Of a DNA stretch of 64,000 nucleotides, positions 1 to 64,000 are shown piece after piece. Both the position numbers and the translations under genes were made by a program. Origin of the DNA: Nitrosopumilus zosterae (GTDB taxonomy: Archaea; Thermoproteota; Nitrososphaeria; Nitrososphaerales; Nitrosopumilaceae). Location of the stretch: assembly GCF_025998175.1 (NCBI RefSeq), contig NZ_AP026695.1:1242760-1306759 (forward strand). The letters are read 5' to 3'. How positions within the stretch are numbered: the stretch's first letter is position 1; each line of letters starts with the position of its first letter. The notes under the pieces were generated by a model. That model was not told where the DNA came from. It did not search any database and was given only the letters and a program-made list of their open reading frames with translations.

Positions 1-930
1 CCTGAATGTAAATCTACATTAGTAGACGACATGCAGAATGGTGAAATCATCTGTTCTGGTTGCGGCGTAGTAGTCGATGATCAGATATCAGATTACGGTC
101 CAGAAACTATTAGCTCAAATTTCGAAGACAAAATGAAATTAGCAAGAGCTACGGGACAAACAACTTATTCCCAACACGATTTGGGAATAACAACTGAGAT
201 TTCAATCAGTGCAAAAGACTTTAGCGGAAAAACAATCAACCGTGAAGTTGCAAATCAAATGCACAATCTCAGAAAGTGGCAACAAAGAGTTAGAGTTTCC
301 TCACCAAAAGAGAGAAGACTTGCAAATGTATTAACAAAGATGGGAGAAACATGCGATAGTCTTAATCTTTCAAAAAACGTGTTGGAAACCGCTTCTATGA
401 TATACAGAAACTTGGACGGACATGTTGATGTGAAGGGAAAATCAGTAGTCAGCATAACTGCAGCTACAATTTACATGGCATGCAAGCAATGTGATGTAGT
501 AAGATCACTAGAAGAAATTTGTCGCGGAGTTTGTCCACCAAAAGACGTAAAATCCAAAACAAAACTTGCAGCAAGATACTATAGAACCATGGTAATGGAA
601 ATGGGACATTTAACAGCCCCAGTTGTAACCATGGACAAATACATCTCAAAGATAGCAAACATGACACAAACTGAGGTCAGAGTTGAAAGACTGGCCTTGG
701 AAATTGCAGAAAAAACAAAAGATAGCAGCATTGCAGATGGAAAAGCTCCAAATGGAATTGCTGCAGCATATCTATATGTTGCATCGGTATTACTTGGACA
801 AAATGTTCTACAAAGAGACGTTTCAAGTATTGCAGGAGTAACAGAAGTCACTATCAGAAATAGATGTAAAGAAATTCTAACATGCTACAAACTCAAAATT
901 ACTTTAAGACCATCTCTGGCCAAATATTAA
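1..930 (+). CDS. tfb: Transcription initiation factor IIB (TFB), 5' truncated by window edge
   Basis: General archaeal transcription factor that bridges TBP on the promoter and RNA polymerase. The reading frame is open from base 1 and begins inside the zinc ribbon: PEC is read before the first in-frame ATG at 31, and the second pair CSGC follows, so the true start and first Cys lie upstream. Two cyclin-like repeats follow (about residues 100-200 and 205-299 counted from base 31), including the VSITAATIYMAC and NGIAAAYLYVAS helices typical of TFB repeats. A second TFB is at 48.8 kb, in line with the multiple TFBs of ammonia-oxidising archaea. A run of ten C follows the stop. The family call is very secure; which TFB paralog it is cannot be told. 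Confidence 0.95.
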   Translation, partial: PECKSTLVDDMQNGEIICSGCGVVVDDQISDYGPETISSNFEDKMKLARATGQTTYSQHDLGITTEISISAKDFSGKTINREVANQMHNLRKWQQRVRVSSPKERRLANVLTKMGETCDSLNLSKNVLETASMIYRNLDGHVDVKGKSVVSITAATIYMACKQCDVVRSLEEICRGVCPPKDVKSKTKLAARYYRTMVMEMGHLTAPVVTMDKYISKIANMTQTEVRVERLALEIAEKTKDSSIADGKAPNGIAAAYLYVASVLLGQNVLQRDVSSIAGVTEVTIRNRCKEILTCYKLKITLRPSLAKY

Positions 931-931
931 A

Positions 932-941
932 CCCCCCCCCC
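932..941. repeat. Homopolymer of ten C
   Basis: Ten consecutive C lie immediately after the tfb stop codon and are followed by CTCTTTTC. This is striking in an AT-rich window. It is non-coding, so phase variation of a protein is unlikely; it could be part of a terminator or a sequencing-prone tract. Confidence 0.8.
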
Positions 942-961
942 TCTTTTCATTTTATTAAAAA

Positions 962-974
962 ATCCTATTAGGAT
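962..974. promoter_or_regulatory. Short inverted repeat upstream of sufC
   Basis: ATCCTA-T-TAGGAT is a perfect 6-bp-arm palindrome. It lies about 20 bases before a TATA-like TATTATATAG (about 992-1001) that precedes sufC. It may be a regulator site for the Suf ATPase gene. The arms are short, so chance is possible. Confidence 0.3.
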
Positions 975-1022
975 CAGCTAAATTTCGTCGGTATTATATA
1001 GAGAATCAGAGGAATGTGCGTC

Positions 1023-1793
1023 ATGGCAGTATTGGAAATCAAAGATCTTCATGTTTCACGAGAAGGAAAAGAAATTCTCAAAGGCGTAAATCTAAAGACA
1101 GGACCAGGAGAAGTACATGCCATTATGGGACCAAACGGTTCAGGTAAAAGCACTCTAGCTTACACATTACTTGCACATCCAAAATATGAAGTGACTAAAG
1201 GAGATATTTTGTTAGATGGGGAGAGCATTTTAGAATTATCAGCAGATGAAAGAGCAAAGAAAGGGTTATTCTTAGGATTCCAGTATCCAACCGAAGTTTC
1301 TGGTGTAGGGTTTTCTCATTTTCTAAGAACAGCATACAATTCTTTGAGCAAAGCACTAGAAGGTGACGACAGAGAAGTATTCATCACAGTTAGAGAATTT
1401 CAAAAATATCTAAAAGAGAACCTGGAAAAAGTTGGATTAAAAGAAGAATTCCTATCAAGATATCTCAATGAAGGATTCTCTGGCGGAGAGAAAAAACGTG
1501 CAGAGGTTTTACAAATGGCAGTACTAAAGCCAAAGATTTCAATTTTAGATGAACCGGATTCAGGATTAGATATTGATGCAGTTCAAGCAGTAGCACAAGC
1601 AATAAGCAAGGTTTCAGGAAAAGATGCAACAGTAATTGTAATTACTCACTACGCCAGAATATTGAAATTCTTAGATAAGCTAGATTTTGTTCATGTTTTT
1701 GCCAGAGGTCAAGTTCTAAAAACAGGTGATGCAACCCTTGCAGACAAACTAGAAGCAGAGGGATATGATTGGGTATTAGAACAACCTGCATGA
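1023..1793 (+). CDS. sufC: Fe-S cluster assembly ABC-type ATPase SufC
   Basis: Cytosolic ATPase of the SufBCD scaffold that builds Fe-S clusters. Visible motifs are Walker A GPNGSGKST, the SufC-type signature LNEGFSGGEKKR, Walker B KISILDEPDSGLD and the switch His in VIVITHYARIL. At about 256 aa it has the normal family length. The frame opens at ATG 1014, but that ATG has AGAGG directly against it; ATG 1023 (MAVLEIKDL) has AGAGG about ten bases upstream and matches the usual SufC start. The gene stands alone here, about 17 kb from sufB and sufD on the opposite strand, so it needs its own promoter to stay balanced with its partners. Confidence 0.95.
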   Translation: MAVLEIKDLHVSREGKEILKGVNLKTGPGEVHAIMGPNGSGKSTLAYTLLAHPKYEVTKGDILLDGESILELSADERAKKGLFLGFQYPTEVSGVGFSHFLRTAYNSLSKALEGDDREVFITVREFQKYLKENLEKVGLKEEFLSRYLNEGFSGGEKKRAEVLQMAVLKPKISILDEPDSGLDIDAVQAVAQAISKVSGKDATVIVITHYARILKFLDKLDFVHVFARGQVLKTGDATLADKLEAEGYDWVLEQPA

Positions 1794-1827
1794 TCAAATT
1801 TAACCTAAAAATTTTATCAAAGACGTA

Positions 1828-2040
1828 TTGATTTACAAAGTACATGTTACATTTTCTAAAGAATTTTTAGAAATAAATGAAAATCAAATCAAAATAGGAA
1901 TAAAATCAAAACCACTCAAGGGTGAAGCAAACAAGGAGATAATCAAAAAAATTGCAAAACATTTTGGCATATCCACAAGTCTAGTTCAAATCAAATCAGG
2001 CCACAAATCACAAGAAAAAATTATCGAGATTCTACAATAG
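1828..2040 (+). CDS. DUF167/YggU-family protein
   Basis: Small 70-aa protein of the DUF167 (YggU) fold, whose molecular role is not established. The sequence shows the family pattern IGIKSKPLKGEANKEI, then a helix and HFGIS....IKSGHKSQEKII, which matches the conserved 'P..G.AN..L...L A..L.V....I..G..SR.K' layout. The start is TTG at 1828. It lies 34 bases after sufC on the same strand and may be cotranscribed with it. Confidence 0.8.
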   Translation: MIYKVHVTFSKEFLEINENQIKIGIKSKPLKGEANKEIIKKIAKHFGISTSLVQIKSGHKSQEKIIEILQ

Positions 2041-2085
2041 ATAATCTAGTTTTTGTTTAAATAGGGTTTTAAAATTGTAAAAAAC

Positions 2086-2760
2086 ATGTCAGAAGAACAT
2101 AGTCAATATTATTTTAATTTCTCATTTTTCAAAATTGATCCTAAATGGAGATGGATGGCCGATTTGGCAAAAGAGGAATCTGCAAAAGAAGTTGAAAATG
2201 TAATTAATAATTCAGGCATAATGTTTAGATCATATTCTAATTTAGGATTAAGAGATGATGCAGACTTTTTGTTTTGGTTTGCAGCAAAATCAGTTGAAGA
2301 AATCCAAACGGTAATTGAGAAAATTTACAAGACTGTTTTTGGAAAATACATTCTTCCATCTAGAACATATTTGTCATGCACAAGGCCATCAATTTATGTG
2401 CAAGAACAAAAAACACATGGATTTGTTACAGGAAATGAACCAAAAAAACATGTTATTGTTTATCCATTTACAAAGACCAGAGAATGGTATCTACTTCCAA
2501 AAGAGAAACGTCAGGAAATAATGAATGAACACATAGAAGTCAGCAAGAAATTCCCCCAGGTAATTCTCAATACGACATATTCGTTTGGAATACATGATGA
2601 AGATTTCATGTTAGCCTTTGAAGTAGACAACATTAGAGACTTTCAGGATCTCATTATGGATCTAAGAGAGACTCAGGTGTCCACATATGTTAAAAATGAT
2701 ATCCCCATGATAGTATGTGTCAAAAAAGACATCGTGTCATTAATTTCAAGTTTGGGTTAA
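2086..2760 (+). CDS. Chlorite dismutase/HemQ-fold (Cld family) protein
   Basis: A 224-aa member of the Cld superfamily, which includes chlorite dismutases and coproheme decarboxylases (HemQ/ChdC). The C-terminal half carries the diagnostic block HVIVYPFTKTREWYLL followed by KRQEIMNEH; H149 aligns with the proximal heme ligand. Y126 and K130 align with the Tyr/Lys of HemQ that act in coproheme decarboxylation. The distal position, Arg in true chlorite dismutases and Gln in HemQ, is N162 by my hand alignment, so chlorite detoxification is unlikely. The archaeal siroheme route (ahbAB nearby) does not need HemQ, which leaves the substrate open. Family call secure, function uncertain. Confidence 0.85.
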   Translation: MSEEHSQYYFNFSFFKIDPKWRWMADLAKEESAKEVENVINNSGIMFRSYSNLGLRDDADFLFWFAAKSVEEIQTVIEKIYKTVFGKYILPSRTYLSCTRPSIYVQEQKTHGFVTGNEPKKHVIVYPFTKTREWYLLPKEKRQEIMNEHIEVSKKFPQVILNTTYSFGIHDEDFMLAFEVDNIRDFQDLIMDLRETQVSTYVKNDIPMIVCVKKDIVSLISSLG

Positions 2761-2911
2761 CCGTTTGAGGGAATTTTTCACAATACAAGTGTCCGGTTAA
2801 AAATCAAGATATCACTTCTGCAAATCTTGGATAAACATAAATGATGAAATTTCAAACGAGGAATAGTTTTGAAATATATAATATCAAACTCAAAACTAGA
2901 GTGGATAAAAA

Positions 2912-3910
2912 TTGAATTACAATAAACTAGGAAAAACAGATATCAAAGTATCAGAGTTAGGATTTGGCGCATGGTCCATAGCGCTAGATTGGTGGGGTAA
3001 AAAGATTGAAGAGGACGAAGCAAAAAGAATGCTCAAAAAGGCATATGATTTAGGGATTAACTTCTTTGAAACGGGAGACATGTATGGTAAAGGAAAAAGT
3101 GAGAGATTAATCGGAGAAGTTTTCAAAGGCATGAGAGAAGAAATTGTAATTTCTACGAAATATGGATATGATTTTTCAGAAGTAGAACAAATCGGACATA
3201 GTGAACTTCCTCAGAGATTTGATGAAGATTTTACTCGAAAAGCATTAAGAGATAGTTTAGAAAGATTACAAACAGACTATCTCGACATGTATGGTCTACA
3301 CAATCCAAAATTAAAACACATTAGAGATGATTCAATTTTTAATGTATTAGATAGTTTCATAGAAAATGAAACAATAAAGACATACCAAGTTGCACTAGGT
3401 CCTGCAATTGGATGGACACAAGAAGGTCTAGAAGCAATGGAGAGACCAAATGTAAGTGCAGTTCAAACAGTTTACAATATTTTAGAACAAACACCAGGAA
3501 ATGAATTGATGCAAAAAGCAGAAGAAAAAAATGTAGGAATTCTTGTGAGAGTTCCAGAAGCATCAGGAATTCTTACAGGTAAAGTAAATGCAGACACTAA
3601 AATCAATGAGAAAGACCACAGATCAGTAAGAAAAGGAGAATGGATTAAAGCATCGCTAGAAAAAGTGGAGATCTTACGACCTATTGCAGAAAGAAATGGA
3701 TTAACAATTACAGAACTATCTATGAAATTTATCATGTCAAAGAAAGGGTTTGCATCTGTCTTTCCAACAGTAGTTAGTGAAGAAGAGATAGTGAATTATG
3801 TAGAAATGACAAAAGGAGGCTACATTCCGGCATCAGACATGAAAGAGATTGAAGAGTTGTATAATTCGTGGCCATCTTATGAATTAAAGGCAACACCCCA
3901 AGCAAACTAA
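2912..3910 (+). CDS. Aldo/keto reductase
   Basis: NAD(P)H-dependent carbonyl reductase of the AKR superfamily, 332 aa, cytosolic. The N-terminus NKLGKTDIKVSELGFGAW is the standard AKR opening. The catalytic tetrad is visible as D56 and Y58 in ETGDMYGKGKSERLIGE, K83 in STKYG and H130 in MYGLHNPK. The start is TTG at 2912, chosen because it gives the normal family N-terminus. Substrate cannot be inferred. It is followed after 7 bases by a small zinc-finger gene. Confidence 0.9.
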   Translation: MNYNKLGKTDIKVSELGFGAWSIALDWWGKKIEEDEAKRMLKKAYDLGINFFETGDMYGKGKSERLIGEVFKGMREEIVISTKYGYDFSEVEQIGHSELPQRFDEDFTRKALRDSLERLQTDYLDMYGLHNPKLKHIRDDSIFNVLDSFIENETIKTYQVALGPAIGWTQEGLEAMERPNVSAVQTVYNILEQTPGNELMQKAEEKNVGILVRVPEASGILTGKVNADTKINEKDHRSVRKGEWIKASLEKVEILRPIAERNGLTITELSMKFIMSKKGFASVFPTVVSEEEIVNYVEMTKGGYIPASDMKEIEELYNSWPSYELKATPQAN

Positions 3911-3917
3911 TTAACAC

Positions 3918-4256
3918 ATGGACAATCCAATCGATTCAAAAAAAACTCTAGAAATAATAGAAAAAATGAGACTAGGTAAAATTGGGCAATATAAAAAATG
4001 GAAACCAATAATTAAAAAAATCAAAAACGAAGAGCCCTTAAATCCCGGAGAATTAGAATACTATTCAAATTTAACTAGAATCTATAAGAATTCCAGCATT
4101 TCTAGCAGAAGTAGAATTTACCATACAAAACTCTCAGAACTAGATGAAACTCCTCCCTGTAATTCATGCGGTGAAAATTCAGAATATTATTGCAACATGA
4201 ATGATCAGTATTTTTGTACTATTCATATAGTCGGACACGATGAAAATGAGATTTAG
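3918..4256 (+). CDS. Small protein with C-terminal zinc-binding cluster
   Basis: Unrecognised 112-aa protein. The first two thirds are lysine-rich and helical. The end has CNSCGENSEYYCNMNDQYFC followed by IHIVGHDE, a C-x2-C...C...C/H set resembling a treble-clef or B-box-like zinc site. It starts 7 bases after the aldo/keto reductase and converges with ahbAB, overlapping its stop by 4 bases. Real gene likely; role unknown. Confidence 0.7.
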   Translation: MDNPIDSKKTLEIIEKMRLGKIGQYKKWKPIIKKIKNEEPLNPGELEYYSNLTRIYKNSSISSRSRIYHTKLSELDETPPCNSCGENSEYYCNMNDQYFCTIHIVGHDENEI

Positions 4257-5302
4257 GAAGCAGGTACTTGTTCTGCCAAACTAAATGAATTTTCGACAAA
4301 GTATTCTACACGTGTTTTTTTGAATTCACGCGAGCTAAAGAGAATTTTGTAATCATCAACATGAATTTGTTTCTGAATTGTTTTTGCCATTTCGTTTGCT
4401 TCATCATGGGTTTTACAATGAATCATTGAAAATACATTATAAGGCCAATCAGAATATGTTGGACGTTCATAGCAATGACTTACTTGGGGAAATGATCCCA
4501 AAGTTTCTCCAACTTTTGAAATTTTATCTTCAGGTACTTTCCAAACAATCATGCCATTTGCAGTAAATCCAACTTGCCTATGTCTTAAGATTGCTGCAAA
4601 TCTTCTCATCACACCAATCTCTTCATAGTATTTCATTTTTTCAAATAATTCTGCTTCAGTGATTCCAAGATTCTTGGCAGATTTTACAAATGGTTCATCA
4701 ATTATTTCCATATCTTTTTGCAATTCACGGATAAAATTTTTATCTTCTTCAGTAGGATTGAATTTGATATTTTTAATTTCTTTTTTTTCTTCTGTTGGTG
4801 CAACTTCATGTTTTTTATCATCAACCATGTCTAGCTTTACGCCAATCTTAAACAATTGTAATGTAGGAAGCATTCTTACTTTTTTGATTCCTTTAAGAAC
4901 ATTGAATTTGTCAAGTTCTTCTTTCAAGTCAGAACCAGGAGGCACTGCCAAAGTGAACCAAAGGTTAAACTCATGATCTCGTTCATAGTTATGACTTACA
5001 CCAGGATGGCGATTAATTTGATTTGCAACATATTCTAATTTATCATCTTCAATTTCCATTGCAACCAAAGAACTGGTATATCCAAGTTTTCGAGTATCAA
5101 AAATTGCACTTAGTTGCCTCAGTACACCAATTTCCTTTAGATGGTTTAGACGGTCTTTGATGAGTTTCGGTGTGGTGTCAAATTTTTTAGCAATTGCATC
5201 AAAAGGTCTTGTAACAAGTGGAAAAGTCCACTGAATCTCATTTAAAAGCTCTTTATCGAATTCATCCATCGAGGTCATCAAGTCAATATTTTGCTCATTC
5301 AA
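4253..5302 (-). CDS. ahbAB: Fused siroheme decarboxylase AhbA-AhbB type (Lrp/AsnC-like)
   Basis: Two tandem copies of a winged helix plus Lrp-like ferredoxin domain in 349 aa: residues about 15-155 and 185-345. This is the architecture of siroheme decarboxylase, normally two proteins AhbA and AhbB (NirD/L/G/H family), here one chain. Each half has the characteristic His-Tyr-Glu-Arg motif (GVSHNYERDHEFN and VSHCYERPTYSDWP) found in the decarboxylases and not in ordinary AsnC regulators. It would convert siroheme to 12,18-didecarboxysiroheme. It diverges from the precorrin-2 dehydrogenase-hemA-hemB operon, which supports the assignment over 'transcriptional regulator'. Confidence 0.88.
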   Translation of the reverse strand: MNEQNIDLMTSMDEFDKELLNEIQWTFPLVTRPFDAIAKKFDTTPKLIKDRLNHLKEIGVLRQLSAIFDTRKLGYTSSLVAMEIEDDKLEYVANQINRHPGVSHNYERDHEFNLWFTLAVPPGSDLKEELDKFNVLKGIKKVRMLPTLQLFKIGVKLDMVDDKKHEVAPTEEKKEIKNIKFNPTEEDKNFIRELQKDMEIIDEPFVKSAKNLGITEAELFEKMKYYEEIGVMRRFAAILRHRQVGFTANGMIVWKVPEDKISKVGETLGSFPQVSHCYERPTYSDWPYNVFSMIHCKTHDEANEMAKTIQKQIHVDDYKILFSSREFKKTRVEYFVENSFSLAEQVPAS

Positions 5303-5371
5303 TTAAAAATGTAGCTAGAAGGAATTCAATAATTTTTAATACATAAATAGAAACTCAAGTCCCTTTGATCG

Positions 5372-6025
5372 ATGATAGTTGATCTTAATATACAAAATAA
5401 AAGAATAATTGTCATAGGCGGAGGAAATGAGGCTGAAAAAAGAGTCAATTCATTATTAAAACAAAATTGCAACATACTAGTGATTAGCGATACTGTAAAC
5501 TCAAAAATTAGGAAACTGGCAAAAGACAACAAAATAGAATTAAAAAAACAAAAAATTCAAGACACAAAATTTATTTCAACTCTTAATCCTCATATGATTA
5601 TTACAACAACGAATGACAAAAAAGTAAATCAAAAAATAGTCAACGAAGCAAAAAAGAAAAAAATCATTGTATATAGTTCCGATAATCCAGATGAGAGTGA
5701 TTTTTCAAATCCAGCAATTATTGATTTTGATAAGATGGTTCAGATTGCAATATTTACAGGAGGGCAGAGTCCTGCAATGTCAAAGAAAATCAAAGGCAAA
5801 TTAGAAAAAGCACTAAAGAACATAATCACAAAAGAAGACATATCTCACATAAAAATTCAAAAGATCGTAAGAAAAATTGCAAAGGAATCAATTTCCGCCC
5901 CAACACAGAGAAAAGAGTGCCTACATAAAATCATGAGTGATAATGAGATTGATCAGTTAATAAAAGACGGGCAGGTAAAAAAAGCTGAAAAGCGAGCAAT
6001 TACAATATTGAGAAATTGGAAATGA
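5372..6025 (+). CDS. Precorrin-2 dehydrogenase (siroheme synthase N-terminal type)
   Basis: NAD-dependent oxidation of precorrin-2 to sirohydrochlorin, cytosolic. The 217-aa protein has the Rossmann start KRIIVIGGGNEAEKRVNSLL, then TLNPHMIITTTND and a 'VYSSDNPDESDFSNPA' stretch matching CysG-N/Met8p 'N.vdd.e.cdf..PA', followed by FTGGQSPAMSKKIK. No C-terminal methyltransferase is fused; that activity is the separate cobA at 20.8 kb. It overlaps hemA by a few bases and opens the hemA-hemB operon. Confidence 0.9.
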   Translation: MIVDLNIQNKRIIVIGGGNEAEKRVNSLLKQNCNILVISDTVNSKIRKLAKDNKIELKKQKIQDTKFISTLNPHMIITTTNDKKVNQKIVNEAKKKKIIVYSSDNPDESDFSNPAIIDFDKMVQIAIFTGGQSPAMSKKIKGKLEKALKNIITKEDISHIKIQKIVRKIAKESISAPTQRKECLHKIMSDNEIDQLIKDGQVKKAEKRAITILRNWK

Positions 6026-7287
6026 ATCAAAACATAATCAATGCACGTGTTACTTTTCGTAATTCACCAATTCACATTCTTGAACGATTTACAATAAAAA
6101 ATTTGGAAAGTGCATATGAACAATTCAAAAAACATTCAGGATTAGATGAATGTGTAATTATTCAAACATGTAATAGAATAGAGTTATTTGGTAAATCAAA
6201 AACATACGATATAGACAAAATCAAGAAAACATGGGCAACAATTACGGGGATTGAGGAAGAAGCATTTGATGAAAATATGGAATACGTTGAAAACAAGGAA
6301 GCTTTGCATCATTTGTTAAAATTAACATCAGGATTAGATTCAATGGTATTAGGTGAAGAGCAGATTCTAGGTCAAATAAAAAACTCCATTACTTCAGCTA
6401 GAGAAACAAAAGCATCAGGTCAGCATCTTAATACGCTATTTGACAAGGCAATAAGAATAGGCACAAGAATTAGAAACACAAGTGGGATTGGGGCAGGTGG
6501 AATATCTGTTGGGTCCATGGCAGTAAAACTTGCAGAAGAGAATATTGATGAATTAAAAACAAAAAAAGTTTTGTTGATTGGAACAGGCGAAGTATCTACA
6601 CTTGTTGCAAAATCATTACAGAGAAGAGGATACACATTTGATGTGACCAGTAGAACACTTGGAAGATCAGAGGCATTTTGTGAAACGATGGGTGGAAACC
6701 CAATAAAGTTTGAAGAAGTTCTTTTAGGATTTTATAATTATGATGTGATTTTTGTTGCAACAACAGCACCATATTTTCTTGTAACAAATGAAAGAATAAC
6801 TGAAGCAATGAAAAACAAGAAAGGAGGAATAATGATTTTAGATTTATCAAATCCAAGAACAGTTGATGAAAAAGTCGCAACAATTGGAGGTATTAAATTG
6901 ATGAATTTAGATCAAATTGCAGAAATGGTTGAAAAAAATATGAACGCACGATTAAACAAAGTAAAAACAGTTGAAAATATAATTAATGAGGAAGTTTCCG
7001 TATTAGAAGCCTCAATGAAAAGATTAGATGCAGAACCATTAGTGAAAGATGTATTCAAGAACATAGAGAATCTACGAGAAAAAGAGTTCCAAAAAGCTCT
7101 TCAAATGCTTGATGAAAAGGATGAGAAAAAAATCAAGATTATTGAAGAACTAACAAAAGCAGTAGTAGAAAGCATTGTGGCAATACCCATGAATAACATT
7201 AGAAAAGCATCTGAGCAAGGAAAGCCAGATGTGTTAGAATTGGCAAGCAAGTTATTTGACTATAAAAAACAAAACCAGGCAGACTAG
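6022..7287 (+). CDS. hemA: Glutamyl-tRNA reductase
   Basis: Reduces Glu-tRNA(Glu) with NADPH to glutamate-1-semialdehyde, the first step of C5 tetrapyrrole synthesis. The nucleophilic Cys lies in IIQTCNRIELFG. GLDSMVLGEEQILGQIK is the family signature. The NADPH domain begins at KVLLIGTGEVSTLVAKSL, and a helical dimerisation domain ends the protein, normal for about 421 aa. The frame opens with ATG 6016, 6 bases earlier; both starts overlap the preceding dehydrogenase stop. A tRNA-Glu gene lies in this window at 47.8 kb. Confidence 0.95.
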   Translation: MNQNIINARVTFRNSPIHILERFTIKNLESAYEQFKKHSGLDECVIIQTCNRIELFGKSKTYDIDKIKKTWATITGIEEEAFDENMEYVENKEALHHLLKLTSGLDSMVLGEEQILGQIKNSITSARETKASGQHLNTLFDKAIRIGTRIRNTSGIGAGGISVGSMAVKLAEENIDELKTKKVLLIGTGEVSTLVAKSLQRRGYTFDVTSRTLGRSEAFCETMGGNPIKFEEVLLGFYNYDVIFVATTAPYFLVTNERITEAMKNKKGGIMILDLSNPRTVDEKVATIGGIKLMNLDQIAEMVEKNMNARLNKVKTVENIINEEVSVLEASMKRLDAEPLVKDVFKNIENLREKEFQKALQMLDEKDEKKIKIIEELTKAVVESIVAIPMNNIRKASEQGKPDVLELASKLFDYKKQNQAD

Positions 7288-7318
7288 AATTATATTTTAG
7301 CCAAAAGAGATTTTCATC

Positions 7319-8299
7319 ATGTCATTTCCTGCAAGACGTCTTCGCAGACTAAGAACATCTGAAAAAATGAGAGAATTGATTCAACAAACCACATTATCTC
7401 CAAAAGATTTCATTTGCCCAGTATTTGTTCAAGACGAACTAAAAACAAGAGTAAAAGTGGAATCAATGTCAGAAATTGAAAGGCTTCCATTAAAAGACGT
7501 AAACGATGAGGTAGGAACAATTAGCGATTTAGGAATTCCTGCAATCATGCTTTTTGGCATTCCAGCTCAAAAAGATGAGGCAGGCACTTCAGCATTTGAT
7601 GATAATGGAATTGTTCAAAATGCAATATCTCAGATCAGGAAAAATTTTGGCAATAAAATAGTGATAATGGCAGATGTTTGTCTGTGCCAATTCACATCTA
7701 CTGGACATTGTGGAATTATTCAAGGAGATAAAATTGATAACGACACCAGTTTAGATACACTGGCAAAAATAGCTGTTAGCCAAGCAAAAGCAGGTGTAGA
7801 TACAGTATCACCATCAGCAATGATGGACGGTCAAGTTGCTGCGATTAGAAGAGCGCTTGATGATGAAGGATTTACAGATGTTTCAATAATGTCTCATTCA
7901 GCTAAACATCGTTCAAACTTTTATTCACCATTTAGAGATGCTGCAGAATGTGCACCAAAGTTTGGAGACAGAAAAACATACCAAGTCCCATATACAAATG
8001 CAAGAGAAGCAATGATGGAAGTCGAAACAGACATCAACGAAGGAGTAGACATTGTGATGATAAAACCAGCATTATCCTATTTAGATTTAATAGCAGAAAC
8101 TAGAAAAAAATTCAACATCCCAGTTTCTGCATACAGTGTTTCTGGAGAATATGCTTTGGTAAAAGCTGCATCACAGTTAGGATATGTAAATGAAAAAGAT
8201 ATCACAGAGGAAATACTATATTCAATTAAAAGAGCAGGGGCAGACATGATAGTAACATATTTTGCGAAATCTGCTGCAAGATTTCTTCAAGAGTCATGA
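7319..8299 (+). CDS. hemB: Porphobilinogen synthase (delta-aminolevulinate dehydratase)
   Basis: Condenses two 5-aminolevulinate molecules to porphobilinogen. 326 aa. The zinc-type active site is visible as MADVCLCQFTSTGHCG (three Cys). The Schiff-base lysines lie in MSHSAKHRSNFYSPFRDAA and IVMIKPALSYLDLI. RRLRRLR near the N-terminus is the usual family start. It is third in the dehydrogenase-hemA-hemB operon, 31 bases after hemA. A 103-aa unknown overlaps its stop by 4 bases. Confidence 0.96.
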   Translation: MSFPARRLRRLRTSEKMRELIQQTTLSPKDFICPVFVQDELKTRVKVESMSEIERLPLKDVNDEVGTISDLGIPAIMLFGIPAQKDEAGTSAFDDNGIVQNAISQIRKNFGNKIVIMADVCLCQFTSTGHCGIIQGDKIDNDTSLDTLAKIAVSQAKAGVDTVSPSAMMDGQVAAIRRALDDEGFTDVSIMSHSAKHRSNFYSPFRDAAECAPKFGDRKTYQVPYTNAREAMMEVETDINEGVDIVMIKPALSYLDLIAETRKKFNIPVSAYSVSGEYALVKAASQLGYVNEKDITEEILYSIKRAGADMIVTYFAKSAARFLQES

Positions 8300-8607
8300 G
8301 AAACGACGAGCGTTTTGAGATTCAAAGAGCATTTGATTTATTGCCACATGTTATAGGCTCAAGTTGGGCAGTAATATGGTTCAGAATGAAAGGAATCAAA
8401 AAACCCACAAGAGACGAATACAGAGAAAAGACACTAGAATTTTTAAGAAAAATAGAACCAGTTTTTGAATCTTATCCAAAAGAAGAGGGATTTCTAGACA
8501 TCATCAAATACATAGAATTTAGAAAAAATGAGGAATATGAGAAGATAAGATCAGGAAAAAACAAAGAAGTTGAAACCAGATATGACAGATATGTGGATTA
8601 TGGCTAA
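8296..8607 (+). CDS. Conserved-looking small protein downstream of hemB
   Basis: Unrecognised 103-aa, charged, mainly helical protein. Its ATG overlaps the hemB stop (ATGA), which suggests translational coupling and membership in the heme operon. It is rich in Arg/Glu/Tyr, with FEIQRAFDLLPHVIGSSWAVIWFRMKGI near the start. There are no Cys or known motifs. It converges with the HD-domain gene, whose stop it overlaps by 4 bases. Confidence 0.65.
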   Translation: MRNDERFEIQRAFDLLPHVIGSSWAVIWFRMKGIKKPTRDEYREKTLEFLRKIEPVFESYPKEEGFLDIIKYIEFRKNEEYEKIRSGKNKEVETRYDRYVDYG

Positions 8608-9224
8608 ATCTCATGTTTTAGTTGTTTTAAAAAATTCTTTAAGACAATAGTCCTCTTCTTTGCTTCTATTTTGCCTGATTTTGTATTCATTAAAGATTCC
8701 AGTTTGAGTAATTTTTTAAAGAAATGGTCTATGGTCCATATTGAATCATCAGGTGTTCTTTGTTTACAAAAAGGATCATTTGGATCATAAAATGGACGCT
8801 TTAAGGAACCACCAGTTGCAAAAACTCGAGCAAGTCCAATTGCACCCAACGCATCTAATCTATCTGCATCTTGAAGAATTTTTCCTTCAATGCTAGATGG
8901 AACTTTATTTTGTGAGAAGCTATGATCTCGTATTGCATTAGAAATTATTGCAATTTCTTCATTTGAGAAACCGTATTTTTTTAAAATATTTTTAGATTTT
9001 TTTGCACTCTCAATCGAAGACATTTTAGAACGCTTGTCAGATTTTGGATAAGATATCAAATCATGTAATAAGGCAGCGCTTAAAACAAGTTTTTCATTTG
9101 CTTTTTCTTTTTTGCATATTTTTTGAGCATTTTTGTAAACTCTCATAATGTGATCAAAATCATGTGCAGAATCATTTTCAATTCTTTTTTTGACTTCATC
9201 TTTTAATAAATCAAGTACGGACAT
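8604..9224 (-). CDS. HD-domain phosphohydrolase
   Basis: Metal-dependent phosphohydrolase of the HD superfamily, 206 aa. H21/D22 and H25 in AHDFDHIMRVY, H54-D55 in SAALLHDLISYP and a later Asp in ILQDADRLDALG give the H...HD...D set. FYDPNDPFCKQR is also seen in YedJ-like HD proteins. Substrate unknown, possibly nucleotides. It abuts the membrane protein gene upstream with no gap, so the two form an operon. Confidence 0.85.
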   Translation of the reverse strand: MSVLDLLKDEVKKRIENDSAHDFDHIMRVYKNAQKICKKEKANEKLVLSAALLHDLISYPKSDKRSKMSSIESAKKSKNILKKYGFSNEEIAIISNAIRDHSFSQNKVPSSIEGKILQDADRLDALGAIGLARVFATGGSLKRPFYDPNDPFCKQRTPDDSIWTIDHFFKKLLKLESLMNTKSGKIEAKKRTIVLKNFLKQLKHEI

Positions 9225-9842
9225 CTAGATTCTCCAAATTTTTGGTTTTACAAATTTTATTTTTTTCTGAGTTATTAAAACAGTCCAATTAATAGACGCA
9301 AACAAAATTATGGCACCGATTCCTGCACCATCAATTAACAGAATTCCAGTTAGACGATCTTCAAAGATTTCAAAAAAGGGTCTCAAAACAGCATCACCAA
9401 AATAAATCATTATGACATAAGAAATTGTTCTACCAAACCAAAACCCTGCATAGATACTTATGCTCTTGGCACGCATTAACCCATAGGCGATAAATAGCAT
9501 ATTGCTTGGAAGAGGTGTGGCTCCAAATAGAAAAGATGCAATCACATAGCCGTATTTTTTCCGATTCAGGTAATCGCCAATTATGTCAAGATTAGTTTTC
9601 TGTTCTTCTCCAACAAAATTGCGGAATAATCCACTAATTTTTTTGAGAAAAAATCTACCAAGAGTGGCACCAGAAGCACCCACCATTGCAAGAAAAAGAA
9701 CATTCAAGCTTGGATCTAGAAGATAAAACGAGGTTAAAACAATCCAACTTGGAGGCATCAGAATAGGAGCAGTATTTACTCCAATTAACACAAGAAAAAT
9801 TCCAAAATACGAATATTCGCTAAAAATTTCAAAAATATCCAA
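9225..9842 (-). CDS. DedA/VTT-like membrane protein
   Basis: 205-aa integral membrane protein with about five hydrophobic segments. The central part ATLGRFFLKKISG ... YVIASFLFGATPLPSNMLFIAYGLMR resembles the SNARE-associated (VTT/DedA) domain, whose re-entrant loop has G..PG/LP.N..... DedA proteins are linked to lipid or proton-coupled transport. It forms a two-gene operon with the HD phosphohydrolase. Family assignment is moderately sure. Confidence 0.7.
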   Translation of the reverse strand: MDIFEIFSEYSYFGIFLVLIGVNTAPILMPPSWIVLTSFYLLDPSLNVLFLAMVGASGATLGRFFLKKISGLFRNFVGEEQKTNLDIIGDYLNRKKYGYVIASFLFGATPLPSNMLFIAYGLMRAKSISIYAGFWFGRTISYVIMIYFGDAVLRPFFEIFEDRLTGILLIDGAGIGAIILFASINWTVLITQKKIKFVKPKIWRI

Positions 9843-9998
9843 GTTCTTTCAAAAATTCTATCTCTTTTTTGTTTCTAAACCCTTGGATCGGCACTTAGTC
9901 ATAAAAAAATTTTATTATGATCTAAAAAATTAAAAGAATTACAAGTTTTTCAAAACAATGATCATGTTTTCTAATAATTTGGATCAATCATGCAATAT

Positions 9999-10007
9999 CT
10001 TTATAAG
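9999..10007 (+). promoter_or_regulatory. TATA box of a leaderless small gene
   Basis: TTTATAAG is centred about 25 bases before the ATG at 10029. This is the archaeal TATA-to-start distance, so the mRNA probably begins at or within a few bases of the start codon. Confidence 0.55.
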
Positions 10008-10028
10008 CAATTTGTGCCTACACTGTGT

Positions 10029-10151
10029 ATGTCCGAGATGGTTTGGAAATGTTTTAGATGCAATCTATCTTTCAAGGACGAAGAATTAGCTGAAATGCAT
10101 AAAAAAATATCAAAACATTCTACAACCAAAGTTAAAGCACTAGTTGCATAA
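10029..10151 (+). CDS. 40-aa C2H2-type zinc-finger protein
   Basis: Tiny protein with WKCFRCNLSF followed by AEMHKKISKH, a C-x2-C-x12-H-x5-H finger, ending in a basic tail. A canonical TATA box precedes it. It belongs to the set of tiny zinc-finger proteins repeated across this window (49.7-51.2 kb, 63.3 kb). It is probably a nucleic-acid or protein binding accessory factor; function unknown. Confidence 0.7.
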   Translation: MSEMVWKCFRCNLSFKDEELAEMHKKISKHSTTKVKALVA

Positions 10152-10182
10152 TTTTTCCGACAATATTCATGAATTAATGAAA

Positions 10183-10283
10183 TGCAGAGGGTGGGATTTG
10201 AACCCACGAACTCCTGAGAGAAGGGATTTCCTATTATGAAGATCTTGAGTCCCTCTCGGTTGACCGGGCTTCGATACCTCTGC
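10183..10283 (-). tRNA. tRNA-Leu(CAA) with an intron
   Basis: Class II tRNA read on the minus strand. The acceptor stem GCAGAGG/CCUCUGC has discriminator A73, fitting Leu. The T arm is GUGGG-UUCAAAU-CCCAC and the long variable arm has a CUC/GAG stem. The anticodon loop CUCAAG-A holds anticodon CAA. Between G37 and A38 sixteen extra bases (plus-strand 10228-10243) separate the anticodon stem halves AGGGA and UCCCU, which is the canonical archaeal intron position. CCA is not encoded. Processing would need the splicing endonuclease at 59.7 kb. Confidence 0.9.
10228..10243 (-). other. Intron of tRNA-Leu(CAA)
   Basis: Sixteen bases interrupt the anticodon arm after position 37. Removing them restores a 5-bp anticodon stem. 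The exact borders can shift by one base because A flanks both sides. Confidence 0.75.
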
Positions 10284-10403
10284 ACTGAGATTGGGTAAAC
10301 ACCGATATTTCTCGATTACTATTATAAAAAAACAGAATAGTGATCTGAATTTCCATTATTTTTTGAGAAAGCTTATAATCGTGCTAATTCGATTCAAAAT
10401 TAC

Positions 10404-10718
10404 ATGACAGAATTCATACCAATTTCACAAGCAAAAAAAATGCGAAGTGGAGTTAATGTAAACGCCCAAGTAAAAAGCAAAGGAGATCCAAGAACTGTAA
10501 ATCTCAAAAGTGGAGGAACAGTGGATGTCTGTGATGCAATAATTGCTAATGGTGAAACAGAAGATGATCAAATGAAGCTCACTTTATGGGGAGACGATAT
10601 CAAGGCAGTTAATGTTGGAGATACCGTTGTTATCACAAACGGATACACAAATGAGTTCAAAGGTGAAGTATCTCTAACCAAAGGCAAATTTGGTCAAATG
10701 GAAATAAATCCTCAATAA
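10404..10718 (+). CDS. OB-fold single-stranded nucleic-acid binding protein (SSB/RPA-like)
   Basis: 104-aa single OB domain: VNVNAQVKSKGDPRTVNLKSGGTVDVCDAIIAN, then MKLTLWGDDIKAVNVGDTVVITNGYTNEF. This is the strand pattern of archaeal RPA/SSB-type OB folds, with the 'L.LWG/D....V..GD.V.I.NG' block. It lacks the long acidic tail of crenarchaeal SSB. TATA-like TTATAAT about 30 bases upstream of the ATG suggests a leaderless, strongly expressed transcript. Likely binds ssDNA. Confidence 0.85.
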   Translation: MTEFIPISQAKKMRSGVNVNAQVKSKGDPRTVNLKSGGTVDVCDAIIANGETEDDQMKLTLWGDDIKAVNVGDTVVITNGYTNEFKGEVSLTKGKFGQMEINPQ

Positions 10719-11219
10719 TTTCTTTTATTGTTCTGATTATTTTTCAGATCTGTTAACATCACTGTAATTCCGATAACCAAAATAATTATTCCCAGTAATA
10801 CCCTGAAAGAAAAGAGCTAATGATATTCACAGTTGAAGAAGAGGAATTTAAAAAAGAACAAAGTTTCTCAGAACTGAAAACATTGCAATGAAATCAATAT
10901 TGTTAATTCCAATATGTTTAGTTTCTAGATTTATTGTGTAATTGAGTAATTTCTAACATTGCAAAAAGAACAGACACTACAAGAAAAATAGGCATACCTC
11001 CAGGCATAATTTGAATTTCGTCTGAAATTTCATGAAACATTTCTTCAAACGATGAACAGATAATTACTTATTTTAGAAATAATATTTGGAATAATTAAGG
11101 ATGGAATTGAAAGCGAGATTAATACAAAAACCAATCAATTACAGAAATAATGGATTCGAATCTCTTTAGAGAGACATGACAAAATCAAACAAATTTTTGT
11201 TTTAAAAAATTGTAATAAG
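10719..11219. other. 500-bp interval with only small or degraded ORFs
   Basis: The minus strand at about 10721-10815 encodes a hydrophobic stretch (RVLLGIIILVIGITVML then DLKNNQNN) ending in a proper stop, but it has no start codon after an upstream TAG. It may be the relic of a small membrane protein. The only complete candidate is the 40-aa ORF at 10918-11040, listed separately. I see no RNA gene here. Confidence 0.45.
10918..11040 (-). CDS. Candidate 40-aa single-pass membrane peptide
   Basis: An ATG-started ORF of 40 codons on the minus strand: an acidic N-terminus (FHEISDEIQ), then MPGGMPIFLVVSVLFAMLEI as one hydrophobic helix, then a polar basic tail. Composition suits a small membrane protein, but short length leaves chance open. 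It sits just upstream of the degraded membrane ORF. Confidence 0.35.
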   Translation of the reverse strand: MFHEISDEIQIMPGGMPIFLVVSVLFAMLEITQLHNKSRN

Positions 11220-12185
11220 TTATCGTTTAGATTTCTTTGCTGGTTTCTTTTTAGCTGCAGTCTTTTTTGCTGGTTTCTTTTTAGCTGCAGTCTTTTTTGC
11301 TGGTTTCTTTTTAGCTGCAGTCTTTTTTGCTGGTTTCTTTTTAGCTGCAGTCTTTTTTGCTGGTTTCTTTTTAGCTGCAGTCTTTTTTGCTGGTTTCTTT
11401 TTAGCTGCAGTCTTTTTTGCTGGTTTCTTTTTAGCTGCAGTCTTTTTTGCTGGTTTCTTTTTAGCTGCAGTCTTTTTTGCTGGTTTCTTTTTAGCTGCAG
11501 TCTTTTTTGCTGGTTTCTTTTTAGAAGAGAGGCGTTTTTTTGCCAAAAATTCACGTAATTTTGAGGATGTCTTTTCTAATGTACTTTTGACAGATTCTTC
11601 TGTTTTGATTCGTCTTTCCAATTCTTTTTCAAGTTTTTGGACAGCCTTACGACTTGCTGTCATGGTTTCACGCAATGTTGGCTTTGATTGGAATTGTTTT
11701 TTGATTTTAGAATCAATTTTTGATTTTACATCAGAATAATTGGCAACTTCATCAGAGATTTTTTTAGCTGTTTTTTGTCTATTTTTAATCTCAGTTTCTA
11801 ATTCTTGAATATGATCATTTAATGAGCGCAATCTGGCCTCAGCATTCTGTTTTTCTTCAGGGTTTTCAGCAAATTCGATTTCTTGTTGAACCAGTTCAAG
11901 TGCCTCTTTTTCGCTAGACAGTTTTTCCTGTGCTGCAGTCACTAGTCTGTCAATACTCTCCAACTGAGAGGTTTTTTGGGTAAGCACTGTAGACACGTCA
12001 GAAACATCTTCTCGTTCAGATTCAATTTTTTTGTCAATTGTGTGCAGACCAGAAGAAGATCGTCTTTCAGCAGAACGATTTTCTTTTAATTGGTTTTCAG
12101 CTTGTTTTCTTAGCTTGGTTGCTTCTTGTTTCTTTTTTTGTAATTGAATTACTAATTTTTCTAACGATGCCAACGATAAAATCAA
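11220..12185 (-). CDS. Coiled-coil protein with histone-H1-like Lys/Ala/Pro repeat tail
   Basis: 321 aa. Residues about 1-215 form a long Glu/Lys/Gln coiled coil. Residues about 222-321 are ten units of KKKPAKKTAA-type sequence, like the tails of histone H1 or bacterial Hc1/AlgP-type DNA binders. The tail is strongly basic and disordered and probably binds DNA; the coiled coil would dimerise or bridge. The tail is encoded by identical 30-bp repeats, so copy number should vary between strains. A similar Lys/Ala N-terminus plus coiled coil is seen in the partial gene at 63446. It is not a classical histone. Confidence 0.8.
   Translation of the reverse strand: MILSLASLEKLVIQLQKKKQEATKLRKQAENQLKENRSAERRSSSGLHTIDKKIESEREDVSDVSTVLTQKTSQLESIDRLVTAAQEKLSSEKEALELVQQEIEFAENPEEKQNAEARLRSLNDHIQELETEIKNRQKTAKKISDEVANYSDVKSKIDSKIKKQFQSKPTLRETMTASRKAVQKLEKELERRIKTEESVKSTLEKTSSKLREFLAKKRLSSKKKPAKKTAAKKKPAKKTAAKKKPAKKTAAKKKPAKKTAAKKKPAKKTAAKKKPAKKTAAKKKPAKKTAAKKKPAKKTAAKKKPAKKTAAKKKPAKKSKR
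11235..11522. repeat. Perfect 30-bp tandem repeat array
   Basis: Ten copies of GCTGGTTTCTTTTT, nine of them separated by AGCTGCAGTCTTTTTT, give a strict 30-bp period with no substitutions inside the array. Third-codon positions are identical too, so the copies are recent or homogenised. It encodes the Lys/Ala/Pro tail of the overlapping gene. Confidence 0.95.
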
Positions 12186-12309
12186 ACAAAAAGAGTCGGT
12201 TAAGTTGTTAATATAATCAGGATTTGACTTACCAGTTAAGAAAATTAACTAACTTTGATCGCAAAAGCCATTTTTTAAAAAATATTAGTTAAAAGAATTA
12301 AGTAAAAGC

Positions 12310-12621
12310 ATGGATTTTCATCCAAAAGACTTGCCGATATCAAAGACATATGATCTAAAAGACGAAAAAAATGCCATGGAGGCAGTTGAAGACATGATAA
12401 GAATTGGATTTAAAAAAAGGAAAGAAGGATTCAAAGTTCTCATGCCAAAAGAATCAAAAATTGCTAAAAGAATCGGATACACAGTAACTACGGGAGTAAC
12501 ACATGGACTCAGACAAAAAAATGAAATTCGAGACATCAGATATTGGACATATCATCACGACGATGAACATTATGCAATAGTTTTAATCAGTAATTCCGCA
12601 TTGGCAGACCTAGGTTTTTGA
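12310..12621 (+). CDS. Small hypothetical protein
   Basis: 103 aa, compact alpha/beta composition, no recognised family. An N-terminal segment SKTYDLKDEKNAMEAVEDMIRIGF is followed by RIGYTVTTGVTHGLRQKNEIRDIRYWTYHHDDEHYAIVLI. Its end overlaps the PAP2 gene on the opposite strand by 12 bases. The good length, start and codon pattern support a real gene. Confidence 0.6.
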   Translation: MDFHPKDLPISKTYDLKDEKNAMEAVEDMIRIGFKKRKEGFKVLMPKESKIAKRIGYTVTTGVTHGLRQKNEIRDIRYWTYHHDDEHYAIVLISNSALADLGF

Positions 12622-13278
12622 TTTATCAAAAATTTTGTAAAGTTTTGTTCTTTTTGCCATAACTCCAGCAAGCATTACTCCGATAACAATACCGCCAATC
12701 ACATCCATTGGATAGTGTTGCAAAACATAGATTCTACTAATGGAAATCATAGCTGGATACAAGAACATCAGATATGCTCCACGTGGAAACCTATCTGAAA
12801 GTGCATACCCCAATATTATCGCGAAAATCATAGATCTTGCGGCATGTCCAGAGGGATATGATGCATCAAATCCACCCTCACAGAATAATGCAAAAGTATC
12901 TTTACTGATTGGTACTGGAAATGGGGCACCCTTGTACTCAAAATCAGGCCTATCTCTATCCACCCCACATTTGATATATCCTGTAAGAAGTGTGGAAATA
13001 ACAATCAGGATCATCAGAGTAATCCCAATCCTACGAGTTTTTGGAATTAATAACATTAGAATTCCAAATCCCAACATCCAAAAAACCTCCCCACTTTCTG
13101 TAATGTATTGCATAATGATGTCGAGTGTTGAATCACCAACATGTTCGGAGAAAAATAAAACAACTTCTTGATCAAAGATTTCAGTAATTCCAGAATAAAC
13201 TAAACCAGTAAGAATAAGAAACAATAATGTAAGCAGCACAAAGGAACGTGACCTAATATCAAAAATCCAATTTTGCAA
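12610..13278 (-). CDS. PAP2-family membrane phosphatase
   Basis: 222-aa membrane protein with about five or six transmembrane helices and the three phosphatase motifs: K103...R110-P111 (KCGVDRDRP), P142-S-G-H145 (PSGHAARS), and S-R182...H188...D192 (SRIYVLQHYPMDVIGG). It would dephosphorylate lipid-linked phosphates such as polyprenyl pyrophosphate or phosphatidate analogues on the outer membrane face. It is monocistronic and converges with the 103-aa gene. Confidence 0.92.
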   Translation of the reverse strand: MQNWIFDIRSRSFVLLTLLFLILTGLVYSGITEIFDQEVVLFFSEHVGDSTLDIIMQYITESGEVFWMLGFGILMLLIPKTRRIGITLMILIVISTLLTGYIKCGVDRDRPDFEYKGAPFPVPISKDTFALFCEGGFDASYPSGHAARSMIFAIILGYALSDRFPRGAYLMFLYPAMISISRIYVLQHYPMDVIGGIVIGVMLAGVMAKRTKLYKIFDKSKT

Positions 13279-13400
13279 TTAACTAGACCTCAAGTATGTT
13301 GCTTTTAATTTTTATCGACGGAAAATCTTTAGAAGTGTAAATCACAGATTGTGAATAAATTCGCCAAAATAATTATGATCGGCTCAAAGAATTTAACCAA

Positions 13401-14627
13401 GTGCATAATAGAAAAGTCGTGAAGGTACTCACACTAGATGATTTTGACTTAAAAGGCAAGACTGTTTTTTTGAGAGTCGACATGAATTGCCCAATAGATC
13501 CAGATTCAATGGAAATTTCAGGTACCAAAAGAATTGAAGAAGCAATTGAAACTTTGCAATCACTCAAAGAAGCCAAAGTGGTTGTTGCATCACATCAAGG
13601 TAGAGTTGGAAATGATGATTATACAGGGATGGACAAACATGCAAAAGTTCTCGAGAAATTAATGGGTAAAAAAATAAAATATGTAGAAGACACGATTGGA
13701 GAAGCTGCACAAAACGCAATTAGAAATTTACATGATGGAGAAATCCTACTGTTAGATAATCTAAGATTATGTGCAGAAGAAAATTACGAATTTACACCAG
13801 AAAATGCTGCAAAGACAATTATGGTTACGCGTTTATCCAAATTGTTTGATCTTTGTGTTTTGGATTCATTTCCCAGTGCTCACAGATCACATCCATCAAT
13901 TGTTGGATTTCCACAAGTTTTACCTGCATGTGCGGGAAGAATAGTAGAAAGAGAAGTAAGAAATCTAGATGAGATTATGACTGTAGCCAAGGCACCGCAT
14001 GTTATAGTTCTTGGAGGCTCCAAAGTTCCAGATAGATTAGAGGCAATCAAGCTATTGATTCAGAATGGAAGAGCAGATCATGTTTTGCTAACAGGAGTAA
14101 TTGCCAATGTATTCATGCGCGCTCAAGCCAGAATCAAGTCACCTCTAGGAATTAAAAGAGAAGACGAAGTTGTATCAAAAGCTCATGCGTTAATAGGGGA
14201 ATATCCAGATGTATTTGCCACTCCGGTAGATATTGCAATTGACAAGGATGGTGCAAGGGTGGAGATGGATGTAAGAGAGATTGCTAAAACAGACAAAATT
14301 TACGATTTGGGCCCAAAAACAGTAGAGTATTATTCAAAATTAATTGCAGGGGCAGGAACTGTATTTATCAGTGGACCAGCAGGATTTTTTGAAAAAGAAA
14401 ATTTCAGTTATGGAACAAAAGCATTACTTGATTCAGTTGCAAACTCAATGGCAACGACCATCGTGAGTGGAGGACATTTAACATCAGTTCTAAAAAAATT
14501 AGGATTAGCAGAAAAAATTGATCATATAAGTACCGCAGGTGGTGCATTAGTGCTTTATCTTACAGGAGAAAAATTACCAATGATTAAAGCTCTTGAAGAT
14601 GCAGCAATGAAATACAGATCTAAATAG
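13401..14627 (+). CDS. pgk: Phosphoglycerate kinase
   Basis: Interconverts 1,3-bisphosphoglycerate and 3-phosphoglycerate with ATP/ADP in gluconeogenesis. 408 aa. The substrate strand KTVFLRVDMNCPID is followed by VVASHQGR, the SAHRSHPSIVG loop and nucleotide-loop elements VLGGSKVPDRLEA and GPAGFFEKENFSYGTKALL. GTG at 13401 is the first start; a second GTG at 13419 would remove six residues. The 3' end overlaps the converging wHTH/zinc-ribbon gene by 8 bases. Confidence 0.95.
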   Translation: MHNRKVVKVLTLDDFDLKGKTVFLRVDMNCPIDPDSMEISGTKRIEEAIETLQSLKEAKVVVASHQGRVGNDDYTGMDKHAKVLEKLMGKKIKYVEDTIGEAAQNAIRNLHDGEILLLDNLRLCAEENYEFTPENAAKTIMVTRLSKLFDLCVLDSFPSAHRSHPSIVGFPQVLPACAGRIVEREVRNLDEIMTVAKAPHVIVLGGSKVPDRLEAIKLLIQNGRADHVLLTGVIANVFMRAQARIKSPLGIKREDEVVSKAHALIGEYPDVFATPVDIAIDKDGARVEMDVREIAKTDKIYDLGPKTVEYYSKLIAGAGTVFISGPAGFFEKENFSYGTKALLDSVANSMATTIVSGGHLTSVLKKLGLAEKIDHISTAGGALVLYLTGEKLPMIKALEDAAMKYRSK

Positions 14628-14967
14628 AAGATTTACAAGAAGTGTTGGGACAAATTCTTTCTTCAGATATTCCAAGATAAACATCATGATTACACGAATT
14701 ACAATGAAATTTTTCTACAGGATCAAATAGCTTCATCCATATGGTGGTAAAATTCTGAGCAATATTTCTCACAAGACCTGAATCACAAAGTTCATTAAAA
14801 AAAGATTCAGTATCATCGATTACCCAAGAAGGATCAAGATCACCATTTTCTTTTATGATTTCAAAAATTTCATCATTTGTGAATTTGCCATCAGGATCGT
14901 TGAATTTTTCAAAAATTATTTTTCGAATTTGTAAGGAGATTGGGATGGTGGGAGTAAAATCACTCAT
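14620..14967 (-). CDS. Winged-helix/zinc-ribbon protein at end of suf operon
   Basis: 115 aa. The N-terminal two thirds look like a winged helix (IRKIIFEKFN..GKFTNDEIFEIIKEN ... FFNELCDSGLVRNIAQNF). The C-terminus has CNSCNHDVYLG and ICPNTSC, a four-Cys ribbon. It begins one base after the sufU stop and is probably cotranscribed with sufB-D-S-U. It could be an Fe-S- or zinc-sensing regulator of the operon, an inference from position only. Confidence 0.65.
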   Translation of the reverse strand: MSDFTPTIPISLQIRKIIFEKFNDPDGKFTNDEIFEIIKENGDLDPSWVIDDTESFFNELCDSGLVRNIAQNFTTIWMKLFDPVEKFHCNSCNHDVYLGISEERICPNTSCKSSI

Positions 14968-14968
14968 G

Positions 14969-15412
14969 CTAGTACAGATTTGCTGCCTCTTCTTTTAGTT
15001 TATCTACATCAGAAGTGTCTTCCAGATGTTTTCCAATGTATGTGTAAAGGGCAGATTTTAACACCTTGAGAGAAAGCAAGGCACATTTTATACGAACAGC
15101 CTGGAGATGTTCAAGACCGAGTTCGCTCAAGACATCATTTTTCTCAATTGCTCTTGCTTCATCAAGAGTTTTACCTTTTGTAATTTCAGTCAATACAGAA
15201 GAACATGCCATGCAAATTGCACACCCTTTTCCGTGAAATTTGATATCGCTAATTTTGTTTTCATCAATTTTCATGTCAATGTCTATGCTATCACCACACA
15301 GTGGGTTTGAATCATGAAAAGTGACATCAGGATTTTCAATTTCTCCATAGTTAATCGGATTTCTAGAGTAATCCACAATCATTTCATGATAAATGTCTGC
15401 ATTACCACTCAT
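14969..15412 (-). CDS. sufU: Fe-S cluster scaffold/sulfur-transfer protein SufU
   Basis: IscU/SufU-like, 147 aa, cytosolic; accepts sulfur from SufS. C39 and D41 (NPLCGDSI), C64 and C67/C70 (GKGCAICMAC) and C110 (RIKCALL) supply the Zn/Fe-S ligands. SufU-type spacing is longer than IscU between the second and third Cys. The start overlaps the sufS stop by 4 bases (ATGA), showing tight coupling. Confidence 0.93.
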   Translation of the reverse strand: MSGNADIYHEMIVDYSRNPINYGEIENPDVTFHDSNPLCGDSIDIDMKIDENKISDIKFHGKGCAICMACSSVLTEITKGKTLDEARAIEKNDVLSELGLEHLQAVRIKCALLSLKVLKSALYTYIGKHLEDTSDVDKLKEEAANLY

Positions 15413-16653
15413 AATTTGAACACCTTCGCTACAATATTTAACGAGTTTACAAGAATGTCAACATCTTCTTTAGTATTGTAAATGTAAAAACTTGCCCTAG
15501 ATGTAGCTGCAACGTTTAGTCGCTCCATTAACACTTGGGCACAATGATGTCCAGAACGAACTGCGATTCCCTCCTCATCAATAATTTGGGCCACATCATG
15601 GGGGTGAACGTCTGCAAAATTAAAGGAAATAACACCACCACGTTTTGACATATCTTTTGTACCATAGATATGAAGTCCTTTAACTGCAGATAATTTTTCT
15701 AAAGCATATTTTGTTAGATCAATTTCATGTTCTCGTATGTTATCCATTCCAATTTTTGTAAGATAGTCAATTGCAGCTCCAAACCCAACTACATCTGCAA
15801 TGTTTGGGGTGCCCGCTTCAAATTTGTATGGCAAGTCATTCCAAGTAGTTTCATACTTGTGAACTTCTCTGATCATATCGCCACCTCCATGGAATGGAAC
15901 CATTGTGTCCAAGACGGATTTTCTAACCCATAAAACACCGATTCCTGTTGGACCTAGCATCTTATGACCAGAAAACGCAAAAAAGTCACATCCTAATTTT
16001 TCAATATCAACTTTCATGTGAGGCACTGCCTGGGCACCATCAATTAAGGTAAGAACACCTGCAGCCTTGCATTTTTCAATTATCTTTTCATAGTCAGTGA
16101 TAGTTCCAAGAACGTTTGACATCAAGCTAAATGTTACAAGTTTGACTTTGCCTGTTGCAAGATATTTATCAAGATCATCCAAGATCAATTCCCCATTATC
16201 ATCCATACCAATGTATTCTAATTTGGCATGCTTTTCTTGGGTAAGAAGTTGCCATGGAACGATATTGCTATGATGCTCATATTCAGTAGTAACAATAATG
16301 TCACCTTCTTTGATATGAGGCCTTCCCCATGAATAAGCAACGAGATTAATTGCTTCAGTAGTACCTCTAACAAAAATAATTTCTTGACGATCCTTAATAT
16401 TGATAAAATTTGCAATTTTGTCTCTAGTTGCCTCATATGCCTCAGTGGCTTCTTCAGCTAGTGCATAAACTGCTCTGTGAATATTTGCGTTATGATGTTG
16501 GTAATAATCAGTAATTGCATCAATTACCTGATTTGGTTTTTGTGTGGTTGAAGCATTGTCAAGATAAACAAGTTGTTTGTTATCTCTAACAGTCCTTTCA
16601 AGTATTGGGAAATCTTTCCTTATATTTTCAAATAAAGATTCAGTACTTTGCAT
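15409..16653 (-). CDS. sufS: Cysteine desulfurase SufS
   Basis: PLP enzyme that removes sulfur from cysteine for Fe-S assembly, 414 aa. K231 in FAFSGHKMLGPTGIGVLW is the PLP lysine. C371 in AVRSGHHCAQ is the persulfide Cys of group II (SufS) enzymes with the short loop. The N-terminal VYLDNASTTQKP is typical. It lies between the Rieske gene and sufU, 3 bases after the former. Confidence 0.95.
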   Translation of the reverse strand: MQSTESLFENIRKDFPILERTVRDNKQLVYLDNASTTQKPNQVIDAITDYYQHHNANIHRAVYALAEEATEAYEATRDKIANFINIKDRQEIIFVRGTTEAINLVAYSWGRPHIKEGDIIVTTEYEHHSNIVPWQLLTQEKHAKLEYIGMDDNGELILDDLDKYLATGKVKLVTFSLMSNVLGTITDYEKIIEKCKAAGVLTLIDGAQAVPHMKVDIEKLGCDFFAFSGHKMLGPTGIGVLWVRKSVLDTMVPFHGGGDMIREVHKYETTWNDLPYKFEAGTPNIADVVGFGAAIDYLTKIGMDNIREHEIDLTKYALEKLSAVKGLHIYGTKDMSKRGGVISFNFADVHPHDVAQIIDEEGIAVRSGHHCAQVLMERLNVAATSRASFYIYNTKEDVDILVNSLNIVAKVFKL

Positions 16654-16656
16654 ATC

Positions 16657-16974
16657 TTAAAGCTCCACGTAAATTTCGTTGGCATCTATTTTAACATTGT
16701 ATACTTTGAGAGGGATTTCAGCAGGAAGATTTTGCGGTTTTCCATTATCCAAATTAAAAACAGAGAGATGCAATGGACACCTGACACCTTCGTCACTAAG
16801 AAAACCTGTGGAAAGATCTGCGTCAGCATGAGTACAGATCAAATCAGTTGCATGAATTTTCCCGTTAAGATTAGCGAGTAGTAATTTTTTATCACCATGG
16901 ACAAACCCGAAAAGTTGTCCTTCTTTCACCTGTTCCAAATTACAAGCTTTTACCCATTCTGACAAAATTATCAC
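16657..16974 (-). CDS. Rieske-type [2Fe-2S] ferredoxin
   Basis: 105-aa soluble Rieske ferredoxin. Ligands are C47-T-H49 and C66-P-L-H69 (ICTHADADLS and RCPLHLSVFN). There is no signal peptide or membrane helix, so it is a cytosolic electron carrier, like NirD or dioxygenase ferredoxins. It sits inside the suf operon (overlaps the sufD stop by 4 bases), suggesting it supplies electrons for cluster assembly or sulfur reduction. Confidence 0.92.
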   Translation of the reverse strand: MIILSEWVKACNLEQVKEGQLFGFVHGDKKLLLANLNGKIHATDLICTHADADLSTGFLSDEGVRCPLHLSVFNLDNGKPQNLPAEIPLKVYNVKIDANEIYVEL

Positions 16975-18371
16975 CGATACTTGTAGTGTTGCTCAATCTC
17001 TGCGTCTTCATTATAACGTGTCTCCTCTATTTCAACAAACTTGGCTAATTCGGCATCAGTGTTAATTGTGAGTTCACGGTTTTCCCACTTGGATTCAATT
17101 AGATATGCAATCCATGCTCTTACTTGGAACGACATCTTCCTGGAAAGTGGCTCTAAGAACCCTTCAACAATAGTTCTTTCTGCCTCTTCATGAGTAAGAC
17201 ACCTAGTTTTAAGATAAAATATTTGCTCTTCGTCAATTTGTGCTACAGAAGCAGAGTGTGTGGCTTTTACATCATTTGTAAAGATCTCCAATCCCGGAAT
17301 TGCGTCGGATTTTGCATCTTTATCCAGGAGGATGGAACGCCCGGACAAAAATGAATTTGATTTTGCGGCATGTTCTTTAATTCTAATCATCCCTTTGAAA
17401 AGAGATTTTGATTTGTTTCTAAGAATTGATTTTTCAACGACTCTGGCTTCAGTAGATGGGCTTTCATGATTAACATTAGTTTGAATGTCAAATGATTGCT
17501 CATCATTTCCAAATATTACTTCAGAGTCATTGGCAGATGCGCCATTGCCATTAAGAAAATACTCAATCTTGTACCTTGATAAAATGGAACCAAATAGACC
17601 AGAGTACCAATTTACTTTAGCATCTTGTGCCAAATCAGTACGTCTTGTAGAAAAGTTAACGGCATGCTGATCCATTAGTTGCAAAGTGGTAACATCTAAT
17701 TGTGCATTTGCAGCAACACTGGCATTTAGTAATTCAAGATATGCCGGTTGCTTGTCGGTTTTAGGAGAATAGATTTCTTGGACAATGGTAGCTTTGCTAT
17801 TCTCATCTGCAAAGATAATATTTCGAGCAATAGTTGAATGGCCATCTTCAGACAAACATGCCAAAAAGTGAATTGGTTTCTCCAGGATGAGATTTGAAGG
17901 TATGTGGATAAAGACTCCGGAATTAAATGCGGCATTGTTCAGTGCGGTAAATTTATCATCATTTGAGTTTGAAGCCTCGAGTGCTTTTTTTACCAGTTCA
18001 AAATTGTTTTGAATTGCATCAGATATTGAAGAGATAACGAGTCCTTTTGATTTTAGATCATCTGAGATATTGATTTTGTGAACGTTTGTACCAATCTGAA
18101 TAATACAGGTTTCATTTTCTAACTCGGTTAGTCTTTTGTTTAAGAAACTTGGAATGGTTTCAGTAGTGGATGTTGAAAGTAATACTTTCTCAGGATCCAT
18201 TTTTTTTGCATCAGTGTATTTGTTGTAAAGTGGAGACATTTCAATTGGGAGACTGTCATAGATAGACAATGAACTCTTTCTGTAATCTTTGAGCCATTCG
18301 GGTTCATTCCTTGACGATGAAATTTCATCAATATGGCTAGTGTTGAGTTTTGAAAGTGATTCTTGAGACAT
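16971..18371 (-). CDS. sufD: Fe-S assembly scaffold SufD
   Basis: SufB/SufD-family beta-helix protein, 466 aa. SufD rather than SufB by divergence and by lacking several SufB residues. Features: EPEWLKDYRKSSLSIYDSLP near the N-terminus, central beta-helix with SKSLFKGMIRIKEHAAKSNSFLSGRSILLDKDAKSDAIPGLEI, and C-terminal AEERTIVEGFLEPLSRKM. The [21 protein letters not shown] pair is shared with SufB. It forms the SufB-SufC2-SufD scaffold. 25 bases after sufB. Confidence 0.92.
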   Translation of the reverse strand: MSQESLSKLNTSHIDEISSSRNEPEWLKDYRKSSLSIYDSLPIEMSPLYNKYTDAKKMDPEKVLLSTSTTETIPSFLNKRLTELENETCIIQIGTNVHKINISDDLKSKGLVISSISDAIQNNFELVKKALEASNSNDDKFTALNNAAFNSGVFIHIPSNLILEKPIHFLACLSEDGHSTIARNIIFADENSKATIVQEIYSPKTDKQPAYLELLNASVAANAQLDVTTLQLMDQHAVNFSTRRTDLAQDAKVNWYSGLFGSILSRYKIEYFLNGNGASANDSEVIFGNDEQSFDIQTNVNHESPSTEARVVEKSILRNKSKSLFKGMIRIKEHAAKSNSFLSGRSILLDKDAKSDAIPGLEIFTNDVKATHSASVAQIDEEQIFYLKTRCLTHEEAERTIVEGFLEPLSRKMSFQVRAWIAYLIESKWENRELTINTDAELAKFVEIEETRYNEDAEIEQHYKYR

Positions 18372-18396
18372 TTTTAATCAAAGTAAAATTGGGAGT

Positions 18397-19797
18397 TTAT
18401 CCCACAGAGTCATCCATCTCTAATTTGATCAGTCTATTTAGCTCCACTGCATATTCCATTGGAAGTTCTTTTGTAAATGGCTCCATGAAGCCATTAACAA
18501 TTAATGAAAGTGCTTCTTCCTCTGTAAAGCCCCTAGTCATCAGATAGAAGATTTGCTCATCACCGATTTTTCCAACTGTTGCTTCGTGCGTAATCGTGGC
18601 ATCTTCTTGATTGATTTCCATGTATGGATAAGTGTCAGTCTTGGATGTATCATCTAGGAGTAATGCATCACATCTTACAGTGGCTTTTACATTTGTAGCA
18701 CCTTTCGCCACATTTAGTAATCCTCTGTAAGTTGAACGTCCATCTAGTCTGCTTACTGACTTTGATGTAATTTTAGAAGTGGTGTTTGGGGCAAGATGAA
18801 CCATTTTAGCACCTGTATCTTGATGCTGTCCCTTTCCTGCAAATGCGATAGAAAGTGTTTCACCATATGCTCGCTCGCCCATAAGATAGATTCCAGGGTA
18901 CTTCATTGTTAGTTTACTTCCAATGTTTCCGTCAATCCATTCAACTGTTGCACCCTCATATGCATAAGCACGTTTTGTAACTAGATTGTATACATCACTG
19001 CTCCAGTTTTGGATTGTGGTGTATCTTAGTTTAGCATCTTTGTGTGCTACCAATTCTACAACTGCAGAGTGTAGAGATTCGGAAGAATAAACAGGAGCAG
19101 TACATCCTTCAATGTAATGAACTTCTGAGCCTTCATCAGCAATGATCAACGTTCTTTCGAATTGACCAATGTTCTCAGCATTAATTCTAAAATATGCTTG
19201 TAGCGGCATGTCGACTTTGACGCCAGGTGGAATGTAGATAAATGAACCGCCACTCCAAACTGCACTGTTAAGTGCTGCAAATTTGTTATCCTCAGGAGGA
19301 ATAATTTTACCAAAGTATTTCTTGAAAATTTCCGGATACTCTTTAAGAGCTGCATCAGTATCTAAGAATAAGACGCCTTGTTTTGCCAAGTCTTCTCTCA
19401 GACTGTGATACACAACTTCAGATTCATATTGTGCACCAACACCTGCTAAGAATTTCTTTTCAGCTTCTGGAATTCCAAGTTTATCGAATGTTTTTTTGAC
19501 ACTATCTGGAACATCATCCCAGTTCTTCTCTACTTTGTCGGACGCTTTTGCGTAGTAGTAGATGTTTTGGAAATCGATAACACTAAGATCTCCGCCCCAA
19601 GTAGGCATTGGTTTTTTCATGAAAATTTCATAAGATCGTAATCTAAAATCAAGCATCCATTCTGGTTCGCCTTTCATCTTGCTGATGCTAATCACAGTTT
19701 CCTTAGACAATCCTTTCTTGCTAAGATGAACATAAAGTTCTGTAGAGTCTTTAAAATCATATTTGGAATAATCCATATCGAGGTTTTCAGTTGCCAT
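18397..19797 (-). CDS. sufB: Fe-S assembly scaffold SufB
   Basis: Scaffold subunit on which the nascent cluster forms, about 466 aa. Motifs: [76 protein letters not shown], and [24 protein letters not shown]. The open frame starts at 19806 (MMGMATEN); I choose MATEN at 19797 because the TATA-like TTTATAATATA lies about 25-30 bases upstream of it, giving a leaderless mRNA. First gene of the sufB-sufD-Rieske-sufS-sufU-wHTH operon. Confidence 0.94.
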
Positions 19798-19978
19798 GCC
19801 CATCATAACCCCGTTATATTATAAATACATGAGGAAAAATAGGCATAGCTAAATAGCTTGAGCTAAAATCTAGATCTTAGCAAGAAATTGAGATCAATTA
19901 ATGCCCAAAAATTATTTTTGTGCTTGTATCGATTAGAAAGAGATGATTTTAAAAAACACCACAGAATTTAATCAAATT

Positions 19979-20779
19979 CTAACAGTCTGAAAGAATTTGC
20001 TTCATAGTATCAAAAGAGCCCAAAACAGTGTGAACCTGAGACACAGTATTTTTCACATTGAATTTTTTGAGTTCATCAGCTGTAAAAGGACCAATAGCAA
20101 TCACAGATAACTTTTGTAAATTTTCAAGCAGTTTTGATTCATCAAAATCTTTTTGCATTATCTCAAAAAAGCCACGAACGGAAGAGGCACTAGTAAAAAC
20201 AATACCATCTACTTTATCTTGAAAAAATAATTCTCGAAACTCATTCCACTGAGTAGTATCTCTAAATGCACATACATCATAAAGATGAATTTCCAACACA
20301 TCAATTCCAATTTTATTCAATAGTTCTTTTAAAAATGGAGTTGATGCGCCACTACGAGGAACAATGACCTTTTTCCCAACTGCGTTGATTTGGGTGAATT
20401 CCTCACCAACACCAACAGATGAAAAAGTTGTAGGTTGAAGGTTTACTTTAATTCCCTCAGATTCAAGAGCGGCGGTAGTTTTTGGACCAACAGACATTAC
20501 TATGGTATTTGCGACAGCTAGTTGCAATTTGTCTAATTTACCAACATCTTTTGCAGTATCAAACAACAGTTTTACTGCTTTTGAGCTCATAAAAACAGAA
20601 TAATCAGGACAGTATTTCTCAACAGATTCCAAAAATTCATCAACAATTTTCTCCCCCTTACTTACAAGCTCAATTGTAGGTAACGGAAGTGCCTTTGCAT
20701 GGTTTTCTTCGGCAAGTGCAATGAATTCAGATGCATCATCTTTTGAACGAGTGATTGCGATAGTTTTTCCATCAAGCAT
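19979..20779 (-). CDS. hemD: Uroporphyrinogen-III synthase
   Basis: Cyclises hydroxymethylbilane with inversion of ring D. About 266 aa, two Rossmann-like lobes: GKTIAITRSKDDASEF, DYSVFMSSKAVKLLFD, SVGPKTTAALES, VIVPRSGAST, and GIVFTSASSVRGFFEIM then VIAIGPFTADELKKF. Sequence conservation is low in this family, but the pattern and the neighbours hemC and cobA make the call firm. ATG 20779 overlaps the cobA stop (TAATG); a GTG at 20788 is the alternative. Confidence 0.92.
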   Translation of the reverse strand: MLDGKTIAITRSKDDASEFIALAEENHAKALPLPTIELVSKGEKIVDEFLESVEKYCPDYSVFMSSKAVKLLFDTAKDVGKLDKLQLAVANTIVMSVGPKTTAALESEGIKVNLQPTTFSSVGVGEEFTQINAVGKKVIVPRSGASTPFLKELLNKIGIDVLEIHLYDVCAFRDTTQWNEFRELFFQDKVDGIVFTSASSVRGFFEIMQKDFDESKLLENLQKLSVIAIGPFTADELKKFNVKNTVSQVHTVLGSFDTMKQILSDC

Positions 20780-21519
20780 TATTTCCACCCAATACTTTCT
20801 GACAAATTAACTACATTTCCAATAATAATATTTGTGGGAGGGGTGATTTTATTTTCTTTAACTTTTTTTGCAATGTTTGTAACTGTTCCTTTAATCATTT
20901 TTTGATTAGGAGTGGTGCCATTTTGAATTACAGCTACAGGGGTTTTCGTATTCATTCCTCCAGCAATAAGTTGCTTGCAAATAACATCAATTCTTGAAAG
21001 CCCCATCATAATTACTATAGTATCAACAGATTTTGCCAATCTTTTCCATTTGACAATCTCCTTTTTCTTTTCAGGATCCTCATGGCCAGTTACAAAAACT
21101 ACCGATGATGCATATTTTCTGTGAGTAAGAGGAATTCCAGCATATGTCGCAGAGCCAATTCCAGAAGTAATTCCAGGAACAATTTCATATTTTACCTTGT
21201 TTTCTTTTAGAAATTCTGCTTCTTCACCACCACGGCCAAAGATTATGGGATCCCCGCCCTTTAGTCGGACTACATTCTTTTTTGATTTTGCGTATTTTAC
21301 CATCAAGTCATTAGTAGTATTTTGATGAGTAGTGTCATCTCCTACTGCCCGACCAACGTAAACTTTTTTGGCAGATTTTGGAATCATTGAAATAATTTTT
21401 TTGCTTACCAACCTATCATACAAAACAACATCTGCTTTTTTGAGTAATTCAACCGCACGCAATGTAATTAATTTATGATCTCCAGGTCCTGCGCCAACAA
21501 GATACACTTTTCCAGTCAT
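20779..21519 (-). CDS. cobA: Uroporphyrinogen-III C-methyltransferase (SUMT)
   Basis: SAM-dependent methylation of uroporphyrinogen III at C2 and C7 to precorrin-2, entry to siroheme, heme and cobalamin. 246 aa. Motifs: GKVYLVGAGPGDHKLITLRA, VLYDRLVS, VRLKGGDPIIFGRGGEEAEFL, VPGITSGIGSATYAGIPLTHR and VIMMGLSRI. The frame opens further up, but ATG 21519 is the start because it overlaps the hemC stop as ATGA and gives the standard N-terminus. Confidence 0.95.
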   Translation of the reverse strand: MTGKVYLVGAGPGDHKLITLRAVELLKKADVVLYDRLVSKKIISMIPKSAKKVYVGRAVGDDTTHQNTTNDLMVKYAKSKKNVVRLKGGDPIIFGRGGEEAEFLKENKVKYEIVPGITSGIGSATYAGIPLTHRKYASSVVFVTGHEDPEKKKEIVKWKRLAKSVDTIVIMMGLSRIDVICKQLIAGGMNTKTPVAVIQNGTTPNQKMIKGTVTNIAKKVKENKITPPTNIIIGNVVNLSESIGWK

Positions 21520-22451
21520 GTAGTATTCCATTCCTCCACTTTTTCTCTCCAATTTAATGCAAGATCATTTACTCCTTTTTTACGTAATTCTTCGCCCACA
21601 TTTTTGCCAAGAGATGCAGGATCATTTTTACTACCAGTTTTGGTTACATGTAATGATTGTTTTCCATCAACAGAAAATGCAGTAACTGTAAGAGTCATTT
21701 CGGTTCCGCTGGATTTCGCATACGCGCCAAGTGGAAATCTACATCCAGAATCCACATAGTTGGATAACGCTCTCTCTGCTTCAATTTCCAATCTAGAGTC
21801 TGAATCTTCAATTTTTTTCAACATAGAAATTGTGTTTGTATCATCAGATCTGGCAACAATCGCTATTGCACCTTGCCCAGGAGATGGAGAAAAATCATTT
21901 ATTGGTAATGGTGAGAATTTTACATCAACACCTAGTCTTGAAATTCCAGCTTGGGCAAGAACGATAGCGTCAAAATTTTCTCCAGATGTTTTTTTTATTC
22001 TTGTTTCAATATTTCCGCGTATTGGTTTTACTGTAACATCAGGTCTTTTTCTTGAAACTTGAACTGCGCGTCTAAGCGAGCTGGTTCCAATAACTGCACC
22101 TTTTTTGATATTTTCCAAAGATGAGCCATCAGAGGAAATAAAGACATCATTTACTGCTTCACGTTTTGGAATACATGCAATCACGAGACTTTCGTCTAGC
22201 TCTGATGGAACGTCTTTTAGACTATGAACTGCAAAGTCTACTTCTTTTTGCGATACTGCTCTATCCACTTCTTTTTCAAAGATTCCTTTTTGGTTTATTG
22301 TAAATAATGGCCTTGAATCAGTATCGCCTTTTGTAGTGATGGATTTAATTTCATATTCAGATCCAGGATTCACTTTTTTTAGTTCTGATATAACCCAATT
22401 TGTCTGAGCTAGTGATAATTGACTTCCTCTAGCACCAACTATGTACTTCAA
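21516..22451 (-). CDS. hemC: Porphobilinogen deaminase (hydroxymethylbilane synthase)
   Basis: Polymerises four porphobilinogens to hydroxymethylbilane. 311 aa. IVGARGSQLSLAQTNWV, KDVPSELDESL, GTSSLRRAVQ, RPDVTVKPIRGNIETR and SPGQGAIAIVAR are family signatures. The dipyrromethane cofactor Cys is in YVDSGCRFPLGAYA. It overlaps hemL upstream and cobA downstream by 4 bases each, so the four genes are translationally coupled. Confidence 0.96.
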   Translation of the reverse strand: MKYIVGARGSQLSLAQTNWVISELKKVNPGSEYEIKSITTKGDTDSRPLFTINQKGIFEKEVDRAVSQKEVDFAVHSLKDVPSELDESLVIACIPKREAVNDVFISSDGSSLENIKKGAVIGTSSLRRAVQVSRKRPDVTVKPIRGNIETRIKKTSGENFDAIVLAQAGISRLGVDVKFSPLPINDFSPSPGQGAIAIVARSDDTNTISMLKKIEDSDSRLEIEAERALSNYVDSGCRFPLGAYAKSSGTEMTLTVTAFSVDGKQSLHVTKTGSKNDPASLGKNVGEELRKKGVNDLALNWREKVEEWNTT

Positions 22452-23725
22452 TTTTTCACCGATTTTAATGCTGCATCATATGCATCAAGTGTCTTGTTTA
22501 GATCATTTTCAGTGTGAGCATCAGATAGAAAAACTACTTCAAACTGCGATGGTGCAATGAAGATTCCCTTTTTCAATAATGTTCTAAACATTTTTTGGAA
22601 TTTCTTAGAATCTGCTTTTTTGGAAGTTTCGTAATTAATCACGGGTTTGTTTGTAAAGAAAATCTGAAACATCGATGCGGTAAAGTTAATTTGATGTGCA
22701 ATATGCATGTCAGTGGCCATATCATCCAATGCGGTGGTAAACAAAAGATTGAATCTCTCAAGTTTAGAGTAGAGTTTGTTTTTCAATTTGTTTATTGTCT
22801 TAATTGAGCTAATTGCTGCACTGACAGATATAGGATTTCCAGCAAAAGTACTTGCCTGGTAGACTTTGCCCCCAGGAGACAATAAATCAATTATTTCTTT
22901 TCTTCCGCCAACTGCGGCAATTGTAAAGCCGTTGCTGAGAGCTTTGGCCATAGTAGTGATATCGGATTTAATTCCAAAATGCTCTTGAGCCCCACCAGGA
23001 GATACCCTGAATCCTGTAACCACTTCATCAAAAATTAGCGGGATGTTGTTTTCTTTGGTAATTTTTCGCAAATCATAGAGAAAATTTTTTTCAGGCAGAA
23101 TCAAACCCATGTTAGCTAGAATTGGTTCCACTATTACTCCTGCAATGTCTTTGTTTTGGTTAATTGTCTTTTGAAAGTCTTCAATGTTGTTATACTGCAC
23201 AACCAAAGTATTTTTTGAAACTTCATCTAATCCACCTTCTGAAACCGAAATGCCATTATGTGCAGAGCCAGAACCTGCTTTTACCAATACAGAATCATGT
23301 GCACCATGATAACATCCTTCAAATTTGATTATCTTTTTCTTTTTTGTAAAACCACGTGCCAATCTAATTGCAGTCATTGTTGCCTCTCCTCCAGTGTTGA
23401 CTAGCCGGACTTTGTCAATCGACGGAAAGTTTCCAATGATTAATTTCGATAATTCAGTTTCAGCTTCTGTCGGAGTACAATAGAGAGTTCCTTTAGAAAG
23501 TTGGTTGGAGACTGCATTGATAATCTCTTTTCTTCTATGCCCCAACAGTAAAGCACCATATCCATTGCAAAAATCAATATACTTTTTGTTCTCGACATCC
23601 CAAAGATATGCACCGTTTGATTTTTTTGTAAAGAATGGATATGGTTCAAAATACCTAACAGGGCTATTCACTCCTGATGGGATGACTTTTTTTGAATCTG
23701 AGAATAGTTTTGAATTAGTCATCAA
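22448..23725 (-). CDS. hemL: Glutamate-1-semialdehyde 2,1-aminomutase
   Basis: PLP enzyme converting glutamate-1-semialdehyde to 5-aminolevulinate. 425 aa. N-terminal KVIPSGVNSPVRYFEPYPFF is diagnostic for GSAM; EGCYHGAHDSVLVKAGSG and LIFDEVVTGFRVSPGGAQEHFGI are present, and TTMAKALSNGF holds the PLP lysine. First gene of hemL-hemC-cobA-hemD. Confidence 0.96.
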   Translation of the reverse strand: MMTNSKLFSDSKKVIPSGVNSPVRYFEPYPFFTKKSNGAYLWDVENKKYIDFCNGYGALLLGHRRKEIINAVSNQLSKGTLYCTPTEAETELSKLIIGNFPSIDKVRLVNTGGEATMTAIRLARGFTKKKKIIKFEGCYHGAHDSVLVKAGSGSAHNGISVSEGGLDEVSKNTLVVQYNNIEDFQKTINQNKDIAGVIVEPILANMGLILPEKNFLYDLRKITKENNIPLIFDEVVTGFRVSPGGAQEHFGIKSDITTMAKALSNGFTIAAVGGRKEIIDLLSPGGKVYQASTFAGNPISVSAAISSIKTINKLKNKLYSKLERFNLLFTTALDDMATDMHIAHQINFTASMFQIFFTNKPVINYETSKKADSKKFQKMFRTLLKKGIFIAPSQFEVVFLSDAHTENDLNKTLDAYDAALKSVKN

Positions 23726-23768
23726 AATAGACTAAACAAGGTCATTATTATTCGTAAAAGACATGATT

Positions 23769-23867
23769 TTAGAGTTTTTTAGGTATGGAACATCCAATTA
23801 AAGGATCATCAGATTTTTCTTGTTTGCACCAACAATTTGGACTACAATTTGTCGACTTTTTAGTCAT
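23769..23867 (-). CDS. 32-aa Cys-rich peptide
   Basis: Start ATG overlaps the stop of the preceding 54-aa ORF (ATGACTAA), so it appears coupled. It carries C8, C12, C14 and C26 as NCSPNCWCKQ and IGCS, a likely metal site. It is too short for a family call. Ends 43 bases before the hemL start region. Confidence 0.5.
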   Translation of the reverse strand: MTKKSTNCSPNCWCKQEKSDDPLIGCSIPKKL

Positions 23868-24024
23868 CAAATTCTCCTTTAATGTTCTTCCCATCATTGC
23901 AATCAAGATGATTCACTTGCGTGGATTCACGTACAGCCTGTTTGATGATGTCCGCCACTTCTTTTGACAATAGGAGTTTTGAAAATGAGGAATTGTCATG
24001 CTCAAGGAAGGGAGTAGCGCACAT
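23860..24024 (-). CDS. 54-aa small protein
   Basis: ATG-started ORF with an amphipathic core FSKLLLSKEVADIIKQAVRE and an acidic end. One Cys near the start and one at C42. It overlaps the following 32-aa Cys-rich ORF by 8 bases. The codon pattern is protein-like; function unknown. Confidence 0.5.
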   Translation of the reverse strand: MCATPFLEHDNSSFSKLLLSKEVADIIKQAVRESTQVNHLDCNDGKNIKGEFDD

Positions 24025-24111
24025 TAATCATACATACGCAAAATTTGTTAAAACATGATTGTAATTATTTTCCATAACAAACTAAAAGTTTGTAATCTAT
24101 ATAGAAAAAAG

Positions 24112-24234
24112 TTATCCAAGCTTGTTACAAATATCGTCACAGTTTGGACAAAATAATATATCGTCTGCAAACTTTCCACGTCTTAAAATCTCGGTTTCGT
24201 TATTTCCACATTTTTCACATTGTGTTTTTTGCAT
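24112..24234 (-). CDS. 40-aa zinc-ribbon protein
   Basis: Two CxxC knuckles: QCEKCGNN near the start and FCPNCDD near the end, spaced 23 residues apart, the classic zinc-ribbon layout. KFADDILFCPNC resembles the second knuckle of transcription-factor ribbons. Part of a run of tiny Cys-rich genes on this strand between 23.77 and 24.48 kb. Confidence 0.65.
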   Translation of the reverse strand: MQKTQCEKCGNNETEILRRGKFADDILFCPNCDDICNKLG

Positions 24235-24320
24235 TATACTAGGTATTTTATTTTAGATCTAAAAAAATAACCTAAATGATTTATGGTAAATATGTAAACA
24301 GAAACAATTTACATAGTTGA

Positions 24321-24476
24321 CTAACTAAAACCATATTCTTGTTTACAATCGTGAAATTTCGGTAATGATTTTACATTACAATTATGACATACATCTTGAA
24401 ACAAAAAATTACAATGCTGGCACTTTAGATGATTCTTTAGAAACCAACCACATGCTCTGCAACATTCATCAGGCAT
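24321..24476 (-). CDS. 51-aa double-knuckle zinc protein
   Basis: Cys/His-rich throughout: DECCRACGW, LKCQHCNF, VCHNCN and FHDC. At least eight potential ligands suit two zinc ions. The start codon overlaps the stop of the 142-aa upstream gene by 8 bases, so they are likely cotranscribed. Confidence 0.65.
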   Translation of the reverse strand: MPDECCRACGWFLKNHLKCQHCNFLFQDVCHNCNVKSLPKFHDCKQEYGFS

Positions 24477-24897
24477 TATATATTTGAGAATTCTTTGACG
24501 CCCAATCGAAATCTCTCAGTACAAATAAAATTCTCTTTGCAAGATAATTAGGAACTACATCTAAATCACATACAACTAAAATTAATCCTTCAGTATAGGG
24601 GAAAATTAATTCTAAGAAAGTTTCTCTTTGTACAGTTATGAAATTGAGTGGTCCAACTATATCATCGAATTCTTTACTAAGCGATGTTTGAAGGGTTCTT
24701 TGCATAAAAAACATCTCGGTTTCAGATTTAGACAGTTTTGTAAGAACACTATCATTACGAGATCGGGATTCAAAGACTCGCCCATTGTAGTTAATTGAGG
24801 ATACGAAAAATATCCGTTCATTGGACTCCAAGATATCGTCACATAGGCGTGAAATGGCTAAACTCTGCTTAAAATCAGATGATATCATGACTAGCAT
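24469..24897 (-). CDS. Hypothetical 142-aa protein
   Basis: Unrecognised soluble protein. Pattern: a helix (SDFKQSLAISRLCDDILES), a strand pair around IFFVSSINYNGRVFESR, a helix with basic residues, and strands FITVQRETFLELIFPY and GLILVVCDLD. The alternation resembles a roadblock/profilin-like fold, but this is only a visual impression. It is followed in an overlapping frame by a tiny zinc protein. Confidence 0.6.
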   Translation of the reverse strand: MLVMISSDFKQSLAISRLCDDILESNERIFFVSSINYNGRVFESRSRNDSVLTKLSKSETEMFFMQRTLQTSLSKEFDDIVGPLNFITVQRETFLELIFPYTEGLILVVCDLDVVPNYLAKRILFVLRDFDWASKNSQIYNA

Positions 24898-24971
24898 TAG
24901 CAGAACAAAGACTAAAGCAGCAAGTAATTAGATTCGATAAAACTCCGTAGTCTATGTAGTTGACAGTATGG

Positions 24972-25649
24972 CTATAATTCTTGTTTCCTTTGTATCTCAA
25001 ATTTTTTTCTAAATAAGAAAGCCACAATAATTGTTCCAACATAGGGTGCGCTCCAATAGAGCCACAAATCATTCATCATTCCAGACAACAAAGCAGGTGC
25101 CAAGGATCTTGCAGGATTCATTGATGCTCCAGAAATAAATGCCAAAAAGAAAATATCCAATCCAACTATACCGCCAATGGCAATGCCACTAAACCCTTTC
25201 AATCCTTTTGTATATACAACAGTGAAAATCACTGCCATAAGCAATGCAGATGCTAATACTTCTACTGGAAAAATCAAAAATAAAGAATAATCATAATTAG
25301 GAACGTTAGATCCTAGATTTGCGTCTTTTCCAATAAACGTCATTACAAACAGAGAGCCCAAAACTGCACCAATAATTTCTGCTGCAAAATACCAAACGAT
25401 TTGAATTTTTGAGATATGCCCAGTTATGTAATAACCTATAGTTACTGCAGGATTGAAATGTGCAAGAGAGATTTTACCAAACGAGTAAACGCCGATGATT
25501 AACGCAACAAATGGAGCAGCAGCTGCAAACCATATACCGTATGGACCACCAATTTGAACATCATATACAATTGAACCTGTTGCAAAAATTACAAGAATGA
25601 ATGTGCCAATCAATTCTACAGTAAAGATTTGAATGTTAGAATAGACCAT
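24972..25649 (-). CDS. Aquaporin/aquaglyceroporin family channel
   Basis: 225-aa MIP channel with six helices and both pore motifs: N66-P-A (AHFNPAVTIG) and N178-P-A-R (SMNPARSLAPAL). It is coupled to arsC (TAATG overlap). In known arsenic operons an aquaglyceroporin (AqpS) can replace an arsenite pump by letting arsenite leak out. By context this channel is therefore probably for As(OH)3, though water, glycerol or ammonia cannot be excluded. Confidence 0.92.
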   Translation of the reverse strand: MVYSNIQIFTVELIGTFILVIFATGSIVYDVQIGGPYGIWFAAAAPFVALIIGVYSFGKISLAHFNPAVTIGYYITGHISKIQIVWYFAAEIIGAVLGSLFVMTFIGKDANLGSNVPNYDYSLFLIFPVEVLASALLMAVIFTVVYTKGLKGFSGIAIGGIVGLDIFFLAFISGASMNPARSLAPALLSGMMNDLWLYWSAPYVGTIIVAFLFRKKFEIQRKQEL

Positions 25650-26053
25650 TATTGTTCCTCTATTTTTTTAATGAGATTCAACACCTCATTTTTTATTTGA
25701 TCACGAATCTCTCGTATTTTTTCAATATCCTTATCTTTTGGATCAGAAATATTCCAATCAATCACATCATTTACAAATAACGCAGGACATGATTCTTTAT
25801 CCATACACCCCATATTGACAGTGATGGACTGTGAAATCATTTCATTTGTCAGTTCTTTTGGTTTTTGCTCAGTTATGTCAATGCCAACCTCTTTCATCAC
25901 GTCAATGACAGTTGGAATAAGTTGAGATCGTGGCTTGGTTCCCGCACTAATTACATCAAGATGAGGTGCAAATTTTCTGAGAAACCCTTCTGCCATCTGG
26001 CTTCGGCCAGCGTTTTCTACGCACACAAAAAGAACTTTTTCTGGCTTGGCCAT
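25649..26053 (-). CDS. arsC: Arsenate reductase, thioredoxin-coupled low-MW phosphatase type
   Basis: Reduces arsenate to arsenite. P-loop C11-VENAGR17-S. Counted from ATG 26053 the three cysteines C11, C83 and C89 (NMGCMDKESCP) match the C10/C82/C89 relay of Staphylococcus/Bacillus ArsC, so arsenate reductase is favoured over plain tyrosine phosphatase. The frame opens at 26077, but that ATG lies in a TATA-like ATTTATATG, and ATG 26053 is about 30 bases downstream as expected for a leaderless mRNA. Cotranscribed with the aquaporin, divergent from arsR. Confidence 0.9.
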   Translation of the reverse strand: MAKPEKVLFVCVENAGRSQMAEGFLRKFAPHLDVISAGTKPRSQLIPTVIDVMKEVGIDITEQKPKELTNEMISQSITVNMGCMDKESCPALFVNDVIDWNISDPKDKDIEKIREIRDQIKNEVLNLIKKIEEQ

Positions 26054-26071
26054 AAAATCAAATAAATATTG

Positions 26072-26099
26072 GTTCATATAAATTTAGATTGATATGAAC
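26072..26099. promoter_or_regulatory. Inverted repeat, candidate ArsR operator
   Basis: GTTCATAT and ATATGAAC, 8-bp perfect arms 12 bases apart, lie in the arsC/arsR divergent promoter and overlap the arsR ATG (26094) and the arsC TATA region. Position and symmetry fit a homodimeric ArsR repressor site that shuts off both genes. Confidence 0.5.
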
Positions 26100-26393
26100 G
26101 GAATTAGTCTCTTAAAATGTATTTGTGATGAGACAAGGTTTGGAATCCTAGAGTTACTGCAGAAAAACAAGGAATTGTGCGTAAATGATTTTGTCGAGAA
26201 ATTAAAAAAAGATCAACCGCTAGTGTCACACCATCTAAAGACATTGAAAAAATGCGGCATTGTCAAATCAAGAGATGAAGGAAAAAAGGCAATGTATTCA
26301 ATTTCAAATAATCAATTATCAGTGTTAATATCAAATATTACAAATGCAAGTAAAAAAATTCCGGTTTTGTGTTCTGAGGATTCCTGTTGTTAA
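26094..26393 (+). CDS. arsR: ArsR-family repressor with Cys-rich C-terminus
   Basis: 99-aa winged helix: CICDETRFGILELLQKN, then the recognition helix QPLVSHHLKTLKKCGIVKSRDEGKKAMY. The C-terminus ends CSEDSCC, three cysteines in seven residues, with further Cys at the N-terminus (KCICDE). This could be the arsenite-sensing site at a non-classical position. Divergent from arsC-aquaporin. Its stop overlaps the converging sbtB gene by 4 bases. Confidence 0.88.
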   Translation: MNGISLLKCICDETRFGILELLQKNKELCVNDFVEKLKKDQPLVSHHLKTLKKCGIVKSRDEGKKAMYSISNNQLSVLISNITNASKKIPVLCSEDSCC

Positions 26394-26692
26394 AACTTTT
26401 CAGTCCTAACAACACCAACATCACTAACATAAAGTACAATAGCAAAATTTGCAAACAGCGTTCTAGATATTTCTTCAACAACATCAGATAGTTTCTCTTC
26501 GTGCATAATTACTTCAACTTTAACATTTTTTTCATTTTTAAAACCCTGACCACGTAACCCACGTGCGCCATTTCCATCAACCTCATAAGTTGTATATCCT
26601 GTTATTTCATGATTTTTTAAAATTTCAAGAATATTTTTTTGAGCAAGAATTTCACATACGATCGTAAGCAATTTTACATTGTAGAGTTTCAT
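26390..26692 (-). CDS. sbtB: PII-like protein partner of bicarbonate transporter (SbtB type)
   Basis: 100-aa ferredoxin-like PII-superfamily protein: strand VKLLTIVCEILAQKNILEILKNHEITGYTTYEV, a T-loop-like segment GNGARGLRGQGFKNEKN, then VEVIMHEEKLSDVVEEISRTLF. Its ATG overlaps the sbtA stop. This is the SbtA-SbtB arrangement in which SbtB binds adenine nucleotides and regulates HCO3- uptake. The C-terminal Cys loop of cyanobacterial SbtB is absent. Confidence 0.82.
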   Translation of the reverse strand: MKLYNVKLLTIVCEILAQKNILEILKNHEITGYTTYEVDGNGARGLRGQGFKNEKNVKVEVIMHEEKLSDVVEEISRTLFANFAIVLYVSDVGVVRTEKF

Positions 26693-27774
26693 ATCCAGTC
26701 CTTTATGACATAATTGAATAAGTCTATCGATCCTTCTCCGGTGTGAACAAAAGATGAGATTGCAAACATTATTGGCAATAATACAATGATGTTGTAAGGA
26801 AATGTAATTCCCAGTGCAGAGGTAATGTAAAGACTAGGTTTTGCTTGAGGGATTGTATGACGCAATACTGCAGGCGCTGCAATAAATGAAGCGCTGGCCA
26901 ACAACAAACCAAACATCACTGCACCACCAAGACTTAATCCCAGTACGGTTGCAACTAAAACTCCAACAATTCCATTAAAAGTAGGCATAATTACTGCAAA
27001 TGCAGTCAAAAAAATACCCACTTTTTTCATATCATCTAATCTTTGACCTGCAATGATTCCCATTTCAATCATGAAGATCACTATAGCACCGGTAAACATT
27101 TCATCAAAAACAATTTTGATTGAACTAAATCCATTTTCCCCAATAATGTATCCTATGATGATGCTTCCAAGCAGAATGACGATAGCTTTGCCAGTGATTG
27201 ATTCATGTAAAACTTGAGACAGTTTTGTTTTGCTACTCTGTATTCCAATTTCAATGTCAGAGGCATCATCTGCTGTAAAAGATTTTTTCTTTACTTTGAT
27301 TTGTTTTGAAACTGCCATGTTAGTCAAAAATATTGCCAGGATAAATGCAAGGGGCTCCAGCACAGCTAGGATAGCTGCAAGATATCCTTCTGATGAAACA
27401 CCTTGGTTTTTAAGAAAAGATAATCCAACTGAAAAAGTTACAGCACCTACTGCACCATATGTAGATGCTAAAGCATACGAATCAAAGATATTGAATTTTC
27501 CCAGTCTTCTCAGAATTTGGTAGTGGTTTAACGTAAACAAAAGCGAAAGTCCAATTGCGGCCAACATTGGAATCAGCATATTCTCAAATCCAGTATTCCT
27601 CATCTCAATTCCGCCATGAAGACCAATTGCGGCTAAAAGATAGATTGGTAGAAATTCAGAAATTGCTTCAGGTATTTTCAAATCAGATTTTATTCTAGCT
27701 GCAATGATTCCAAACAAAAAGAACAGAATAATTGGAGTAAGGAGATTAGATTGAATTAATTGTAAAATATCCAT
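26689..27774 (-). CDS. sbtA: SbtA-type (DUF897) sodium-dependent bicarbonate transporter
   Basis: 361-aa membrane protein with about ten hydrophobic helices in two halves. SEFLPIYLLAAIGLHGGIEM, the TYGAVGAVTFSVGLSFL stretch and FNGIVGVLVATVLGLSLGGAVMFGLLLASASFIAAPA are SbtA-like. A cytoplasmic linker follows helix five (SKQIKVKKKSFTADDASDIE). Paired with sbtB. It would feed inorganic carbon to the 3-hydroxypropionate/4-hydroxybutyrate cycle expected in ammonia-oxidising archaea. Confidence 0.88.
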   Translation of the reverse strand: MDILQLIQSNLLTPIILFFLFGIIAARIKSDLKIPEAISEFLPIYLLAAIGLHGGIEMRNTGFENMLIPMLAAIGLSLLFTLNHYQILRRLGKFNIFDSYALASTYGAVGAVTFSVGLSFLKNQGVSSEGYLAAILAVLEPLAFILAIFLTNMAVSKQIKVKKKSFTADDASDIEIGIQSSKTKLSQVLHESITGKAIVILLGSIIIGYIIGENGFSSIKIVFDEMFTGAIVIFMIEMGIIAGQRLDDMKKVGIFLTAFAVIMPTFNGIVGVLVATVLGLSLGGAVMFGLLLASASFIAAPAVLRHTIPQAKPSLYITSALGITFPYNIIVLLPIMFAISSFVHTGEGSIDLFNYVIKDWI

Positions 27775-27821
27775 TGCAATATTTCAAAAAATTTTGGCCA
27801 GAATAAAAATTAATGTATGAT

Positions 27822-28481
27822 TCAGTCTTGTTTTGTATGTGATGCTATTCGTTCTTCACTAGGTCGGTGCTTTCCAGTGACTATGTAATTTATTGCATCA
27901 CTCATGAATACTGCATGATCACCGATGCGTTCCAAATATCTCAGCAATAGTGCCTCTGCCAAAGCACATTTTGTATTATTTGATTCAATTAGTTTCGGCA
28001 ATCGTTCTTTGTATATCCTATCAATTACTTTTTCATCTTCTCTAATTTTGATTGCTTTGCGAACATCAAGTTCTGCAAAGGACAGCACCGCTTCTTTTAT
28101 CATGTGCTTTACTTTTTTTGTAGATTCAACAAGTGACGCATTGGTACATTCTGAAACATCACCAAACAAATCTCTAACTTGGGTTATATCGTAAGCATAT
28201 CTTCCAAATCTAGAAAAAGCATAAGATATTTCAGTGGAAGATCTTATGAACCTAAAATCATCTGCAACTGGCTGGTATTTTAAAAGCATATCAAAGGTCA
28301 AATCTTCAACTTCATAGTACTTTGAACGAATGGAATTAGACAATGAATGGACTTTATCTATTGTGTTTGTTCCATCAAGATAAGAGTCAATTGCAAGAGA
28401 TATTGATTCTACTACCATATCACCCATCTCCCCCATGATAAAAGAGAGTTTTTGAAGAGAAGGATCAATTAAACGAGTCAT
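27822..28481 (-). CDS. phoU: Phosphate transport regulator PhoU
   Basis: 219-aa all-helical protein of two PhoU three-helix repeats. Metal-binding/charged motifs are near LRYLERIGDHAVFMSDAINYIVTG, and RFIRSSTEISYAFSRFGRYAYDI is in the first repeat. It modulates the Pst transporter. One base after pstB, last in pstC-pstA-pstB-phoU. Confidence 0.93.
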   Translation of the reverse strand: MTRLIDPSLQKLSFIMGEMGDMVVESISLAIDSYLDGTNTIDKVHSLSNSIRSKYYEVEDLTFDMLLKYQPVADDFRFIRSSTEISYAFSRFGRYAYDITQVRDLFGDVSECTNASLVESTKKVKHMIKEAVLSFAELDVRKAIKIREDEKVIDRIYKERLPKLIESNNTKCALAEALLLRYLERIGDHAVFMSDAINYIVTGKHRPSEERIASHTKQD

Positions 28482-29315
28482 TTATCCGAAATGCCCCTTC
28501 ACATATTTTGCAGTCAAATCATTTTTTGGATCTGTAAAGAGTTTTTTTGTTTCTCTAAATTCAATTAGATCACCCAAATACATGAAACCAGTGTAATCAG
28601 ACACCCTGACTGCCTGTTGCATGTTATGTGTTACAATGATTATGGTATACTCTTTTTTTAATTCAGTAATTGTTTCCTCAATTTTTTGAGTTGCAATAGG
28701 ATCTAGTGCGGATGCCGGTTCGTCCATCAACAAAACTTCAGGCTGTATTGCCAAGGCTCGCGCAATACATAGACGTTGCTGTTGGCCTCCAGACAACTCA
28801 ATAGCAGATTTGTTCAAGTCATTTTTTACTTCATCCCACAAATAAGCCATTTTTAGCGAATCTTCTACTATTTCATTTAGAATTTTTTTGTCTCGCACGC
28901 CGTTTAGTTTCAAACCTGCTGTAACATTATCATAAATTGACATTGTTGGGAATGGGTTTGGTTTTTGAAAAACCATTCCAACTTTTCTTCGGTGATAAAT
29001 AGGATCTATGGATTTATCATAAAGATCAATGTTATCAATCATCACTTTTCCTTCAACTTTGGCATTTTTTGTCATGTCATGCATTCTGTTAAGACATCGC
29101 AGGAAGGTAGTTTTGCCACATCCGGACGGGCCAATAAGGGCCGTAACAGATTTTTCTTTAAACTTCATTGTAACATTTTTGACTGCAGGAATTCCATCAT
29201 AACTAATTGTAACATTTTCTGCAATCATTTTGTATTTTTCAGAATCAACAACAGATGACGAAGATGATGGAATTTGTTCTTCGGTATTTGCAGATTTAAT
29301 ACTCAACGCGGTCAA
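28482..29315 (-). CDS. pstB: Phosphate ABC transporter ATPase PstB
   Basis: 277 aa. Walker [11 protein letters not shown]-loop [19 protein letters not shown] (PstB-specific), signature [16 protein letters not shown], Walker [14 protein letters not shown] and [17 protein letters not shown]. An N-terminal Ser-rich extension of about 30 residues precedes the domain. Overlaps the pstA stop by 4 bases. Confidence 0.96.
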
Positions 29316-30241
29316 TTTTTAGCATGCACTCCTTTCTTAATTAATTGTCTGAAAATTCCTGGCTTTCCCTTTCTATTTGCAAAAAAGTATCTAACTGCCA
29401 GATTAATTCCCAGAATTATTATAATTAAAACTAGAGCGGAACCCCAACCCTGTAATTGTGCACTGTCATAAGGCAGCAAAGACAATCTCCAAATTCTCAA
29501 AGGCAGTGCGTCCATTGGAACATCCATGCTGCTAAAGAATTGGCTGCTTCCAAGAATAGTCATAATTAACGGAGCAGTCTCACCGCCAATTCTTGATACA
29601 GACAATAAAATTCCAGTGATCATTCCGCTTTTTGCAGCAGAAATTACAATTCTAAAAGTAATTACCCATTTTTTCAAACCCAGAGCAGTTCCAGCTTCAC
29701 GATAAGTCACAGGAACCATTTTCAGAGATTCTTCAGTAGTTCTTGCAACAATGGGGAACATGATTAAAGATAATGCAAATGCACCTGCCCATACTGAGAA
29801 ATGACCAAGAAGCAACACAATTACTAAAAATGCAAAGATGCCAAGAACAATAGATGGAAATTCCATGAACACATCGTTGAAGAATCTTATACTTCGTGCA
29901 AGTCTATTATCACCATATTCAGATAGATAAATTCCAGACATTACACCTATTGGGACACCAATTAAGCTTGAAAGTCCAATTATTATCATAGTACCCTGAA
30001 TTGCAGGTCCAATGCCACCTTCACCAGAACCAATAGAACCAGGTACTTCGGTTAAAAATTCATAGCTTATTGCAGCAAATCCATTTTTGAATACTTCAAC
30101 TAGAATGCTTCCAAGAGGAATAATTGCAATTATCACACATGCAAAAACTATGATTCGAACTATTTTATCAACAACAAGTCTTTTCTCTACATTATTTTTG
30201 AATAGGGTCCGATACTCTTGCCTTTTTTCATTAGTACTCAA
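29312..30241 (-). CDS. pstA: Phosphate ABC transporter permease PstA
   Basis: 309-aa permease with about six helices and the EAA loop [44 protein letters not shown] and [14 protein letters not shown] are typical of PstA. It forms the membrane channel with PstC. Coupled by 4-base overlaps at both ends. Confidence 0.95.
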
Positions 30242-31215
30242 TTGTTAATTGCACCCTCCTTTACTTTCATCATTCTAGTTACCAGCAAGTGTGCAACTAC
30301 ATTGATTGCAATTGCAATGAGCAAAAGAATCAGTGCAACTCCAATTAAAGCAGGAAGATGCAATGATGCAGGGGATGCTTCAACAAATTCATTGGCAATG
30401 ATACTAGACATTGTTTGACTTGGTTTGAATAGAGACGAAGTGATTGCAGATATGCCAGTTGCATTGCCAATCAACATCGTAACTGCCATTGTTTCACCAA
30501 CAGCTCTTCCAAGTCCAAGAATCGATGCACCAATCAAACCAGTTTTAGAGTATGGGAATACGGCTAGCTTGAACATTTCCCATTTTGTTGCGCCTAACAT
30601 GTATGCAGCTTCTCTTTGTTGTTGAGGTACTGCCTTCATCACTTCACGAGATACTGCTGAAACGGTTGGAATAATCATTATAGCTAAAATTATACTTGCA
30701 GTAATTATGTCAAGACCAAAAGGAGTTCCCGAGAATAAAAATATGGAATCACCAAATAAATTGTGCAGTGGTTCTTCTACCCAGTCCTTAAAGTAAATTC
30801 TAAAAACAAAAAGTCCCCATAATCCATAAATCACACTTGGAACTGCAGCTAAAAGCTCAACAATAAAACCCAGGGGGCCGCCTATTTTTGCAGGAGCATC
30901 AGAGATGAACATTGCAATTCCAATACTTAGTGGAACGCCAATCAACATTGCAAGTGAGGCAGTAACTAGGGTACCAAAGATGTAGGGCAATGCGCCAAAA
31001 GATTCCCTACCTTCAACTGCATTCCAATCAGTACTAGTGATAAATGACAATCCATCTTCCTCCCAAATCGGATATGACTCAGAGACCAATTGAAAAACCA
31101 ACAATGCAATCATGACTAAAACATAAACGCCTGCCACAGTTGCGCCAATCTTGAAAATTTTATCTGAAATTTGGCGTTTACCATGCTTTTCAGGATTTAG
31201 ATTAATCCGTTCCAC
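30238..31215 (-). CDS. pstC: Phosphate ABC transporter permease PstC
   Basis: 325-aa permease; the EAA loop is QQQREAAYMLGATKWEMFKLAVFPYSKTGLIGA, with GLGRAVGETMAVTMLIGN after it. First gene of the operon. Upstream, CTATATAG (31280-31287) is probably its TATA element, leaving a leader of roughly 40 bases. pstS is not in this operon but 3 kb further on. Confidence 0.95.
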   Translation of the reverse strand: MERINLNPEKHGKRQISDKIFKIGATVAGVYVLVMIALLVFQLVSESYPIWEEDGLSFITSTDWNAVEGRESFGALPYIFGTLVTASLAMLIGVPLSIGIAMFISDAPAKIGGPLGFIVELLAAVPSVIYGLWGLFVFRIYFKDWVEEPLHNLFGDSIFLFSGTPFGLDIITASIILAIMIIPTVSAVSREVMKAVPQQQREAAYMLGATKWEMFKLAVFPYSKTGLIGASILGLGRAVGETMAVTMLIGNATGISAITSSLFKPSQTMSSIIANEFVEASPASLHLPALIGVALILLLIAIAINVVAHLLVTRMMKVKEGAINN

Positions 31216-31263
31216 ATAATTCAGGCATGAAAATGGAGTTATCTAATATTTGATCATATTTTA

Positions 31264-31290
31264 CGAGAACGTTATAGTTCTATATAGTTC
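31264..31290. promoter_or_regulatory. Divergent promoter of pstCAB-phoU and the PhoU-like gene
   Basis: AGAAC-GTTATA-GTTCT is a 5-bp-arm inverted repeat directly followed by CTATATAG (31280-31287). On the minus strand this reads CTATATAG followed by AACTATAAC. The same CTATATAG core occurs upstream of pstS and of the 533-aa secreted gene, suggesting shared phosphate-responsive promoters. Confidence 0.45.
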
Positions 31291-31334
31291 CTCATCTAAA
31301 TTGTAAATAAGTAAAATTTCTCAATAGATTTTAG

Positions 31335-32381
31335 TTGGAAACGTTAGAAAGTTCCAAGCAGACAAGACGAATGCAGCTTAGTGGAGGCTCTACATACATT
31401 ATTTCTCTTCCAAAGAATTGGATTGAAGAGTTAAAGATCAAAGTCGGGGAAAATGTCACGATTATTAAAAATTCTAACAAATCATTAACGCTTATCCCTA
31501 AAGAGGGGGAAAATCAAACAAAAAAAAGTACAGCAGTCATACTATCTAATCAAAAAGATTCGGGGGAATCAATAAAGAGGAAAATTATTGCAGCATATCT
31601 TTCAGGTTACAAAACCATCAAAATTACAACAAAAGGGATGAGAATTCCAGCAGAACATTCTAGGAGTATCAGAGAGTTGGTCAGGTCGACTATGATTGGA
31701 ACAGAGATTGTAGAATCAAGTTCTGAAAATATCATCATCCAAATCCTCACCAGACTTCCAGAATTATCATTTGAGACTGCATTGAAGAGAATGTATTTGA
31801 TGGCAAATAACATGGTACTTGAAGCAATAGAGGCACTAGAAGAGGCAGATACGAGTCATGCAGATGAAGTTGCAAATATGGATGACGAAGTAGATAGATT
31901 TGGACTGTATATGAGGCGCAATTTAGTTCTAGCAGTAGGAAATGAAAATTTTCTACAAGACATGGGACTAAGAAAACCATCTGATTGTTTAGGACATAGG
32001 GCCATAGTTAGCAGAATTGAAAGAATTGCAGATCATGCGTCATTAATTGCAAAAAGAACAAAATTCATTGAAGGCAAAATAGATTCAAAAATTTTTGTAA
32101 AAATAAAAAAACTCTCAGAGAAATCACTTGAAGTATTTGAGAAATCAATTATGGCGGTTCAAGAGCATGATTTTGAAAAAGGAGAAAAGGTGGCAGAAAA
32201 AGTCTATCAAGTGATCGAGGAGGAAAAACAAATTATGAGCAAAATCAAAGAAACAGAGAAAAATTCCACAATAATCAGATTTGTATTAGAAGACTTGAGA
32301 AGGATTGCAGAGTATTCAAGCGATATTGCCGAAGTCGCAATAGATGAAAATATTCAAAATATCATTACAGAAGAAAGATAA
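31335..32381 (+). CDS. PhoU-like regulator with N-terminal AbrB/SpoVT domain
   Basis: 348 aa. Residues about 10-55 (RRMQLSGGSTYIISLPKNWIEEL..GENVTII) are a swapped-hairpin AbrB-like DNA-binding domain. Residues about 120-345 are two PhoU-like helical repeats with VSRIERIADHASLIAKRT and VLEDLRRIAEYSSDIAEVAI. It may sense phosphate status through PhoU repeats and bind promoters directly; archaea lack PhoB. TTG start. Divergent from pstC. Confidence 0.85.
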   Translation: METLESSKQTRRMQLSGGSTYIISLPKNWIEELKIKVGENVTIIKNSNKSLTLIPKEGENQTKKSTAVILSNQKDSGESIKRKIIAAYLSGYKTIKITTKGMRIPAEHSRSIRELVRSTMIGTEIVESSSENIIIQILTRLPELSFETALKRMYLMANNMVLEAIEALEEADTSHADEVANMDDEVDRFGLYMRRNLVLAVGNENFLQDMGLRKPSDCLGHRAIVSRIERIADHASLIAKRTKFIEGKIDSKIFVKIKKLSEKSLEVFEKSIMAVQEHDFEKGEKVAEKVYQVIEEEKQIMSKIKETEKNSTIIRFVLEDLRRIAEYSSDIAEVAIDENIQNIITEER

Positions 32382-32411
32382 TTAAAAAAATAAAAGAAAA
32401 AGAAAAAAAGT

Positions 32412-34013
32412 CTACTCTACGTAGAATCCTTTAGCCCAGTCATCAGTCTTTCTCAAATCACTGGTGCTAGAAGTTTTTGCTTTTTTGATATTGAACATTG
32501 CATCGTATGCGGGATTGTTTGGACTGTATCCTTGACATTCAAAGTCAAAAATATTTTCTAGTGCGAATTTATTTTTAACATAACTCTCTTCAGAATTTGG
32601 GTTTGTAGAAACATCGTAATCTGTTGCCCTACAGCTTGAATAGTTAAAACCACGAATTTCTTTTTCGCCAGACACTATCTTGACATCAATGTCAACTAGA
32701 TCACGGTTTTTAGTTCCGATTATTCCTTGAACTTTTAACCCGTCATCAACATGCTTGTAGAGCATCGGATAATCACCTACAATTCCTCTCAGCTCAACAG
32801 TTGGATATGCTGTCTTTCTTGTAAATTCTGTTCCAACGTCCTCTGTGGATGTAAGCACAGTACTTTGTTTGAACATGGAAAACTCTACAGTTTCCACGCC
32901 ATAGTCAAAAGTAAATGTAACAAAAGCACTCAAATCCTTAGCGGTGTTTTGAAGTGGTTCCTCATACTCATTTACAATCGTAGTTGTTTGCCAAGCAGTG
33001 TCTCCCTGAAGAGAATCATAATTCATATTCAATGGTTTCAGACCTGAACATTCAAATCCTAATTGATATGCGGTTACAAATCCACTCTTTTTTGTAAATC
33101 CTTCTTCTTTATCTGTAAGAGTTGTAATTTTTGCACTCTCTACATGACAACTTCTGAAATCGAATCCTCGCAATGTTTTATCACCATTAGTAAATTCTAC
33201 TAATGCATCAAAATCATCATTAGATTGTGCAGTTAGTCCGGATACTTTTCTAGCGTTATCAATTTTGCTTTGCAACATTGGATAATTATCCAAAACTCCT
33301 TCTACTGTGAATTCAGCCTTTGCATTTCGTCCAGTTTCACCATATCCTGAAACTAGATTAAATGATGGGAATTCAATCCTCTCCTTTCCTTCATTAAAGG
33401 AGAAGGTTACTGAAGTTTTCACATCGTTTGCATATTTGAATGGAGATTCACCATGATCTATAATGGTTCCAGAAACAATTTTTGCTGAATCATTATTGGA
33501 ATTTAGTCCACTACATACAAAGTCAATTTTATCAACTATTGCAAACCCGACACCAGCAAAATAACTTTCATAGTCATTTGAGTCAAGTGTTTCGACTTGA
33601 TAGTTGTCAACTCTACAATTGGTATAAACAAGAGAGACTACATTTTCACCGTTTTTTACAAAATTAGCATCAACATCAAAGTATTTGAACTGATGATCAA
33701 ATGCTGCGTTTGAAGAACGGTAAATATACGCCTCATCCATTGCCTTGTGCAATAATGGGGAATCTGCCACAGTACCTTCTACTGAAAATGAAACGCCAGC
33801 ATCATCAACCATATTTTCACCCATTGTAAAAACAGGGAATTCATATGTTTCAGTTCCATCTCGGAATTGAAATGTCAATACCGGCATTACATCGCCAATC
33901 ATTTGGTATCCTTCACTTTCTTCTGCATACGCATTTGAAAGGTCAAAAGAAGTTACGGCAAATAATGCAACAATGCTAAAAATTGCAATGTTCTTTGCGT
34001 TTTTGTAAGTCAT
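32412..34013 (-). CDS. Secreted protein with three homologous domains
   Basis: 533 aa with a signal peptide (hydrophobic residues 8-30, cleavage near AYA-EE). Three copies of a roughly 150-residue unit follow, about 40-190, 195-345 and 355-510. Each contains 'VTF.F..G.E..EFP.F', 'F.VEG...D.P.L', a 'R.F....C' Cys and a final 'F.C.G' Cys, so each unit likely has one disulfide. No known family recognised. Placed between pst genes with a pst-like TATA region, it may be phosphate-starvation induced. Confidence 0.75.
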   Translation of the reverse strand: MTYKNAKNIAIFSIVALFAVTSFDLSNAYAEESEGYQMIGDVMPVLTFQFRDGTETYEFPVFTMGENMVDDAGVSFSVEGTVADSPLLHKAMDEAYIYRSSNAAFDHQFKYFDVDANFVKNGENVVSLVYTNCRVDNYQVETLDSNDYESYFAGVGFAIVDKIDFVCSGLNSNNDSAKIVSGTIIDHGESPFKYANDVKTSVTFSFNEGKERIEFPSFNLVSGYGETGRNAKAEFTVEGVLDNYPMLQSKIDNARKVSGLTAQSNDDFDALVEFTNGDKTLRGFDFRSCHVESAKITTLTDKEEGFTKKSGFVTAYQLGFECSGLKPLNMNYDSLQGDTAWQTTTIVNEYEEPLQNTAKDLSAFVTFTFDYGVETVEFSMFKQSTVLTSTEDVGTEFTRKTAYPTVELRGIVGDYPMLYKHVDDGLKVQGIIGTKNRDLVDIDVKIVSGEKEIRGFNYSSCRATDYDVSTNPNSEESYVKNKFALENIFDFECQGYSPNNPAYDAMFNIKKAKTSSTSDLRKTDDWAKGFYVE

Positions 34014-34097
34014 TGAGAAACAAAAAAGAAATACGACCTATAAGTTGGATCCTCACTTTATCCGAGTGGAACATATGTGTAGATAGTACCCGTAATA

Positions 34098-34105
34098 CTA
34101 TATAG
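34098..34105 (-). promoter_or_regulatory. TATA element CTATATAG of the triplicated secreted protein
   Basis: Reads CTATATAGTATTACGG on the minus strand, about 85 bases before the start at 34013. The core matches those of pstC and pstS. Confidence 0.4.
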
Positions 34106-34191
34106 AGAGTTTTTGATTCTAAAGGTTTGTTTCAAGAAAATAAAATTAAAGAACAACCATATTAAAAAAATAAAATTAAAAAGGAAAGAGT

Positions 34192-35442
34192 TTAGACTTT
34201 GAGAATTCCTTGTTTAATTAGGAATTGTAGTCCGTTGATGTAGTCTTGATCAGATATCAGTCCTTCTGACCACCATTTTGCATTGTCTCTGATCCATTTT
34301 GGAATCTCTAGCGATCCAGTGCTTGCTGCTTTGTAATCCCAAAGAATTTCTCCATCATATGTTACTTTGGACAATCCTTGTTTTCCCAGTTCTACAACCT
34401 TATCGGCAAGTGGAACATATAGTAAGCTTGATGAGAATTCTTGACCATCAGTTATCATCCAATGAATCATGTGAATTACAGCTTTTGCTTGATCTTTGTT
34501 TTTAGTTACTTGTTTCAGATCATCATATACAAGAAGATATGTGAAGCTTGCAATTGGATATGAATCAGGACCGGGGGCATTAACAATTGAGACGTGAGCC
34601 CAACTATCTTCAGATGCCGGTAAAGTATCTGCCACCCCACTAGATGCAGCAGAAATACTGTCTAATGTAGGCTCGATGAATGCAGTTTTGTCAGCATTTT
34701 GAATTGATGCATAGCTCATTCCTGTTTGGAATGCATATGCAAGTTCAATGTAGCCAATCGCATATTCAGTAGATTTCACAATTCCAGCAACACCTTCATT
34801 TCCTGCTGATGCAAGACCTGTAGGCCATGGAACCGATTTTCCTGCACCTATCTTCTCATCCCAAGTTGGGCTGACTGTAGTTAGGTAATCTGTAAAGACG
34901 AATGTTGTCCCAGAACCGTCAGATCTATGTGCGGTAACAATATCTTTGGCAGGAAGATTCAATCCAGGATTTTCTGCAGTGATTGCAGGGTCATTCCATT
35001 TTGTAATTTCTCCCAAGAATATTTTAGAGACAACATCTGCTGTTAGTTTTAGTCCTTTGTTTGGAACTTCAGGGATGTTGTAAGCAACTACTACTCCGCC
35101 GATTGATTCAGGGATGTGTAGTGTTCCCGGAGCTAACTCTCTTTCAGATTCCTTCATAGGGGCATCGGATGCTGCAAAGTTTACGGTTTTTTCAATGTGT
35201 TGTTTAATTCCACCGCCACTTCCAATCGATTGATAGTTGAGATTTACATTGTTGTATGCATTTTTGTACTCAACTCTCCACAAATCAATCAGAGGGAATG
35301 GAAACGTTGCACCTGCCCCTGTCAAATTAAATTCAACGTTTGGGTTAGGTGCATCTGGCATTGAAGAAGCGTTTGCGTTTAATGGTGGCAAGATAGCAAC
35401 AAGTGTTGCGATCAAAAGTATCGATGTTATTTTTGCTCTCAT
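34192..35442 (-). CDS. pstS: Phosphate-binding protein PstS with C-terminal WWSEG-type motif
   Basis: 416-aa exported substrate-binding protein. Signal peptide to about ANA-SS. Phosphate-binding loops are GAGATFPFPLIDLW, GSGGGIKQHIEKTVNFAASDAP and AHRSDGSGTTFVFTDYL. The last 37 residues (IPKWIRDNAKWWSEG..., ending LIKQGILKV) are the same module that ends the secreted proteins at 44.8 and 51.8 kb, and is not part of PstS elsewhere. It could anchor the binder to the S-layer or membrane. Own promoter. Confidence 0.93.
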   Translation of the reverse strand: MRAKITSILLIATLVAILPPLNANASSMPDAPNPNVEFNLTGAGATFPFPLIDLWRVEYKNAYNNVNLNYQSIGSGGGIKQHIEKTVNFAASDAPMKESERELAPGTLHIPESIGGVVVAYNIPEVPNKGLKLTADVVSKIFLGEITKWNDPAITAENPGLNLPAKDIVTAHRSDGSGTTFVFTDYLTTVSPTWDEKIGAGKSVPWPTGLASAGNEGVAGIVKSTEYAIGYIELAYAFQTGMSYASIQNADKTAFIEPTLDSISAASSGVADTLPASEDSWAHVSIVNAPGPDSYPIASFTYLLVYDDLKQVTKNKDQAKAVIHMIHWMITDGQEFSSSLLYVPLADKVVELGKQGLSKVTYDGEILWDYKAASTGSLEIPKWIRDNAKWWSEGLISDQDYINGLQFLIKQGILKV

Positions 35443-35515
35443 TGAACTAACGTGTTTAGAAATTTATTTACAAATATCAATAATAGATTACGAAAAAACA
35501 AGATCACCCTGTTTA

Positions 35516-35523
35516 CTATATAG
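35516..35523 (-). promoter_or_regulatory. TATA element CTATATAG of pstS
   Basis: Reads CTATATAGTAAACAGG on the minus strand, about 75 bases before the pstS start. Same core as at 31280 and 34098. Confidence 0.4.
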
Positions 35524-35528
35524 ATTAT

Positions 35529-37115
35529 TTATGATTCGCAGTTTATCAGCAGATCGGTTTGAGAATCTGCTGGAGAGTAACATCCATCAGAGTCATCTCC
35601 GCCATCCATCACATCAGATCCAGAATGGGAATAAAGAATATCATATCCTGAATCACCTCTTAATACATCATTTCCAGAATTGCCCATCATAGTATCATTT
35701 CCATTATTTCCATAGATTACATCATCACCGTCACCTCCAAAAATACAATCATCCCCATCATTGCCGTTAATAATATCAACACCGCTTAGTCCAAAGATCA
35801 GATCATCGGCGGATGTACCTTGAATAAAGTCATCACCATCAGTTCCTATTATCATGTTATAATCAGAGTAAACATGTCCGCAGGCATTAATGGTGATGGT
35901 CTGGTATGTTTCTGCAGTATTGCCAGCATTATCAAATGCAATCCACGTAACCTTACTTACACCCAGAGAAAATTCTTCAGGAGCATTATTCAAAATTGCT
36001 TTCACTCCACTTTCAGTATCAGCAGCTAATGCCTGACCAATATCTACAAAAGTCAACAATCCAGTTGCGTCTAGAATCATGTTGCTTGGTGCCATGATTG
36101 TAGGGTCAATTTTATCAGAAGAATAATCCTCGCTGATTTCAGGTTCGATTATTTCAATTGTTTCAGAAACTTCTGGTTCAACATAGAACGGAGTTTCAAG
36201 AGAGTAAATTTTGTGTCCTGCAGAATCTACAACAAGTAACTCGCCATTAATGCCCAATGCAATATCAGTTGGAGAACTAAACATTTGAGGATAGGGTCCG
36301 TTTTTGTCAAAAATATTAAGAGTCAAACCAATATCTTGTTTAAGATGTAAAATTCTGCCAGTATCTGAATTTATAACATAGATTGTTCCGTTAGGATCAA
36401 CTTCAATTCCTGAAGGTGAAAAAACATAATTCAATCCACGAAATTGAAATGACTTTATGAATGAACCGTCTGAATCAAATTTTTCGATTTTGCGATTTCC
36501 TTTATCAGTCACATATACGTCTCCTTGTTCATCAATATCAATTCCAATTGCAGTAAGAAATTGACCAGAACCCATTCCGCTTGTACCAAATGATAAGACA
36601 AATTCGCCGTCAGAAGTAAATTTTTGGATTCTTTGATTGCCGGTATCTACAACATAAACAAAGTTATCAGAATCAACTGCAATCCCATTTGGATATTTGA
36701 ATTCCCCGTCATGTATTCCTTTACTGCCCCATTGATCAGCAAACGTTCCATTAAGATAGAATTTTTGAATTTTATGCAAGTCATGGTCTGCAACAAAAAT
36801 AAAATCACTACTCACGGCAATTCCAGAAGGATAGTGAAATTCTCCAGGCAAGGTTCCACTTTGCCCCCAATGAGTAAGGTATTGGCCATCACTAGAGAAT
36901 TTTTGAATTCGCTTATTGCCCAAATCACTTATGTATGAATTTCCATCTGCATCAACTGCAATAAATTCAGGATACGAAAAATATCCAGGTTTTGATATTC
37001 CAAACTGACCCCATTCAGATATCAGATCATAATCTCCTAGGGCAAATGAAGATGGAACTGCACTAAACGCTAAGAATATTGAAAAAAACATGATAGGTAG
37101 GACAAACTTTGACAA
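35529..37115 (-). CDS. Secreted NHL-repeat protein with HYR-like domain and RTX calcium repeats
   Basis: 528 aa, signal peptide (cleavage near SFA-LG). Residues about 30-310 contain six NHL repeats such as GYFSYPEFIAVDADGNSYIS and GEFKYPNGIAVDSDNFVYVVD, predicted to form a beta-propeller. Residues about 335-410 resemble an HYR/Ig-like domain ending FDNAGNTAETYQTITI. Residues about 415-528 are RTX nonapeptides (GGDGDDVIYGNNGNDTM), which fold on calcium after export. Likely a cell-surface binding protein. Its stop lies close upstream of the pstS promoter. Confidence 0.85.
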   Translation of the reverse strand: MSKFVLPIMFFSIFLAFSAVPSSFALGDYDLISEWGQFGISKPGYFSYPEFIAVDADGNSYISDLGNKRIQKFSSDGQYLTHWGQSGTLPGEFHYPSGIAVSSDFIFVADHDLHKIQKFYLNGTFADQWGSKGIHDGEFKYPNGIAVDSDNFVYVVDTGNQRIQKFTSDGEFVLSFGTSGMGSGQFLTAIGIDIDEQGDVYVTDKGNRKIEKFDSDGSFIKSFQFRGLNYVFSPSGIEVDPNGTIYVINSDTGRILHLKQDIGLTLNIFDKNGPYPQMFSSPTDIALGINGELLVVDSAGHKIYSLETPFYVEPEVSETIEIIEPEISEDYSSDKIDPTIMAPSNMILDATGLLTFVDIGQALAADTESGVKAILNNAPEEFSLGVSKVTWIAFDNAGNTAETYQTITINACGHVYSDYNMIIGTDGDDFIQGTSADDLIFGLSGVDIINGNDGDDCIFGGDGDDVIYGNNGNDTMMGNSGNDVLRGDSGYDILYSHSGSDVMDGGDDSDGCYSPADSQTDLLINCES

Positions 37116-37186
37116 CAGTTACTTTTGCTAAAATTTGGCAAAGATCATCAGAGTTAACAATTATTCCATTTTTTGTCAACTTTGTG

Positions 37187-37972
37187 TCAGAATGGCTTGT
37201 TTACTTCACGCGTGAACACATAGCTTGCAAGACCTACCATTACAAGAACAAACACGGAGATGACTCCAAGGCTCAAAGCTATTGAGATCCCACCTTCAGA
37301 GATGCCTGTCATCAGCTCCCTGACCAGCAATACAGTGTAGGTAACAGGATTGAGTTTTGCTATCATTGCAAGCCAGTTGGGCAGTAATTCTAGTGGAAAT
37401 AATGCAGGGCTCAGCATGAATAAAGGCATGCCAAGAAAATTGATCACACCCCAAAAAGTTTCCTGAGATTTTGCAGTTGCGGCAACAATCACTGAGATTC
37501 CTGAAAAACCCAATGAAAACAAAATCACTATTGCCATGATAGGGGCAATCATTATTGGATTTGGAAAAGTAACACCTATTGCCAAAGCAATTCCCAGAAT
37601 TAAACTAGCTTGCATTGCTGCAATCAATGAAATTGCAGACATTTTTCCAAGTGCAATTGCAGAACGAGAGATTGGAGAAGTAAGAGCCTTATTCATAAAA
37701 CCATAACGTCTATCCCAAAGAGTATTAACACCACCAAAAATACTTGTAAAAATTGCAGTAAGAATAATGACGCCAGGTGCCATAAACTCAATGTATTCAC
37801 CTTCAAAACCGACTGACTGAATGAGGGGCTGAGTTCCTGAAAAAGTATTTCCAATAACAATTATCCAAATTGCGGGTTGAATCAAACGAATCAAAACGCC
37901 GCTTCTAGATTTTTTGTATCTTTTTAGTTCTCGCCAAAAAATCGTATAGGTATCATACATCAAAGTATTCAT
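37187..37972 (-). CDS. ABC-2 type exporter permease
   Basis: 261 aa with six predicted helices; the ABC-2 motif is around NPVTYTVLLVRELMTG. FGGVNTLWDRRYGFMNKALTSPISR is the classic DrrB-type segment. Works with the ATPase encoded upstream (4-base overlap). Substrate unknown; relatives export lipids, antibiotics or polysaccharides. Confidence 0.9.
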   Translation of the reverse strand: MNTLMYDTYTIFWRELKRYKKSRSGVLIRLIQPAIWIIVIGNTFSGTQPLIQSVGFEGEYIEFMAPGVIILTAIFTSIFGGVNTLWDRRYGFMNKALTSPISRSAIALGKMSAISLIAAMQASLILGIALAIGVTFPNPIMIAPIMAIVILFSLGFSGISVIVAATAKSQETFWGVINFLGMPLFMLSPALFPLELLPNWLAMIAKLNPVTYTVLLVRELMTGISEGGISIALSLGVISVFVLVMVGLASYVFTREVNKPF

Positions 37973-38988
37973 GCACGTAACCCCTTCATCTTGGCATGCT
38001 CTCGTTTTCGATTAAACTTTGAATCATCATCCCTTATTTCATGACCAGTATAGGAGAGAAAAACATCATCAAGTGTTGGTTGAGTCAGAGCAATTGAAGT
38101 AATTTTTATTTTTAGTGTGGATGAAATTTGGAAAATTTTTGGAATGACCTCCGTTCCATTTGATGCAAACAAAGTAAGCTTGGTGCCATCAACATTAATC
38201 TTGTTTACAAACTCTAGCTTTCTAAGTTCAGACAAGAATGAATCCTGACTTGCTCCATCCTCTAAAAGGATAGAAATTACTTCGTTACCCATTGCATTTT
38301 TCATGTTTTTGGGAGAATCAATTACCTGAATCTTACCACCGTCAATAATCCCAACTCTGTCGCAAAGTTGATCAGCCTCTTCCATGTAGTGAGTGGTAAG
38401 AAAGATAGTCATCTCAAATTCATCATGAATTTTTTTCAGATATTTCCAAATTTTTCTCCGTGTTTGGATATCCAGACCAACTGTAGGCTCGTCAAGAAAC
38501 AAGACTTTTGGCCTGTGCAAAAGACCGCCTGCAATATCAAGTCTTTTTCTCATTCCACCAGAGTAAGTAACTACAGAATCATGCTGTTTGTCAGAGAGCT
38601 CAATTAATTCTAGAACGGCATCAATTCTGACATTTATTTCATTTTTTGGAATATGGTTGAGTTTTGCCTGCAACAAAAGATTCTCTCGTCCTGTAAGGTA
38701 TTCATCAACGGTTGTTTCTTGTTGAACGTATCCAATATTCTCACGGACTTTTTTTGGATTTGCTGATACATCGAATCCAGAAATCAGAGCTTTGCCAGAG
38801 GTAGGTTTTAGCAATGTAGTTAGAATCATCATGGTGGTACTTTTTCCTGCACCGTTTGGCCCCAAGAATCCAAATATTTCTCCACTTTCAACTGAGAAAG
38901 AGACATCATTTACAGCTATTACATCTCCAAAGGATTTTGTCAGAGATTTTGTTTCAATAGAATGCAATGCTTTGATCGCATCATGCAA
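37969..38988 (-). CDS. ABC-2 exporter ATP-binding protein (DrrA type)
   Basis: 339 aa. Walker A GFLGPNGAGKSTTM, GYVQQETTVDEYLTGRENL, signature TYSGGMRKRLDIAGGLLHRP, Walker B VLFLDEPTVGLD, and TTHYMEEADQLCDRVGII. A roughly 100-residue C-terminal domain ends in TQPTLDDVFLSYTG, as in DrrA-like proteins. Partner of the permease at 37187. Confidence 0.93.
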   Translation of the reverse strand: MHDAIKALHSIETKSLTKSFGDVIAVNDVSFSVESGEIFGFLGPNGAGKSTTMMILTTLLKPTSGKALISGFDVSANPKKVRENIGYVQQETTVDEYLTGRENLLLQAKLNHIPKNEINVRIDAVLELIELSDKQHDSVVTYSGGMRKRLDIAGGLLHRPKVLFLDEPTVGLDIQTRRKIWKYLKKIHDEFEMTIFLTTHYMEEADQLCDRVGIIDGGKIQVIDSPKNMKNAMGNEVISILLEDGASQDSFLSELRKLEFVNKINVDGTKLTLFASNGTEVIPKIFQISSTLKIKITSIALTQPTLDDVFLSYTGHEIRDDDSKFNRKREHAKMKGLRA

Positions 38989-39056
38989 TTATAAATTGCT
39001 AAGTGTTGATTTGAGACCGCATAAAAAATTTAAAGAGTAGCCAGATGATTTGTTGT

Positions 39057-39155
39057 ATGATAGGATTATGCCAAAAATGCCACTCATCAAACGTAGAGAT
39101 AACAGTACAGGAAGGGATTCCTGTTTGTCAAGCATGTTCTAAAAAAGCGCACTAG
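39057..39155 (+). CDS. 32-aa zinc-ribbon peptide
   Basis: Two CxxC knuckles in 32 residues: LCQKCHSS and VCQACSKKAH, separated by a short beta-like segment. It is divergent from the ABC exporter genes. Short but motif-complete, so probably real. Confidence 0.6.
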   Translation: MIGLCQKCHSSNVEITVQEGIPVCQACSKKAH

Positions 39156-39181
39156 AGTGGTTTTAAAAAAGAAAAAAGAAA

Positions 39182-39634
39182 TTATTCAGTTTTTTTGAAT
39201 TCTTCTTTACTCATTCTCAGAATGATTTTTTCTCCGATTCCCCAAATTTCAGATTTGGACAATATTTTAGAATGCATCAAACCATCAGTAACTTCAATTG
39301 ATTCAAGTTCGCTGGTTTCAGGATTTCTGTGTAGCCGTTTGACTTTGCCAATTTTATGGCCATCAATGTCAACCACTGAAACTCCGGTTCTCACAGGAGG
39401 TCTGCTAAGAAGCAGAGTTTCCTCAGAAAATTTGTCAATGAAATCCTCGGAAAGAAAATAATCCTTGTTGAATCCCTGATGGATTGTCACTCCGGATACG
39501 GTAAGTGTATCAGGATGAATGTGGATGTGTTTGACTTTACCATATCGAATTCCCTCGCGGTCTATCACTTTTTTTCCAGTAAACGAATCGGCAGTTGCAA
39601 TGTTTGTAGGCATTCCTTCTAGTTTTACGGACAT
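39182..39634 (-). CDS. Two PRC-barrel-like domains
   Basis: 150 aa with two similar halves: FTGKKVIDREGIRYGKVKHIHIHPDT and VSVVDIDGHKIGKVKRLHRNPET. The 'G..V.D.....G.V..I.....' pattern is the PRC barrel, found in RimM, photosynthetic reaction-centre H subunits and many archaeal small proteins. It probably binds RNA or protein; no partner is implied by neighbours. Confidence 0.7.
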   Translation of the reverse strand: MSVKLEGMPTNIATADSFTGKKVIDREGIRYGKVKHIHIHPDTLTVSGVTIHQGFNKDYFLSEDFIDKFSEETLLLSRPPVRTGVSVVDIDGHKIGKVKRLHRNPETSELESIEVTDGLMHSKILSKSEIWGIGEKIILRMSKEEFKKTE

Positions 39635-39721
39635 AAAATGATATCAGCAGATTTGCTTATCATACCAGATATCAGAAATTTCTATCAATGAGGTTAAATT
39701 ACTTGACAGAAAAAAACACGC

Positions 39722-40045
39722 ATGGAAATTAAGGAAGAGTTATTCAAGCCAATCCTAATCACAAAGGGGAGAAATACAGGTAATCCACATTCAGTCATGC
39801 TTCTGGCAGTCAACTTTAATGGCAAAATTTACTTTTCCAGACATAGACCGGATGGAGATTGGTTCAAAAACGCCATAGCAAATCCGCAGGTCAAAATAAA
39901 ATACAAGGACAGGGTTTTTTCTGGACATGCAAAGTTAATCACCGACGAAGAATTCAGTAAGAAAATTTCAGAATTAAAATACCCAGGCGAAAAAAGGGCA
40001 AAAGAGAAAAGAGTGACGATAGAAATCACATTGGATTCTGCATGA
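39722..40045 (+). CDS. F420/FMN-dependent nitroreductase-like (DUF385) split-barrel protein
   Basis: 107 aa. LITKGRNTGNPHSVMLLAVNFNGKIYFSRHRPDGDWFKNAIANPQVKIKY follows the deazaflavin-dependent oxidoreductase pattern 'tTtGRkSGkpr...l.....g..y.v.s..g....p.Wy.Nl.anP.v'. Ammonia-oxidising archaea make F420, which suits this cofactor. Shorter than typical (about 130-150 aa). Converges with the HTH membrane gene, overlapping by 20 bases. Confidence 0.75.
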   Translation: MEIKEELFKPILITKGRNTGNPHSVMLLAVNFNGKIYFSRHRPDGDWFKNAIANPQVKIKYKDRVFSGHAKLITDEEFSKKISELKYPGEKRAKEKRVTIEITLDSA

Positions 40046-40817
40046 ACTGTTTTGATTTTTTCAAGTATTTGTACAAATAGTATACGGTCAACCCGCCAAG
40101 AACTACGGTCATTATGACAAACGGTAAAAACAGATCATATGAAGAAACAACGCCAGAATCAATCACAGTTTCTGCAATGTCCAGATTTTCTTCGGCAAAA
40201 TCCTGAGGCTCGACGCTTTTTGCAAATTCCATCACGGGTTCTGATTCTGCAGTCATGGGGGCAGGCGCTGAAACAGATTCGGAAGATTCATCCACTCTAA
40301 ATGACGCAGTATTTTTAGCAGAAAATTCTGCAGTTTTTTTGCTTGAAATTTCATTCATAGGAATTTGTTTTGTCTGTAACTGGAACAATGAAAGCAACCC
40401 TGACAGTCCAGTTGCAATTCCAAATCCCACAACTTTGTAAATATGCCTAAAGGAGCGAACAAGCAATTTGCTTTCTTTGGTTTTTTCTGAAAGTGTAGGA
40501 GGGACAATAACAATGCTGAATTTTGTTGCAGAGTAAATTTTCATGTCTTGTGACTTTGAGTTTTTTTCAATCTTTGAAATTTTGACTACACCTAAATCCT
40601 GAAGTTTGTTTAGGTGATACTTTACTAGTTGAAGAGAAATCTGAGTTTTTTGGGCAATCTGGTTTGCAGTTAATTCGTCGTTGAAGAGCAGTTGGAGTAT
40701 TTCACGGCTAGAATCGTTGGTAAATAACTCTCCGAATAACTTTATTTTTTTGTCATCTGTTGCAAGAATTTTGATTTTTTCTGTAAAGCCATCATCAGCA
40801 GTTTCATCGGAAGACAT
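40026..40817 (-). CDS. Membrane-anchored winged-helix regulator
   Basis: 263 aa. Residues about 30-105 are an ArsR-type winged helix (SREILQLLFNDELTANQIAQKTQISLQLVKYHLNKL). Transmembrane helices are predicted near 129-147 and 231-250, enclosing an extracytoplasmic loop rich in Ser/Glu/Pro. This is a one-component sensor design with DNA binding inside and a loop outside. It diverges from the secreted beta-propeller gene 143 bases away, its most likely target. Confidence 0.8.
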   Translation of the reverse strand: MSSDETADDGFTEKIKILATDDKKIKLFGELFTNDSSREILQLLFNDELTANQIAQKTQISLQLVKYHLNKLQDLGVVKISKIEKNSKSQDMKIYSATKFSIVIVPPTLSEKTKESKLLVRSFRHIYKVVGFGIATGLSGLLSLFQLQTKQIPMNEISSKKTAEFSAKNTASFRVDESSESVSAPAPMTAESEPVMEFAKSVEPQDFAEENLDIAETVIDSGVVSSYDLFLPFVIMTVVLGGLTVYYLYKYLKKSKQFMQNPM

Positions 40818-40960
40818 CAGAAGGAATACTGTAAATCCAGCATATGTAAGTTGTTTGGTAAAATTGAAATTTCACTAAACCTTTTATCCCAAACTACAAA
40901 ATAATAGCAATCACTAAAAGGCAGTTCTCAAAAAAAGAGTCTGGAAAGAGTGAAGGAAAA

Positions 40961-43177
40961 ATGAATTCAAAAATAACAATCCCAATAGCAATCGTCATTT
41001 CGGTCATAGTCACAGCAGGTATTACGTATTCAATAGATTTTGAACAGCCCCAAATATCCCAAGTCTCAGATCCTGAAATAGTCTATGTCGAGAAATCAGA
41101 CTATTTTGAAGGATCACAAAATATCAAAAAGATTTCATCACAAGAAGATCTAAAAAAAATTCTTGAGGAATCTGCTGTTTTCGGAGGAGGATTTTTTGAC
41201 AACAGAATATTTTCCACAAGAGCAATGGTAGACGATGCAGTAATGATGGAATCAGACGGGTTTACAGGTGCACCACCACCGGCACCATCAATGCCTACAG
41301 AAGCCGTAACAAAATCAGAATCTGGAGGCGCAGACTATTCCACTACAAATGTTCAAGTTGAAAATGTAGATGAGCCAGACTATCTAAAAAATGATTCAAA
41401 ATATGTATACATTGTATCTCAAAACACTCTGACTATTATTGATGCATATCCAGCAGAATCTGCGAAGATAATTCTCAAAATCGCACTAGACATCGAGTCT
41501 CAATATATTCAAAACATGTTTCTAAATGGAGAAAGGCTAGTAATATTTTACAACGGGCAAAGCGATGACGAGATAATTCCACTTTATGACTTTGTGCCAA
41601 GACGTTCGTACAGTCAAGTTACACATGCATTAATTGTGGATGTTTCAGATAAAGAGAATCCAACTATTCTCAAAGACTATTCCATTGATGGGTATTTTAC
41701 TGATGCAAGAATGATCGGAGACTATGCATACTTTGTAACAAATAGCAACATAGATCATCAATATCCAAGACTGCCCGTAATTTTGGAAAGATCTGTTCCA
41801 ATTTTGACACCTGAGGCATTTTACTTTGATAACGTAGAACAGTTTTCAAACTTTAACACATTAACTGCAATAGACATATTTGGAGACACGATTAATTCAG
41901 AAACATTCCTTATGGGATATTCTGGTTCCATCTATGTTTCTGAGGAGAATTTTTACTTGACTTATCAGCAAAACATGCCATACGGATTTTATGAGGACTC
42001 GGCTAGAGACAGATTCTTTGATGTCATAGTACCGTTATTGCCAAACTACATTCAGGAAAAAATCAGACAAATCCAAGATGATTCCACAATTAGCGCATCA
42101 ACTAAATGGCTAAAAATTTCAGAAGTGATGCAAAATTCATACAATGAAATGGATAAAAATGACAAAGAAAAGTTATTTGAGAAAATAAAAGAGGCCTTGA
42201 TCAAATACGACAAAAAAATTCAAGAGGAAGCAAACAAGACAATAATTCACAAGATTTCAATTGACGAGGATAAAATAGAATATGTTGCAAAAGGCACAGT
42301 CCCTGGCAGATTACTAAACCAGTTTTCCATGGATGAAAGCGGAGACAGATTCAGAGTTGCAACCACATTAGAACACTATTCTCAATATCAAGGAACAGTT
42401 CGCTCAAATTCAGTCTATATCTTAGATGGTAATCTAAACATCGTTGGAGGACTAGACAATATTGCGCCTGACGAGAGTATTTTCTCAGCCAGATTTATGG
42501 GCGATAGATTATACCTGGTAACATTCCAACAAATCGATCCCTTCTTTGTGATTGATTTGTCATCAGACAAGCCAAAGATTTTAGGGGAATTGAAGATTCC
42601 AGGATTTTCAAACTATTTGCACCCATACGATAATGAACACATTATTGGAGTAGGTAGAGACACCAAAGAAATTGAAAATGGCAGAGTCCAGCAGTTAGGA
42701 ATCAAAATTGCGTTATTCAACGTAGCAGATGTGAAGAACCCAAGGGTCGTAGATGACATAGTCATTGGGGACAGCTCCACATATTCTGAAGCATTAAACA
42801 ATCACAAAGCATTCTTTTTTGATAAAAAAAGAGGCATCCTTTCACTTCCAATTACTAGTGATGTGAAAAGTTTAGACGAAGTTTCTAGTGCAAAGATGAT
42901 AGCACCAGAATATAATCGCTGGAGTGGATTCTATGTATTTGATTTAGATAAAATAGACGGACTCAACATCATGGGAACAATAGCTCATTCATCAGAAGAC
43001 TCGAGATATTACGGGATGGGAAACGCCAGAACATTCTACATTGATGACGTATTGTATACAGCATCAGAAGGATACCTAAAGATGAACAACTTTGAGGATC
43101 TAAAAGAAATCAATTCGATAAAATTTGAAAACACTGGAAAGTTCATAGAATACCTCAAAGAGGACTTGGTTCGATAA
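40961..43177 (+). CDS. Secreted/anchored beta-propeller protein (COG4880 type)
   Basis: 738 aa. One N-terminal signal anchor (IPIAIVISVIVTAGITYSI). TNVQVENVDEPDYLKNDSKYVYIVS is the diagnostic opening of the 'beta-propeller domain' family (COG4880), followed by repeated blade motifs such as RLVIFYNGQ, ARMIGDYAYFVT, SARFMGDRLYLVTF and FYIDDVLYTASEGYLKM. A helical insertion of about 90 residues (360-440) interrupts the propeller. Faces the cell exterior; function unknown. Divergent from the HTH sensor. Confidence 0.85.
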   Translation: MNSKITIPIAIVISVIVTAGITYSIDFEQPQISQVSDPEIVYVEKSDYFEGSQNIKKISSQEDLKKILEESAVFGGGFFDNRIFSTRAMVDDAVMMESDGFTGAPPPAPSMPTEAVTKSESGGADYSTTNVQVENVDEPDYLKNDSKYVYIVSQNTLTIIDAYPAESAKIILKIALDIESQYIQNMFLNGERLVIFYNGQSDDEIIPLYDFVPRRSYSQVTHALIVDVSDKENPTILKDYSIDGYFTDARMIGDYAYFVTNSNIDHQYPRLPVILERSVPILTPEAFYFDNVEQFSNFNTLTAIDIFGDTINSETFLMGYSGSIYVSEENFYLTYQQNMPYGFYEDSARDRFFDVIVPLLPNYIQEKIRQIQDDSTISASTKWLKISEVMQNSYNEMDKNDKEKLFEKIKEALIKYDKKIQEEANKTIIHKISIDEDKIEYVAKGTVPGRLLNQFSMDESGDRFRVATTLEHYSQYQGTVRSNSVYILDGNLNIVGGLDNIAPDESIFSARFMGDRLYLVTFQQIDPFFVIDLSSDKPKILGELKIPGFSNYLHPYDNEHIIGVGRDTKEIENGRVQQLGIKIALFNVADVKNPRVVDDIVIGDSSTYSEALNNHKAFFFDKKRGILSLPITSDVKSLDEVSSAKMIAPEYNRWSGFYVFDLDKIDGLNIMGTIAHSSEDSRYYGMGNARTFYIDDVLYTASEGYLKMNNFEDLKEINSIKFENTGKFIEYLKEDLVR

Positions 43178-43178
43178 A

Positions 43179-43823
43179 CTACACCAGATGAACTATAGTT
43201 GAAACACCGCGTCTGTCAAATTCAACATCGTTTTCAACCTCACTAATTGTCACAGTAAATGAAATAACATCACGCGGTTTTGCATTTTCTGCATGAAGTT
43301 TCAGATGTATATCCATCATTTCAAACTCTTGTGTTGGCAAATCATTCTCATCAATGTATGCATCACAGGTGGACTCTACTCTAAATCGATCATCTTTAAA
43401 ATGAAAACCCAATTTCATTTTCCTTCCATCTCTTCCATGCCCCTTTACATTTACGTCAACAATACCAGGACGTGTTTCGGTGTAACCAGATTTATGATTA
43501 ACAAAGACTCCTATTTCAAGAGGCTTGCCTGCGGTGGATTCTGCCATCTTTTGTATGCCATCATTCATCACCACATCGATTGCCTTGATTGATTGAGCAA
43601 CCTTTGCTATCCATTCATTAGTCCTAGTAATGGTTGCACGAATACCGGCTCGCCTTCTCTTGTCTTCATCTTCGGGTAGTTTGTAATAGTCTACCCACGC
43701 TTCATAGTCATGGGATATATCCTCAATGAAATCAATGCATGTTCTTCTATATTCATCAACATTGTCGGTTCTCTCTGATGCGTCATCGCTACACATTCCA
43801 TCAAAATCCATCGGCATGGCCAT
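43179..43823 (-). CDS. Hypothetical acidic protein
   Basis: About 214 aa. I prefer ATG 43823 (MAMPMDFDGM) over 43856, which would add a hydrophobic run with no upstream promoter space. Helical N-terminal half (WVDYYKLPEDEDKRRRAGIRATITRTNEWIAKVAQSI), beta-rich C-terminal half (IVDVNVKGHGRDGRKMKLGFHF). Two Cys in the N-terminus. Not recognised. Converges with the propeller gene. Confidence 0.6.
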   Translation of the reverse strand: MAMPMDFDGMCSDDASERTDNVDEYRRTCIDFIEDISHDYEAWVDYYKLPEDEDKRRRAGIRATITRTNEWIAKVAQSIKAIDVVMNDGIQKMAESTAGKPLEIGVFVNHKSGYTETRPGIVDVNVKGHGRDGRKMKLGFHFKDDRFRVESTCDAYIDENDLPTQEFEMMDIHLKLHAENAKPRDVISFTVTISEVENDVEFDRRGVSTIVHLV

Positions 43824-43904
43824 AAATAGAATTAATCCAAGTTCTAAAAAAACCAATCTTAAGATAAATTAATGATTATAATAGGAATTTTGTTTAAGAA
43901 AATA

Positions 43905-44381
43905 ATGATATTTTCTGAAATAGTTACCGATCTTCAAAATCAATTAAAAAAAGACCTGGCACAAATTAGATTTCTGCTAAAGAAAAACCCCGCATTAGGA
44001 TATGCAAGAATCGTGGAAATTGGAAAAGAGGTTGGGAAAAAATACAACATCAAGTTAATCGTGAATTTTCCAAAAAAAGGAATGATTGATGAATTTGATA
44101 TGTATGGCAAAAGAGACTTGAGTCTAATTGTAGATTATGACCTAAAGAGATTTCCAATAGATAGAGAAATAATTAAACAAAAAGCAAAAGAGATTCTAGG
44201 GGATGTTCAAACAGAAGATGCATACATGTATGAAAATAAAGAAGGGGTAAGAGTATTCACAGATAATTGGAAGATAGACATCCTACCTCATTCAGTACAC
44301 ATCTGGACTGAATTTAATGAAAATGTTACAGCGTTTTGTAATTGGCTAATGGAGAACGCTTACAAGATGAAAAACAAGTAA
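43905..44381 (+). CDS. Hypothetical 158-aa protein
   Basis: The frame opens at 43872 (MIIIGILFKKI), but ATG 43905 (MIFSEIVTDLQNQL) is a more natural soluble start. An N-terminal helix pair is followed by alpha/beta sequence with DEFDMYGKRDLSLIVDYDLKRFP and a W-rich end (SVHIWTEFNENVTAFCNWLMEN). No family recognised. Confidence 0.6.
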   Translation: MIFSEIVTDLQNQLKKDLAQIRFLLKKNPALGYARIVEIGKEVGKKYNIKLIVNFPKKGMIDEFDMYGKRDLSLIVDYDLKRFPIDREIIKQKAKEILGDVQTEDAYMYENKEGVRVFTDNWKIDILPHSVHIWTEFNENVTAFCNWLMENAYKMKNK

Positions 44382-44392
44382 AACTTTGCAAA

Positions 44393-44752
44393 TCAGAGAC
44401 TTTCTAGTTCTTCAAGCAAATCTTGTGCTTCAGAATTTTCTGGTTGTAATTTTAAAATACGCTTGCAACAATCAATTGCCTCATCTTTTTGCTCCAATGC
44501 CAAGTGGACGTTTGTTTTCAGAGTAAGATTTTCTACATCGGTATTGTCAAGTTCAAATGCTTTGTCAAAATAAGGTAACGCTTTTTTTGCATCATCTACA
44601 ATTAGATAGACACTTCCCATAATGAACATAAAATCATGATCATCCGAAAATTCTGATTCCAAGCTTTTTCCAAGTTTTATTGCATCACTATATTCGCCAT
44701 CTTTTAGTAATTTTTTTAGACGGCGTTTTGGATGTTTGAAAAGCCCTACCAT
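44393..44752 (-). CDS. Tetratricopeptide repeat protein
   Basis: 119 aa, basic N-terminus (KHPKRRLKKLL), then three TPR units: GEYSDAIKLGKSLESEF, HDFMFIMGSVYLIVDDAKKALPYFDKAFELD and LTLKTNVHLALEQKDEAIDCCKRILKLQP. A protein-interaction scaffold; partner unknown. Confidence 0.85.
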   Translation of the reverse strand: MVGLFKHPKRRLKKLLKDGEYSDAIKLGKSLESEFSDDHDFMFIMGSVYLIVDDAKKALPYFDKAFELDNTDVENLTLKTNVHLALEQKDEAIDCCKRILKLQPENSEAQDLLEELESL

Positions 44753-44807
44753 GTCGATATGTTATTTTAGGATTTTCGTAATTTGAATGTAGGACATTAG
44801 ATAGTGT

Positions 44808-46313
44808 TTAATCAAACAAGGATTCTGGTTGGTATCCACTTGGTTTTGATGTTGAAATAGATTGAGGAATCTTCATGATGCCTTCTTTTATTAAGAATTG
44901 AATTCCTTGTACAAAGGAATTGTCATCTATGGAACCGTCAGCCCACCAACCTGCATTGTTCTTTACCCATGATGGAATGTTATTTGCGCTTCCACCAGAG
45001 CCTTGAACTGTGGGAGGAATCTTCATGATGCCTTCTTTTATTAAGAATTGAATTCCTTGTACAAAGGAATTGTCATCTATGGAACCGTCAGCCCACCAAC
45101 CTGCATTGTTCTTAATCCAATCAGGAATTTTTTGTACTGGAATTGTACCATCAGCTGCAAATATTGGAACTTCGATTTCTAAATAGTCAGCTGCACCAGA
45201 GGGAGCAATTCCTTCAGGAGATAATCCATAAATCCAAATAACATAACGAGCAACGCCAGGATCTTCTTTTACTTTCATGCTAATAGTGTGTTGGCCTGAT
45301 GGAGAATAGAGAAACTTTCTGCCTTCTTCTTGTGCAATTGATCTTAGAGGTTTCAAATTTTCATCGACAGTTAGAAAGTCAAACTGAACTTGGTTCAAGT
45401 ATTCAGTATCATCATATTTGTTAATGAAACTAATTAGCCAATCCATTTCACAACCCACTACTGGTTCTTCAGGACCATAGAAGATATGCACCTGATAATC
45501 AAAGTTCTTTGTAGGTTTTTTTATGCCAACTGTCTTTTCAAAATCAATTTCACATCCTGCTGCTTCAAGCTCATCCAAAGTTGATACAATGCCTTCAAAA
45601 GGACTAGTTTGCACATTTTCTTTATACTCTAACAATGAGAATTCGTATTCTGTAGGTGGAATTCCTTCAGACACATGTGTGTAAGTTTTAGCTTTTATTG
45701 GAAATGGAAAATCATCTACAATCCATACTTTGCTTCCAACTCCCCCGGTCTTCCAATACATTTGAACAGTTTCCCATGTGCCTGCTGGAACAGTAATTGT
45801 TTCAATTGCTTTTGGAAGTACTTGCTCGCCTCCAATGTTTCCAATCTTACCCCATGATGTTGCTTTGAATTCTTTTGGACCTTTTCCGCCAGAACTGGAA
45901 TCAGATGTTGCAAATGCAGAAAGCCATACTACCGAAGACTTGAAAGCACCTCTGTAAACGCCTAATTCAGCACTGCCTCCTGTAGGTTCTGGCGCAATTT
46001 TTCCTAATTCCATTTCACCTACAATTCGTTTGTTGCCATCATAAACTACAACTTCAGCTAACCATTTGGTTTCGCTTCCGACTTGTTTGTCACCTTTTAT
46101 CCACAGATCCATTTCAAATTTAGCACATTCTTTGTAGTCTACATGACACATCAAATATGAAAAAAAGTCTCCTTTCTTGAGACCTTCACCTGCATACCAG
46201 GATCCTTCTTTATCCACACCACCAGATTGGAATTGTGCAAATGCAGACGGAACAGATATTGAACCTAACAATAAAGCGGCAAATATAGGAATAATTAACA
46301 ACAAGCCTTTCAA
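44808..46313 (-). CDS. Secreted protein with two C-terminal WIKNNAGWWADG repeats
   Basis: 501 aa with signal peptide (cleavage near AFA-QF). A large N-terminal domain of about 370 residues (GVDKEGSWYAGEGLKKGDFFSYLMC..., WIVDDFPFPIKAKTYTHVSEGIPP) is shared with the protein at 51.8 kb. Then come two 50-residue-period copies of 'IPDWIKNNAGWWADGSIDD...QGIQFLIKEGIMKIP'. One copy of the same module ends PstS. The repeats are encoded by a 100-bp identical DNA segment. Probably surface-associated; enzymatic role unknown. Confidence 0.8.
   Translation of the reverse strand: MKGLLLIIPIFAALLLGSISVPSAFAQFQSGGVDKEGSWYAGEGLKKGDFFSYLMCHVDYKECAKFEMDLWIKGDKQVGSETKWLAEVVVYDGNKRIVGEMELGKIAPEPTGGSAELGVYRGAFKSSVVWLSAFATSDSSSGGKGPKEFKATSWGKIGNIGGEQVLPKAIETITVPAGTWETVQMYWKTGGVGSKVWIVDDFPFPIKAKTYTHVSEGIPPTEYEFSLLEYKENVQTSPFEGIVSTLDELEAAGCEIDFEKTVGIKKPTKNFDYQVHIFYGPEEPVVGCEMDWLISFINKYDDTEYLNQVQFDFLTVDENLKPLRSIAQEEGRKFLYSPSGQHTISMKVKEDPGVARYVIWIYGLSPEGIAPSGAADYLEIEVPIFAADGTIPVQKIPDWIKNNAGWWADGSIDDNSFVQGIQFLIKEGIMKIPPTVQGSGGSANNIPSWVKNNAGWWADGSIDDNSFVQGIQFLIKEGIMKIPQSISTSKPSGYQPESLFD
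44864..45113. repeat. 100-bp direct repeat, 150-bp period
   Basis: 44864-44963 is identical to 45014-45113, including silent positions, inside the C-terminal coding region of the secreted gene. Confidence 0.95.
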
Positions 46314-46395
46314 ATCTAAAAAAAATTGCCAAAACGGATAGTTAAAGGTTATTCAAATAAGCAAATATAGAGGAAAATGCGCAGTAATTCCAGAA

Positions 46396-46563
46396 ATGTG
46401 CGAATGTTCCAAAGTGCACTTGTTCGAAGTTGAATTCAAACTGGATGGCATGACAGTTGTTCCAACTCACAAGAATTGTGGATTTGGGTTAGATGAGAAA
46501 CAAGCTGACAAGTTCCAAAAAGAATTAGTAAAGTCTTGGGGCTTTGAGGAAGATGAAGATTAA
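46396..46563 (+). CDS. Small conserved-looking protein, start uncertain
   Basis: 55 aa from ATG 46396: MCECSKVHLFEVEFKLDGMTVV, then THKNCGFGLDEKQADKFQKEL and an acidic end. The frame is open upstream to a stop at 46339-46341 and reads KYRGKCAVIPEMCEC, which looks coding, yet offers no ATG/GTG/TTG. A rare ATT start near 46351 is possible. Cys at the N-terminus and in KNCGFG may bind metal. Confidence 0.55.
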   Translation: MCECSKVHLFEVEFKLDGMTVVPTHKNCGFGLDEKQADKFQKELVKSWGFEEDED

Positions 46564-46599
46564 GTAAAAAGAAAAAATAGATTTTAAGATACTATCGAA

Positions 46600-46743
46600 T
46601 TATAGTTGTCCGACAGCTTCTTTGCAAACGCTAGTTGAGCATTTGCAGTCATGACTGCAAATACAATGACCTTGCATTGCACAATCGCATTCATATTCTG
46701 GATCTCCGCTCTCAGCTTCGCATCCACATGCTTGATCTACCAT
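46600..46743 (-). CDS. Metallothionein-like Cys-rich peptide
   Basis: 47 aa with nine Cys and two His: ACGCE, ECDCAMQGHCICSHDCKCS and VCKE. Repeated CxC pairs with acidic residues resemble bacterial and plant metallothioneins rather than zinc ribbons. It probably binds Cu(I), Zn or Cd in clusters. An ammonia oxidiser with heavy copper use is a plausible setting, but function is inferred from composition. Confidence 0.65.
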   Translation of the reverse strand: MVDQACGCEAESGDPEYECDCAMQGHCICSHDCKCSTSVCKEAVGQL

Positions 46744-46806
46744 GATAATTCTGTAATTATACTTATTTTAAAAGGTTAGTACAAAAGACGAGAAATTACT
46801 CCATTT

Positions 46807-47679
46807 TCAAAGAATCCCAAGGATATCATTGCATGATTTTTGTATGAGATTGGCTTGTTGTTCAACTAAATTCATATCTGCCTCCAGATCAAATGCAACT
46901 TTTAAGATATGAATATGATCTTGCTCCCTATTCAAGGCATTCTTGATTTTTAAGAAATTTTCTTTGTTAATCCACCCCAGATAAAAATAACAGTCAGAGA
47001 GCCTCGAGTTTTTTACAAAGAATTCATATTTTCGTTTAATAGTTTGGGAATGGTTATTTTTTTCAACCAAATCAGAGAACCCGATAGTTGATTTTAGCAT
47101 TCTTTCTAGTAATGGAGGAGTAGCTCGCTCAATTCCCACAGTTTGAGAAACAATCGAGATATGCTCATTGATTTGATTTTTTTCCAGTCTTCTTAGAAGA
47201 TCAAGCATGTGAGAAGGACTAACTCGCAGGTTGTTTAATGAAGTGATTGCATCTGCCAAATTAAAAGCAGCACATTTTTGCCAACAAGGGCCAAAAACAT
47301 CAGAAGATTGAATCGATTCTTTTGTTTTTTGGCAGCAAAACAGTGATTCAATCAAAGAATTTTTGGCAGAATCAGTATAAAGTGAAGAATGTTTTTGATT
47401 AATCTTTGATAAAAGCATCCTTAGTTCCCAGGAGTCATCCTGAATGATCTGAAGTTTATCATATTGAAGAAGCTGTTTTGATTGCGTTTCAGAAAATGAC
47501 GCATGATGAATCATAACAAACTCGTTTTCATACGGTACTACTTCTTGTCCGGATTTTCCATCAAAGACAAAGACATCATAGTCACATGAATCATCATTGA
47601 TTTCGGATGTTCTGCATCCACCCAAACCAACTGGAAAACTAGTCAATTCGTGTTCAGAAATGAATTTTTTAACATCCAT
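46807..47679 (-). CDS. Possible nucleotidyltransferase-fold protein
   Basis: About 290 aa from ATG 47679 (MDVKKFISEHEL); the frame opens 42 bases earlier. The N-terminus FPVGLGGCRTSEINDDSCDYDVFVFD resembles the 'G(G/S)..R....D.D.D' site of pol-beta-type nucleotidyltransferases (Asp dyad in DYDVFVFD). The rest is helical, with a Cys-rich patch (FCCQKT, GPCWQKC). It lies upstream of tRNA-Glu on the opposite strand. Family call tentative. Confidence 0.55.
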   Translation of the reverse strand: MDVKKFISEHELTSFPVGLGGCRTSEINDDSCDYDVFVFDGKSGQEVVPYENEFVMIHHASFSETQSKQLLQYDKLQIIQDDSWELRMLLSKINQKHSSLYTDSAKNSLIESLFCCQKTKESIQSSDVFGPCWQKCAAFNLADAITSLNNLRVSPSHMLDLLRRLEKNQINEHISIVSQTVGIERATPPLLERMLKSTIGFSDLVEKNNHSQTIKRKYEFFVKNSRLSDCYFYLGWINKENFLKIKNALNREQDHIHILKVAFDLEADMNLVEQQANLIQKSCNDILGIL

Positions 47680-47790
47680 AAATTCAATGCCTTTGATTTT
47701 TCTATAAAGGAACCAACTCACAAAGTTTTACAAATTCATGCAAAGTCAAAACATTTCCTTTAAATTGAGATTTAATTTGTTTTTCATCAA

Positions 47791-47865
47791 GCTCCTATAG
47801 TGTAGTCCGGTTAAGCATTTTGGCTTCTCAAGCCAAAGACTCGGGTTCAAATCCCGATGGGAGCA
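47791..47865 (+). tRNA. tRNA-Glu(CUC)
   Basis: Acceptor GCUCCUA/UGGGAGC with A73, D arm GUGUAGUCCGGUUAAGCA, anticodon stem UUGGC/GCCAA with loop UUCUCAA (anticodon CUC), T arm CUCGG-GUUCAAAU-CCCGA. No intron, no encoded CCA. 75 bases. Donor for hemA-dependent tetrapyrrole synthesis as well as translation. Confidence 0.95.
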
Positions 47866-48069
47866 GGCTTAATTCTATTCAAAACCAGAGACTTTAACCA
47901 AAGTAACAATTCTCCCTTCAGAGAATTAATTGTCAGTGCCATTATAGTGAACAAATCACGGAGTTGCTGAATGGTTATCTTGTCAATTCAAAAATGGTTC
48001 AAGCCTCAACGGATTCAGATCATAAATGATTGGAGAAAACTGAATTGTTTTTACAAACCCATTTTATTT
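47866..48069. other. Intergenic, nothing identified
   Basis: About 200 AT-rich bases between tRNA-Glu and the 81-aa zinc gene's stop. No ORF above background, no second tRNA and no clear C/D boxes. Confidence 0.5.
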
Positions 48070-48315
48070 TTATCTTATACACAAATCGCATAATGTTTCC
48101 CATATCATACTGTTTACAGGTTTGAATCGATTACCACAGTTTGTACATGTATTAATCAAAACCACTCTATTGATGAGGCGGTTATTTTGTATTTTAGTAT
48201 CATCTTCACTCATGATTTTTTCCTTAATTTTGTTGATATCTTCACTTGATAGAGACATATCAAATTCTACATCTCTTGTAGTATTAGATTTGTTGCTGTT
48301 CTGCTTTTTTTCCAA
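48070..48315 (-). CDS. 81-aa protein with C-terminal zinc knuckles
   Basis: Charged N-terminus (SLSSEDINKIKEKIMSEDD) and a C-terminal ribbon TCTNCGNRF ... TLCDLCIR. Its start overlaps the 99-aa gene by 32 bases. Last gene of the TFB-led operon. Confidence 0.65.
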   Translation of the reverse strand: MEKKQNSNKSNTTRDVEFDMSLSSEDINKIKEKIMSEDDTKIQNNRLINRVVLINTCTNCGNRFKPVNSMIWETLCDLCIR

Positions 48316-48583
48316 AATATTTTTCCAATATCTGTGAAATCTTTTCTAGAGATTTATCCTGCATGCCATCATCCCATAGTGTTTTTAATTCATCTGTCAT
48401 CTTCTGATCATCTAGAATCTGTTGTTTTAATTTTTCAAGATTATCTTTGGGATATGCAAGTCTTGGAATCATAAAATAATTGTAGTTCATTCCAACTAGA
48501 ACAAAATCGTCCCCAGATAGTTTTATTTTATAATCCCTCTTCATCACATGATCTTCTGTAGGTGATATGGACATACTTTTCAT
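48284..48583 (-). CDS. 99-aa hypothetical protein in TFB operon
   Basis: Soluble protein: a beta-like N-terminus (DYKIKLSGDDFVLVGMNYNYFMIPRL) then helices with Lys/Asp/Gln. No Cys. Its ATG overlaps the 68-aa gene's stop by 4 bases (ATGA), so expression is coupled. Confidence 0.6.
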   Translation of the reverse strand: MKSMSISPTEDHVMKRDYKIKLSGDDFVLVGMNYNYFMIPRLAYPKDNLEKLKQQILDDQKMTDELKTLWDDGMQDKSLEKISQILEKYFGKKAEQQQI

Positions 48584-48786
48584 GACTCAATATGATGTAC
48601 AGTCCAATCTTTTATTGCCATATCTGTTCGATGTTCTTGGCATCTTACATGGGGACACGGAACCAATCTGCGACAATCTCCTTCCTCGCATTCACGATAA
48701 TGGCCTGGAATGTTCGTGCCTTTGGGAGATCTTAACAAATCGTTTTTCTTTGTCTGTAAAACAGTTTTATTTTTCAACATAGTCAT
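48580..48786 (-). CDS. 68-aa Cys/His protein with RLVPCPHVRC motif
   Basis: The core is HYRECEEGDCRRLVPCPHVRCQEH, resembling the 'RPCPfvsCRhHL' segment seen at the start of some bacterial sigma-factor-like HTH proteins; C and H residues could bind zinc. Only 13 bases after the TFB stop and coupled to the next gene. Function unknown; the sigma-like resemblance is short and tentative. Confidence 0.6.
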   Translation of the reverse strand: MTMLKNKTVLQTKKNDLLRSPKGTNIPGHYRECEEGDCRRLVPCPHVRCQEHRTDMAIKDWTVHHIES

Positions 48787-48799
48787 AATTTTTTAAATC

Positions 48800-49729
48800 C
48801 TAGTTAATTGTGGAAAAAAGACCTAGTTTTGCTTTAAACTCTTGAATTCTATTTCTTATTGAAACTGTACTTGTTCCTGCAGCTTCTGCTATTGCAGTTT
48901 GAGACATTGATTCGCCTGTAATAATGGATGCAGCATAGATCACAGTTGCTGCAATAATTTCAGGATTTTTACCAGCTGTAATTCTTGCATCTTGGGCTGC
49001 ATCTAAGATTTGTACTGCTTTACGGATTGTTTTCTCTGATACATTCATCTTACTTGCTATCTTGGTGATGGATTTTATTGGATCAGCAATAGATACAACA
49101 AATCCTAATTCTCTAAACAATATGCGGTATGCTCTGGCAATCTCTTTTCTGTTAATCAAAAACTGATTTGCAATTTCTATTAATGTTCTATTGTGTCCTA
49201 AATCTCTGCATGATGCATACAAACATGCAGCAGCTATTGATTTTACAGTTCTACCACGAATAAGGTTTCTCTCAATTGCCTTTCTGTAAAAAAGCGATGC
49301 TCGCTCAATTACTGTATCAGAAAGGCCTAACTTTGATTGTACTTTGTCAAATTCTTGAAGTGCAAATCGAAGATTCCTGTCTGCAGAATTTTTTGTTTGT
49401 GATCTACTGTCCCATTTTCGTAGTCTGTCAAACATTTGAGTGGTTTTTGAGGAGAGGGGCTTTCCTACTGCATCTTTATTTTGAATTCCAATTACCGTGT
49501 TTAATCCTTGATCATGTCTTTTTAGTGTCAATCCAGGTCCTGTCCTAGCGGTGTCCCCTGTGTCTGAAATGAGTCTATGTTCTCTGCCTCGTTCCTCTGT
49601 ATTTTCTAAAATAACATATCCGCAGTTAGAACATGCAATCTCACCGGTAACCTCGTCAGTCACTAATTTGGAAGCATGACAATAATTGCAAAATACATTT
49701 TCTTTTGTGATTTTTTGTAAAATTGGCAA
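48800..49729 (-). CDS. tfb: Transcription initiation factor IIB (TFB)
   Basis: 309 aa. Zinc ribbon C14-x2-C17 and C33-x2-C36, B-finger region GREHRLISDTGDTARTGPGLTLKRHDQGLNTVIG, two cyclin repeats (RTVKSIAAACLYASCRDLG and NPEIIAATVIYAASIITG) and the C-terminal TSTVSIRNRIQEF helix that reads the BRE. Complete. It shares an operon with several tiny zinc proteins. Confidence 0.96.
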   Translation of the reverse strand: MPILQKITKENVFCNYCHASKLVTDEVTGEIACSNCGYVILENTEERGREHRLISDTGDTARTGPGLTLKRHDQGLNTVIGIQNKDAVGKPLSSKTTQMFDRLRKWDSRSQTKNSADRNLRFALQEFDKVQSKLGLSDTVIERASLFYRKAIERNLIRGRTVKSIAAACLYASCRDLGHNRTLIEIANQFLINRKEIARAYRILFRELGFVVSIADPIKSITKIASKMNVSEKTIRKAVQILDAAQDARITAGKNPEIIAATVIYAASIITGESMSQTAIAEAAGTSTVSIRNRIQEFKAKLGLFSTIN

Positions 49730-49738
49730 AAATATTCA

Positions 49739-49897
49739 CTAAGCTGAAACAGACATTTTTTTAACAATGCAATCAGAATGAATTTCTTTATCCGTATTTC
49801 GATTACATTTGTGGCAAACAAACTCAATGGGTTTTTTACAAACATGGCAATTTTGACATATTTCCATTCCACGTCCACATTTTCGACAAGAGTTCAT
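49739..49897 (-). CDS. 52-aa multi-knuckle zinc protein upstream of TFB
   Basis: Four knuckles: SCRKCGRG, ICQNCHVCKK, FVCHKCN and EIHSDC. The pattern looks like a compact double zinc ribbon. It ends 9 bases before the TFB start on the same strand, so it likely begins that operon. Confidence 0.65.
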   Translation of the reverse strand: MNSCRKCGRGMEICQNCHVCKKPIEFVCHKCNRNTDKEIHSDCIVKKMSVSA

Positions 49898-49993
49898 CAA
49901 TTAGACTATGGTGTTGTTTGTATTAAAGGCATGTAAAATTAGTGCACGCTAACCCTATTTTTAGAATTTAAAATTAGATAAGATGTGCAAAGA

Positions 49994-50227
49994 TTATGAT
50001 GTAATTACATGACCTTGTGCATTAATTAAATTCCCACACATTTTGCATTCCCATCCACCATTAGAATTTATCAATCCCTTTGTAATTTTCAACGTATTAC
50101 AAACTTTGCAACGAACAGATATGTTTTCATTTTTTGGTAGATGGGTTTTTTCATGTACTCGAACATTATCAAAAGTATATGATGTTCCTTCCCACTGAAA
50201 ACTACATTTGGTACATTGATATTTCAT
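49994..50227 (-). CDS. C2H2 plus zinc-ribbon small protein
   Basis: 77 aa from ATG 50227 (MKYQCTKCSFQW). A finger YQCTKC...HEKTHL is followed by a four-Cys ribbon (VRCKVC..., WECKMCGN). The frame opens at 50269, but that start would overlap the preceding tiny gene by 32 bases; ATG 50227 leaves a 10-base gap. Its finger is a clear relative of the one in the 42-aa gene at 50371. Confidence 0.7.
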   Translation of the reverse strand: MKYQCTKCSFQWEGTSYTFDNVRVHEKTHLPKNENISVRCKVCNTLKITKGLINSNGGWECKMCGNLINAQGHVITS

Positions 50228-50237
50228 TTTGGTCTTT

Positions 50238-50366
50238 TTATTCCACATTCTCTTGTTTTTTCCACACATTACATGCAGGGCACCTGTTTGTTAACTTGTT
50301 TGCTATTTTTTTTAAGAACACGTTACCGCAATTCTCACAGGATCTCAAATCATCCATTACAATCAT
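50238..50366 (-). CDS. 42-aa zinc-ribbon peptide
   Basis: SCENCGNVFLKK and RCPACNVWKK form a CxxC-x17-CxxC ribbon. It lies 4 bases after the 50371 gene and 10 before the 49994 gene, in a four-gene train of tiny zinc proteins. Confidence 0.65.
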   Translation of the reverse strand: MIVMDDLRSCENCGNVFLKKIANKLTNRCPACNVWKKQENVE

Positions 50367-50370
50367 GGTC

Positions 50371-50499
50371 TTATGCCGTTTTTCCTACAACGTGTGTTGC
50401 CTTTTTTTTCAAATGAGTCTTTTCGTGAAGAAATAATTTTTGAAGATCATCTTCAGAGAAATCCCAAGTAAATTTGCAGTGTTTGCAATGATATGTCAT
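50371..50499 (-). CDS. 42-aa C2H2-type zinc finger
   Basis: YHCKHCKFTWDF ... LFLHEKTHLKKK gives C-x2-C...H-x4-H with a basic tail, closely similar to the finger at 50227. Starts directly after the stop of the 36-aa gene (TAA-ATG). Confidence 0.65.
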   Translation of the reverse strand: MTYHCKHCKFTWDFSEDDLQKLFLHEKTHLKKKATHVVGKTA

Positions 50500-50610
50500 T
50501 TATTTTTGTATATCCTCTGGTTTCGTTTTTTCAGATTCAGTGAATAGGTTTACGTCCTTTGACGTCTTTTCTTGTTTTCCTTTCAATCTTGCAAAAATAT
50601 TTTTTAACAT
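50500..50610 (-). CDS. 36-aa basic/acidic peptide leading the zinc-finger train
   Basis: MLKNIFARLKGKQEK then an acidic-polar tail. No Cys. Its stop abuts the next ATG. A TATA-like TTTATAAG (minus strand, about 50629-50636) lies about 22 bases upstream, so it is the likely first gene of the train. Confidence 0.45.
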   Translation of the reverse strand: MLKNIFARLKGKQEKTSKDVNLFTESEKTKPEDIQK

Positions 50611-50805
50611 GATTAACTAGGTCATTACTAGCTTATAAACACAGAAAATTCCACCTGTTAGACAACAATACGTAGCTGAGTAGTCAATTCAGTCCTTCCT
50701 TGCAGATATGCAGACTCACACCACTACGATACTAACATTACGTCAATTTTGCTTATAGAGTTTCTTCAAGTACAGGTTAATTAGGATAAAAGGACAATTA
50801 ACATT

Positions 50806-50904
50806 ATGAATACAATGAAATCACACAGTCAAAAAACTTGTTCAGACTGCAAGAGAGTACATTGTCAGAGAGGATGTAACTGTGATTGTCATTGGGAGCC
50901 ATAA
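50806..50904 (+). CDS. 32-aa Cys-rich peptide
   Basis: CSDCKRVHCQRGCNCDCHW: six Cys and two or three His within 20 residues, metallothionein-like. TATA-like CTTATAG near 50752 suggests a promoter. First of three overlapping or adjacent tiny genes. Confidence 0.6.
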   Translation: MNTMKSHSQKTCSDCKRVHCQRGCNCDCHWEP

Positions 50905-50913
50905 AAAACAATT

Positions 50914-51090
50914 TTGACACACGGTATTTTTACTCAAGAAACATGTACTCATAATGCAAAAGTCAGAATGGCAGGACTCAAGGACATGTACGAATGCACA
51001 AATTGTCATAAGTTTATCCCCATGATTAAACCAAAAGAGATTGATCATGCAGCTCCTCAATATTTAGAGAATGGTTGGGAAGATGACTAA
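50914..51090 (+). CDS. 58-aa zinc-binding small protein
   Basis: A TTG start at 50914 keeps the first ligand pair in TCTHNAKVRM together with the knuckle ECTNCHKFIPMI; the ATG at 50974 would lose it. Acidic C-terminus. It lies 10 bases after the previous tiny gene and overlaps the next by 8 bases. Confidence 0.55.
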   Translation: MTHGIFTQETCTHNAKVRMAGLKDMYECTNCHKFIPMIKPKEIDHAAPQYLENGWEDD

Positions 51091-51172
51091 GATTATTCTA
51101 AAACATCAAACTAGAATAAAATGTGTTTTTTGTAGTCTGCATCAGGTTAAGCAACATGACAGAATGTTTTAG
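51083..51172 (+). CDS. 29-aa zinc-knuckle peptide
   Basis: IKCVFCSLHQVKQHDRM has CxxC followed by H..H. The start ATG overlaps the previous stop (ATGACTAA), the same junction sequence as at 23.86 kb. Ends inside the converging 96-aa gene's last codons. Confidence 0.5.
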   Translation: MTKIILKHQTRIKCVFCSLHQVKQHDRMF

Positions 51173-51459
51173 ATGTCCTTCAGGTTGGAAAGTACTCTTT
51201 CAAGGTCTTGTTTTTCATATCTTAGGCTTTTGACTGTTGTATTGTCTTGTACTAAGGTAGATGAAAATTTCTGCAACATCAATTTGTTTTCATTAGAAAG
51301 TACAGAAGTCATAATTATATCATTTAGAGTCTTTGAATGGTGAAAAAGTAGTCTTGTATCTATTTTTGCATCGGCATTTTTTGCCAAAGAAATTTGGTTG
51401 ATCAGTTCATTATTAATCTCATCTAATATTTTTATGAGTGTATTTGAAACAAGTGCCAT
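51169..51459 (-). CDS. 96-aa helical hypothetical protein
   Basis: All-helical, likely a small coiled-coil: TLIKILDEINNELINQISLAKN, FHHSKTLNDIIMTSVLSNENK and YEKQDLERVLSNLKDI. No cysteines. Not recognised. Confidence 0.6.
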   Translation of the reverse strand: MALVSNTLIKILDEINNELINQISLAKNADAKIDTRLLFHHSKTLNDIIMTSVLSNENKLMLQKFSSTLVQDNTTVKSLRYEKQDLERVLSNLKDI

Positions 51460-51772
51460 GCAATACTAGAGTCATTCTAGTTAATTAAGCTGCAATAATC
51501 CATTATCACATATTCAATCAAATATTCTGATAAAACCCGCCAAAGGAATTAAAAATAGATTTTTCATACTTCAAGAAAATCTCAGCAGATATGCCTGAGA
51601 TTGCTACTGCAATAATCAAAATAACTACTAAATTTGATTTTTTATTTGTCCACTAAACACTTGAGTTTCATACATTGTTAAAAAATTTGTTTAGTTCAAA
51701 TCTTAACAGGGTTGAACGATTAAAACAGTATTTTACACGAAACAACAAGATATTGTAAAATGAAAAACACAT
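51460..51772. other. 313-bp interval with promoter-like duplicate and degraded membrane ORF
   Basis: The minus strand has an open stretch encoding SNLVVILIIAVAISGISAEIF-like membrane sequence (one helix) but no start codon. The plus strand has a 21-codon ORF at 51591-51656. Bases 51566-51596 match 56983-57013, directly upstream of the CBS-TrkH gene. Confidence 0.45.
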
Positions 51773-53239
51773 CTAAGTGATTTTTATGATATTTTCTTTG
51801 ATCAGAAACTGAATTCCCTGAATGAAGGAATCATCACCTATCTGTCCTGCTGCCCACCATCCTGCATTGTTTTTAATCCATGATGGGATTTCATTTGAGA
51901 CTGAACTGGAGTCTTGCGTATCTGAAGGAATCTTCATGATATTTTCTTTGATCAGAAACTGAATTCCCTGAATGAAGGAATCATCACCTATCTGTCCTGC
52001 TGCCCACCATCCTGCATTGTTTTTAATCCATGATGGGATTTCAGGGTATGACATATCATTGTCTAATTCTCTGAGAAGGAGATTCTCTGCAATTTCAATC
52101 TCAACTATTACATATCCACCCAATTCTGGATTTGGTACTTCGTATTCGGAACCCGTCCCATGAACAAATATTGCATATTTAACAATCCCTGCTTTTTCTT
52201 CTACTGGTAAAAGAATGTGAACTTGTCCAAACCCGTTAAACAAGTCTGCACGTCCAATGTCCTGAGCATATGAACGGATCTTGTTTCCGGCATCATCGAC
52301 CACCCAAATATCATAATGGACTTGATCAATGAATTCAACCTCATTGTACTTGTTCATGAAATTTATTTTCCAATCAATGCTACATCCTTCAATTGGGACT
52401 TCTGGAGAATAATTGTACTGGATTAACATGGAGAATGTGTTAGTAGACTCACGGCCACTGACATAATTATGGAACTCAGTAGGACACTCCAACAGTTTCT
52501 CTTTTGGGATTGTTGATTTTACATCCTTGAAAGGATCATCGGTGATGTTTTCTTTGTAATCTAGCAAAGTGTATTGGTACATTATAGGTGCAATACCTGT
52601 CGTAACCCATGCATATGTCAGTGCTTTAACAGGAAAAGGAAAATCATCTAGAATCCAGATCTCATTATTGTTTCCGCTATACCAGCCAACAACTACCGTG
52701 TCAGCAGTTCCGGCAGGAGTGTTTATTGTTTCTGTTCTTTTTGGAATTAACTGAGCACCACCTATTGCACCAATTTTTCCCCATGCTGCATCGCTGAATT
52801 TTTGCGGGCCATGTATTCTATCATCTTCATTTGCAGTTGCAAATGCAGACAGCCAAGCCAGTGAAGACTTGAATCCAATCGCATAGTCAAAAAGATCATC
52901 ATCAAACAGTACTGGCTCAGGAGCAGTCTTACCAAGTCCCATAGATCCTTGAATTATTTTATTGCCATCAATTACTACAACTTTGGTATCCCACAAGGAC
53001 TCGCTTTCATTTTGTATTTCACCTTTGATCCACATTTTCAGTTTAATAGGTGCGCAATCGTTGAGATCTATTTCGCACAAAGAATATTCAAAATAATCTC
53101 CTACTTTAAGACCTTCACCCAAATACCATGTACCCTCAACATCCACGCCACCTGCAGTTTGAACACCTTGCCCATAAGAAATATTTGAAAACCCAACTCC
53201 AAGTAAAATAGTTAGAAGACCAATTACTAGTATGTTCAT
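51773..53239 (-). CDS. Secreted protein with two C-terminal WIKNNAGWWAAG repeats (paralog of 44.8 kb gene)
   Basis: 488 aa, signal peptide (cleavage near SYG-QG). GVDVEGTWYLGEGLKVGDYFEYSLC and the WILDDFPFPVKALTYAWVTTGIAP block match the 44.8-kb protein along the whole length. The end has two copies of 'IPSWIKNNAGWWAAGQIGDD...IQGIQFLIKENI'. The repeats are identical to each other at DNA level but differ from those of the paralog. Predicted surface protein, function unknown. Confidence 0.8.
   Translation of the reverse strand: MNILVIGLLTILLGVGFSNISYGQGVQTAGGVDVEGTWYLGEGLKVGDYFEYSLCEIDLNDCAPIKLKMWIKGEIQNESESLWDTKVVVIDGNKIIQGSMGLGKTAPEPVLFDDDLFDYAIGFKSSLAWLSAFATANEDDRIHGPQKFSDAAWGKIGAIGGAQLIPKRTETINTPAGTADTVVVGWYSGNNNEIWILDDFPFPVKALTYAWVTTGIAPIMYQYTLLDYKENITDDPFKDVKSTIPKEKLLECPTEFHNYVSGRESTNTFSMLIQYNYSPEVPIEGCSIDWKINFMNKYNEVEFIDQVHYDIWVVDDAGNKIRSYAQDIGRADLFNGFGQVHILLPVEEKAGIVKYAIFVHGTGSEYEVPNPELGGYVIVEIEIAENLLLRELDNDMSYPEIPSWIKNNAGWWAAGQIGDDSFIQGIQFLIKENIMKIPSDTQDSSSVSNEIPSWIKNNAGWWAAGQIGDDSFIQGIQFLIKENIIKIT
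51786..52043. repeat. 108-bp direct repeat, 150-bp period
   Basis: 51786-51893 equals 51936-52043 base for base, inside the C-terminal coding region. Confidence 0.95.
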
Positions 53240-53322
53240 TATAAATTTTCTATTTATTATGTATTAAGTATGATTTAACATTGTTAATCTAGGCTTATCT
53301 TTGAATATACTTTTGTTCTTTA

Positions 53323-53532
53323 ATGGTCAATTGCTCAGAAAAATGTAAACTTTTCAAGGCAATAAAACCAAAACAAATTGGCAGGTATGCATCTGGACAA
53401 AAAAGATGCAATAATTGTGAAATTTTTATCCAATGGGATGGGCTAATGTGTCCTTGTTGTAATAAACAATTAAGATGTATGCCAAGAAGTAAAAAAGATA
53501 AAGAGACTTATTTATCTCAAATAACAAAATAA
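53323..53532 (+). CDS. 69-aa zinc-binding protein
   Basis: Cys-rich: NCSEKCKLFKA, RCNNCEIFIQWDGLMCPCCNKQLRC. The CxxC..CxCC arrangement with IFIQWDG..CPCC resembles a zinc-ribbon. Basic C-terminal tail (PRSKKDKE). Stand-alone, divergent from the secreted protein gene. Confidence 0.7.
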   Translation: MVNCSEKCKLFKAIKPKQIGRYASGQKRCNNCEIFIQWDGLMCPCCNKQLRCMPRSKKDKETYLSQITK

Positions 53533-53598
53533 AGAAAATTTTTCTGAAATTGATTCTTGAGATGTTTTATCAAATTTAACGGAATCCATCAAATGATT

Positions 53599-53898
53599 TT
53601 AATTTACTTTATCAATTACCTTGTCATAAATTTTGACATTCTTTCCATCAAGATCATCCACATGATCAAGATCATCTAATTGTATTCCTGATGTAAATGC
53701 AGGGTTTCCATCACCGGTAAAGAGACTAAACAATGCGAAAGAAATAGCAACGGCAAAAACAAAACCAAAAATCAATCCGTACGGAAAAGGCATGACTGTT
53801 TGAATCAAAAAGAAAACTACTATTGCCAAATCACTCCAAGTAAGATAGATCTCATTTTCTTTTTCTCTGTATTTTTCTATAAATGAAGACAATCCCAT
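53599..53898 (-). CDS. Two-helix membrane protein of the AmoB-like operon
   Basis: About 99 aa. Cytosolic charged start (FIEKYREKENEIYL), a pair of hydrophobic helices (LAIVVFFLIQTVMPFPYGLIFGFVFAVAISFALFS region) and an acidic tail with LDDLDHVDDLDGKNV. It overlaps the AmoB-like gene by about 47 bases (ATG 53898; 53910 also possible), unusually long. Not recognised; could be an accessory subunit. Confidence 0.6.
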   Translation of the reverse strand: MGLSSFIEKYREKENEIYLTWSDLAIVVFFLIQTVMPFPYGLIFGFVFAVAISFALFSLFTGDGNPAFTSGIQLDDLDHVDDLDGKNVKIYDKVIDKVN

Positions 53899-54505
53899 AA
53901 ATAAGACCAATCGTAATCAAAACAAAACCTATCGTATAAGGAATGTAAAATTCAAACAATTCTCCGTCTGTGATGTCTTGCGAGCCTTGTACAACTATTG
54001 TCTCGCCTGGTCCAATGTATCTAAAAGACGGAATGTCTGCATCAGGATCTGTATGAACGTGATATGTCCCGCCTTTTAATGGAGTTATTTCTATTGAATA
54101 GAAAATTATCTCATCTCCTTTCAGCAGATATGAATCAGGTGTAGGCTGTATATCCATGTACCAATGGTTTTGATTGGGAAAAACATGAATTGATTCTGCA
54201 CATGTGTCTTTGGCAAGACACGAGAAGTTAGATTTTAAGAGATTCACAAGCCACGGGTCATTGTTTGTATAATCAAATCTAATGTTCATATTTCCTGTAA
54301 AATCCCTTTCAACTAGGGATACAATTGTGCCATTTAGAATGAAAGATTCTCCTACAGATACTGTTGTTTTTGAATACATATCATCCTCAACTCTATAGAA
54401 TCCTGAGTTAAATCTAGGACCGACTCCGTGTCCATAAACTTCCATCACTGTAGATGTCACACATGTTATAGAAAGTATAGTAATTATCAAAAGTCTAGTT
54501 TTCAT
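53852..54505 (-). CDS. AmoB/PmoB-like membrane-anchored cupredoxin-type protein
   Basis: 217 aa. A signal peptide ends at about residue 25 (EVYG-HG), leaving His26 as mature N-terminus. HGVGPRFNSGFYRVEDD, VGESFILNGTIVSLVERDF, GGTYHVHTD and RYIGPGETIVVQG line up with archaeal AmoB and with the PmoB block 'DWHVHT...IGPG.WI.VEG'. His26 and H149/H151 match the PmoB copper ligands H33, H137 and H139. A 30-residue insert with C96 and C102 is extra. One C-terminal helix (IPYTIGFVLITIGLIYGIVF) follows with a basic tail. No amoA/amoC nearby, so this is a paralog, not the canonical gene. Confidence 0.78.
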   Translation of the reverse strand: MKTRLLIITILSITCVTSTVMEVYGHGVGPRFNSGFYRVEDDMYSKTTVSVGESFILNGTIVSLVERDFTGNMNIRFDYTNNDPWLVNLLKSNFSCLAKDTCAESIHVFPNQNHWYMDIQPTPDSYLLKGDEIIFYSIEITPLKGGTYHVHTDPDADIPSFRYIGPGETIVVQGSQDITDGELFEFYIPYTIGFVLITIGLIYGIVFIYRKIQRKRK

Positions 54506-54831
54506 TTTCTAATCCTATCTCGTTGATATATCAACAACACTACAAATACAGGCAATATCATGTGCCAGAAGATAAAACCGCTATTGTCTTTCAGATTATC
54601 ATATACGGTAGGATGGTAAATTTCTCCAGTTCCCGACCAAGAGCCAATTCCATTTCCAGTATCCCAGTCACTAGTTGTGATATGGATACTAGTATCCTGA
54701 AACCAGAACATGAAACAATTTGGTCCATCATCATACAGAAGCATACAAGGATGTGTTATTCCCCCGTGAAATAAAATGTAGATGATTGTACTTGTTGCAA
54801 TAATTATAGAAACTTTGTATCTGGTTTTCAT
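54502..54831 (-). CDS. Membrane protein coupled to the AmoB-like gene
   Basis: 109 aa: N-terminal helix (VSIIIATSTIIYILF), an extracellular loop of about 60 residues with two Cys (HPCMLLYDDGPNCFMF), His and several Trp (SIHITTSDWDT), and a C-terminal helix (FWHMILPVFVVLLIY). The stop overlaps the AmoB-like start by 4 bases. The outward loop next to a copper-site protein suggests a partner subunit; no family recognised. Confidence 0.62.
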   Translation of the reverse strand: MKTRYKVSIIIATSTIIYILFHGGITHPCMLLYDDGPNCFMFWFQDTSIHITTSDWDTGNGIGSWSGTGEIYHPTVYDNLKDNSGFIFWHMILPVFVVLLIYQRDRIRK

Positions 54832-54834
54832 TTT

Positions 54835-55068
54835 TTACTCCACAGAAATGTATTCTATCTTCGCACCGCAAAAAGGACAATAATCAATTGGGGTAAGAAT
54901 ATCTTTTTCTACAATACAGAATTTCCCAATTTTGCTACTCCAAGATTTTACAACTGAAACGTATTTCTTTAATTTTTCACAGCAAAAATCCAATTCATCT
55001 TCATTTTTAAATTCAGTAAAAGAGACATATTCAAAAGCCTGAATCTCTTTTCTGACATATACTTGCAT
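54835..55068 (-). CDS. 77-aa zinc-ribbon protein heading the AmoB-like operon
   Basis: The C-terminus YCPFCGAKIEYI is a zinc knuckle; FCCEKLKKYV offers the other Cys pair. The N-terminus (VYVRKEIQAFEYVSFTEFKNEDEL) is beta-like. It ends 3 bases before the membrane gene, so it is likely cotranscribed. Role unknown. Confidence 0.6.
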   Translation of the reverse strand: MQVYVRKEIQAFEYVSFTEFKNEDELDFCCEKLKKYVSVVKSWSSKIGKFCIVEKDILTPIDYCPFCGAKIEYISVE

Positions 55069-55116
55069 TATTCAAACTAAAATTAAGAGATTCATAAAGT
55101 ATTCTAATCTTTTGTA

Positions 55117-55167
55117 AATAGATGGTGTGAGGTAAACGGTCTGGGAATAGCCTCCAACCTATCTATT
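55117..55167. ncRNA. Imperfect hairpin upstream of the AmoB-like operon
   Basis: AATAGAT pairs with ATCTATT; GG/CC and GAGG/CCTC continue the stem with small internal loops, closing an 18-base loop. Sits about 50 bases upstream of the operon's first start. It could be a structured leader, a terminator of the opposite strand, or a regulator site. No family recognised. Confidence 0.35.
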
Positions 55168-55249
55168 GTGATTTGTATACTTCAAATTATAATAAAAGCA
55201 GCACGAATGAATCATTCATGCAAATTCTCAGCATCGCCTAAATACTATT

Positions 55250-56638
55250 TTACAAATCAAATTCATAGTATTCCCATTTGTAAGCATTCTGATTTCTTGT
55301 TCTACTTGGGTTGTTTTTAGCGCTGGTCAAAGTAGGATCACCATATACCCGTCCCACAACTAATTTTTTACCGTCAGTTCTAACATGAACAATCCCGTCA
55401 ATTGCTCTTTCATAAAGAGAGTATTCTCTTTTTCTCTTTTTTACTTCCTCAATATCTTCAGAAGATACTGGATGGTATGTCCTGAGAATTTCTGTGGCAA
55501 AAATTATTGGACGTTTAATGGCCTGACTAGAATATTTACCTAAAATTCCCAATAATTCTGCTCTAGGATGAGCATGATCAGGCACATCTCCTGATGATAC
55601 TATGGATATCCAAGGTCTTACACGTTCTAAGAATTCAGTTGTAACATCTTGACTGCCATGATGATTTGCTTTGAAGACATGGGATTCTAATGGATAGTCT
55701 TTATGAAATTTTATGAATTCTTTCTCGTATTTTGTATTCATATCTCCACACAAGAGAATTTTACATTTACCATACTTTGCCATAAGTGACACTGAATTCC
55801 CATTTCGCATTTTATCTGCAGTTCCAGATGCAAGGTATTCTACTCTGTCATTGTGACTAATGTTTATTGGTCCAAGTATCTCGATTTCTAGTGGATCATT
55901 TGGCAGTTTTTTAATTACAGATGTGTGATCTAAATGCTCTATTTTGATATCTCTGTTCTTTTTCTTTGCTTTTGTTAATGCTGTAAATAATTTCTGATAA
56001 TCACCTGAAATCTTTGAGAAATCTAATTTTGTAATGTCATCAAAAATTTCTACTAACCGTCGGGGGTTTTTACCCATAATTTTCCCATCTGATGGTTTTC
56101 CACGAAAACGAGAAATTCCATTGTGATAAAATTTCTTTATTTTGATTTTTTGATCCCCTACAATTGGAACAAGACCCATGGCATGATCTCTATCTGCATG
56201 ACTCATGATGACTGCATCAAAGTCAATCTGGTTTCCTTCCAAATTGAACTTCCATTTTAAGAACTCATGAGCTAATTCCCCTTCATCATGAGTTGGTCCG
56301 CCATCAATTAGGTATCTGTTGTCTTGTGGTGTTTGAATTAAAATGGCATCACCCTGACCTACATCCAAGAAATAGATCTCCAGAGTCCTTTCAGTTCCAA
56401 TTGAATCTGTAGGTATCCAACCTACTCCACCCCTAAATGCAACATAACTTTGACCTTCAGCGGTAAGAGGAACTCCGTTTTTGTCAGATAGTGGCTTTAC
56501 CCACTCTCCAAATAGGAGTCTGGCTACCACTGTTCTTTTTGCTGGAAGGCCAGATTTGTTTTGTTTATAGTACTTTTCAGTATAATTGTAGGCTACAGTC
56601 AATGACTGATTTGTGAACATCCAGTCTTTTTTACTCAT
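55250..56638 (-). CDS. ComEC-like metallo-beta-lactamase-fold hydrolase
   Basis: 462 aa, no membrane segments. An N-terminal roughly 90-residue region (SH3-like, GWIPTDSIGTERTL) precedes the MBL domain: IYFLDVGQGDAILIQTP, LIDGGPTHDEGE, metal motif SHADRDHAMGL, LLCGDMN, KANHHGSQD and SGDVPDHAHPRAE. This is the ComEC/Rec2 nuclease-like branch of the MBL fold. Stand-alone soluble forms occur in defence-type loci and DNA uptake; a nuclease role is plausible. Monocistronic. Confidence 0.85.
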   Translation of the reverse strand: MSKKDWMFTNQSLTVAYNYTEKYYKQNKSGLPAKRTVVARLLFGEWVKPLSDKNGVPLTAEGQSYVAFRGGVGWIPTDSIGTERTLEIYFLDVGQGDAILIQTPQDNRYLIDGGPTHDEGELAHEFLKWKFNLEGNQIDFDAVIMSHADRDHAMGLVPIVGDQKIKIKKFYHNGISRFRGKPSDGKIMGKNPRRLVEIFDDITKLDFSKISGDYQKLFTALTKAKKKNRDIKIEHLDHTSVIKKLPNDPLEIEILGPINISHNDRVEYLASGTADKMRNGNSVSLMAKYGKCKILLCGDMNTKYEKEFIKFHKDYPLESHVFKANHHGSQDVTTEFLERVRPWISIVSSGDVPDHAHPRAELLGILGKYSSQAIKRPIIFATEILRTYHPVSSEDIEEVKKRKREYSLYERAIDGIVHVRTDGKKLVVGRVYGDPTLTSAKNNPSRTRNQNAYKWEYYEFDL

Positions 56639-57007
56639 ATTATATGTCCATCATACTTGTTGATAAATTGTTTTTAATATCAGAAACCTTTTTCGCAACA
56701 TTGTATTTTAGGATAATGTGACTCCAGATAAATCAACAAAATTGCAAAATACTTCATACTGCATGAATTTTGATTATCAATTATTGTAAAGGGCTTCCAA
56801 CCTATTGCTAGTAAGATTTATGGCATTTCTTTTGATTCGGACATATTCACAGCATTACACCTTGGGAGGATAGTTAGGTGCTCTGAGTTTACCGCCAAAA
56901 GGATTGGCAGTTGGAGGTTTGAAGATCGGAGGTATTTTATTCCCATTCGTATATTCTGCGATATTTATTAAAAATGGTTTTAATACTTCAAGAAAATCTC
57001 AGCAGGT
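56639..57007. other. 369-bp intergenic with possible gene relic
   Basis: A plus-strand open stretch (about 56880-57050) encodes LSLPPKGLAVGGLKIGGILF and a hydrophobic run without a start codon, possibly a relic. The 3' end carries the promoter/leader of the CBS-TrkH gene, including TTTATTAAAAAT near 56973-56984. I see no RNA gene. Confidence 0.4.
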
Positions 57008-58822
57008 ATGCCTTATGAAACCAAGAATACTGTAAACAACATTCTTGACAGAAAAGTTTCTAGGTTTGCAAACACAAACTTTTTGAGACTTTTAGATTCT
57101 ACATCCATGGTAGATGCATGCAGCATCATGCAAAAAAATCACAAAGATGAGGTTATTGTAATTGACAAAACAAATTCAGTAGTCGGAATAGTTACGGATC
57201 AAGATATCCTAAAGAAAATCGGCGAAGCTCACGCAAATCCAAAAAAGACCACATTAGATGACATCATGACATTTCCTCTTGTCAGCATCAAACACAATGA
57301 TACGTTACTTGATGCCCTGAAAATAATGAGGGACAAAAATTTACGAAAACTTGCAGTGACAGAAGATGATGGAACTGTAATTGGAATAATTTACCAGAAT
57401 GCCATAACCAGCCTTATCCGCCAAAAGGTGGCATCCCCTTCCCCTACAAACTATTCAATCAAAGCAATACTGTGGAATCTTGGAACAGTAACTCAGTTTG
57501 CAGGAATACTGATGCTTATCCCGTCAATTGTTGCAACACTGCTCAACGAGTCATTGGTTGCAACAGGGGTGTTCCTGATGGCCACATTACTTTTGATTAC
57601 GGGATTTTTCCTAAACACATACGGAGAAAAGCATCCGCTTACGTTGCGAGGCTCAGCAATAATGATACTTGCAAGCTTTTTCATTTTGGTGTTGCTTGGC
57701 ACCATTCCATACCTGTATGTCTCCCCATATGGCCAAGAGGATTTTGCAGACCTGTTTGCAAGCAGTTTTTTCTCTAGTGCGTCAAGCTTTACTACTGCTG
57801 GAATAACGCTATTTGGAACACCCGAGGATTTGCCTGACAGTTTTACATTCTTCCGAAGTTTCAGTCAGTTTGTAGGGGGAATGAGCTTCATTTACCTGAT
57901 AATGACTGCGTTTTATCCTGAAAAGAAACTCATTACAATGAGAGGTTTTATCTCCGGCAATATTCCAAAACTGCGTGAACTGTTTGCAACAATCGCAATA
58001 GTCTTTTCGATTTATGCTGTAATCATTGCACTGTTGATGTTTTATCTAGGAGAGCGAAACATACTGGATGACTTTTCTCTTGCAATGAGTGTGCTGTCTA
58101 CCGGAGGATTCATGCCTGATTCGGCCATTTTAGAAACATTGACCATACCGGAATATTTTGTGTTGATGGCAGGCATGATACTCGGGGCTTTGCCATTTGG
58201 GCTTCATTATGCGTTTGTCAGAAAAAAATTCATGTCCTTCAAGCTTACAAAAGAAGTCGGAATTTATTTTGCAATACTTGGCGGTGCAATTTTGCTTTTT
58301 ATTGTAACAACTGATGTTTCTGAGTTGGATTCAGCATTTACTGTAATTGCTGCAAGTACCACTGCAGGTATGCAGATTATCGATCTAACAGATATTGGCA
58401 ATGTGCCTACGAGTATTTTGTTTGTCCTGATGCTAATTGGCGGCTGTGGATTCTCAACTGCAGGGGGAATCAAGATATTCCGCCTTGAGCAAATATTCCA
58501 GTTTAGAAAGTATTTCAAAAAATCAAAGTGGGAAAAAATTCCAATTCATGAGCGAAAAGAGATATGGATTGCAGTAATTTTGCTTATCTTGTTTCCAACT
58601 GCCCCTATCCCTGTAGCATACCACATAAGCAATCAGGGTTATGATTTGAACGATTCGTATTTTGAGTCAGTTGGCGCAATAACCACTGCGGGGTTAGGGA
58701 CAGGAATAATAGACAATGATCTTGATGCGTTTTCAAAAATACTTGTGGGGTTGCTTATGATATTGGGCCGTCTGGAAATAATTTTGCTTGCATATATCTT
58801 TGTGCCTAAACTTGTTTCATGA
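57008..58822 (+). CDS. TrkH-type K+ transporter fused to N-terminal CBS pair
   Basis: 604 aa. Residues about 20-135 are two CBS domains (DEVIVIDKTNSVVGIVTDQDILKKIG and RKLAVTEDDGTVIGIIYQNA). From about 150 on there are eight to ten helices with four pore-loop regions: SASSFTTAGITLFG, AMSVLSTGGFMPD, AASTTAGMQIID and VGAITTAGLGTG, the glycine filters of Trk/Ktr channels. The CBS pair would replace a separate TrkA/KtrA nucleotide sensor. Base composition is visibly richer in G+C than its neighbours, which may mean transfer from another lineage. Confidence 0.9.
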   Translation: MPYETKNTVNNILDRKVSRFANTNFLRLLDSTSMVDACSIMQKNHKDEVIVIDKTNSVVGIVTDQDILKKIGEAHANPKKTTLDDIMTFPLVSIKHNDTLLDALKIMRDKNLRKLAVTEDDGTVIGIIYQNAITSLIRQKVASPSPTNYSIKAILWNLGTVTQFAGILMLIPSIVATLLNESLVATGVFLMATLLLITGFFLNTYGEKHPLTLRGSAIMILASFFILVLLGTIPYLYVSPYGQEDFADLFASSFFSSASSFTTAGITLFGTPEDLPDSFTFFRSFSQFVGGMSFIYLIMTAFYPEKKLITMRGFISGNIPKLRELFATIAIVFSIYAVIIALLMFYLGERNILDDFSLAMSVLSTGGFMPDSAILETLTIPEYFVLMAGMILGALPFGLHYAFVRKKFMSFKLTKEVGIYFAILGGAILLFIVTTDVSELDSAFTVIAASTTAGMQIIDLTDIGNVPTSILFVLMLIGGCGFSTAGGIKIFRLEQIFQFRKYFKKSKWEKIPIHERKEIWIAVILLILFPTAPIPVAYHISNQGYDLNDSYFESVGAITTAGLGTGIIDNDLDAFSKILVGLLMILGRLEIILLAYIFVPKLVS

Positions 58823-58891
58823 TCCTAAAAATCTAGTCAAAAGATTCCATTGATCATAAACACAAAGTAACATCAATCGTACAGACTATTC

Positions 58892-59029
58892 TTACAAAAT
58901 TGACTCAGTAACATACAGCAAGTCTGAATCTGTAATTGTACCAATCTCTTTTTCAAATTCATCTTTATTTGTGACATTTCTAAGGCTCTGTCCACATTCC
59001 CAGCGCCATACTTTTTGTTTAAATAACAA
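58892..59029 (-). CDS. Candidate 45-aa small protein
   Basis: TTG-started frame: LFKQKVWRWECGQSLRNVTNKDEFEKEIG..., ending in ESIL. The 'VWRWECG...RNVTNKDEFE' pattern looks like a half zinc ribbon and is more protein-like than the overlapping alternative frame. Only one Cys remains, so it may be degenerate. Divergent from the PLD-like gene. Confidence 0.35.
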   Translation of the reverse strand: MLFKQKVWRWECGQSLRNVTNKDEFEKEIGTITDSDLLYVTESIL

Positions 59030-59047
59030 AATCCAGACCAAGAATTA

Positions 59048-59704
59048 TTGGGTTTAAGGGATATCAAATTAAAAGAAGAGTATCGTTCAGACAGAGATGA
59101 TATTGTAACAGAGTTTTTCTTTCCTTGTCTAAGTCATTGTATAGAATATGATAGATGTGTAGATTTTTTATCAATTCATGCTCTAACCACGATTTCAATG
59201 GCATTTGAAAATTTTTCAGGCGGAAATGCAAAATTAAGAATGATAACAGGCCACAGGTTTAGAACGGCTGATCTGAATTTATTTACAAAGCTATTTTCAG
59301 AAAAATTCACAAGACCATTTGAAGGAAAATCAATTCAAAATTCTAAAATTCAGAAACTTCAAGATATTGTAAATAACGGTCAGATTGAGTTAAAAATTGT
59401 AATTCCAAATTCAGAGCAGATAGCAAATTCATTTTCAGAGAGAATAGGAATTTTCAGAGATGATGATGATCAAGCTGTTGCGTTTACGGGAACATCAAGA
59501 GAATCATTTTCAACTCAAACAAGAGATTTTGAATCAGTAGATGTTTTTACGTCATGGAATGATAAATCAAGAGTTGAAAGAAAGATGCAGGACTTTCAAG
59601 ATCTCTGGAATAACAAGACAAAACATGTAGAAGTTTATGATTTTATGTTTGCAGAAGAGAACAATCTTTTAAAATATTCATCAGAATGGATTATGCAAGA
59701 CTAG
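59048..59704 (+). CDS. Phospholipase-D-like N-terminal helicase-associated domain, stand-alone
   Basis: 218 aa. EYRSDRDDIVTEFFFPCLSHCIEYDRCVDFLSI, LRMITGHRF, GQIELKIVIPNS, AVAFTGTSRESF and FDFESVDVFTSW-like segments match the PLD-like domain found at the N-terminus of some SNF2/DEAD helicases in restriction and defence systems. The HxK catalytic pair seems lost (FSERIGIF instead of FHEKxGIF). No helicase follows, so this is either a domain-only protein or a remnant. TTG start. Confidence 0.7.
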   Translation: MGLRDIKLKEEYRSDRDDIVTEFFFPCLSHCIEYDRCVDFLSIHALTTISMAFENFSGGNAKLRMITGHRFRTADLNLFTKLFSEKFTRPFEGKSIQNSKIQKLQDIVNNGQIELKIVIPNSEQIANSFSERIGIFRDDDDQAVAFTGTSRESFSTQTRDFESVDVFTSWNDKSRVERKMQDFQDLWNNKTKHVEVYDFMFAEENNLLKYSSEWIMQD

Positions 59705-60264
59705 AGTTGAAAAGATTCTTCTAATCTAGCTTTATTTTCATAGAAATTCATTCTGTTGATTTTATAATAGATCACTTCACCACGACGATCAATAACTGCA
59801 ATTATTGGTTCTTTGCCCATATGGGTGATATCTTCAATCTTTTTTTGTAGATTACCCATCTTCTCTTGCTGACCTTCGTTGAGTCCAAAGACAAGGTATT
59901 TTGCTCCTTTCTCACCAAAATGGCCTCTTTCATAAACTCTAAAGTCAGAACCAAACCCAAACCCATCTTTAACAACATATCCTCTATTTCGAAGATCACG
60001 ATATATCAAAAATTTAGTAAGTATGTCAGAATCAGTTTTTTGGCAAATGTTCATAAAAGTATCAAAATCAATCTGTTTTTTGATTTTTTTTAAAATCAGT
60101 CGTTTAGTGTATAACAGATACAGAGTCTCAAATTGTTTCAAGAATAGTTTTTCATTTTCAATTTCTCCATATCCCTTTAGTTCAAGTTCATGAATCAAAC
60201 TTTTATCAGAAATGCAAGCTTGATCAGAAATCATCTCACCATTAACTATAGGAGTATCATCCAT
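59701..60264 (-). CDS. endA: tRNA-splicing endonuclease (EndA family) subunit
   Basis: About 187 aa from ATG 60264; the frame opens at 60300. The core YVVKDGFGFGSDFRVYERG ... GAKYLVFGL and EPIIAVIDRRGEVIYYKI is the EndA catalytic domain. Tyr (DFRVY) and Lys (GKEP) positions are kept, but the His normally just before S/A-K-Y-L-V is Gly; a His four residues after the Tyr (RGHFGEKG) may substitute. It would remove introns such as that of tRNA-Leu at 10.2 kb. Divergent from rpl10e. Confidence 0.85.
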   Translation of the reverse strand: MDDTPIVNGEMISDQACISDKSLIHELELKGYGEIENEKLFLKQFETLYLLYTKRLILKKIKKQIDFDTFMNICQKTDSDILTKFLIYRDLRNRGYVVKDGFGFGSDFRVYERGHFGEKGAKYLVFGLNEGQQEKMGNLQKKIEDITHMGKEPIIAVIDRRGEVIYYKINRMNFYENKARLEESFQL

Positions 60265-60362
60265 GATAATGAGAAAATCAAAGGATTTCCATATAAGCAT
60301 TGGAAAATACGAGCGTATTTTGTCTCACCGTTAAAATATGGGCGGTTTGGTTTGAGAACATA

Positions 60363-60872
60363 ATGCATGGTGCAAATTACAGAACTGCAACTGGACAAAT
60401 TTTTACCAGAAAGGAGTACATCAAGGGTAAACCACAGATCAAAATTGCAAAATTCCAGGGTGGCAAAAGAGGAGTTTACAAGTATTGTGTACAGTTATTG
60501 ATTAACGAAAAGATCCAGATCCGACACATGGCAATTGAATCAGCCAGATTAGCAGCAAACAAAACACTAGAGAAGACAACAGGTGAAACAGGCTATTATT
60601 CAAGATTAAGAATTTATCCACATAATCTCTTAAGGGAGAACAAACAGATTGCAACTGCAGGGGCAGATAGAGTTTCAGAAGGAATGCGAAGATCTTGGGG
60701 CAAAGCAGTTAGTTTGGGTGCAAGAGTCAAACAAGGACAATGCATTATGGAAATGTATGTAAATAATGAAGCGCATTTAGAGGCAGCAAAAAAAGCACTT
60801 CATGGAGCATGTGTGAAATTACCAGGCACTCCAACAATTAATGTAATTGAATGGAATAAAGTATCACCATAA
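60363..60872 (+). CDS. rpl10e: 50S ribosomal protein L10e (uL16)
   Basis: 169 aa from ATG 60363 (MHGANYRTATGQIFTRKEYIKG); the frame is open to 60300, but that start overlaps the endA region and does not match the family N-terminus. KPQIKIAKFQGG, VQLLINEKIQIRHMAIESARLAANK, RIYPHNLLREN, and GADRVSEGMRRSWGKAV are L10e signatures. Large-subunit protein near the P/A-site tRNA. Confidence 0.95.
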   Translation: MHGANYRTATGQIFTRKEYIKGKPQIKIAKFQGGKRGVYKYCVQLLINEKIQIRHMAIESARLAANKTLEKTTGETGYYSRLRIYPHNLLRENKQIATAGADRVSEGMRRSWGKAVSLGARVKQGQCIMEMYVNNEAHLEAAKKALHGACVKLPGTPTINVIEWNKVSP

Positions 60873-61127
60873 ATTCTCTAAATCAGATTTATTGTTTTTG
60901 ACAAATTTTAAAAATTCTTGAAATTCATCTTTTGTTGGTTCACGGTTTAGAATTCTTTTTGATTGATAGTAAAAAGCGTTGTAAATTCTTCCAACTACTA
61001 CACCTAATGCAAATGATTTAGAATCATCAATATTAGATAGTAGTTGAATTATTTCTTTAATTTCGTCTTTATTGGAGATTGTTTCTCGAATTTTTTGTTC
61101 TATTTTACCAAGAAGTATTTCATCCAT
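60864..61127 (-). CDS. 87-aa helical hypothetical protein
   Basis: All-helical and charged: LLGKIEQKIRETISNKDEIKEI, SKSFALGVVVGRIYNAFYYQSKRILNREPT, DEFQEFLKFVKNNKSDLENL. Converges with rpl10e (9-base overlap). The middle is short of charge and may pack in a dimer. Not recognised. Confidence 0.6.
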   Translation of the reverse strand: MDEILLGKIEQKIRETISNKDEIKEIIQLLSNIDDSKSFALGVVVGRIYNAFYYQSKRILNREPTKDEFQEFLKFVKNNKSDLENLW

Positions 61128-61190
61128 AACGTATCTTAATTGAAATAGTTAAAAACAGTTTAATATCCAAATTCAACCTTTAGGTTTGTT

Positions 61191-61264
61191 GCAGTTATAG
61201 TACAGTCTGGTTAGTACTCGTGCTTGCCAAGTACGTGACCCGGGTTCAAATCCCGGTAACTGCA
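61191..61264 (+). tRNA. tRNA-Gly(GCC)
   Basis: Acceptor GCAGUUA/UAACUGC with A73, anticodon stem CGUGC/GUACG with loop UUGCCAA (GCC), T arm CCGGG-UUCAAAU-CCCGG. CCA follows directly (61265-61267), so the end may be encoded. No intron. Confidence 0.95.
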
Positions 61265-61268
61265 CCAC

Positions 61269-61700
61269 TTATTTTTGATTTTTAGGAACAAGTGCATTTT
61301 TGATAATTTCTAATGCGTCTTGAGCTTTTTCTGGACGTGGTAATTGAATCATAAACACATTATCTTTTCCATAATTTGATTTTGGTGAGGATAATGCAAA
61401 CATCGCAGTACTTGCAAGAGATTCAAAAAAGTCAAGATGTGTTTTTGCATTAATTAGAAATGTCTCAACGATGTTTCCTTTCGAAAATGTCAAAACAACT
61501 TCAACGAATACGTTTCCCAGTCCATCTTGTAAAATATTTAGATCAGTGTTTATGGATAGAGATTGACCCGCAATCTTAGATAGCATATCATCATATTTTT
61601 TCTCTTCGATAATTATGCACGGAGTTTCTTTCCCGTCAAAATCAAAAGTAGTGATTCCATCGTGGGCTCGTTCCATCAGTTTTTTTAATTCATCAGACAT
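61269..61700 (-). CDS. Hypothetical protein coupled to CPA2 antiporter
   Basis: 143 aa, alpha/beta: ITTFDFDGKETPCIIIEEKKYDDML, NVFVEVVLTFSKGNIVETFLI, FFESLASTAMFALSSPK and a C-terminal helix. Starts 8 bases inside the antiporter's end, so probably cotranscribed and possibly a partner. Not recognised. Confidence 0.6.
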   Translation of the reverse strand: MSDELKKLMERAHDGITTFDFDGKETPCIIIEEKKYDDMLSKIAGQSLSINTDLNILQDGLGNVFVEVVLTFSKGNIVETFLINAKTHLDFFESLASTAMFALSSPKSNYGKDNVFMIQLPRPEKAQDALEIIKNALVPKNQK

Positions 61701-63036
61701 CTTGCTTTTCCTTTAGCGTGGGGATTATTTTATCACCTGCTTTTACTAAAAATGGAGAAATAAATGCAGTGATTATAGAAATTATACCCATCAATGGGAA
61801 CAAGAAAGCACTGACTGCCCCTATATCCACCCCAACTTTTACAATTACAATTGAAAATTCACCTCTTGGAGCAGCTAGAGTAAATGCAGAACGTATTGCT
61901 TTGCTACGTTTTTGTCTAAAGACAAGATTTCCAATCAGATTCCCACCAAACTTCATTCCAATTGCTACAGCAATCAAGGCAATTGCCAGAAAGATATGAT
62001 TTTCAAGTTGTGATATATCCATCAAGGCGCCAACTGAAATAAAGAAAATTGCTACAAACATGTCTTTTATTGGACTTGACAGTAGTTTTGCAACTTCGGA
62101 TGATTTTGATTCTGCAATAAGAACCCCTGCTAAAAAGGCGCCAATTGCAACTGACAATCCAACTACATTAGCAAGTAATGCATATCCAAAGCAAACACCT
62201 AGAATACTCAGTAATAGAATTTCACGGTGCTCAGCTTCTGCAACTCTATCAATTAGTGGTGGAATGATTCGAGTTCCAATGGTAAATGTTCCAACAATAA
62301 GACCAACAGCAACTAGAACCACAACAATTACAGATTCAATAGATACTGTTCCAACTAAAGCAATGGACTGCAATGAAGAAATCAAAATAACTGCAATCAC
62401 GTCTTCTACAATCAAAATTCCCAAAACAAGGATAGAAGATTCCTTTTTGATTCGTCCCATCTCCTCTAAAATTTTGACAATTATTGCAGTACTAGAAATA
62501 GACAATGCTGCTGCAATGAAGAGCGCGTCTAAAAATTCCATTCCAAGTGCGGTTGCGGTATAAAACACAACACCCAATGTTGAAAATAAACCCATAGTCC
62601 CAACCCCAACTGCTACACGTCCAATGCTTTTGATTTTTGCATATGGAAATTCTATCCCAATTACAAAAAGAAGTAAAATTACGCCAATTTCAGAAAAAAG
62701 ATTCAACGCAGAAATATCAGAGAGAATCCCGACACCTCCAGATGAATCAGAAGATGGGCCACCTTCAGGCAAAACCCACGACCAAAAAGGAGATAACGGA
62801 CCAATCAGCATTCCTGCAAAAAGATAACCAATGATTAGGGGTTGCCTGATTTTGAAAAAAGCAAGAGTGACTACTGCGCCAATTATCATAATAAATGCCA
62901 AATCAGTTACAAAAGTTGTGTGAGGAAGATCAGGAGTTATCTGTTCAATTAAACTGGTAACTGTTGTGTTAAGTGAGCTATGAATTTCACTTGTATCTAT
63001 CTGAAGTGAAATGTTTTGCATATTTTCACTTGACAA
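61693..63036 (-). CDS. CPA2-family cation/proton antiporter (KefB-like)
   Basis: 447 aa, about 12-13 helices. FFKIRQPLIIGYLFAGMLIGP, FVIGIEFPYAKIK, AALSISSTAIIVKILEE and IVEDVIAVILISSL (ND-motif region) and AIGAFLAGVLIAES are CPA2 signatures. No C-terminal TrkA-N domain. Exchanges K+ or Na+ for H+. Together with the CBS-TrkH gene it could balance potassium and pH. Confidence 0.93.
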   Translation of the reverse strand: MSSENMQNISLQIDTSEIHSSLNTTVTSLIEQITPDLPHTTFVTDLAFIMIIGAVVTLAFFKIRQPLIIGYLFAGMLIGPLSPFWSWVLPEGGPSSDSSGGVGILSDISALNLFSEIGVILLLFVIGIEFPYAKIKSIGRVAVGVGTMGLFSTLGVVFYTATALGMEFLDALFIAAALSISSTAIIVKILEEMGRIKKESSILVLGILIVEDVIAVILISSLQSIALVGTVSIESVIVVVLVAVGLIVGTFTIGTRIIPPLIDRVAEAEHREILLLSILGVCFGYALLANVVGLSVAIGAFLAGVLIAESKSSEVAKLLSSPIKDMFVAIFFISVGALMDISQLENHIFLAIALIAVAIGMKFGGNLIGNLVFRQKRSKAIRSAFTLAAPRGEFSIVIVKVGVDIGAVSAFLFPLMGIISIITAFISPFLVKAGDKIIPTLKEKQDV

Positions 63037-63131
63037 ATTTCTTTAAAAATGATTTCCAGTTAAAAATTTTGGAGTCAAATTTATGAAATTCCAGTAATTG
63101 AAAATAGGCTCAAAGCACAATCTTTAAGCTC

Positions 63132-63150
63132 TTATGATGATTCATCATAA
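63132..63150. repeat. Perfect 9-bp palindrome
   Basis: TTATGATGA-T-TCATCATAA. Lies between the antiporter start and the C/D RNA candidate. Could be a regulator site for the antiporter or a transcription stop. Confidence 0.5.
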
Positions 63151-63157
63151 TCGTAAC

Positions 63158-63219
63158 GCAGAGTGATGATTAGGCCATCTGAATAACATGTAGAAATATG
63201 ACCTGGGGTATCTGACTGC
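63158..63219 (+). ncRNA. Candidate C/D box guide RNA
   Basis: GCAG/CTGC terminal stem, C box GTGATGA at 63163-63169, D' CTGA at 63179-63182, D CTGA at 63212-63215. A 9-base guide (TTAGGCCAT) precedes D'; before D is ACCTGGGGTAT, the complement of a sequence like AUACCCCAG of the 16S 790 region. C' is poor. Size (62 nt) fits archaeal sRNAs. Confidence 0.55.
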
Positions 63220-63252
63220 ATCTTTGGTTACGTCATAATCACCTGAGTATTA

Positions 63253-63277
63253 ATAGTACGGTACCATACCGTACTAT
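63253..63277. promoter_or_regulatory. Perfect 11-bp-arm palindrome abutting a start codon
   Basis: ATAGTACGGTA-CCA-TACCGTACTAT. It ends at the base before ATG 63278. TATTAATA (about 63248-63255) is the likely TATA, so the palindrome spans TATA to transcription start: an operator position that would block polymerase. Confidence 0.65.
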
Positions 63278-63385
63278 ATGATTCAATGTGAATATTGTAC
63301 AAGAGGGTTTATCGAGACGGCAAACGGGTTGGCCGAAAAGACCTTTCATGAGTTACTTCACGAACCAACTGTTGTAAACAAGTAA
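63278..63385 (+). CDS. 35-aa zinc-finger peptide under a palindromic operator
   Basis: IQCEYCTRGFIETANGLAEKTFHELLHEP forms C-x2-C-x16-H-x3-H, the same type as the 40-aa protein at 10029. The mRNA is probably leaderless. The strong palindrome upstream suggests tight regulation, possibly self-repression. Confidence 0.65.
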   Translation: MIQCEYCTRGFIETANGLAEKTFHELLHEPTVVNK

Positions 63386-63445
63386 CTCTTTACATTTTTT
63401 ATTTTAGACCCAACTTTTTTATCATCATTTTTTAATTGATTGTAT

Positions 63446-64000
63446 ATGGCTACAAAGAAAAAGACATCTGCCCAACCAAAGAAAGTTGTGAAAAAAGTTT
63501 CAAAAGAACCAGCGCCATCAGCAGTACTAAAGAAAGTAGCATCAGTTTCAGATTCTAACAAAGCATTGCAAAAAGAGATCAAAGTAATGACAAAGATTTT
63601 TGGAGAAAATCAAAAAGTCCTTTTATCAATGAAAGGAATGATCGATACACTAACATCAACTTTGGAACATATCCAAAAACAATCAAAACAAATCAACATA
63701 ATAGAAGAAGACACTCAAAAATTATACGCAGGACTAAATCAAGTAAGAACTCAATCCAATTTAGTAAATAAAATAAATGATCAGACTGCAAAACTGCAAG
63801 ATGAGATAAATAAAATTTCTGAGATCCAAAAGACAACAAAACCTCAGGAATTATCTCAGCAAGTTCAAGACAGTATGAATTCAATTAAGAATAATTCTCA
63901 AATGATAATAAAAATTGCACAAAGAATTGACGAAGTCAGAGATGATCTCAGAAAAGTTTCTGGAAAAGCAGATTCATTTTTGGAGATCAGCTCGGAGATG
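63446..64000 (+). CDS. Coiled-coil protein with basic N-terminus (partial, runs off window)
   Basis: Starts at ATG 63446 and is open to base 64000 (185 codons). The N-terminus is Lys/Ala/Pro-rich (TKKKTSAQPKKVVKKVSKEP), then a continuous heptad-like Gln/Lys/Ile/Asn coiled coil. Resembles in reverse order the coiled-coil plus basic-tail protein at 11.2 kb. Likely a DNA-associated or structural protein; end not seen. Confidence 0.75.
   Translation, partial: MATKKKTSAQPKKVVKKVSKEPAPSAVLKKVASVSDSNKALQKEIKVMTKIFGENQKVLLSMKGMIDTLTSTLEHIQKQSKQINIIEEDTQKLYAGLNQVRTQSNLVNKINDQTAKLQDEINKISEIQKTTKPQELSQQVQDSMNSIKNNSQMIIKIAQRIDEVRDDLRKVSGKADSFLEISSEM

Follow-up and report, generated by a model that had tools for sequence, protein, structure and literature searches.

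An AmoB-like cupredoxin protein encoded in an array of exported-protein genes of Nitrosopumilus zosterae, distant from the canonical amo locus

Archaeal AmoB, whose cupredoxin domain is represented by the Nitrosocaldus structure 4o65, carries a signal peptide followed by an N-terminal His, a RIEDExF strand, an HxH pair, a GPGxTxxVxG strand and one C-terminal transmembrane (TM) helix. Bacterial PmoB and AmoB (pMMO 1yew, AMO 9cl6) combine an N-terminal cupredoxin domain, copper ligands and a first TM helix with a second TM helix and a C-terminal cupredoxin domain. Moreover, the small membrane proteins AmoX, AmoY and AmoZ are associated with AMO (Hodgskiss et al. 2023, PMC10030591), and the N-terminal part of AmoZ was proposed to contact AmoB (PMC10030591). 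The archaeal AMO counts among the ocean's most abundant enzymes, and its assembly, copper loading and regulation are still under question.

The stretch of N. zosterae DNA analysed here (64,000 nucleotides of NZ_AP026695.1, positions 1,242,760 to 1,306,759; hereafter the window) encodes a 217-aa protein in which all these archaeal AmoB features are found. Unlike archaeal AmoB, to which it is ~30% identical, this protein has a Cys-pair insert, a GELFEFYIPY neck before the helix and a basic RKRK tail, is encoded away from amoA and amoC, and falls outside the canonical group in a tree. It shares with the bacterial proteins the N-terminal cupredoxin domain, the copper ligands and the first TM helix, but lacks their second TM helix and C-terminal cupredoxin domain. 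Its genetic setting, compared by junction and gene content, is like that of integron gene-cassette arrays in that unrelated genes stand in tandem with a common junction sequence between them and vary among strains. In contrast to integron arrays, the genes' own stop/start region serves as the junction, and the arrays trail a head gene and look polycistronic.

The open reading frames described in the initial annotation of positions 55068 to 53599 (the 77-aa CxxC protein and those of 109, 217 and 99 aa) were all recovered on the minus strand by ORF calling, and the region comprised the following features:

55093 to 55119, minus strand: conserved promoter-like stretch ATTTACAAAAGATTAGAATACTTTATG, 5′ of the head gene, with a putative promoter role
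54835 to 55068, minus strand: 77-aa zinc-ribbon-like head gene, with CxxC near its C terminus
54502 to 54831, minus strand: array gene of a 109-aa two-helix membrane protein, starting with MKTRYKV and ending with RDRIRK and the stop
54479 to 54509, minus strand: array junction and gene start, the AGAAAATGAAAACTAGACTTTTGATAATTACT region (0 matches in 100 shuffles)
53852 to 54505, minus strand: 217-aa AmoB-like protein, with signal peptide, cupredoxin domain, one C-terminal TM helix and RKRK tail
54428 to 54430, minus strand: codon of His26, predicted N-terminal copper ligand of the mature protein
54200 to 54220, minus strand: codons Cys96 to Cys102, a possible disulfide in the insert missing from canonical AmoB
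54053 to 54061, minus strand: codons of His149-Val150-His151, predicted copper ligands (HxH)
53876 to 53956, minus strand: C-terminal TM helix (residues 180-216, block pLDDT 78-93; orthologue hydropathy)
53820 to 53855, minus strand: possible vestige of a following array start, whose ATG overlaps the AmoB-like stop and which reads MRSILLGVIWQ and then a stop, as if decayed
53599 to 53898, minus strand: 99-aa ORF with two hydrophobic stretches, beginning inside the AmoB-like gene and overlapping its 3′ end; a doubtful gene

The stop of the 109-aa gene and the start of the AmoB-like gene overlap by 4 nt (ATGA). The overlapping two-helix protein of 99 aa exists as an ORF, and its reality as a gene is the weakest part of the earlier description, no relative having been found in 0.99 Mb of loci. 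Upstream, positions 54820-55265 were 85.7% identical at the DNA level to a locus of another genome (L107 of G068), and the ATTTACAAAAGATTAGAATACTTTATG stretch had shorter matches in other array loci. Taken together, the operon is a short array composed of the head gene, the 109-aa gene, the AmoB-like gene and an apparently decayed tail. Canonical AmoX, AmoY and AmoZ gave no match to the 109-, 99- and 77-aa proteins, and the neighbours were rejected as candidates for these subunits. Adjoining the array is a 462-aa metallo-beta-lactamase-fold protein (55250-56638, minus strand) that is related to the ComEC C-terminal region and whose PHROG match bears a tail-protein annotation. Two exported proteins, also encoded on the minus strand (51773-53239, 488 aa; 44808-46313, 501 aa), share modules with array-region proteins, and the C-terminal end of the former is made of two copies of the IPSWIKNNAGWWA module.

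The identity of the 217-aa protein as a genuine AmoB homologue is well supported, and its likeness to AmoB, noted initially from shared motifs, proved to exceed chance. In a phmmer search of the PDB, archaeal AmoB (4o65) came first (E 1.6e-4), with His26 opposite residue 1 of the solved chain and HVHT opposite HAHT, and a profile built from five orthologues reached the 4o65 chain at E 6.6e-6. Canonical AmoB matched the 217-aa protein at E 3e-22 within a small ORF set. No Pfam or NCBIfam model was passed, PF04744 included, a result of little weight given that the canonical AmoB of this cell clears PF04744 by a small margin (24.8 vs 22.7 bits) and fails the NCBIfam bacterial AmoB model. Sub-threshold matches to PF12420 and other profiles were taken as chance, and no rival family outscored AmoB/PmoB in the Pfam, NCBIfam and PDB searches.

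Similarly, an AlphaFold2 model of the single chain, computed from a 12-row alignment (pLDDT 76, pTM 0.69; values over 83 for the bulk of the beta core and under 50 for residues 11-31), presented the AmoB-type cupredoxin fold. Foldseek placed 4o65 first with this model (E 3.9e-9), followed by pMMO PmoB, and in VIA-align 4o65 (Z 12.3, rmsd 3.4, 120 aligned residues) was followed at ranks 2-8 by PmoB/AmoB chains; no CopC chain was present among the PDB and fold matches listed. The gene is under purifying selection, with whole-gene pairwise dN/dS of 0.14-0.22, rough ratios given that dS approached or exceeded 1 for the majority of pairs. A viral origin was also considered and rejected, the AmoB-like protein having no PHROG match and no relative in the viral_contigs scan.

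The N. zosterae genome is one contig of 1,775,052 bases. Near 0.25 Mb it carries amoA, amoX, amoC, amoB and candidate amoY and amoZ genes, these last two named here after the gene order in Hodgskiss et al. (2023; PMC10030591), and the AmoB-like gene is found at 1.297 Mb, ~1 Mb from this canonical locus. The 217-aa protein is not the AmoB of this cell. No second AmoA and only one close AmoC were found in the genome, which rules out a second complete AMO and makes an independent oxidase unlikely. For the same reason, the earlier suggestion of a new copper complex with another substrate found no support, and any AMO-like complex that included the 217-aa protein must borrow the canonical membrane subunits.

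One way of borrowing them would be the replacement of AmoB by its paralogue, so that the resulting AMO would differ in substrate or affinity. The fold, ligands and anchor of the 217-aa protein are like those of AmoB, and G119, the one genome with three copies, carries a second amoC as well, but neither a second AmoA nor a further close AmoC accompanies the gene in the window genome and its product diverges strongly outside the core. Besides, the PmoB copper site of pMMO is not generally regarded as the catalytic one, which counts against an alternative monooxygenase subunit, a role considered quite improbable.

In the AmoB tree, where some end branches are long, the paralogue group was split from the canonical AmoB of Nitrosopumilaceae, of family f3 and of Nitrosocaldus by a 100/100 branch (200/200 bootstraps). 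Family f3 was taken, from kinship, as Nitrososphaeraceae. This topology places the 217-aa protein in an old paralogue group reaching into another family. Its own tree group and conserved ligands bear out the initial view of an AmoB/PmoB-type cupredoxin protein set apart from canonical AmoB. A recent duplication of the cell's own amoB is ruled out for this protein by the tree, and the copies that do fit such an event are those of class IV, found in G143, G229 and G046.

The close form was restricted, among 200 family and 300 class genomes, to the window genome (G000), an uncultured Nitrosopumilus with three copies (G119, OX638319.1) and a Nitrosarchaeum MAG (G105), a patchy distribution of three genomes in the 300-genome class sample. 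A genus search added one more close relative in G229, a genome with 8% contamination. This patchiness shows that the AmoB-like gene is dispensable for ammonia oxidation. More distant paralogues were found in G143, G035, G018, G229 and three f3 genomes, and the f3 forms (L136, L137 and L138) consist of an AmoB domain followed by several extra TM helices in open frames of 330-389 aa. Two of these three f3 genomes consist of one contig each, 2.53 and 2.95 Mb in length.

The motifs quoted in the initial annotation were all located in the protein: His26 straight after the signal peptide, HVHT (His149/His151), IGPGETIVVQG and Cys96/Cys102. By sequence, the N-terminal His plus HxH copper-ligand set of CuMMO subunit B is therein complete, and His26, His149 and His151 were invariant across an alignment of five close orthologues, in which the four sequences besides the window protein share 59-70% identity with it. 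The Cys pair was confirmed as missing from canonical AmoB, while its supposed peculiarity to the 217-aa protein was not upheld, both residues being invariant in the same five sequences. It is probable that the 217-aa protein binds copper; the His26 region corresponds to the low-confidence stretch of the model.

This ligand set is central to the main rival explanation, that of a copper chaperone or buffer, in which the anchored domain would bind copper at His26, His149 and His151 and pass it to AMO or to other copper enzymes outside the complex. The invariance of the ligands in the close form is consistent with such a function, as is the fusion of the Nitrososphaeraceae forms to several further TM helices, an arrangement recalling the CopC/CopD fusions considered in relation to copper limitation in N. 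viennensis (PMC7785015). However, class II paralogues (G143a, G229 and G018a) have lost the copper ligands and are nevertheless retained as open genes, the gene neighbours are unrelated exported proteins with no recognisable copper genes among them, and the ligand set could be a structural inheritance. Since some related copies dispensed with the ligands, copper cannot be the whole story. The chaperone explanation is regarded as unlikely.

The locus had been described as a separate small membrane operon. Its zinc-ribbon lead gene was confirmed, but a dedicated conserved operon was not supported, the neighbours being interchangeable and the gene order not being kept across relatives, in which the gene itself is patchy. 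Instead, the operon is one short example of a larger and apparently undescribed arrangement in Nitrosopumilus and Nitrosarchaeum, in which a zinc-ribbon head gene is followed by genes of unrelated exported or membrane proteins with near-identical stop-and-start DNA, GAAAATGAARACTAGRCTTTTGATAATT. In fact, the AmoB-like copies of G119, G105 and G143 were located in or beside tandem arrays of unrelated exported or membrane proteins, many of which start with nearly this DNA. The AmoB paralogue and the arrays with a common junction are both apparently new against the open-licence PMC literature, in which nothing on point was found on either AmoB paralogues or such exported-gene arrays.

With up to three mismatches allowed, GAAAATGAARACTAGRCTTTTGATAATT was detected in 35 of the 200 family genomes, with up to 17 occurrences per genome, and the reversed pattern in 0. 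The 24-nt start motif occurred 17 times in the window genome (0 for reversed controls); the only perfect copy was that of the AmoB-like gene, the 16 others presenting 1-3 mismatches. Among 97 junctions, 40 had upstream genes with WRKRK-stop ends and a 4-nt overlap, and 27 had ENEN-stop ends and an 11-nt overlap. Codon choice at the start departed strongly from that further along in these genes (ACT 92 vs 36%, TTG 82 vs 27%, ATA 85 vs 29%), a contrast inflated by the fact that junction loci were partly picked by DNA matches, and this departure indicates that the junction DNA itself is conserved. That the shared start reflects purely a protein-level signal peptide is unlikely, given the codon bias and the ending of upstream genes by junction DNA in two frames (67/97). 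A junction of ~28 bp was common to the Nitrosopumilus and Nitrosarchaeum arrays at loci L047-L057 and L034-L039. The stop/start junction points to a means of shuffling exported genes in archaea.

The other members of the window array also have relatives in different contexts. A protein 71-91% identical to the 77-aa head protein was found in five other Nitrosopumilus genomes (G181, G149, G068, G086 and G030), and in all of these except G149 its gene is followed, after 5-8 nt, by an array-start gene whose content is unrelated. Relatives of the 109-aa protein, with a WDTGxGIGxWTGT-like core, were present in array loci L079, L099, L087, L088 and L121, and also elsewhere in the window genome.

Such mosaic content and the common junction would also be expected if the arrays captured and fused pieces of host genes by recombination at this junction, leaving the AmoB-like gene as a by-product with no AMO-related role, and the apparently decayed start past this gene is in agreement with that possibility. 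On the other hand, a dN/dS well below 1 over deep divergence, the conservation of ligands and Cys pair, and a paralogue group that spans two families and stands apart from the canonical AmoB of both render a by-product highly improbable.

AmoB entered the arrays at least twice, as the ancient paralogue and as recent canonical-type copies, since the array copies of G143 group with canonical AmoB in the tree. These copies are 59-61% identical to canonical AmoB, with an array start and a WRKRK end that replaces the canonical C terminus. Moreover, segments of AMO subunits recurred in other membrane proteins. For example, the AmoA extracytoplasmic loop (~residues 148-183), KYPRPTLPPYMTPIEPQ, recurs in ~127-aa membrane proteins of G119, G134, G189 and G046, in HTH membrane proteins of G181, G229 and G018, and in a propeller-like protein of G181. 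Array or array-region proteins carry it between two TM helices, and two tested AmoA-loop proteins passed the Pfam Archaeal_AmoA cut-off. In the membrane HTH proteins of loci L078, L081 and L082, KYPRPTLPPYMTPIEPQ or a close variant likewise lies between two TM helices, and the one tested passes Archaeal_AmoA. An AmoB strand, RIxDxxFxRQxLQTGE, was found just ahead of the C-terminal TM helix in eight proteins, and both VWA proteins and membrane HTH proteins contained AmoZ segments. Many genomes, the window genome among them, have AmoZ paralogues, with a divergently oriented membrane HTH protein bearing an AmoZ-like segment. AMO segments in other array or array-region proteins keep an AMO-like topology. 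As a control, 5 of 67 other window proteins matched array proteins, a comparison in which the AMO loci had been sought out and the control proteins had not.

AMO interfaces are what these proteins have in common, and docking at AMO is therefore the simplest common reading. It is tentatively proposed, with confidence falling just short of an even balance, that the 217-aa protein acts as an array-borne, membrane-anchored surrogate of AmoB. Its exported cupredoxin domain with the AmoB ligand set, tethered by one C-terminal helix, would dock at the AMO complex, replacing AmoB or sitting beside it, with canonical AmoA and AmoC as partners, and docking would change AMO assembly, copper loading or surface. 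The loss of ligands in class II, the patchy distribution and the low-confidence stretch around the N-terminal His were counted against this proposal. The AmoB paralogue and the AMO segments on regulators and membrane proteins provide concrete candidates that can be tested as partners, assembly factors or sensors of AMO.

A broader and rather doubtful extension of the docking proposal is that in Nitrosopumilus and its relatives the head gene and the arrays, linked by a universal stop/start junction, form a modular, reshuffling system of exported proteins, whose products would be aimed at AMO by grafted AMO interfaces, namely the whole AmoB domain, the AmoB strand, the AmoA extracytoplasmic loop or the AmoZ segment. 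The membrane-tethered HTH regulators carrying an AmoA or AmoZ segment would, in such a system, sense AMO assembly and report to transcription.

The repeated capture of AMO pieces and the variability of the exported-protein arrays could otherwise reflect surface decoys, that is, diverse exported proteins of which some mimic host complexes and distract viruses or attackers binding AMO or the cell surface. Variability is also seen in the near relative G149, where the island is missing beside the same TrkH-like gene and DNA identity is 95% from position 56908 on. Nevertheless, the AmoB-like domain is under purifying selection rather than diversification, HTH regulators with AMO segments do not fit a decoy, and we know of no attacker of AMO, which leaves a variable surface protein very unlikely.

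Additional observations were made at particular loci. The AmoB-like C termini of L035 and L039 (helix plus basic tail) gave sub-threshold matches to Heimdall/Loki-CTERM sorting signals, and the WRKRK tail may have a role in sorting. At L086 (G143:C1:1440000-1448000), the N-terminal segment of AmoZ is closely copied in two proteins, one of the VWA type and the other a membrane protein with a 111-aa frame, next to an AmoZ paralogue. In the window genome, L100 (G000:C1:903000-914000) contains a second AmoZ-like gene (match 908289-908555, plus strand, ~125-aa frame, 48%) and an HTH protein (match 907468-907638, minus strand, 264-aa frame) whose extracytoplasmic part resembles AmoZ; this divergent AmoZ-like/HTH pair recurs in many Nitrosopumilus genomes and, in G119, is found near the second amoC.
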